From a virus, in IMG/VR virus record IMGVR_UViG_3300032282_005135, positions 1-22,601 of that record: 22,601 nt of DNA. One strand, given 5' to 3'. Below the pieces are notes generated by a model. It was not told the DNA's origin. It was given only the letters and a program-made list of their open reading frames with translations, and made no database searches. The number at the start of each line of letters is the position of its first letter. Position 1 is the first letter of the stretch. Position numbers and translations under genes: made by a program. Positions 1 to 22,601 of the stretch are shown here, in pieces.

Positions 1-1
1 A

Positions 2-1702
2 AGTGCTTCTGGATCTATAGATAAGTTTACCTGGTCAAAAGATAATTTTGCGACCACATCAGGAACAGCAAACGTAACGATTACTGCTGGAACTTACTTC
101 CCTCTTGATAACGGCATATCAATTGCATTTAATGCAGACAACGGTCATCACTTAAACGATATATGGTATGCTACTGCTGCTCCGATTAACGTCGACATTG
201 GTTTGGTTGGTAACTATAATGACACTTCGTATAAACATACTGGACTGTTTAGAGATGCAACGGACGGCGTCTATAAGTTCTTCCAAGGCTACACACCAGA
301 GCCAGATGCTGCTGTAAATATTAATACAGGTCATGCCTCTTTTCAATTTGCAGCTGTTCAGGCAAATACGTTTACAGGTAATTTAATAGGAACTGCTAAC
401 AATGCTAATAATCTTGGAGGTACAGCAGCTTCTAGTTATCAGCTAAACAGTACTTTGTCTGATAATGTTGCTACTCTTACTGCCAATAACACATCTTATG
501 TTGGTTCAGTAACAGCTGCTAATGTTGTATCTAATGCGCAGCTGTCAGGTAATCTATCCAGCTATCAAACAACTGCTGGATTATCAGCCAACGTAGCTAC
601 ATTGACGGCTAACAATACTTCTTATCTTGGTACTGTAGCAGCAGCTTCATTCGTTCAAAATACTGATAGTAGAACTTTATCCGGTAATTTAAATTTCACT
701 GGAACTAATACATATTTTTCAGCACCTACAACGTTTGCAGCAAACGTTAAAATTGCTACCACTGCCGGAATTAATGCTAATGGTAGTTATGGTACAGCTA
801 ACCAAGTATTAACATCTAATGGTACTAGCGTCTATTGGGGTAATGTTTCTTCTGCTACAGTAGTTCGCCAGCAATATACAGCCACTGGTACATCAAACGT
901 ATTTACCGTTTCTAGCGGTTATACTGCTAATAACTTAGATGTTTATTTGAATGGTGTTAAGCTACAAAACGGTGTTGAGGTTAACGTTTCAAGCGGTACA
1001 ACCTTTACTATTTTATCCGGAACCCCAGCTTCCGGAACTATTATTGAGGTTGTTGGTACAACTGGTGGTTCGACAATTACCGCAGCACAAGCAGATTACA
1101 CTGCGCAATACACTTGGACCAATACCCATATTTTTTCTAACACTGTAACTTTTAATGCATCGTTATTAGCAAATACAATTAATGCTACTTCTTTTACAGT
1201 CGGAGGTATTGTTACAGTTAATGATACTATAATATTTATTGGTAATAACAGTGTTAACGCTTCGATCAATACGACATCACTATATATTGGTGGCAACGTA
1301 ATAGCCAATTCTACTGGCGCTAATAATGCATTTAACCTTAATGGAACACCTGCTTCTTCTTATCAGTTAAATTCAACTTTAGCTGCTAATGTAGCAACAA
1401 TGACATCTAATAATGCTAACCATTTAATATATGCTAATTATAGATCAGTAACGGCAAATGATAGCATAATTGCTGGGGATACTTTAATTTTATCAAATTC
1501 TATTAATCCCATAACTTTAACGTTACCTTCTGCCGCATCGACTAATGGATCTTTATTCCAAGTTAAAAATACAAATACTGGAATAGTTACTATTGTAGGT
1601 TCTGGTGCAGATTTAATTGATGGGTACGCAAATTTAGTAATCAAGTATAAAAATTCTTCAATTGGATTTTTATCAACAAGCACAGGATGGATAAGGGTTT
1701 AA
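2..1702 (+). CDS. Phage tail fibre-like structural protein, 5' partial
   Basis: The reading frame is open from base 2 with no start of its own, so the N-terminus lies upstream; the first internal ATG at 203 is not a convincing start. The visible part (about 566 residues) is Thr/Ser/Asn/Ala-rich and low in charge. It contains a GLFRDATDGVYKFF segment followed by repeated LxANVATLTANNTSYxGxV modules, typical of fibres in marine T4-like phages, and an AQYTWTNTHIFSN module that recurs in the fibres downstream. The C-terminal 80 residues (LTLPSAA...FQVKNTNTGIVTIVG...DLIDG...GWIRV) match a common beta-structured fibre tip that ends in an aromatic-rich strand. It probably forms a trimeric fibre or baseplate-attached appendage. 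No T4 gene number can be assigned. It lies 3 bases upstream of the next gene. Confidence 0.8.
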   Translation, partial: SASGSIDKFTWSKDNFATTSGTANVTITAGTYFPLDNGISIAFNADNGHHLNDIWYATAAPINVDIGLVGNYNDTSYKHTGLFRDATDGVYKFFQGYTPEPDAAVNINTGHASFQFAAVQANTFTGNLIGTANNANNLGGTAASSYQLNSTLSDNVATLTANNTSYVGSVTAANVVSNAQLSGNLSSYQTTAGLSANVATLTANNTSYLGTVAAASFVQNTDSRTLSGNLNFTGTNTYFSAPTTFAANVKIATTAGINANGSYGTANQVLTSNGTSVYWGNVSSATVVRQQYTATGTSNVFTVSSGYTANNLDVYLNGVKLQNGVEVNVSSGTTFTILSGTPASGTIIEVVGTTGGSTITAAQADYTAQYTWTNTHIFSNTVTFNASLLANTINATSFTVGGIVTVNDTIIFIGNNSVNASINTTSLYIGGNVIANSTGANNAFNLNGTPASSYQLNSTLAANVATMTSNNANHLIYANYRSVTANDSIIAGDTLILSNSINPITLTLPSAASTNGSLFQVKNTNTGIVTIVGSGADLIDGYANLVIKYKNSSIGFLSTSTGWIRV

Positions 1703-1705
1703 CTA

Positions 1706-1960
1706 ATGGCATTTTTCGAACAATTTACTCTTAATAACACTTCTACACAAACAAATCCTTTTAACTCGAATAATGTTTTCGTTCAGGATGCAACGCAGCA
1801 GGAAGGTCAATCTCAAATTGAAATTCTTGCACAAATACTGCTTGAATTGAAGATCCTTAACCAGCAGATATATGAGCTACCAAGATTAATTGCAACTGGC
1901 ACCCAGTCAAAAGATGAACCTCAAACTTTACGCACAGAACCTTCTATCTTTAACATCTAA
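1706..1960 (+). CDS. Small hypothetical virion-cluster protein with a predicted helix
   Basis: An 84-residue protein that I do not recognise. The first 35 residues are Asn/Gln/Thr-rich. Residues about 38-63 (IEILAQILLELKILNQQIYEL region) have a heptad-like leucine/isoleucine pattern and probably form an amphipathic helix or short coiled coil. The C-terminus is polar. The start follows the upstream fibre stop by 3 bases and an AAGGG element lies about 9 bases before the ATG, so it is probably translationally coupled to the fibre. A role as a small oligomeric adaptor or chaperone of the neighbouring fibre is inference from position only. Its stop codon overlaps a late-promoter-like octamer. Confidence 0.6.
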   Translation: MAFFEQFTLNNTSTQTNPFNSNNVFVQDATQQEGQSQIEILAQILLELKILNQQIYELPRLIATGTQSKDEPQTLRTEPSIFNI

Positions 1961-1966
1961 TAAATA
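1959..1966 (+). promoter_or_regulatory. T4-like late promoter octamer (AATAAATA)
   Basis: AATAAATA matches the T4 late promoter TATAAATA in 7 of 8 positions. It overlaps the TAA stop of the gene ending at 1960 and lies 26 bases upstream of the ATG at 1993, which also has a strong AAAGGAG ribosome binding site. This probably starts a late transcript for the virion protein genes at 1993-4513. Confidence 0.55.
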
Positions 1967-1992
1967 GTATTAACTAACAAAGGAGACTACAA

Positions 1993-2649
1993 ATGATTAT
2001 TCAAGGACAGGTTGGTCCAGTATCTACTACGACTTCTATATCAGCTGGTCAACAGCCAGTTGCTCGTTATGGTAACATGGGCGACCAGATCGTATCAGAA
2101 CTTCATGGACGTTATTATGAAGCTGCTTATCGTAAGTCAATGTTTACTGGTGGTATATCAACTCTTATTACTACTGCAACTTCTGCAGGTCTTACTACCA
2201 CATTGACTGGGTTGCCGATTCTTTATAATCCAATCGGTAATGCATATAACTTGGTACTCAATAAGGTTGGATTCGCATTCGTAGTAGCGCAGCCAACTGC
2301 CGCTTCTGTTATCGGTCTTGCCACTGGTTTTAACGCTACTACTGCTTTGTCTGGCACTCTTACTACCGTAACTTCTGCTCCTAAGAACCGTTATCTTAAC
2401 GGTCCTGCACCAACTGGTCTGATGTATGCTTCCGCTTCAATCACGTTGCCAACTGCACCAACTCTTGATACAGTTTTTGGTGTTATGGATACTGGCGCTC
2501 TTACTGTTGCAACAAGCACCTCTTCTCTATACGATTTAGAAGGTGGTGTCATTATTCCTCCTGGTGGCTACGCTCATCTTTATACTTCTGCAGCATCAGC
2601 AGCTTCTTCATTGCTTGCTACGTTCTCATGGGAAGAAGTTCCTCTATAA
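1993..2649 (+). CDS. Virion structural protein (HGRYYEA family, beta-rich)
   Basis: A 218-residue protein with a strong start: AAAGGAG seven bases before the ATG. The N-terminal part has the pattern GNMGDQIVSELHGRYYEAAYR, which I associate with widespread phage virion proteins of unknown exact role. The remainder is Thr/Ala/Gly/Ser-rich and beta-like, ending in GGVIIPPGGYAHLYTSAAS...ATFSWEEVP, which reads like the last strands of a jelly-roll or decoration domain. It is the first gene after a late-promoter-like octamer, which suggests high late expression. A decoration, tail-surface or receptor-binding protein are all possible; the exact function is not known from sequence. Confidence 0.7.
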   Translation: MIIQGQVGPVSTTTSISAGQQPVARYGNMGDQIVSELHGRYYEAAYRKSMFTGGISTLITTATSAGLTTTLTGLPILYNPIGNAYNLVLNKVGFAFVVAQPTAASVIGLATGFNATTALSGTLTTVTSAPKNRYLNGPAPTGLMYASASITLPTAPTLDTVFGVMDTGALTVATSTSSLYDLEGGVIIPPGGYAHLYTSAASAASSLLATFSWEEVPL

Positions 2650-2665
2650 TAGTTGGATTTAGCTA

Positions 2666-3166
2666 ATGTCAGTATTGAATCCTAATCCACAAGCAACATA
2701 TCCTGCGCATCACGTTATGACACGTACTGCGCAGGTGCAGCTCCAACCTTCAGTAAATACTTCTGCGTATACAGCTAACTATTGTGTTGGTGGTAAGCTT
2801 GTTTTTGCAAACATTGCTGGACCGCAACAAAGTGGAGTTTTGCAAAATATTACAGTTTCTGCTAAAGGAACTCAGACCACTGGATATAAATTATATATTT
2901 TTACCGGTAATCCAGGAAGAACAACAATTGCTGATTATGCAACACCAGTAATAAATGCTAATAACGATCTTCAATATTTAATGGATGTTATTACTCTTGG
3001 TTCAGCCGATTCAACTTTAACATCAACTATTAATGTCACTGATAACATTGGTAGAGCATTTGTTTCTCAAGATCAGAACCTTTATGGTATTTTGTTGACC
3101 AATGCTACACCAACATACACCACAACTAGAGATGTTATTATAACTATGACGGTCCTTCAGGATTAA
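2666..3166 (+). CDS. Virion structural protein, beta-sandwich-like
   Basis: A 166-residue protein with the patterns YCVGGKLVFANI, SGVLQNITVSAKG, YKLYIFTGNPGRTTIAD, NIGRAFVSQDQNLYGILLTNATPTYTTTRDVIITMTVLQD. The spacing of these short hydrophobic strands, and the LYG(I/V)L...TPTYTxTxD ending, match a family of small beta-sandwich structural proteins seen in many tailed phages, often beside the protein type encoded at 1993. A particle-surface or fibre-associated role is likely. It starts 16 bases after the previous stop and ends 3 bases before the next ATG, so the three genes are co-transcribed. No catalytic motif is visible. Confidence 0.65.
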   Translation: MSVLNPNPQATYPAHHVMTRTAQVQLQPSVNTSAYTANYCVGGKLVFANIAGPQQSGVLQNITVSAKGTQTTGYKLYIFTGNPGRTTIADYATPVINANNDLQYLMDVITLGSADSTLTSTINVTDNIGRAFVSQDQNLYGILLTNATPTYTTTRDVIITMTVLQD

Positions 3167-3169
3167 AAA

Positions 3170-3877
3170 ATGACTCGTTTTATTGGTGCAAGAAGAACTG
3201 CTTTTAGATCTGCTGTTGCTTATGTTGGTGGTTCGTATATTTTTCCAGCTGGAACTTCAACATGGACAGCGCCAGCTGGTGTGACAAATATAAAACAAAT
3301 GTACGGAGCTGGTGGCGCTGGAAACGGGGGTTATTGGTATTCTGGTGGTTTTGGTGGTTATATGGGTGCAATATCTAGTAGCAATTTAGGTACTAATGGA
3401 ACTGCAGATTGGAGTTCATATTATCCTTTAATTTACGGCGATTACACAAATAGTATTAATGCCGGAACTGGGCCAAAAACAACAGGACAACATCAAATTT
3501 ATGTAGCCATTGGAACTAATGATCAAATTGACCCAACAGGTTTTAATATTAATGGTTATTACAATCCTGGCTATTGGACTAAAGGAACTCCATCGTTTTC
3601 TGCTTATGCAAGTTCTGGAACAATTACTAATGCTGCAGCTGCTTCTGGTGCAAATATTGTATGCACCCCTGGTTTTGCTTTTCAGTATGGATATAGTGGT
3701 TCAAGTACTACTGGTTTCGGACAAACTTTTGCAGGAGGAACTTATTCAGATGATCCTTCTAGTGGATTAGATGGAACAGGATATTCTGCGTCAATAACAA
3801 CTTATACTAATGTAGCAGTATCTCCTGGAACAACATATACAATTAATAATTATGGTTCTTTAGTTATTAATTGGTAA
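3170..3877 (+). CDS. Glycine-rich tail fibre tip / adhesin-like protein
   Basis: A 235-residue protein. Residues about 20-60 have the pattern YIFPAGTSTWTAPAGVTNIKQMYGAGGAGNGG, the start of a glycine-rich fibre domain in which F-P-xGT-x-W-T-x-PAGV leads into Gly-rich turns. The C-terminus (YTNVAVSPGTTYTINNYGSLVINW) is closely similar to the ends of the products of 11427 (VTVTPGTTYTIVNNGYLSITY) and 16505 (IPVTPGAVISINIYGSS...ITITY), so the three are paralogous bodies. Its N-terminus (MTRFIGARRTAFRSAV) differs from the MPTIIT-like start of those proteins, and it does not follow a fibre with the shared C-terminal domain. The aromatic- and Gly-rich middle is probably a receptor-contact surface. 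Confidence 0.65.
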   Translation: MTRFIGARRTAFRSAVAYVGGSYIFPAGTSTWTAPAGVTNIKQMYGAGGAGNGGYWYSGGFGGYMGAISSSNLGTNGTADWSSYYPLIYGDYTNSINAGTGPKTTGQHQIYVAIGTNDQIDPTGFNINGYYNPGYWTKGTPSFSAYASSGTITNAAAASGANIVCTPGFAFQYGYSGSSTTGFGQTFAGGTYSDDPSSGLDGTGYSASITTYTNVAVSPGTTYTINNYGSLVINW

Positions 3878-3895
3878 TTTTGAAAGGTTGTTTAA

Positions 3896-4222
3896 ATGTT
3901 GTATACTTTTGCTAAAATTAAAAATGGTGATATAATCACATTTCCTTATGCTTTTGATGAATTATGCGCTGATAATCCAGATAAAATTTTTACTGGAAAT
4001 ATTGACATTATGCAATTATTTTTAGAATCAGATCAGCCTTCATTGGGATATGAGATAGTAAAGGTATTTTATCCGGATAAACCAAGAATAACAAATGAAC
4101 AAGAAGCATATAGATTAGATATTCCGGTGTTTGAAGATAATGTTTGGGTTTTAAAATGGGTTATAATTGATTTAACAATAGATCAATTGATAGAAAAGAT
4201 GAAAATGTTTCCACCAATATAA
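3896..4222 (+). CDS. Tail/fibre assembly chaperone-like protein, N-terminal domain only
   Basis: A 108-residue protein homologous to residues 1-92 of the product of 8733 and to the product of 12243. Shared pattern: (Y)AKIKNGDIITFPYAFDEL..DNPDKIF near the start and PVFEDNVWVLKWVI near the end. In the 8733 product this domain is fused to a Phage_tail_APC-type C-terminal domain; here that domain is a separate gene starting at 4289. AAAGG precedes the ATG by about 10 bases. It is probably a small chaperone or assembly factor for an adjacent fibre or tip protein, inferred from fusion and position. It ends in TAA with a second in-frame TAA three codons further on. Confidence 0.6.
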   Translation: MLYTFAKIKNGDIITFPYAFDELCADNPDKIFTGNIDIMQLFLESDQPSLGYEIVKVFYPDKPRITNEQEAYRLDIPVFEDNVWVLKWVIIDLTIDQLIEKMKMFPPI

Positions 4223-4288
4223 ATGCAGTAAGAATTATCTGGGGGGCTAAACGAAGTTTCCCATCAACTAACACAGGAGATGTTTAAT
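4223..4288 (+). other. Spacer between the split chaperone halves, with a G-run and weak hairpin
   Basis: These 66 bases separate two genes in the same reading frame. After the TAA at 4220-4222 there is a second in-frame TAA at 4229-4231; from 4232 the frame is open into the downstream gene. A six-G run at 4241-4246 is striking in such AT-rich DNA. It can pair partly with 4256-4262 (AAAC/GTTT stem, GAA loop, GGG/CCC below a small bulge). AGGAG at 4275-4279 is a good ribosome binding site for the ATG at 4289. Confidence 0.45.
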
Positions 4289-4513
4289 ATGACTGCATTG
4301 GAACAAGCGGCAGCAACTGAAGAAAAAATTTTCGAATTAAGACGTCAAAGAAAATATGCATTAATGGATTGTGATTGGACTCAACTGCCTGATGTACCAT
4401 CGCTTACAAATGAAAAGAAAGCAGAGTGGAATTCATATAGACAAGCTTTGCGTGATGTTTCTTTACAAGAAGGATTTCCTTGGGATGTTGTTTGGCCAAC
4501 ACCTCCAACCTAA
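4289..4513 (+). CDS. Phage tail assembly chaperone-like protein (Phage_tail_APC type)
   Basis: A 74-residue protein. The start at 4289 is chosen over the in-frame ATG at 4280 because AGGAG at 4275-4279 lies nine bases before it and abuts the earlier ATG. An N-terminal charged helix (EEKIFELRRQRKYALM) is followed by the family signature DCDWTQLPDVP, then WNSYRQALRDVSLQEGFPWDVVWP. This R..LL..TDW / YRQALRD / FPW..VWP pattern is typical of Phage_tail_APC proteins, often found next to tail fibre genes. It corresponds to residues about 103-158 of the fused product of 8733. Its partner is probably the separate N-terminal domain encoded at 3896. Confidence 0.7.
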   Translation: MTALEQAAATEEKIFELRRQRKYALMDCDWTQLPDVPSLTNEKKAEWNSYRQALRDVSLQEGFPWDVVWPTPPT

Positions 4514-4516
4514 ATA
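4509..4516 (+). promoter_or_regulatory. Possible late promoter octamer (CCTAAATA)
   Basis: CCTAAATA matches TATAAATA in 6 of 8 positions, overlaps the TAA stop at 4511-4513 and lies 26 bases upstream of the fibre ATG at 4543. That is the same geometry as at 1959-1966. The match is weaker, so this is tentative. Confidence 0.35.
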
Positions 4517-4542
4517 TTAAAAAACAACAAGAACGGTTTTAA

Positions 4543-5571
4543 ATGGCACAAAATTATAATATAGGTAATCTTGGTCAAAAGTTATCAGTAGATCTTACTG
4601 CTAATACAATTTCAGTAACTTCTGCTAATACTTTGTCTGTTACAAATCTTGTATTAACTGGTTTTGTTGCGGCCAATGGCACTTCAAATACTGGTACAGC
4701 TGGACAAGCTTTAACGACTAACGGAACAGGTGTTTATTGGTCAACAATTGTTGGTACAAACACAGCTGCTCAATATACTTGGACTAACACTCATACATTT
4801 TCCAATGTTGTAACTTTTACTGCTAATGTTTCGGTTAATGGTGCTATAATACTGGGTGGTAGTAACGGCACTGTTGGACAAGTATTAACTTCTAACGGAA
4901 CAAGTAATACTTTTTGGTCGACCGTACCTAATACTTCAGTTTCATGGTCTTGGACCAACACACATACATTTTCCAATGTTGTAACTTTTACTGCTAATGT
5001 TTCGGTTAATGGAGCTTTGTTCGTAAGTGGTAGTAATGGGTCTGTTGGACAAGTATTAACTTCTAACGGAACAAGTAATACTTTTTGGTCGACCGTACCT
5101 AATACTTCAGTTTCATGGTCTTGGACCAACACTCATACATTTAATTCAAGCGCAACAGCAAATACAATATCGACAGTTATTACTAATATTGCAGAGCCAG
5201 CTACAATTACAGGTTCTGGTGTTGGTACTTCTTATAATTTTTATGTTCAAACTCAGTCAGTAGTATATTTTAATGTTAGTGCTACTGCAAACTGGACTGT
5301 TAATTTTACAGGCAGTAGCGCTGGTCAAACCCTTAATAATCTACTAAGTACAGGTCAGGCTATTACGGTAGTTATTATAGCCCAGCAAGGCGGCACTGCA
5401 TATTATAATACTTCTATTACTGTTGATGGTAATTCGGTAACACCAAAATGGCAGGGTGGAACAGCACCAACAGCTGGTAATGCAAGTTCTTGGGATACAT
5501 ACACATATACGATAATCAAAACTGGTACAAACACATGGTTTGCTCTTGTTGGTCAAACACAATTTAAATAA
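4543..5571 (+). CDS. Tail fibre protein with shared C-terminal tip domain and duplicated 57-residue repeat
   Basis: A 342-residue Thr/Ser/Asn-rich fibre. The N-terminal 60 residues (YNIGNLGQKLSVDLTANT...) probably attach it. The centre has two near-identical 57-residue repeats (from about residue 80) of the form W(T/S)WTNTHTFSNVVTFTANVSVNGA...GQVLTSNGTSNTFWSTVPNTSV, plus the start of a third. The last 125 residues (from about AEPATI to TQFK) are homologous to the C-termini of the products of 10659, 12577 and 15478, with the shared core YF/YYT...ANWTVN, GTAYYN, VTPKWQGG.AP, YTYTIIKTG. By analogy with gp37 of T2/S16-type phages this domain is likely to carry the adhesin encoded 15 bases downstream. 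The analogy is inference; the homology among the four C-termini is directly visible. Confidence 0.8.
   Translation: MAQNYNIGNLGQKLSVDLTANTISVTSANTLSVTNLVLTGFVAANGTSNTGTAGQALTTNGTGVYWSTIVGTNTAAQYTWTNTHTFSNVVTFTANVSVNGAIILGGSNGTVGQVLTSNGTSNTFWSTVPNTSVSWSWTNTHTFSNVVTFTANVSVNGALFVSGSNGSVGQVLTSNGTSNTFWSTVPNTSVSWSWTNTHTFNSSATANTISTVITNIAEPATITGSGVGTSYNFYVQTQSVVYFNVSATANWTVNFTGSSAGQTLNNLLSTGQAITVVIIAQQGGTAYYNTSITVDGNSVTPKWQGGTAPTAGNASSWDTYTYTIIKTGTNTWFALVGQTQFK
4779..5142 (+). repeat. 171-bp in-frame tandem repeat, two full copies and a partial third
   Basis: Copies start at 4779, 4950 and 5121 (period exactly 171 bases, 57 codons). The third copy stops after about 22 bases. Long stretches are identical at the DNA level, including third codon positions; differences cluster in a short segment after TCGGTTAATGG. 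The duplication is therefore recent and would let fibre length change by recombination or slippage. Confidence 0.9.
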
Positions 5572-5586
5572 TATGAGGATTTTATA

Positions 5587-6330
5587 ATGCCAACAATAAT
5601 TTCTACAGGTTCTGGTGGTGCAGGAAATTATGGTTTTAGTCGTGGGAAAGGTGGGTTTGTACTTTCTATAGCGACTCAAAATAATGTTAATTTAAGGACG
5701 CTTGCTCTTGCTGGAGGTTGGAATGGAACATCTCAAGTAATTGCGACAGTAACAGGAAATATTGGTTCTACTTCTACTGGAACAGCTTCTTTTATTATAA
5801 CTGGTTCTTTTCCAAACGGTGTGGATTTAAGAATTAATAGTGGTGTTTACGTTGTTGGAGCTGGCGGATATGCTGGCGGTAATGGTGGCGGAGCTTTACA
5901 AGTTACTAGTTATACTGGTGGTGCACTAACTGTTACTAATAATGGTATTATTGGTGGCGGCGGTGGCGGTGGTAATAGCTCTGGAGGCGGTGGTGGTGGC
6001 GCTGGTATTACTGCTGGGGCTGCATATGGCAGCCAGGCGACGGCAGGAACAATTACAAATGGTGGTAATGGTGGGGCGGATGGTTGTAATGCTGGTTATG
6101 TTGGAGCTGGCGGCGCTGCTGGGTCTGCTGGGTCTTTTCCTGGTGGCGGTGGTGGTTTAGGAGGCGCTGCAGCTTCTGGTGATTCGTGTTACGGCGATTC
6201 TGATCCATCAGATCCAGGTGGTATTAGATATGGCGGATCAGTAAGTGGCGGCGCTGCTGGTTATGCAGTTTCCGGTACTTCTTCTATAACATGGTTGACT
6301 ACAGGAACAAGATATGGGTCCGTTTCCTAA
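5587..6330 (+). CDS. gp38-like polyglycine receptor-binding adhesin
   Basis: A 247-residue protein. Residues 1-22 (MPTIISTGSG...YGFSRGKGG) form a short conserved head shared with adhesins at 11427, 13606 and 16505. Residues about 25-90 are a beta region. From about residue 91 to 226 there are several glycine runs (about 91-103, 120-140, 159-193, 211-226) of the type TVTNNGIIGGGGGGGN and GGAGITAG. This matches the glycine-rich motifs of T2/S16-type gp38 adhesins, where they pack as polyglycine-II helices and the loops bind the receptor. It follows the fibre at 4543 by 15 bases with a TGAGGA ribosome binding site. Its 3' end overlaps the first oxygenase gene by 17 bases. A general glycine-rich fibre tip is the alternative. 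Confidence 0.75.
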   Translation: MPTIISTGSGGAGNYGFSRGKGGFVLSIATQNNVNLRTLALAGGWNGTSQVIATVTGNIGSTSTGTASFIITGSFPNGVDLRINSGVYVVGAGGYAGGNGGGALQVTSYTGGALTVTNNGIIGGGGGGGNSSGGGGGGAGITAGAAYGSQATAGTITNGGNGGADGCNAGYVGAGGAAGSAGSFPGGGGGLGGAAASGDSCYGDSDPSDPGGIRYGGSVSGGAAGYAVSGTSSITWLTTGTRYGSVS

Positions 6331-6982
6331 AAATATTTCACTAATAAATTCACCAATAATTATAGATAATTTTTATGATAATAATGAAGTTTTTTTAAAT
6401 GCTTCTAGGTCATTGAAATATGAAAAATCTAAACTTTATAATTTCCCTGGAGAAAGAACAATTTTTTTCAGCTTAATAAATCCAGAATTGCAAAATATTT
6501 TTATAGAAACATTAAGTAAATATTTTTCCGAAACTGAACAATATGATATATACAGTTCTTTTCAAAAAATAGATGGAAATTTTGTTGAAAATTTAAGCGG
6601 AGGTTGGGTACATACCGATGGAACCTCTAAAAAAACAGATCCTTCTTTTAGTTTTATAGTTTATTTAAATCCTGATGCAGATCCAAAAACAGGTACAACT
6701 TTTTGCAAACCTAAATTGGATTCTTATAGCCCAAATTCTAATTTAAAATTTCGAAATGCATATTACTCAAATCAATATGATATATCAGATAAAGAATTTG
6801 TAATAGCCAAAGAAAAACACAATGATCGATTTGAAGATTATCTTTTTGTTGAAAACAAATATAATCGTTTATTAATGTTTCCTTCGAGTATTCCTCATAA
6901 ACAGAATAGTTTTGGCAATAATGGATATATAAGATACACTCAAGTATCTTTTGCTTATTTAAAAGGTGATGATGATGAATAA
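6314..6982 (+). CDS. 2-oxoglutarate/Fe(II)-dependent dioxygenase-like protein (DUF6445-like)
   Basis: A 222-residue protein. It has a plausible iron-binding triad: H100 and D102 in GGWVHTDG, and H195 in MFPSSIPHKQ. R207 in GYIRYTQVSF is a candidate for binding the 2-oxoglutarate carboxylate. SFIVYLNPD (112-120) and the GTTF turn fit the double-stranded beta-helix core. The arrangement resembles DUF6445-type dioxygenases found in marine phages and bacteria. The family would use O2 and 2-oxoglutarate to hydroxylate a protein or small molecule; the substrate is unknown. The gene overlaps the adhesin upstream by 17 bases and the next oxygenase downstream, so the three are probably translationally coupled. 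The DNA is AT-richer than the fibre genes. Confidence 0.75.
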   Translation: MGPFPKNISLINSPIIIDNFYDNNEVFLNASRSLKYEKSKLYNFPGERTIFFSLINPELQNIFIETLSKYFSETEQYDIYSSFQKIDGNFVENLSGGWVHTDGTSKKTDPSFSFIVYLNPDADPKTGTTFCKPKLDSYSPNSNLKFRNAYYSNQYDISDKEFVIAKEKHNDRFEDYLFVENKYNRLLMFPSSIPHKQNSFGNNGYIRYTQVSFAYLKGDDDE

Positions 6983-7697
6983 CTTTTTCAACGACGATTA
7001 TAATATATCAGAATATAACGAATCTTTTAAAAAACATAAAGTTGTTGAAATTGAAAACTTTTTCGACAATACTTTTGCAAACAAACTTTCAAAAGAAATG
7101 ATTGATCAACATGAAAATGGATTAGATTTCGCTACTTCTTTTCCATTTACCAAAAGACAAACTCATAACGGTATACCAAATTTACCAGAAAATCAAGAAT
7201 ATATTAAAGAAGCTCACGAGTTTGCTTTAAAACATTATAATGATAATGAATATTCTAGATTTTACTATAGGATTTCTACAACTGGACCAAATTGTACAGA
7301 ATGTTTGGGTTCAATAAAAGAAATGTTTAAAACTTCTTATTTTATTAATAAGATGAAAAAAATAACTGGTTTGAACGAATTATTTCTTTTATACGTAGAA
7401 CCATTTGTATACACAAAAGATTGTTTTCTTAGTATCCATACAGATTCATTAAAACAAAATAGAGTAGTTGCAGCTGTTGTTCATTTATCAAAAGATTGGG
7501 AAAAAGAAGATGGTGGAGTTTATATTTACAGTTCAGAATCCGATAAGGTCAATCAATATATTCCAAAATTCAATAACGTATTAATTACCGATATAAGAAA
7601 CGAACAGTTACCGCATGCGGTTACAATTGTAAAAAGTTCAAAACCAAGGTTAACAATTGCTGCATGGTTTTCTGATAAAGAAATTAGTTGTATGTAA
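6975..7697 (+). CDS. 2OG-Fe(II) oxygenase (prolyl 4-hydroxylase-like), copy 1
   Basis: About 240 residues. GTG at 6966 and ATGs at 6969, 6972 and 6975 are in frame. I choose 6975 because the AAAAGG at 6961-6966 is then eight bases away; 6972 is also possible. Numbered from 6975, the triad is H155/D157 in FLSIHTDS and H214 in QLPHAV, with R225 in KPRLTIAAWF for 2-oxoglutarate. VVHLSKDW..EDGGVYIY is the core strand and DGG turn typical of the P4Hc/SM-20-like superfamily. The product is clearly paralogous to the next gene. It overlaps the upstream oxygenase by 8 bases and the downstream stop/start by 1. It could modify a fibre or adhesin protein, or a host component; there is no direct evidence for either. 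Confidence 0.85.
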   Translation: MNNFFNDDYNISEYNESFKKHKVVEIENFFDNTFANKLSKEMIDQHENGLDFATSFPFTKRQTHNGIPNLPENQEYIKEAHEFALKHYNDNEYSRFYYRISTTGPNCTECLGSIKEMFKTSYFINKMKKITGLNELFLLYVEPFVYTKDCFLSIHTDSLKQNRVVAAVVHLSKDWEKEDGGVYIYSSESDKVNQYIPKFNNVLITDIRNEQLPHAVTIVKSSKPRLTIAAWFSDKEISCM

Positions 7698-8347
7698 TGC
7701 CTTCAATAATACAAGTTGAAAATATTTTCGAACCAGAATTCGCCAAACTTGTTGCCGAAGAAATGATCATTCAACAAGAAAAAGGAGAAAGCGTATATAA
7801 ATCCTACCCATATTCTCCAGATGGAATCCAAAAAGAACAAGGTATAATCAATAGTATTGAAAATAGAGAAGCTATATTAAAAGAAATTGAATTTGTAAAA
7901 CAAGATTATATTAAAAATAATAAATTTTCTAGATCTTATTATTTTTTAAAACCCGATAAAATTATGAAACAATCGATAGATATTTTAGAAAATGATTTTT
8001 TTGCTAATTTAATTACTAAAAAAACAGGAATTACTAATTTAAAATTGGCTACTTTGGAATTTTACATTTATGAAAAAGATGGTTTTCTTGCACCGCATTA
8101 TGATATAACTCAAAATAACAGAGTTATTACAACAATAATTTATTTGAATGAAAATTGGAAAAAAGAAGACGGTGGGTTGTATATGTACTCCGACGCCGAA
8201 AACGACCCAGTTAATGTTTTTGTTCCTAAATTTAATAGTATGTTAATAACTAACATAAGCACAAAAACTCATTTACATGGTGTTTCTTTTATTAAAACAA
8301 ATAAACGAAGATTAACTATAACATGCTCATGGAGTAAAATGGAATGA
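7697..8347 (+). CDS. 2OG-Fe(II) oxygenase (prolyl 4-hydroxylase-like), copy 2
   Basis: A 216-residue protein starting at the ATG in a TAATG stop/start overlap; a TTG upstream at 7688 is less likely. The triad is H134/D136 in LAPHYDITQNNRV and H194 in THLHGVSF, with R205 in RRLTITCSW. TTIIYLNENWKKEDGGLYMY matches the core of the preceding paralogue. Both proteins begin with a similar helix (VENIFEPEFAKLVAEEMI versus IENFFDNTFANKLSKEMI), so the pair arose by tandem duplication and diverged well. All active-site residues are kept in both, so both are probably active and may have different substrates. The 3' end overlaps the next gene by ATGA. Confidence 0.85.
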   Translation: MPSIIQVENIFEPEFAKLVAEEMIIQQEKGESVYKSYPYSPDGIQKEQGIINSIENREAILKEIEFVKQDYIKNNKFSRSYYFLKPDKIMKQSIDILENDFFANLITKKTGITNLKLATLEFYIYEKDGFLAPHYDITQNNRVITTIIYLNENWKKEDGGLYMYSDAENDPVNVFVPKFNSMLITNISTKTHLHGVSFIKTNKRRLTITCSWSKME

Positions 8348-8730
8348 ATAGAATTTTTACAAAAGATGATTTTAAATTTAATATTATTCATATGGATGAA
8401 AGTATGTGTAATATTACGGTTCAATTTTACGTTGAAGGCGTCGACTTTTCAAAAATGAATATATCTATAGATTTACCAATTGATGAAAATAATAAAATCC
8501 CTTCTGGCCAAGCTTTGATTGATTATATTAAAGAAGTTACCCCTGTTAGTCAATTACAGTTTTTATATGATAGGTTTATGAAAGCTCCTTTTGTCGACAT
8601 GGGTGAAATTGCTTTTTATGTAAATGATTATAAAAATAAAATAACTTTTAATTTCAAAGAAACCGAATTTAAGGCTCCTGACGAAGTGATAAATACAAAA
8701 TCGCTTCAAAAGGCTATGATGGAGTATTAA
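8344..8730 (+). CDS. Hypothetical protein in the oxygenase block
   Basis: A 128-residue protein that I do not recognise. It is acidic and mixed alpha/beta: N-terminal strands (FNIIHMDESMCNITVQFYVEGVDF), a helix around residues 57-80 (SGQALIDYIKEVTPVSQLQFLYDRF) and further strands (EIAFYVNDYKNKITFNF). There is no signal peptide or membrane segment. It starts at ATGA overlapping the oxygenase stop and ends two bases before the chaperone-like gene, so it is translated with both. A role as a fibre assembly factor or an accessory of the oxygenases is a positional guess only. Confidence 0.65.
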   Translation: MNRIFTKDDFKFNIIHMDESMCNITVQFYVEGVDFSKMNISIDLPIDENNKIPSGQALIDYIKEVTPVSQLQFLYDRFMKAPFVDMGEIAFYVNDYKNKITFNFKETEFKAPDEVINTKSLQKAMMEY

Positions 8731-8732
8731 AA

Positions 8733-9239
8733 ATGCCATACGCAAAAATAAAAAATGATTCAATAGTAATTTACCCTTATTCTTTTGATAATTTGGTAGA
8801 AGAAAACCCACATACTATTTTTTCAAATTCTCCATTACCAGAATTATATAAAGAAACCGATTTTGCAAATGATGGTTCTTTTGTTGTCGAGGTTATAGAA
8901 TTACAGGAACCTATTGTAACGGATTATAGAAATATAGCAGAATTGAATTCTTTACCAACTTTTGTAGATAATTTATGGTGTTTAGAATGGTCTGTTAGAT
9001 TGAGAACGGATTCTGAACTTCAGCAAATAACTGAACAAGAAGAAATGAAAAATCGTTTACGTAGAGATCAAATGTTACAATCAACAGATTGGACTCAGTT
9101 GGCAGATACAAATGAATTGACTAAACAAAATTTCGCAAGTTTTCGTCAGGATCTTAGAGATGTACCACAACAAGAAGGGTTCCCATGGAATATTGTTTGG
9201 CCAGAGTTAAACCCTAGAATATCAGAAGCTCTTTTATAA
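8733..9239 (+). CDS. Fused two-domain tail/fibre assembly chaperone-like protein
   Basis: A 168-residue protein joining two domains found separately elsewhere in this window. Residues 1-92 (PYAKIKNDSIVIYPYSFDNLVEENPHTIF ... FVDNLWCLEWSV) match the products of 3896 and 12243. Residues about 103-158 carry the Phage_tail_APC signature (RRDQMLQSTDWTQLAD, FASFRQDLRDVPQQEGFPWNIVWP), matching the product of 4289. A charged linker joins them at about 93-108. The fusion argues that the separate halves work together. It probably assists folding or attachment of the adhesin/fibre of this cassette. GATAAATA at 8688-8695, inside the upstream gene, is a possible weak late promoter. Confidence 0.75.
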   Translation: MPYAKIKNDSIVIYPYSFDNLVEENPHTIFSNSPLPELYKETDFANDGSFVVEVIELQEPIVTDYRNIAELNSLPTFVDNLWCLEWSVRLRTDSELQQITEQEEMKNRLRRDQMLQSTDWTQLADTNELTKQNFASFRQDLRDVPQQEGFPWNIVWPELNPRISEALL

Positions 9240-9254
9240 TTTGAAAGATATATT

Positions 9255-9854
9255 ATGTTTGAATTTTTTATTACACTAGCCCGTGAAGGGCTTGAAGCTT
9301 TTTTAATTACTTCTATTGTTTTTACTTATTTGAAAAAAACAGGGCAAAACAACTTAAATAAAATTGTTATATTGGCAATGATATTTTCTTCAATAGCTTC
9401 TTTATTTTTAGGATTGGCTGTTTATCAATATGGTAAATTAAATTATTATGTAGAAATAGGGTTGTCTCTTTTATCATGTTTATTGGTTACAAAAATAGCG
9501 ATAAAAATGTTTCGGCTTTCTTATAGGAAATCTCAACTTGATTTTGATAAATTGTTCGAAAGTCGAAAAATAACTTCAAATATTCACTTATTTGTATTTT
9601 TATTTTTGATGTTGTTTAGAGAAGGGATAGAATCTGTTGCTATTTTAGCAAATACCATAATCAACATGGAATCTATTTTTCCTTTTTTAAGTGGCGGTTT
9701 AGGGTTATTAATTGCGGGATTGATATCTATACTTTGGAATAAACTTGGGGAAAAAATTAACATATCGTTATATTTTAGAATAATGAATATTTTTATGGGT
9801 GTATTTGCTATCAATCTTTGGTACTCATTTATTATTGAATTTATTTTTACATAA
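9255..9854 (+). CDS. FTR1/EfeU-like iron permease, shortened form
   Basis: A 199-residue, very hydrophobic protein with about six membrane helices (roughly residues 4-26, 36-58, 64-86, 110-134, 143-163, 172-197). It carries REGLE at 10-14 in helix 1 (LAREGLEAFLITS) and REGIE at 122-126 in helix 4 (LFREGIESVAIL). Two REGxE motifs in helices 1 and 4 are the signature of FTR1/EfeU high-affinity iron permeases, in which the Glu residues bind iron for transport. The segment after helix 5 (GGLGLLIAGLISILWNKLGEKINISLYFRIMN) also follows the EfeU pattern. Bacterial EfeU is about 275 residues with seven helices; this protein ends after helix 6. No periplasmic partner (EfeO/EfeB) is visible. It would act in the host inner membrane. 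A holin is unlikely given the paired motifs. Confidence 0.8.
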   Translation: MFEFFITLAREGLEAFLITSIVFTYLKKTGQNNLNKIVILAMIFSSIASLFLGLAVYQYGKLNYYVEIGLSLLSCLLVTKIAIKMFRLSYRKSQLDFDKLFESRKITSNIHLFVFLFLMLFREGIESVAILANTIINMESIFPFLSGGLGLLIAGLISILWNKLGEKINISLYFRIMNIFMGVFAINLWYSFIIEFIFT

Positions 9855-9857
9855 ATA
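9850..9857 (+). promoter_or_regulatory. T4-like late promoter octamer (CATAAATA)
   Basis: CATAAATA matches TATAAATA in 7 of 8 positions, overlaps the TAA stop of the permease gene (9852-9854) and lies 35 bases before the fibre ATG at 9892, which has a GAGGGG ribosome binding site at 9876-9881. It probably separates expression of the next fibre cassette from the AT-rich block upstream. Confidence 0.55.
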
Positions 9858-9891
9858 GAATAAAATAACGCCAAAGAGGGGATAGTGAACC

Positions 9892-10647
9892 ATGGCAAAT
9901 GCTAATTCAGATTTCGTAGTCAAAAATGGCTTAGTAGTAAACACATCATTCTCAGCCAATTCTTCTAGCATCACAGGTAATAATTTAGTAGCCAATTCCA
10001 GCGGTGTTTATCATTCTGGGATTATTAATGCTGCTTCGCACACAGTTGGTACTTCTACTATTGCTAACTCTACTGGTGTTTATACTGGCGTAGTTAATGC
10101 AGCCTCTTATACTGTTGGTACTTCTACTATTGCTAACTCTACTGGTGTTTATACTGGTGTAGTTAATGCAACAACACATTCTGTCGGAACTTCTTTTATA
10201 GCCAATACCCTTCAAGTAACAATTTCTGGTATACCATTATCTGCCAATGGTTCTAATGGTAGTCAAGCATATGTATTAACTTCCAATGGATCTACAGGAT
10301 CCCCATATTGGGCTTCTCCTGGGTATGTTAATGTTTCAGCGCAATTTGCTTGGGTTAATACACATACATTTAGTGCACCAGTAGTTTTCGCAAACACTAT
10401 AGCGGCTAATGGTTCTGCAAACGTTGGTACAGCCGGATATGTATTAACTTCTGGGGGTGCTGGGGCTAACGTTTATTGGGCAGCTGCAGCTGGAGGTGTC
10501 ACTGCTACTAATGGTATTATTGCAATGGGCAACCAAGTAACCACAAATTATTCTATATCATCGGGCAATAATGGTTTTTCTGTTGGTCCTGTAACTGTTT
10601 CCGCAGCGGTGACTGTCGCCACTGGTTCCCGCTGGTTAATTTTATAG
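9892..10647 (+). CDS. Tail fibre protein with 23-residue repeats and GSRWxIL-type C-terminus
   Basis: A 251-residue fibre. The N-terminus (MANANSDFVVKNGLVVNTSFSAN) is of the FVVKNGLVVN type common in marine T4-like phage fibres. Residues about 48-105 hold three 23-residue repeats (NAASHTVGTSTIANSTGVYTGVV). The YVLTSNGSTGSPYWAS and AQFAWVNTHTFS modules recur in the other fibres. The C-terminus (YSISSGNNGFSVGPVTVSAAVTVATGSRWLIL) is a complete, common short tip. It lacks the 125-residue domain shared by the other four fibres and is followed by another fibre rather than an adhesin. It may form a shaft or proximal segment joined to the product of 10659. It is the first gene after a late-promoter-like octamer. 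Confidence 0.75.
   Translation: MANANSDFVVKNGLVVNTSFSANSSSITGNNLVANSSGVYHSGIINAASHTVGTSTIANSTGVYTGVVNAASYTVGTSTIANSTGVYTGVVNATTHSVGTSFIANTLQVTISGIPLSANGSNGSQAYVLTSNGSTGSPYWASPGYVNVSAQFAWVNTHTFSAPVVFANTIAANGSANVGTAGYVLTSGGAGANVYWAAAAGGVTATNGIIAMGNQVTTNYSISSGNNGFSVGPVTVSAAVTVATGSRWLIL
10045..10182 (+). repeat. 69-bp in-frame tandem repeat, two near-identical copies
   Basis: Copies begin at 10045 and 10114 (period 69 bases, 23 codons); a diverged copy follows from 10183. The first about 45 bases of each copy are identical. The same 23-residue unit with related DNA recurs at 13003-13140 in the fibre at 12577, so repeats are shared between genes as well as within one. Confidence 0.85.
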
Positions 10648-10658
10648 GAGTATTTTAA

Positions 10659-11417
10659 ATGCCTACAAGCGCATCAATTGCAATTTCTGGTGGAACAAGT
10701 GGTACAGTAAACTTAACAGTGCCTTTGGTAGCTGGTTCCGGAACATTGACATTACCAGCTGGTGTTACTGGTACATTAGCAACATTATCAGATATTTCTA
10801 CAGTATCAGTTAACCAAGCATCTCAATATGCATGGTCTAATTCACAATCGTTTTCTAATACAATATCATTTACTGGTCCAGTTAATCTTTCAAACACTAT
10901 TACAGTTACTGGAACACCTACATTCTCAAATACTGTAACTATTAGTGGTGTTCCTACATTTTCAAATACTTCTACTTTTACAGGTACTTCATCTTTACAG
11001 GGCAATAGTACTTCCCTTGCAGCGATATTTACTAATGCTGCAGAAACTATTAACGTTTCTGCAACAGCTGCTACTGGCACCATCAATTATTATGTAAACA
11101 GTCAGTCTGTATTATATTACACAACAGCTGCTTCTGCCAACTGGACTGTTAACGTAGCATTTTCTTCGACAGCATCTTTAAATTCTGCTTTGGCTACTGG
11201 ACAAGTAGTAACAGTAACTTTTCTTGTAACCCAAGGTGGTACGGCGTACTATAACAATACTTTTAAGGTAGATAACGTTACTGTCACACCAAAATGGCAA
11301 GGCGGAACAGCCCCAACAGGCGGTAATGTTTCCGGCATTGACTCATATACATATACAATAATTAAAACTGGTTCAGCTGCCTTTACTGTTTTGGCAAGTT
11401 TAACACAATTTAAGTGA
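10659..11417 (+). CDS. Tail fibre protein with shared C-terminal tip domain
   Basis: A 252-residue fibre. The N-terminal part (ISGGTSGTVNLTVPLVAGSGTLTLPAGVTGTLATLSDI) matches a common phage-fibre lead-in. It is followed by SQYAWSNSQSFSNTISFTGPV and short VTISGVPTFSNTxTFTGT repeats. The last about 125 residues (from AETINVSATAATGTINYY to LTQFK, 11040-11414) are very close to the C-terminus of the 15478 product and homologous to those of 4543 and 12577. ATAGGAG precedes the ATG. An adhesin-like gene follows after 9 bases. With no long N-terminal anchor, it may assemble on the fibre encoded immediately upstream at 9892. Confidence 0.8.
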   Translation: MPTSASIAISGGTSGTVNLTVPLVAGSGTLTLPAGVTGTLATLSDISTVSVNQASQYAWSNSQSFSNTISFTGPVNLSNTITVTGTPTFSNTVTISGVPTFSNTSTFTGTSSLQGNSTSLAAIFTNAAETINVSATAATGTINYYVNSQSVLYYTTAASANWTVNVAFSSTASLNSALATGQVVTVTFLVTQGGTAYYNNTFKVDNVTVTPKWQGGTAPTGGNVSGIDSYTYTIIKTGSAAFTVLASLTQFK

Positions 11418-11426
11418 GGTTACATA

Positions 11427-12227
11427 ATGTCTTTAATTATTACTGAAACAATTAATTCTGCTAGAGGTTATGGTTATAATGGTAAATCATCTGGACCTAG
11501 TGGGTCCGTAGTATTTCCTGCTGGTACTTCATCATGGACAGCTCCAGCTGGTATTACTAAGTTATTAACAGTTTCTGGCAAAGGAGCTGATGGTGGCAGC
11601 AGCGGTAGTTTCGAACCTGGTAGTTCAGCATATGCGCCTTGTGGGTCTTATTATCCATCATATCCATATGATCTTGTAGCCGAGCCTTCCGGGTATAATC
11701 CTTCATATGCTAGTGAGTCTACTACATTTGCAGATTTATATTATGAATTTAAATCTTATTCAGATGCATGGCTTGCTGGAGTTACCGCTACATCACCACC
11801 AGGAACTAAATTTCAATTTAGTTACCCATATTATGTAACAAATTTTCCTGGCGCTGGCACCAATGGCGCTGGACTACTTGCTAAAGCTTATGGTGATTTT
11901 GGTGGTCTTTTCCCCAATGAGGTGTTTGGATATACATATTATAAAGCAGCAAATGTAGGGGTTTATAGAGATAGTTTACTTAGCCCTAGTAATACTATGA
12001 GATTAGTAGATTATACAGGAGGTGGGTTTTCTATTAACTCTTATATAACCAACTTTTATGTATTTATTGATGGTCAATCTGGGGCATCTACAACTGCGTT
12101 TAGTAGAACTTTTCCAGGCGGGGCGGCGGGTTCCGCAGCTACAATAACAAACTTCAGTAACGTTACAGTTACCCCTGGAACAACATATACTATAGTAAAT
12201 AATGGCTATTTGTCAATAACATATTAA
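11427..12227 (+). CDS. Adhesin-like fibre tip protein (glycine-rich start, aromatic-rich body)
   Basis: A 266-residue protein. Residues 1-22 (MSLIITETINSARGYGYNGKSS) match the short head of the adhesins at 5587 and 16505. Then comes SVVFPAGTSSWTAPAGITKLLTVSGKGADGG, homologous to the start of the 3170 product, and the C-terminus VTVTPGTTYTIVNNGYLSITY also matches that protein. The middle (about residues 60-230) is rich in Tyr, Pro, Ser and Gly and is unlike the other tips, as expected of a receptor-contact region under diversifying selection. It lies 9 bases after the fibre at 10659 with a TGAGGT ribosome binding site over the fibre stop. It is probably the distal receptor-binding protein of that fibre. 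Confidence 0.65.
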   Translation: MSLIITETINSARGYGYNGKSSGPSGSVVFPAGTSSWTAPAGITKLLTVSGKGADGGSSGSFEPGSSAYAPCGSYYPSYPYDLVAEPSGYNPSYASESTTFADLYYEFKSYSDAWLAGVTATSPPGTKFQFSYPYYVTNFPGAGTNGAGLLAKAYGDFGGLFPNEVFGYTYYKAANVGVYRDSLLSPSNTMRLVDYTGGGFSINSYITNFYVFIDGQSGASTTAFSRTFPGGAAGSAATITNFSNVTVTPGTTYTIVNNGYLSITY

Positions 12228-12242
12228 TGTAGGAATAAAAAT

Positions 12243-12572
12243 ATGTATGCAAAGGTAAAAAATAATGAATTAGTCAAATTCCCATATGGGTTTAGTGATC
12301 TTCAAACTGACAACCCTCATTCTATTTTTTCTGGCGTTTTGATTTTGTTAGACCTTTTTAACGAAACAGAAGAAAAACTATTAAAAGGATATGATTTAGT
12401 TGAAGTTAAACAATTACCAACACCCAAAGAATATAATTTTCAATTACAAAAAGCTACTTTAAACGATCAACCAACATTAAACGAAAATGGTGAATGGGAA
12501 TTAGGTTGGACAATTTCATTTTTATCTCCTTCTGAAATAGCTTCAGAAAGAGATAAATTAAAAATAGGATAG
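12243..12572 (+). CDS. Tail/fibre assembly chaperone-like protein, N-terminal domain only
   Basis: A 109-residue protein. MYAKVKNNELVKFPYGFSDLQTDNPHSIF at the start and QPTLNENGEWELGWTISFLSPSEI near the end match residues 1-92 of the 8733 product and the 3896 product. There is no Phage_tail_APC domain in the protein or immediately downstream, where a fibre gene begins four bases after the stop. It may act alone or with the APC-type domain encoded elsewhere (4289 or 8733). It occupies the cassette-end position after an adhesin gene, as 3896 does. TAGGAA precedes the ATG. Confidence 0.6.
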   Translation: MYAKVKNNELVKFPYGFSDLQTDNPHSIFSGVLILLDLFNETEEKLLKGYDLVEVKQLPTPKEYNFQLQKATLNDQPTLNENGEWELGWTISFLSPSEIASERDKLKIG

Positions 12573-12576
12573 GTTA

Positions 12577-13593
12577 ATGTCAACTTTATTAAACGCTCAA
12601 ACGATTTCTCCAGCTGGTTTAATAGTAACGCCAGACAGTAATGGTGATTTAAAATTACAGAGCAATGGCACTACAGTTGTTACTGTAACAAACACATATT
12701 ATGTTGGTATTAATAATGCTTCTCCAACTACATCATTATCAGTATATGGAACAACTTATATTGGTGGTAATTTGCAAATTGCACCATCTTCTTTAATTAT
12801 TGATTCGCTTAATTCTCAAGGACAATCTGGACAAGTATTAACATCTAATGGTGCTGGTAATGTTTATTGGTCTTCAATTTCTGGCGCTCTTTCCGCTAAC
12901 GTTAATGCTCAGTATACATGGGTAAACACTCATACGTTTTCTAATACTATTACTTTTACTGGTGCTGTTAGAGCAAATACAGTTAATGCAGCCTCTCATA
13001 CAGTTGGTACTTCCACTATCGCAAATACAACAGGTGTGTATACAGGTATTGTTAACGCAGCCTCTCATACAGTTGGAACGAATTTTGTTGCTAATACTAC
13101 TGGTGTTTATACCACGGGTATTGTTAACACGGCTGCTATCACTGGTCTATCGAACACACTTACTCTTTCTGGTAATAGTAGTACTCTTGCCACATTATTG
13201 ACTAATGCTGCAGAAACTACAACTGTTAATACAACAGTAAGTGCATTAACTGGAACTATAAATTATTATGTAAGCACTCAATCAGTTTTATATTTTACAC
13301 AATCTGCGGCTGCTAACTGGACACCAAACGTAGCATTTTCTTCTACTACTTCATTAGACACAGCAATGAACGTTGGTCAAACTTTGTCAATTGCTTTTTT
13401 AGCAACACAAGGTTCTACAGCATATTATAGTAGTACATTTAAAATTGATAATGTTTCCGTCACACCAAAATGGTTAGGTGGTTCTGCGCCAGGTTTTGGA
13501 AATCCAAGCGGAATAGATGCTTATTTTTATACAATAATTAAAACTGGATCCGCTACTTGGACTGTGCTAGCTTCTTCATCAAGATACACTTGA
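12577..13593 (+). CDS. Tail fibre protein with shared C-terminal tip domain
   Basis: A 338-residue fibre. The N-terminus (LNAQTISPAGLIVTPDSNGDLKLQSNGTTVVTVTNTYYVGINNASPTTSLSVYG) is a classic phage tail-fibre lead-in. Next come SGQVLTSNGAGNVYWSS and AQYTWVNTHTFSNTITFTGAV modules, then two 23-residue NAASHTVGT units. The segment TAAITGLSNTLTLSGNSSTLATLLTNAAETT is nearly the same as in the 15478 product. The last about 125 residues (13210-13590) are the shared tip domain (VTPKWLGGSAP, YFYTIIKTG), ending SSRYT instead of QFK. The altered end may reflect its different partner, the beta-propeller protein encoded 12 bases downstream. Confidence 0.8.
   Translation: MSTLLNAQTISPAGLIVTPDSNGDLKLQSNGTTVVTVTNTYYVGINNASPTTSLSVYGTTYIGGNLQIAPSSLIIDSLNSQGQSGQVLTSNGAGNVYWSSISGALSANVNAQYTWVNTHTFSNTITFTGAVRANTVNAASHTVGTSTIANTTGVYTGIVNAASHTVGTNFVANTTGVYTTGIVNTAAITGLSNTLTLSGNSSTLATLLTNAAETTTVNTTVSALTGTINYYVSTQSVLYFTQSAAANWTPNVAFSSTTSLDTAMNVGQTLSIAFLATQGSTAYYSSTFKIDNVSVTPKWLGGSAPGFGNPSGIDAYFYTIIKTGSATWTVLASSSRYT
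13003..13140 (+). repeat. 69-bp in-frame repeat shared with another fibre gene
   Basis: Two units start at 13003 and 13072 (period 69). They encode the same NAASHTVGT...ANTTGVYT unit as 10045-10182 in the fibre gene at 9892. The second unit here is more diverged. Repeats in separate genes offer sites for recombination between fibres. Confidence 0.75.
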
Positions 13594-13605
13594 GGTAATT
13601 AAAAA

Positions 13606-15438
13606 ATGCCTTCTATAATTACATTTGGAGCTTTATCGCCTCGTTTATCATTTTCTTCCAGTTCATTAAATGATAGATTGATGAGCACAATATATACTGA
13701 TCCTAATTCAATTAATGCATCTTATCAGTACGCTACTTCACCTTTGTCATTTTTAAATGAAGAATATGCATCACCTGCAGACTATAACAAATACAACACT
13801 TATCGATCTCCTAAAGTAGCTGCAGTAGATGTAGACGGAAATCGTTATGTTGCAATAACTCTTGCTTATCTAACTGGAAATAATCCTTCATATTGGCGAA
13901 AACGAGTTGGTGTTATTAAATATAACCCAAGTGGAGTTATAATTTGGTTTAAAGTGTTACGAACTAATGACCCTTCGTCTCAATACGCTAATTTTATACC
14001 TAGTTCCATTATTCTTGACTCTACTACATCTAGCAATCCAAATGTTTATGTAACATCAATGCAAGATACTGATGTATACATTGGAATTTCGGGTTTGATT
14101 GATAAAAATAGATGGAGTCATAATCCTTCGATTCATAAAATTGATAGTTCAGGTAATATTCTATGGAAAAAATATGTCTTCACTGGACAAAAAACCGATG
14201 ATTATCGTATTTCATATTTTAGTTCTCTTGAAAATATAATATTAGATAGTAGTGGAAATGTATGTGTATGTGGCACTATACGTTATTTTAGTGCCACATC
14301 CCCATATGATGCTAATGGAAACGATATTGGTATTATTATGAAATTTAATAGTACTGGAACATTAATATGGCAAAAAACATTTGGGTATCATAGCGGAACT
14401 ACTTATAAAAGTGATAAATTATTAGGAATGTCAATCGATTCTTCTGATAATATCTATATATGTGGTGCTTCTAGTTATGGTCCAAATGTTTCCAATATTG
14501 CAGGTACACCTATATCTGCACTTAGACCAATTATTTTAAAATTCAATTCTTCCGGAACATTATTAAATCGTTATGATATACAAAGATTTTCAGGCGGCGG
14601 CACCACAGATGCTGGTAACGATCGTTACAATATGAATTTTATTATGGAAGCTCGTGATATTAAAGTAGATTCTTCCGGAAATATTTACATTTGTGGTTAC
14701 AGTAATTCAGCTAATACTTTAAATTATGGTCAAAGAGCTTTTGTTATGAAACTTAATAGTAGTTTTACTATAGTTTGGCAAAAATTTTTATATGGCGCAA
14801 TTGCTGATCCATCTGCAACTATTCATAATACATTAGATCAAATAGTATTAAGTTCAATAGAATTAGATAGTAGTGGAAACGTTTATGTTGGGGGCGATTA
14901 TTGGTTAAGAAATAATATACCTAATGAAGATGGCGAATATACTATTACAGAAATAGGAGCGATTGTTGCCAAATATAACAATTCAGGCGTTTTACAATGG
15001 CAAAATAAATTTACCGCTCCGGACAGTTCATGGACCCCAACAAACTATTTTGGTCCGGGTACATGGATAAATTCTTTATGTTTAACAAATAACTCTTCTA
15101 AAATTTTAGTTGCTGGTGGTACTTATTGGCAAAGTCGTAGAACGGCTTGGTCTGGAGAAATAAAAACCGATGGTTCTGGCGCTGGAACATCTACTATCTT
15201 TAGTCCATATCCAACATCGTTCATATATTCTGCTGCTAATTTTTCTCAATATACTAGTTCTTTATCTATAATGGCTGCCACAACTCCAGATATAAATGTA
15301 GAAACTAGTACTTATGAGGTAAATATTAAAGATCAATGGTATAGTGTTTCAACTAGTTTTACTATCGATAGCGAAACTGATTACATATATGATACTAATT
15401 ATTCTTCAGCTATACTATCAAAATTTGGGTATTTTTAA
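13606..15438 (+). CDS. Seven-repeat beta-propeller adhesin (SBBP-like)
   Basis: A 610-residue protein. Residues 1-20 begin MPSIITFGALSPRLSFSSSS, similar to the head of the adhesins at 5587 and 16505. The body contains about seven repeats of the form h-x-(V/L/I)DSSGN(I/V)YICG: VAAVDVDGNRYVAI, SSIILDS..NVYVTSM, NIILDSSGNVCVCGTI, GMSIDSSDNIYICGAS, DIKVDSSGNIYICGYS, SIELDSSGNVYVGGDY, SLCLTNNSSKILVAGGT. Most are followed by a (L/V)xWQKxF strand. This is the pattern of SBBP-type propellers, and seven copies fit a closed seven-bladed ring. The last about 90 residues are a separate tail. It lies 12 bases after its fibre (12577). It is most likely a receptor-binding tip, perhaps for a glycan; no catalytic residues are evident. 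Confidence 0.75.
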   Translation: MPSIITFGALSPRLSFSSSSLNDRLMSTIYTDPNSINASYQYATSPLSFLNEEYASPADYNKYNTYRSPKVAAVDVDGNRYVAITLAYLTGNNPSYWRKRVGVIKYNPSGVIIWFKVLRTNDPSSQYANFIPSSIILDSTTSSNPNVYVTSMQDTDVYIGISGLIDKNRWSHNPSIHKIDSSGNILWKKYVFTGQKTDDYRISYFSSLENIILDSSGNVCVCGTIRYFSATSPYDANGNDIGIIMKFNSTGTLIWQKTFGYHSGTTYKSDKLLGMSIDSSDNIYICGASSYGPNVSNIAGTPISALRPIILKFNSSGTLLNRYDIQRFSGGGTTDAGNDRYNMNFIMEARDIKVDSSGNIYICGYSNSANTLNYGQRAFVMKLNSSFTIVWQKFLYGAIADPSATIHNTLDQIVLSSIELDSSGNVYVGGDYWLRNNIPNEDGEYTITEIGAIVAKYNNSGVLQWQNKFTAPDSSWTPTNYFGPGTWINSLCLTNNSSKILVAGGTYWQSRRTAWSGEIKTDGSGAGTSTIFSPYPTSFIYSAANFSQYTSSLSIMAATTPDINVETSTYEVNIKDQWYSVSTSFTIDSETDYIYDTNYSSAILSKFGYF

Positions 15439-15444
15439 TTCTAA

Positions 15445-15452
15445 TATAAATA
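15445..15452 (+). promoter_or_regulatory. T4-like late promoter octamer (TATAAATA)
   Basis: An exact match to the T4 late promoter, in the 39-base gap between genes, 25 bases upstream of the ATG at 15478. An AGAGGA ribosome binding site sits between them. This is the best promoter match in the window. Confidence 0.7.
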
Positions 15453-15477
15453 ATAATAATAAAAGAGGAATTGTCAT

Positions 15478-16497
15478 ATGACAACAATTATTTCAGGAAC
15501 TAATAACCCAATAGCTGGCGGTGTCGGATATGGTGACACAACTAACTTGTTATTTACTCCTGCTGGAACCGCAAACCAAGTTCTTGTTTCCAATGGTACC
15601 AATGCACCGTTGTTCACTAGCAATTTAACTCTTACTTCTATTAATACTGGATCTTTTATTGCGAACTCAACACAGGTAACAATACCTGCAGGTATACCGC
15701 TTTCGGCGAATGGCTCTACTGGTCAAGCCACATATGTTTTAACTTCGAACGGTTCTACTGGTGCACCTTATTGGGCATCGGTTTCTGGCGCATCAACTAC
15801 TAATGTTAATGCTACTTTTGCATGGACAAACACTCAATCGTTTTCAAATACAATAACATTTAATGGTCCTATTAGATCAACTAATACAGTAAACTCAACA
15901 TCTTATACTATTGGAACGATTTTTGTAGCAAACACAATAGCTTTAACTGCAAATGGTTTATCAGTTAATTCTTCATCTTTTACTGCAAATGGATTAATCA
16001 CAAATTCTTCTGGAGCCTATGTTACTGGTGTTGTTAATACAGCTGCTATTACTGGTTTATCAAACACCCTTACTCTTTCAGGTAATAGTAGTACAATAGC
16101 TACATTATTAACTAATGCTGCAGAAACTACTAACGTTTCTGCAACAGCAGCTACTGGAACCATAAATTATTATATTGCAAGCCAATCTGTTCTTTATTAC
16201 ACAACAGCTGCTTCTGCCAACTGGACTGTTAACGTTGCGTTTTCTAGTGGAACAACTTTGAATTCTGCTTTGGCCACGGGCCAGGCGGTTTCTTTTGTAT
16301 TTATGGCGACGCAAGGCGGGACTGCATATTATAACAATACTTTTAAAATAGATAATGTTGCAGTTACTCCTAAATGGCAGGGTGGGTCAGCGCCAACAGG
16401 TGGTAATGTTTCTGGTGTAGATATATACACCTATACTATTGTTAAAACTGGTTCTTCCGCCTGGTCTGTATTCGCTTCATTGTCTCAATTTAAATGA
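15478..16497 (+). CDS. Tail fibre protein with shared C-terminal tip domain
   Basis: A 339-residue fibre. The N-terminus (MTTIISGTNNPIAGGVGYGDTTNLLFTPAGTANQVLVSNGTNAPLFTSNL) is followed by ATYVLTSNGSTGAPYWAS, NATFAWTNTQSFSNTITFNGPI and several ANTxxLTANGLSVNSSS turns. The segment TAAITGLSNTLTLSGNSST matches the fibre at 12577. The last about 125 residues (16120-16494) are nearly the same as those of the fibre at 10659; 41 bases at 16195-16235 are identical to 11115-11155. It is the first gene after an exact late promoter octamer, and its adhesin gene follows after 7 bases. The first few residues (MTTIISG) faintly resemble the adhesin heads, which may be chance. Confidence 0.8.
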   Translation: MTTIISGTNNPIAGGVGYGDTTNLLFTPAGTANQVLVSNGTNAPLFTSNLTLTSINTGSFIANSTQVTIPAGIPLSANGSTGQATYVLTSNGSTGAPYWASVSGASTTNVNATFAWTNTQSFSNTITFNGPIRSTNTVNSTSYTIGTIFVANTIALTANGLSVNSSSFTANGLITNSSGAYVTGVVNTAAITGLSNTLTLSGNSSTIATLLTNAAETTNVSATAATGTINYYIASQSVLYYTTAASANWTVNVAFSSGTTLNSALATGQAVSFVFMATQGGTAYYNNTFKIDNVAVTPKWQGGSAPTGGNVSGVDIYTYTIVKTGSSAWSVFASLSQFK

Positions 16498-16504
16498 GTT
16501 TTTT

Positions 16505-17278
16505 ATGCCAACAATAATCACTAGAGGCGCTGCCCCTTTATCATCTTATGGGTTTAGTGGTAAAACTAGCATTACAGATAATGCATCCCATGCAACAATA
16601 ACATTTACATCTAGTCAAAATTTTACTGTACCAGCAGGGGTGTACAATTTATATACAGTTTCTGGAAATGGTGGTCATGGTGATGATGCTTATATAGATC
16701 CAACATATTATGTGGGTTCTATTGTAATTAATAGTACTGGTAATCCAAACCTTGGTGGTAGTTATCCATCTGCAGGTTTAGCAAATCCTAATTTAACAGG
16801 CGATATCGTAACAGCTGATATGCAAAATACATTATCGTTAATGAATGCGTACCTTTCCAGTAATTATCCTACACTACCTATTAATTTTATTAATTATTGG
16901 GTTGGCAGTGATGGTACTTGGGAAAGAACTGAATATGGAATTTCTGCATATAATGGAGCAACTTATACTGGTTCAGGTGGAATATATTTTTCTAACAGTT
17001 ATGGTGGTATACCAAGCGGTAGTATAACATCAACAAGTATTAATAATTGGTATGTAGGTGGTTCGTTTCGAGTTTCAGCTAATGTATTAGCGACCACTGG
17101 ATCTAGATCTCTTTTTTCCTACCCAGATGCTGCTATTAGTCTATATTTTGAGGGTAGTACTGGTAATATTACGCCACCAACAACAACGTATACTAATATT
17201 CCAGTAACTCCTGGTGCAGTAATTTCTATTAATATTTATGGTAGTAGTGCAGGCGGTTCAATCACAATAACATATTAA
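16505..17278 (+). CDS. Adhesin-like fibre tip protein
   Basis: A 257-residue protein starting at the ATG 7 bases after the fibre stop. An in-frame ATG at 16439 lies inside the fibre gene and would remove the match of the start MPTIITRGAAPLSSYGFSGKTS with the adhesin at 5587. After this head comes a beta region (ATITFTSSQNFTVPAGVYNLYTVSGNGGHGD) homologous to the tips at 3170 and 11427. A variable middle rich in Tyr, Asn, Ser and Gly follows. The C-terminus is YTNIPVTPGAVISINIYGSS...ITITY, the same ending type as the other two. It is probably the receptor-binding tip of the fibre at 15478 and is the last accessory gene before the conserved neck genes. Confidence 0.65.
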   Translation: MPTIITRGAAPLSSYGFSGKTSITDNASHATITFTSSQNFTVPAGVYNLYTVSGNGGHGDDAYIDPTYYVGSIVINSTGNPNLGGSYPSAGLANPNLTGDIVTADMQNTLSLMNAYLSSNYPTLPINFINYWVGSDGTWERTEYGISAYNGATYTGSGGIYFSNSYGGIPSGSITSTSINNWYVGGSFRVSANVLATTGSRSLFSYPDAAISLYFEGSTGNITPPTTTYTNIPVTPGAVISINIYGSSAGGSITITY

Positions 17279-17294
17279 ATAACAGAGTATTTAA

Positions 17295-18035
17295 ATGGCA
17301 TCAATAACAACAAGAGATCAATTCAAAGAATACTGCCTAAGAAAATTAGGTAAGCCTGTTATTGAAATTAATGTCGATGATGATCAGGTTGAAGATCGTG
17401 TAACGGAAGCTTTTAGTTATTATTGGGACTATCATTTCGATGGTGCTGAGAAAATATATTACAAGTACGCTATTACTAATGAAGATAAAACAAATCGTTA
17501 TATCACAATGCCAGATAATATCATTGGCGTTGTTAATTTGTTTCCAATCGGACAAGCTCTAAACACAAATAATCTTTTTAATATACGTTATCAGATCGCA
17601 TTAAACGATCTTTATACTCTTACATCAGTATCAATGGTACCATATTATATGGCTATGCAACATGTTCAGTTCCTTGAAACTATGCTTGTTGGTCAACAGC
17701 CATTACGCTATAATCGTATCATTAATAAATGTTATATTGATATGAGCTGGGATATTATCAATGTTGGTGATTACCTTATTCTTGAAGCATATCAAGTAGT
17801 TGATCCGGAAGTTTATTCAAAAGCTTATTCAGAGCGTTGGATACAAAATTATGCTACATGTTTAATTAAACAACAGTGGGGGTCAAACCTTACTAAGTTT
17901 ACAGGCATGACACTACCAGGTGGTATTAAATTTAATGGTGAGAAAATATATAATGATGCCACTGCCGAAAGAGAAAAACTAGAAAAAGAAATGATCACAA
18001 GCTTTAGCTTGCCTGTTACGGATTTTATCGGCTAA
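17295..18035 (+). CDS. 13: Neck protein, T4 gp13-like
   Basis: A 246-residue protein. The N-terminus (ITTRDQFKEYCLRKLGKPVIEINVDDDQVEDRVTEAFSYYWDYHFDGAEKIYYKY) is the highly recognisable start of gp13 neck proteins in marine T4-like phages. The C-terminal segment (LIKQQWGSNLTKFTGMTLPGGIKFNGEKIYNDATAEREKLEKEM) also fits. With gp14 it forms the collar that closes the filled head and joins the tail. It is shorter than T4 gp13 (309 residues). It is followed by gp14 with a one-base stop/start overlap (TAATG). A weak ATTAAATA at 17274-17281 overlapping the upstream stop could be a late promoter. Confidence 0.9.
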   Translation: MASITTRDQFKEYCLRKLGKPVIEINVDDDQVEDRVTEAFSYYWDYHFDGAEKIYYKYAITNEDKTNRYITMPDNIIGVVNLFPIGQALNTNNLFNIRYQIALNDLYTLTSVSMVPYYMAMQHVQFLETMLVGQQPLRYNRIINKCYIDMSWDIINVGDYLILEAYQVVDPEVYSKAYSERWIQNYATCLIKQQWGSNLTKFTGMTLPGGIKFNGEKIYNDATAEREKLEKEMITSFSLPVTDFIG

Positions 18036-18757
18036 TGGCAACAAATTTTTTCTTCAATAATTTCAAATCGTCACAAGAACAACTTCTTATTGAGAATTTG
18101 ATTATTGAAGCTATTCGCATATATGGCGAAGACATGTATTATATTCCTCGTAAATTGAACAATTATGATTCAATTTATGGCGCCGATGATCAGTCAAGTT
18201 ATGAGTTAGCATTTCCGATTGAAATGTATATTAAGTCGGTAGACGGTTTCAGCGGCGATGGTAATTTCATGTCAAAATTCGGTATTGAAATTAGAGATCA
18301 AGTTGTATTCTCTGTTGCTCAAAGAAGATTCTATGAAGATGTTGGATCTAATACAACACAACCAAGACCCAACGAAGGCGACCTTATATTTTTCCCATTG
18401 AACCAAAAATGTTTTCAAATTAAATCTGTATCAAAATTTGAAATGTTTTATCAAATGGGTGGGCTACAAACTTGGGAACTTACTTGCGAGTTGTTTGAAT
18501 ATAGTAATGAGAAATTCAGCACTGGTATTCCGGAAATCGATTCTATACAAAAAAGCTTTGACACTAACCAACTTGATTGGGGTGTCATGGATGAGGCTGG
18601 TAGATTTTTATTAGACGAAGATGGTAATTATCTTGTTCTTGAAGGTTCTTCGTTAAACCTTGTTGCGGCAGGATCCGACAATTACGAAATTCAAAAAGAA
18701 TCAGATGGTTTTATCGACTTCACTACCATTGATCCTTTCAGTCAGGGGAATATTTAA
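18035..18757 (+). CDS. 14: Neck protein, T4 gp14-like
   Basis: A 240-residue protein (T4 gp14 is 256). The start NFFFNNFKSSQEQLLIENLIIEAIRIYGEDMYYIPRKLNNYDSIYGAD matches gp14 of T4-like phages, including the YGEDMYYIPR segment. The centre (QVVFSVAQRRFYED..., RPNEGDLIFFPLNQKCFQIKSV, WELTCELFEYSNEKFSTGIPEID) is typical of the family and related to head-tail connectors. It acts with gp13 at the head-tail junction. It overlaps gene 13 by one base and directly abuts gene 15. Confidence 0.93.
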   Translation: MATNFFFNNFKSSQEQLLIENLIIEAIRIYGEDMYYIPRKLNNYDSIYGADDQSSYELAFPIEMYIKSVDGFSGDGNFMSKFGIEIRDQVVFSVAQRRFYEDVGSNTTQPRPNEGDLIFFPLNQKCFQIKSVSKFEMFYQMGGLQTWELTCELFEYSNEKFSTGIPEIDSIQKSFDTNQLDWGVMDEAGRFLLDEDGNYLVLEGSSLNLVAAGSDNYEIQKESDGFIDFTTIDPFSQGNI

Positions 18758-19597
18758 TTGTTCGGTCAAACCTTTTATTTCGATACAATTCGTAAATATG
18801 TAATATTAGTTGGAACTCTTTTCAATGATATTAAGATTGTCAAAACCGATAAGACAGGAAAAGTAACTTCTCTTGTTGCTGTTCCTGTAACATATGGACC
18901 AAAAGATAAAATGTTGGCTAGAATTACCCAAGATCCAACATTATCTCGTCAAACAGCAACATTTCCATTGCCAATGATTTCATTCGAAATGGGGCAAATG
19001 AAATACGATGGTACAAGAAAATTAAACACACTTGGTAAATCAACTGTCAAAAATGACGCTAATACCTTCAAGTATCAATATAACCCTGTGCCTTATAATA
19101 TAGATTTTAAAGCATATGTTTATGCTAAAAATGCTGAAGATGGTACAAAGATAATTGAACAAATATTACCTTTCTTTACGCCTGATTGGACAACTACAGT
19201 TAAGTTAATACCTGAAGTTGAAATTATAATGGACATCCCAGTCATATTAAATAGTGTAAACTATGAAGATAAATATGATGGTGAGTTTAAAGACCGTAGA
19301 TCTATTATTTGGACTTTAGATCTAATGCTTAAAGGTTACATTTATGGACCTGTTAAGAAAAGTGGTATCATTAAATTTGTCGATACTACGTTTTATATTC
19401 CAAGTGTTCCTGATGGAAAACTTACAGAGTCTGTTGGCAATACGCTACCTGCCGAAAGAGTTACTGTTCAACCAGGATTAACTGTAGACGGCAAACCTAC
19501 ATCAAATATTAATTTAACAATTCCTTATAATGAAATTGAAGCTGGTGACGACTATGGTTTCATAACAAGGATTTACAACGAAGAAGAATTATTGTAA
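18758..19597 (+). CDS. 15: Tail sheath stabiliser / tail completion protein, T4 gp15-like
   Basis: A 279-residue protein (T4 gp15 is 272). It starts at TTG directly after the gene 14 stop. No ATG lies nearby upstream in frame, AGGGGA sits about ten bases before, and the resulting start MFGQTFYFDTIRKYVILVGTLFNDI matches the family's conserved N-terminus, so the TTG is well supported. gp15 caps the distal tail tube and sheath as a hexamer and connects to the neck. Further family features are KDKMLARITQDP, FPLPMISFEMGQMKYDGTRKLN and FFTPDWTTTVKLIPE. It overlaps gene 16 by one base (TAATG). Confidence 0.93.
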   Translation: MFGQTFYFDTIRKYVILVGTLFNDIKIVKTDKTGKVTSLVAVPVTYGPKDKMLARITQDPTLSRQTATFPLPMISFEMGQMKYDGTRKLNTLGKSTVKNDANTFKYQYNPVPYNIDFKAYVYAKNAEDGTKIIEQILPFFTPDWTTTVKLIPEVEIIMDIPVILNSVNYEDKYDGEFKDRRSIIWTLDLMLKGYIYGPVKKSGIIKFVDTTFYIPSVPDGKLTESVGNTLPAERVTVQPGLTVDGKPTSNINLTIPYNEIEAGDDYGFITRIYNEEELL

Positions 19598-20004
19598 TGA
19601 ATGCAAATAATGACCCATTGAGCAGGGCTTTGAATATTACACCAATGGTAGAAAATGACACTATTAAAACATTACTAGCAGATGCTCATGATGATAGTGC
19701 AAGGGCTGATTTTGAAACAGCTCGTTCTAACATAAGAGAAGTTATTAATAACGGTAGCGAAGCTATTTTTAAACTAACAGAAATAGCGGAACAGTCGCAA
19801 CATCCCAGAGCATATGAAGTTCTTGCTAAACTTATGGACTCTGTGGTAAATGCAAATAAAGAGCTGCTTACATTACAAACTAAAATTAGAGAAATACAAG
19901 CTTCTGATTCACCAATGAATGAAAGAGCACAAAGCGTCACGAATAATTTGTTTGTTGGTTCAACTGCTGAGTTGCAAAAAGTTATAGCTGAAATGAAAAA
20001 ATAA
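19597..20004 (+). CDS. 16: Small terminase subunit, T4 gp16-like
   Basis: A 135-residue protein, shorter than T4 gp16 (164). The middle (about 45-105) is helical with heptad spacing (IFKLTEIAEQSQHPRAYEVLAKLMDSVVNANKELLTLQTKIREI), fitting the coiled-coil oligomerisation core of T4-type small terminases. The QHPRAYEVLAKLM segment is characteristic. It regulates packaging and DNA recognition with gp17. It overlaps gene 15 and gene 17 by one base each (TAATG at both ends), so the three are translationally coupled. Confidence 0.9.
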   Translation: MNANNDPLSRALNITPMVENDTIKTLLADAHDDSARADFETARSNIREVINNGSEAIFKLTEIAEQSQHPRAYEVLAKLMDSVVNANKELLTLQTKIREIQASDSPMNERAQSVTNNLFVGSTAELQKVIAEMKK

Positions 20005-21653
20005 TGAAACCTCTAGATTATATGCGTGGATATAAAGGTAATATAAATTTAAAGAGATCCAATCAATCTATTGAATGGACTCCGGATCTTGTGCAAGAGT
20101 ATATCAAATGCTCCCAAGATCCAGTTTATTTTACTGAAACATATATGAAGATTATTAGCATTAATGAAGGTTTAATTAATTTTAAGCTTTATGATTATCA
20201 GAAAACTATGTTAAGATCGTTTGCTGCTAATCGTTTTAATATTATAACTACTGCTCGTCAGGCTGGTAAATCAACAACAACATGCGCCTTCATTCTTTGG
20301 TACATTATATTTCATCAAGATAAGACCGTAGCCTTACTCGCTAACAAAGGTGATACCGCCAGAGAAATTCTTGGCCGTATTCAGCTAGCATACCAGCACT
20401 TACCTAAGTGGCTACAGCAGGGTGTTAAGGAATGGAACAAGGGTTCTTTTGAATTAGAAAACAACAGCCGTGTTATTGCAGCTGCTACTTCTACTGATGC
20501 GATCCGTGGTTATTCTATCAACCTTTTGTTTATCGACGAAGCAGCTTTCATTGAAAACTGGGATGACTTCTTTACCTCAGTTTATCCTACCATTTCATCA
20601 GGTAATGAATCAAAAATTATTCTTGTTTCCACCCCAAATGGTTTGAATCACTTCTATAGTATTTGGTTAAATGCTGTGGAGAAACGAAACCAATATCAAT
20701 ATATTAAGGTAAACTGGAAAGACGTTCCACGTCGAGATGAGCAGTGGCGTATAGATACTTTAGCTGCCATGAACTTTGATACTGAGAAATTTGAACAGGA
20801 ATATAACTGCGAATTCCTTGGTAGCTCTGGTACTCTTATTGCTGGTTGGAAATTAAAAGAACTCGTACACCAACCATCATTAGTTGAGAGAGATGGATTA
20901 ACTCAATATTTTGCACCCATCGAAGGACATGTTTATATTGCTGTGTGCGACGTTTCTCGTGGTAAAGGGTTAGATTATTCTGCATTCCAGCTAGTTGACG
21001 TAACTAAGATGCCATATCAACAAGCATGTGTATATCGCAATAATGCTATTTCACCAGTTGATTATGCTGATGTTATTCATAGAGTTGTTAAGGCATATAA
21101 TAACGCATCAGTTTTAGTCGAAGTTAATGATATTGGTGAACAGGTTTCCCATTCTCTTCATTATGATTTTGGATATGAAAATGTATTGTTCACTGAAAAC
21201 GCTGGTCGTTCAGGTAAACGTATTACAGGCGGCTTTGGTGGAACTAATGTAGACAAGGGTATTAGAACTACTAAAATTGTAAAATCTATCGGATGTTCTA
21301 TTCTTAAGTTATTAATAGAACAAAATCAATTTATTGTCAATGATTTCCATACCATCAATGAGTTATCTACCTTTTCTAAAAAGGGTAATTCGTTCGAAGC
21401 TGAGTCAGGAAAACATGATGACTTGGTTATGTGTTTGGTGTTGTTTGCTTGGTTATCGGAACAGCAGTACTTTAAAGATTACACAAACATTAACACCCTT
21501 ATGTCACTAAGGGAAAAAACTGAAGAAGATATGGAACAGGATATGTCTCCGTTTGGGTTCTTTGATGATGGTAGAGGGGACAATATAGAAACTGATCAAA
21601 TTGAAAAATTCGTGCCAGATGCTTGGATGTGGAATCTAAGAGAAGACTTTTAA
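20004..21653 (+). CDS. 17: Large terminase subunit (ATPase/nuclease), T4 gp17-like
   Basis: A 549-residue protein (T4 gp17 is 610). ATPase domain: Walker A ARQAGKST at 84-91, Walker B LLFIDEA from 174 with catalytic Glu at 179, and coupling motif STP at 209-211. Nuclease domain (RNase H fold): D316 in AVCDVSRG, E373 in VLVEVNDIG and D472/D473 in GKHDDLVM. All expected catalytic residues are present. It is the motor that packages DNA into proheads and cuts the concatemer. Parts of the central coding region look slightly less AT-rich than the fibre genes. A late promoter octamer overlaps its stop codon. Confidence 0.97.
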   Translation: MKPLDYMRGYKGNINLKRSNQSIEWTPDLVQEYIKCSQDPVYFTETYMKIISINEGLINFKLYDYQKTMLRSFAANRFNIITTARQAGKSTTTCAFILWYIIFHQDKTVALLANKGDTAREILGRIQLAYQHLPKWLQQGVKEWNKGSFELENNSRVIAAATSTDAIRGYSINLLFIDEAAFIENWDDFFTSVYPTISSGNESKIILVSTPNGLNHFYSIWLNAVEKRNQYQYIKVNWKDVPRRDEQWRIDTLAAMNFDTEKFEQEYNCEFLGSSGTLIAGWKLKELVHQPSLVERDGLTQYFAPIEGHVYIAVCDVSRGKGLDYSAFQLVDVTKMPYQQACVYRNNAISPVDYADVIHRVVKAYNNASVLVEVNDIGEQVSHSLHYDFGYENVLFTENAGRSGKRITGGFGGTNVDKGIRTTKIVKSIGCSILKLLIEQNQFIVNDFHTINELSTFSKKGNSFEAESGKHDDLVMCLVLFAWLSEQQYFKDYTNINTLMSLREKTEEDMEQDMSPFGFFDDGRGDNIETDQIEKFVPDAWMWNLREDF

Positions 21654-21659
21654 TAAATA
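21652..21659 (+). promoter_or_regulatory. T4-like late promoter octamer (AATAAATA) upstream of the sheath gene
   Basis: AATAAATA matches TATAAATA in 7 of 8 positions and overlaps the gene 17 stop (21651-21653), 45 bases before the sheath ATG at 21705. A strong AAGGAG ribosome binding site (21691-21696) follows. High late expression is expected for the sheath, which supports this as a promoter. A perfect palindrome ATCTATAGAT (21671-21680) lies between promoter and gene. Confidence 0.6.
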
Positions 21660-21704
21660 AAGTAAAATGGATCTATAGATTCTCGCATAAAAGGAGAAAT
21701 AAAA

Positions 21705-22601
21705 ATGGCATTTCAACTAAGTCCTGGCGTAAATATCACAGAAATTGATCTTACTACGATTGTCCCTGCAGTTGCAACTTCCGATGGAGCTATCTCTGGA
21801 TTGTTCCGTTGGGGTCCGGTAGGTGAAAGAATCTTAGTAGATTCAGAAAATATCCTTGTAAATCGTTTTGGTAAGCCATCAAATTATAACGCAGAAACTT
21901 GGTTCACTGCTTCTAATTTCTTGTCTTATACCAATCGTCTTTGGATTTCACGTGCTGCTAATACTTCTGGTGAAACACCTTATGCTATGGAAATTACATA
22001 TGATATTGAACAACAAGCATTTACAGGTATTGAAGACACATCAGATTTCGGTGATGAACATTTTTCTCTAGTTGATGGTTATTATATCACTCAATCTAAT
22101 TCATCATATATGCCTATTGGAAAAGAATATTCTATAACAGTTGGTGAGAATTATTTCACAATCGAGAAATCTTTTCTAGGCAAACACGCCACAGTTACTG
22201 GTATAACAAATGGTGCTGATGCTGTAATTACAATAAATAATTCTGATTTTGCTGATTTACAAAACAATGATCCTGTAGTGTTTTCAACAACAGGAAATTT
22301 ACCAGCTGGTATTGTAGCCGGAACAGTTTATTACGTTAAAAACGTTAACGTTGATTTAAGCGGATATCCATCTTTTAAAATTTCAGAGACATCTGGCGGC
22401 GCAGCACTTGATACATCTTCTGATGGAAATGGAGTTCATACAATAAGAACTAATTTCAAAGCTGATGTTTATTTTGGAAACCCATCAACAACTTATTCAG
22501 CTGTTGCTCTTGCTACCACTGATTCTGTGGTTGCAAACCTTGTTAATCAAATTGTTAAAAATCAAAATGATTACATTCATGTTGCTCCTAATTTTGACAC
22601 T
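21705..22601 (+). CDS. 18: Tail sheath protein, T4 gp18-like, 3' partial
   Basis: The frame is open to the window end (299 residues visible; T4 gp18 is 659). The N-terminus MAFQLSPGVNITEIDLTTIVPAVATSDGAISGLFRWGPVGERI is the conserved sheath start, followed by LVNRFGKPSNYNAETWFTASNFLSYTNRLWISRAAN. The protein polymerises around the tail tube and contracts during infection. Residues about 163-248 look like a separate beta domain (VTGITNGADAVITI...GNLPAGIVAGTVYYVKNV...GGAAL...GVHTI), of a type more often seen in fibre and other surface proteins. It is probably an outward-facing insertion. The gene is first after a late promoter octamer and has a strong ribosome binding site. Confidence 0.93.
   Translation, partial: MAFQLSPGVNITEIDLTTIVPAVATSDGAISGLFRWGPVGERILVDSENILVNRFGKPSNYNAETWFTASNFLSYTNRLWISRAANTSGETPYAMEITYDIEQQAFTGIEDTSDFGDEHFSLVDGYYITQSNSSYMPIGKEYSITVGENYFTIEKSFLGKHATVTGITNGADAVITINNSDFADLQNNDPVVFSTTGNLPAGIVAGTVYYVKNVNVDLSGYPSFKISETSGGAALDTSSDGNGVHTIRTNFKADVYFGNPSTTYSAVALATTDSVVANLVNQIVKNQNDYIHVAPNFDT

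Follow-up and report, generated by a model that had tools for sequence, protein, structure and literature searches.

The window, the whole 22,601 nt stretch of DNA analysed here, encodes a real phage-borne homologue of the FTR1 iron permeases, a six-helix variant of a known family. The explanation that we favour as a whole, and consider fairly probable, is that the phage acquired this six-helix FTR1 and that it would import iron during infection. Based on its sequence relationships, the gene is best read as a host-derived minimal iron permease that appears to be carried as an accessory gene: it lies between phage genes on a genuine phage contig, has cellular homologues, and is missing from relatives at the same place.

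The contig is T4-like, with good matches for the large terminase, neck protein, head-tail adaptor, tail sheath stabiliser, and tail chaperone, and is judged from these genes to be that of a genuine T4-like phage. The isolates nearest by terminase are the Sinorhizobium phages phiN3 and phiM12 (56-58%), followed at about 50% by Pseudoalteromonas, Synechococcus, and Methylophilales phages. Between 5587 and 10647 every gene is on the same strand, with intergenic gaps of -17 to 37 nt, and this block contains the following features:

6314..6982, plus strand: DUF6445 gene with an HxD...H...R pattern as in Fe(II)/2-oxoglutarate (2OG) oxygenases (Pfam, 4.4e-8; residues)
6966..7697, plus strand: 2OG-Fe(II) oxygenase (Pfam, 1.6e-13)
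7688..8347, plus strand: 2OG-Fe(II) oxygenase (Pfam, 2.1e-14)
8344..8730, plus strand: gene with no assigned function, within this packed block
8733..9239, plus strand: phage tail assembly chaperone, immediately 5' of the FTR1 gene (Pfam, 1.8e-16)
9255..9854, plus strand: six-helix FTR1-family permease gene, 199 aa, ATG to TAA (ORF, Pfam, AlphaFold2)
9282..9296, plus strand: REGLE codons, residues 10-14 in helix 1 (AlphaFold2 model, motif positions)
9618..9632, plus strand: REGIE codons, residues 122-126 in helix 4 (AlphaFold2 model, motif positions)
9892..10647, plus strand: tail-fibre-like gene, immediately 3' of the FTR1 gene and directly after the chaperone in relatives L201 and L204

The PHROG label of the gene at 6314-6982, 'minor coat protein', may mislead, given its oxygenase-like pattern. 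Separately, the tail-fibre-like ORFs at 4543, 9892, 10659, 12577, and 15478 (window 4543-16497) were found to have repeated modules in common.

An initial annotation, made from the sequence alone, had placed the permease gene among tail genes and near iron enzymes, which agrees with the tail chaperone, tail-fibre genes, and oxygenases of this block. The same gene in the same position in related phages, which it proposed to look for, was not found: no FTR1 was detected in the records of 50 relatives, many of them fragmentary, and in L201 and L204 the chaperone is followed by the fibre gene after 29 and 46 nt with no FTR1 between them. Because the two genes adjoin in L201 and L204 and FTR1 is missing from all 50 records, we read the gene as cargo in a variable tail-fibre region.

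Membership in the family is supported by both profile and motifs. The Pfam FTR1 profile (PF03239) matched residues 1-185 of the window protein with an E-value of 2.5e-17 and 63.5 bits (cut-off 25.3), and a six-frame FTR1 search of the whole record gave 8.9e-20. AlphaFold2 (pLDDT 79, pTM 0.70) modelled six long helices at residues 2-28, 32-59, 64-90, 105-137, 142-165, and 170-198, with REGLE in helix 1 and REGIE in helix 4. The six-helix membrane protein, the two motifs, and the FTR1/EfeU assignment of the initial annotation were all upheld, and neither of the results that it named as speaking against the assignment, a missing FTR1 match or REGxE motifs outside the membrane, was seen. Lysine and arginine residues number 3, 6, and 2 in loops 1-2, 3-4, and 5-6, and 1 and 0 in loops 2-3 and 4-5 (helix ends placed by eye), which is compatible with an N-terminus outside. 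The EfeU-like pattern suspected after helix 5 is real, as KINISLYFRIMNIFMGVFAINL of the window protein aligns with RVNLSLFFQVTAIFMVLFSIQL of a cellular FTR1. Moreover, 11 of the 12 columns that are invariant in 51 cellular FTR1 proteins are kept (hypergeometric p 3e-5), and the consensus of these proteins is matched at 66 of 198 positions (33%).

The protein is distant from characterized members. It scored 60.4 bits with the EfeU equivalog NF041756, below the cut-off of 255, and has six helices rather than the seven of EfeU and Ftr1p, a number that the Pfam model does not require. No match was found in PHROG and no sequence match in the PDB. Searches with the structure model gave nothing informative: the best hit in BFVD had an E-value of 0.07, and structure matches in the PDB were halves of MFS- and ENT-type transporters with Z of at most 13, within the helical-bundle background.

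The short length follows the internal architecture of the family. FTR1 consists of two homologous three-helix repeats, each opened by an REGxE motif (profile comparison, probability 93.9, score 41.3, against scores of 8-14 for 20 column-shuffled control profiles). The window protein comprises exactly these two repeats; it lacks the seventh helix of EfeU because its C-terminus lies where the second repeat ends. It stops at the HExxE motif of the family, whose phage version is IIEFIFT, and has lost the seventh helix, the histidine of the HE motif, and the second glutamate after HE. The view that the protein is shorter than cellular EfeU and without its last helix was therefore correct, with 199 aa, six helices, and no downstream continuation in any frame. 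A frameshift or a lost tail as the cause of the short form was ruled out by reading all downstream frames in this phage and in the second phage described below. All complete relatives in the genome scan have at least 254 aa, and the model of a Methylotenera FTR1 has an extra helix at 228-251. By sequence, the window protein is apparently a shortened member of a full-length FTR1 lineage.

One could read this shortening as decay, with the gene a remnant of a captured host gene that was inactivated by truncation and is a passenger in the variable tail-fibre region. The loss of the last helix and part of HExxE, the very long branch of the protein (3.5-4.8 changes per column), and the 50 relatives' records without FTR1 would fit this. 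However, the frame is open with no frameshift, nearly all invariant residues have been kept despite great divergence, the protein ends exactly after the second repeat, and both cells and another phage have six-helix forms as well, which makes decay an unlikely explanation.

Phage FTR1 copies were found to be very rare in the collections searched. With the window protein (P0001) as query, tblastn of 50,697 phage records gave no match, single-protein scans of viral, phage, and genome collections returned nothing, and two viral scans that used it as the confirming sequence were also without a match. The single-protein scans were empty because the protein is too divergent, so alignments of cellular relatives are needed. 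Cellular FTR1 queries gave five tblastn matches in the phage records, all without annotation, namely one 'UNVERIFIED' faecal contig and four Listeria records. These five were left uncounted as phage FTR1 genes. The faecal phage record (L170 9001-9786, MT835771.1) carries a full-length EfeU-like gene right at the contig edge and may be a host fragment. Among 2.9 million viral contigs searched with FTR1 alignments and a motif pattern, one other phage FTR1 was detected, in L168 and L169. The REGxEA pattern scan returned this gene, four hits that do not match FTR1, and a short FTR1-like fragment that scored under the cut-off; an EfeU-type scan returned none. The viral-contig scans rely on short conserved peptides, and divergent or EfeU-like viral copies may therefore have been missed. 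Among the open-access papers searched, none mentions FTR1 together with auxiliary metabolic genes, and lists of phage metabolic genes seem to lack iron uptake by a virus-encoded permease.

The second phage gene is identical in L168 and L169 and encodes 200 aa with a C-terminal HELLE. The L168 contig contains a primase, a DnaB-like helicase, other phage genes, an Asp/Asn-hydroxylase-like gene, and an FeS-assembly gene; the last, an iron-sulphur cluster assembly protein (PF01883) at 5334-5777, lies about 1.3 kb 3' of the short FTR1. No tail genes were found among the scanned neighbours. Like the window gene, this FTR1 is phage-borne, has a pair of REGxE motifs (REGLE and REGAE in L168), ends at the same point, and has an oxygenase-like gene nearby. 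Unlike the window gene, it belongs to another virus and another FTR1 lineage, and retains HE and the following glutamate.

Short FTR1 genes were also found in cells. In one bacterial order, whose genomes are mostly 1.1-1.5 Mb, frames of 213-233 aa occur in 6 of 147 genomes (L209-L214). A restriction of the short form to phages had still been compatible with 229 genomes and was dropped once the wider survey gave these cellular forms. In the one locus read (L207 3893-6802), a six-helix FTR1 is followed by a catalase-peroxidase gene, KatG-like by sequence reading rather than by search. The L168 protein is nearest to the short cellular FTR1 (33.7%, 94.7 bits, against 77.4 for the best other cellular protein) and, from this similarity, was probably taken up already short.

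The window protein, in contrast, has its best cellular matches in full-length FTR1 of Methylophilaceae (up to 37%, best 102.8 bits). In the fuller tree it falls among full-length beta/gammaproteobacterial FTR1, and the L168 protein groups with the short FTR1 of the small-genome order. A common origin for both phage genes, which a first tree lacking the short cellular forms had kept (p-AU 0.26), was rejected in the fuller tree (p-AU 0.007); both phage branches are long. Since the nearest matches differ and the tree rejects joining them, the two six-helix phage genes are apparently of separate origin. The suggestion of a marine, iron-limited setting was not borne out, the nearest cellular proteins being of Methylophilaceae type.

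In the FTR1 family, iron is carried by the glutamates of the REXXE motifs. Iron import is the likeliest function of the window protein, because both motifs and the full two-repeat core have been kept, and family membership makes it likely. In the proposed scheme, a T4-like phage would have acquired a stand-alone FTR1 gene from a beta/gammaproteobacterium, probably a Methylophilaceae-like one, and would retain the family's six-helix core, made up of two three-helix repeats with one REGxE each. The protein would be made along with the tail-fibre proteins and enter the host inner membrane; this late expression is suggested by the neighbouring genes, and promoter and terminator scans of the window were at chance level. 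The paired glutamates would then carry iron across to the cytoplasm, where it would probably benefit the Fe(II)/2-oxoglutarate oxygenases of the same block or host iron enzymes needed in infection. That the neighbouring oxygenases receive this iron is a guess based on gene position, and oxygenases of the same family occur in 10 of 50 records searched, so their proximity argues only weakly for such a supply. An intact gene in a block with Fe(II) oxygenases and the six-helix FTR1 of six cellular genomes and a second phage support the iron-import explanation; a single known copy, the lost seventh helix, HE histidine, and second glutamate, the lack of a visible partner, and the very long branch count against it. 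Function with neither helix 7 nor encoded partners would be more plausible given the short cellular forms. More tentatively, and with less than even confidence, two three-helix repeats alone may form a complete, partner-free iron permease, and phages may have taken up this six-helix form at least twice, importing iron for their own Fe(II) enzymes.

The membrane protein could instead have been recruited to a different role: it might block or modify a permease of the host, act in superinfection exclusion, or transport another metal, for example Mn(II). In favour of this, reuse of membrane proteins is common among phages, no partner protein came to light, and the gene stands among tail genes and not metabolic genes. 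Nevertheless, the iron-family motifs are the best-conserved part of the protein and none of these uses has direct support, and we regard such recruitment as improbable. A role of the protein in loading virion components, for example tail fibres, with iron is very doubtful: the gene adjoins the tail assembly chaperone and tail-fibre genes, and the Ferrojan Horse idea has been put forward in other phages (Bonnain et al. 2016, as cited in PMC10892097), but a permease alone does not load proteins, relatives have the fibre genes and no FTR1, and the L168 gene has no tail genes among its scanned neighbours. An assembly chimaera, in which a host gene was wrongly joined into the phage contig, is scarcely credible, for although only this contig spans the gene and the near-identical L002 begins just 3' of it, the gene is embedded among closely packed phage genes and separated from each neighbour by a short spacer, no known cellular gene matches above 37%, and its G+C content of 26% is low like that of its phage neighbours.

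The preferred reading, an acquired iron permease, can be compared with known systems. Both yeast Ftr1p and EfeU function as iron permeases, and the seven-helix EfeU of E. coli acts together with EfeO and EfeB; partners of other relatives include P19 (PMC9174327). EfeU of EfeUOB (276 aa) has the same paired REGxE motifs and core as the window protein, with 28% identity, whereas the latter lacks the seventh helix and is far under the equivalog cut-off. No efeO or efeB lies beside the phage gene, whose neighbours are oxygenase, tail chaperone, and tail-fibre genes, and no EfeO, EfeB, or P19-like partner was seen within the fragment. Closer are the stand-alone FTR1 proteins of Methylotenera, other Methylophilaceae, and other beta/gammaproteobacteria (e.g., L088, 262 aa), with 31-37% identity over about 190 residues. 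They have the same REGxE motifs, and the ORFs at the single locus inspected include no EfeO or EfeB; these proteins are, however, full length and possess both a seventh helix and the entire HExxE. If the phage protein transports iron, infection would be tied directly to iron acquisition. The short FTR1 of the small-genome order belongs to another branch of the family, yet it shares the six-helix length and ends shortly after the second repeat. Six-helix length is therefore not unique to phages, and these forms raise the question of whether two repeats suffice for FTR1 and what role helix 7 and the partner proteins play.
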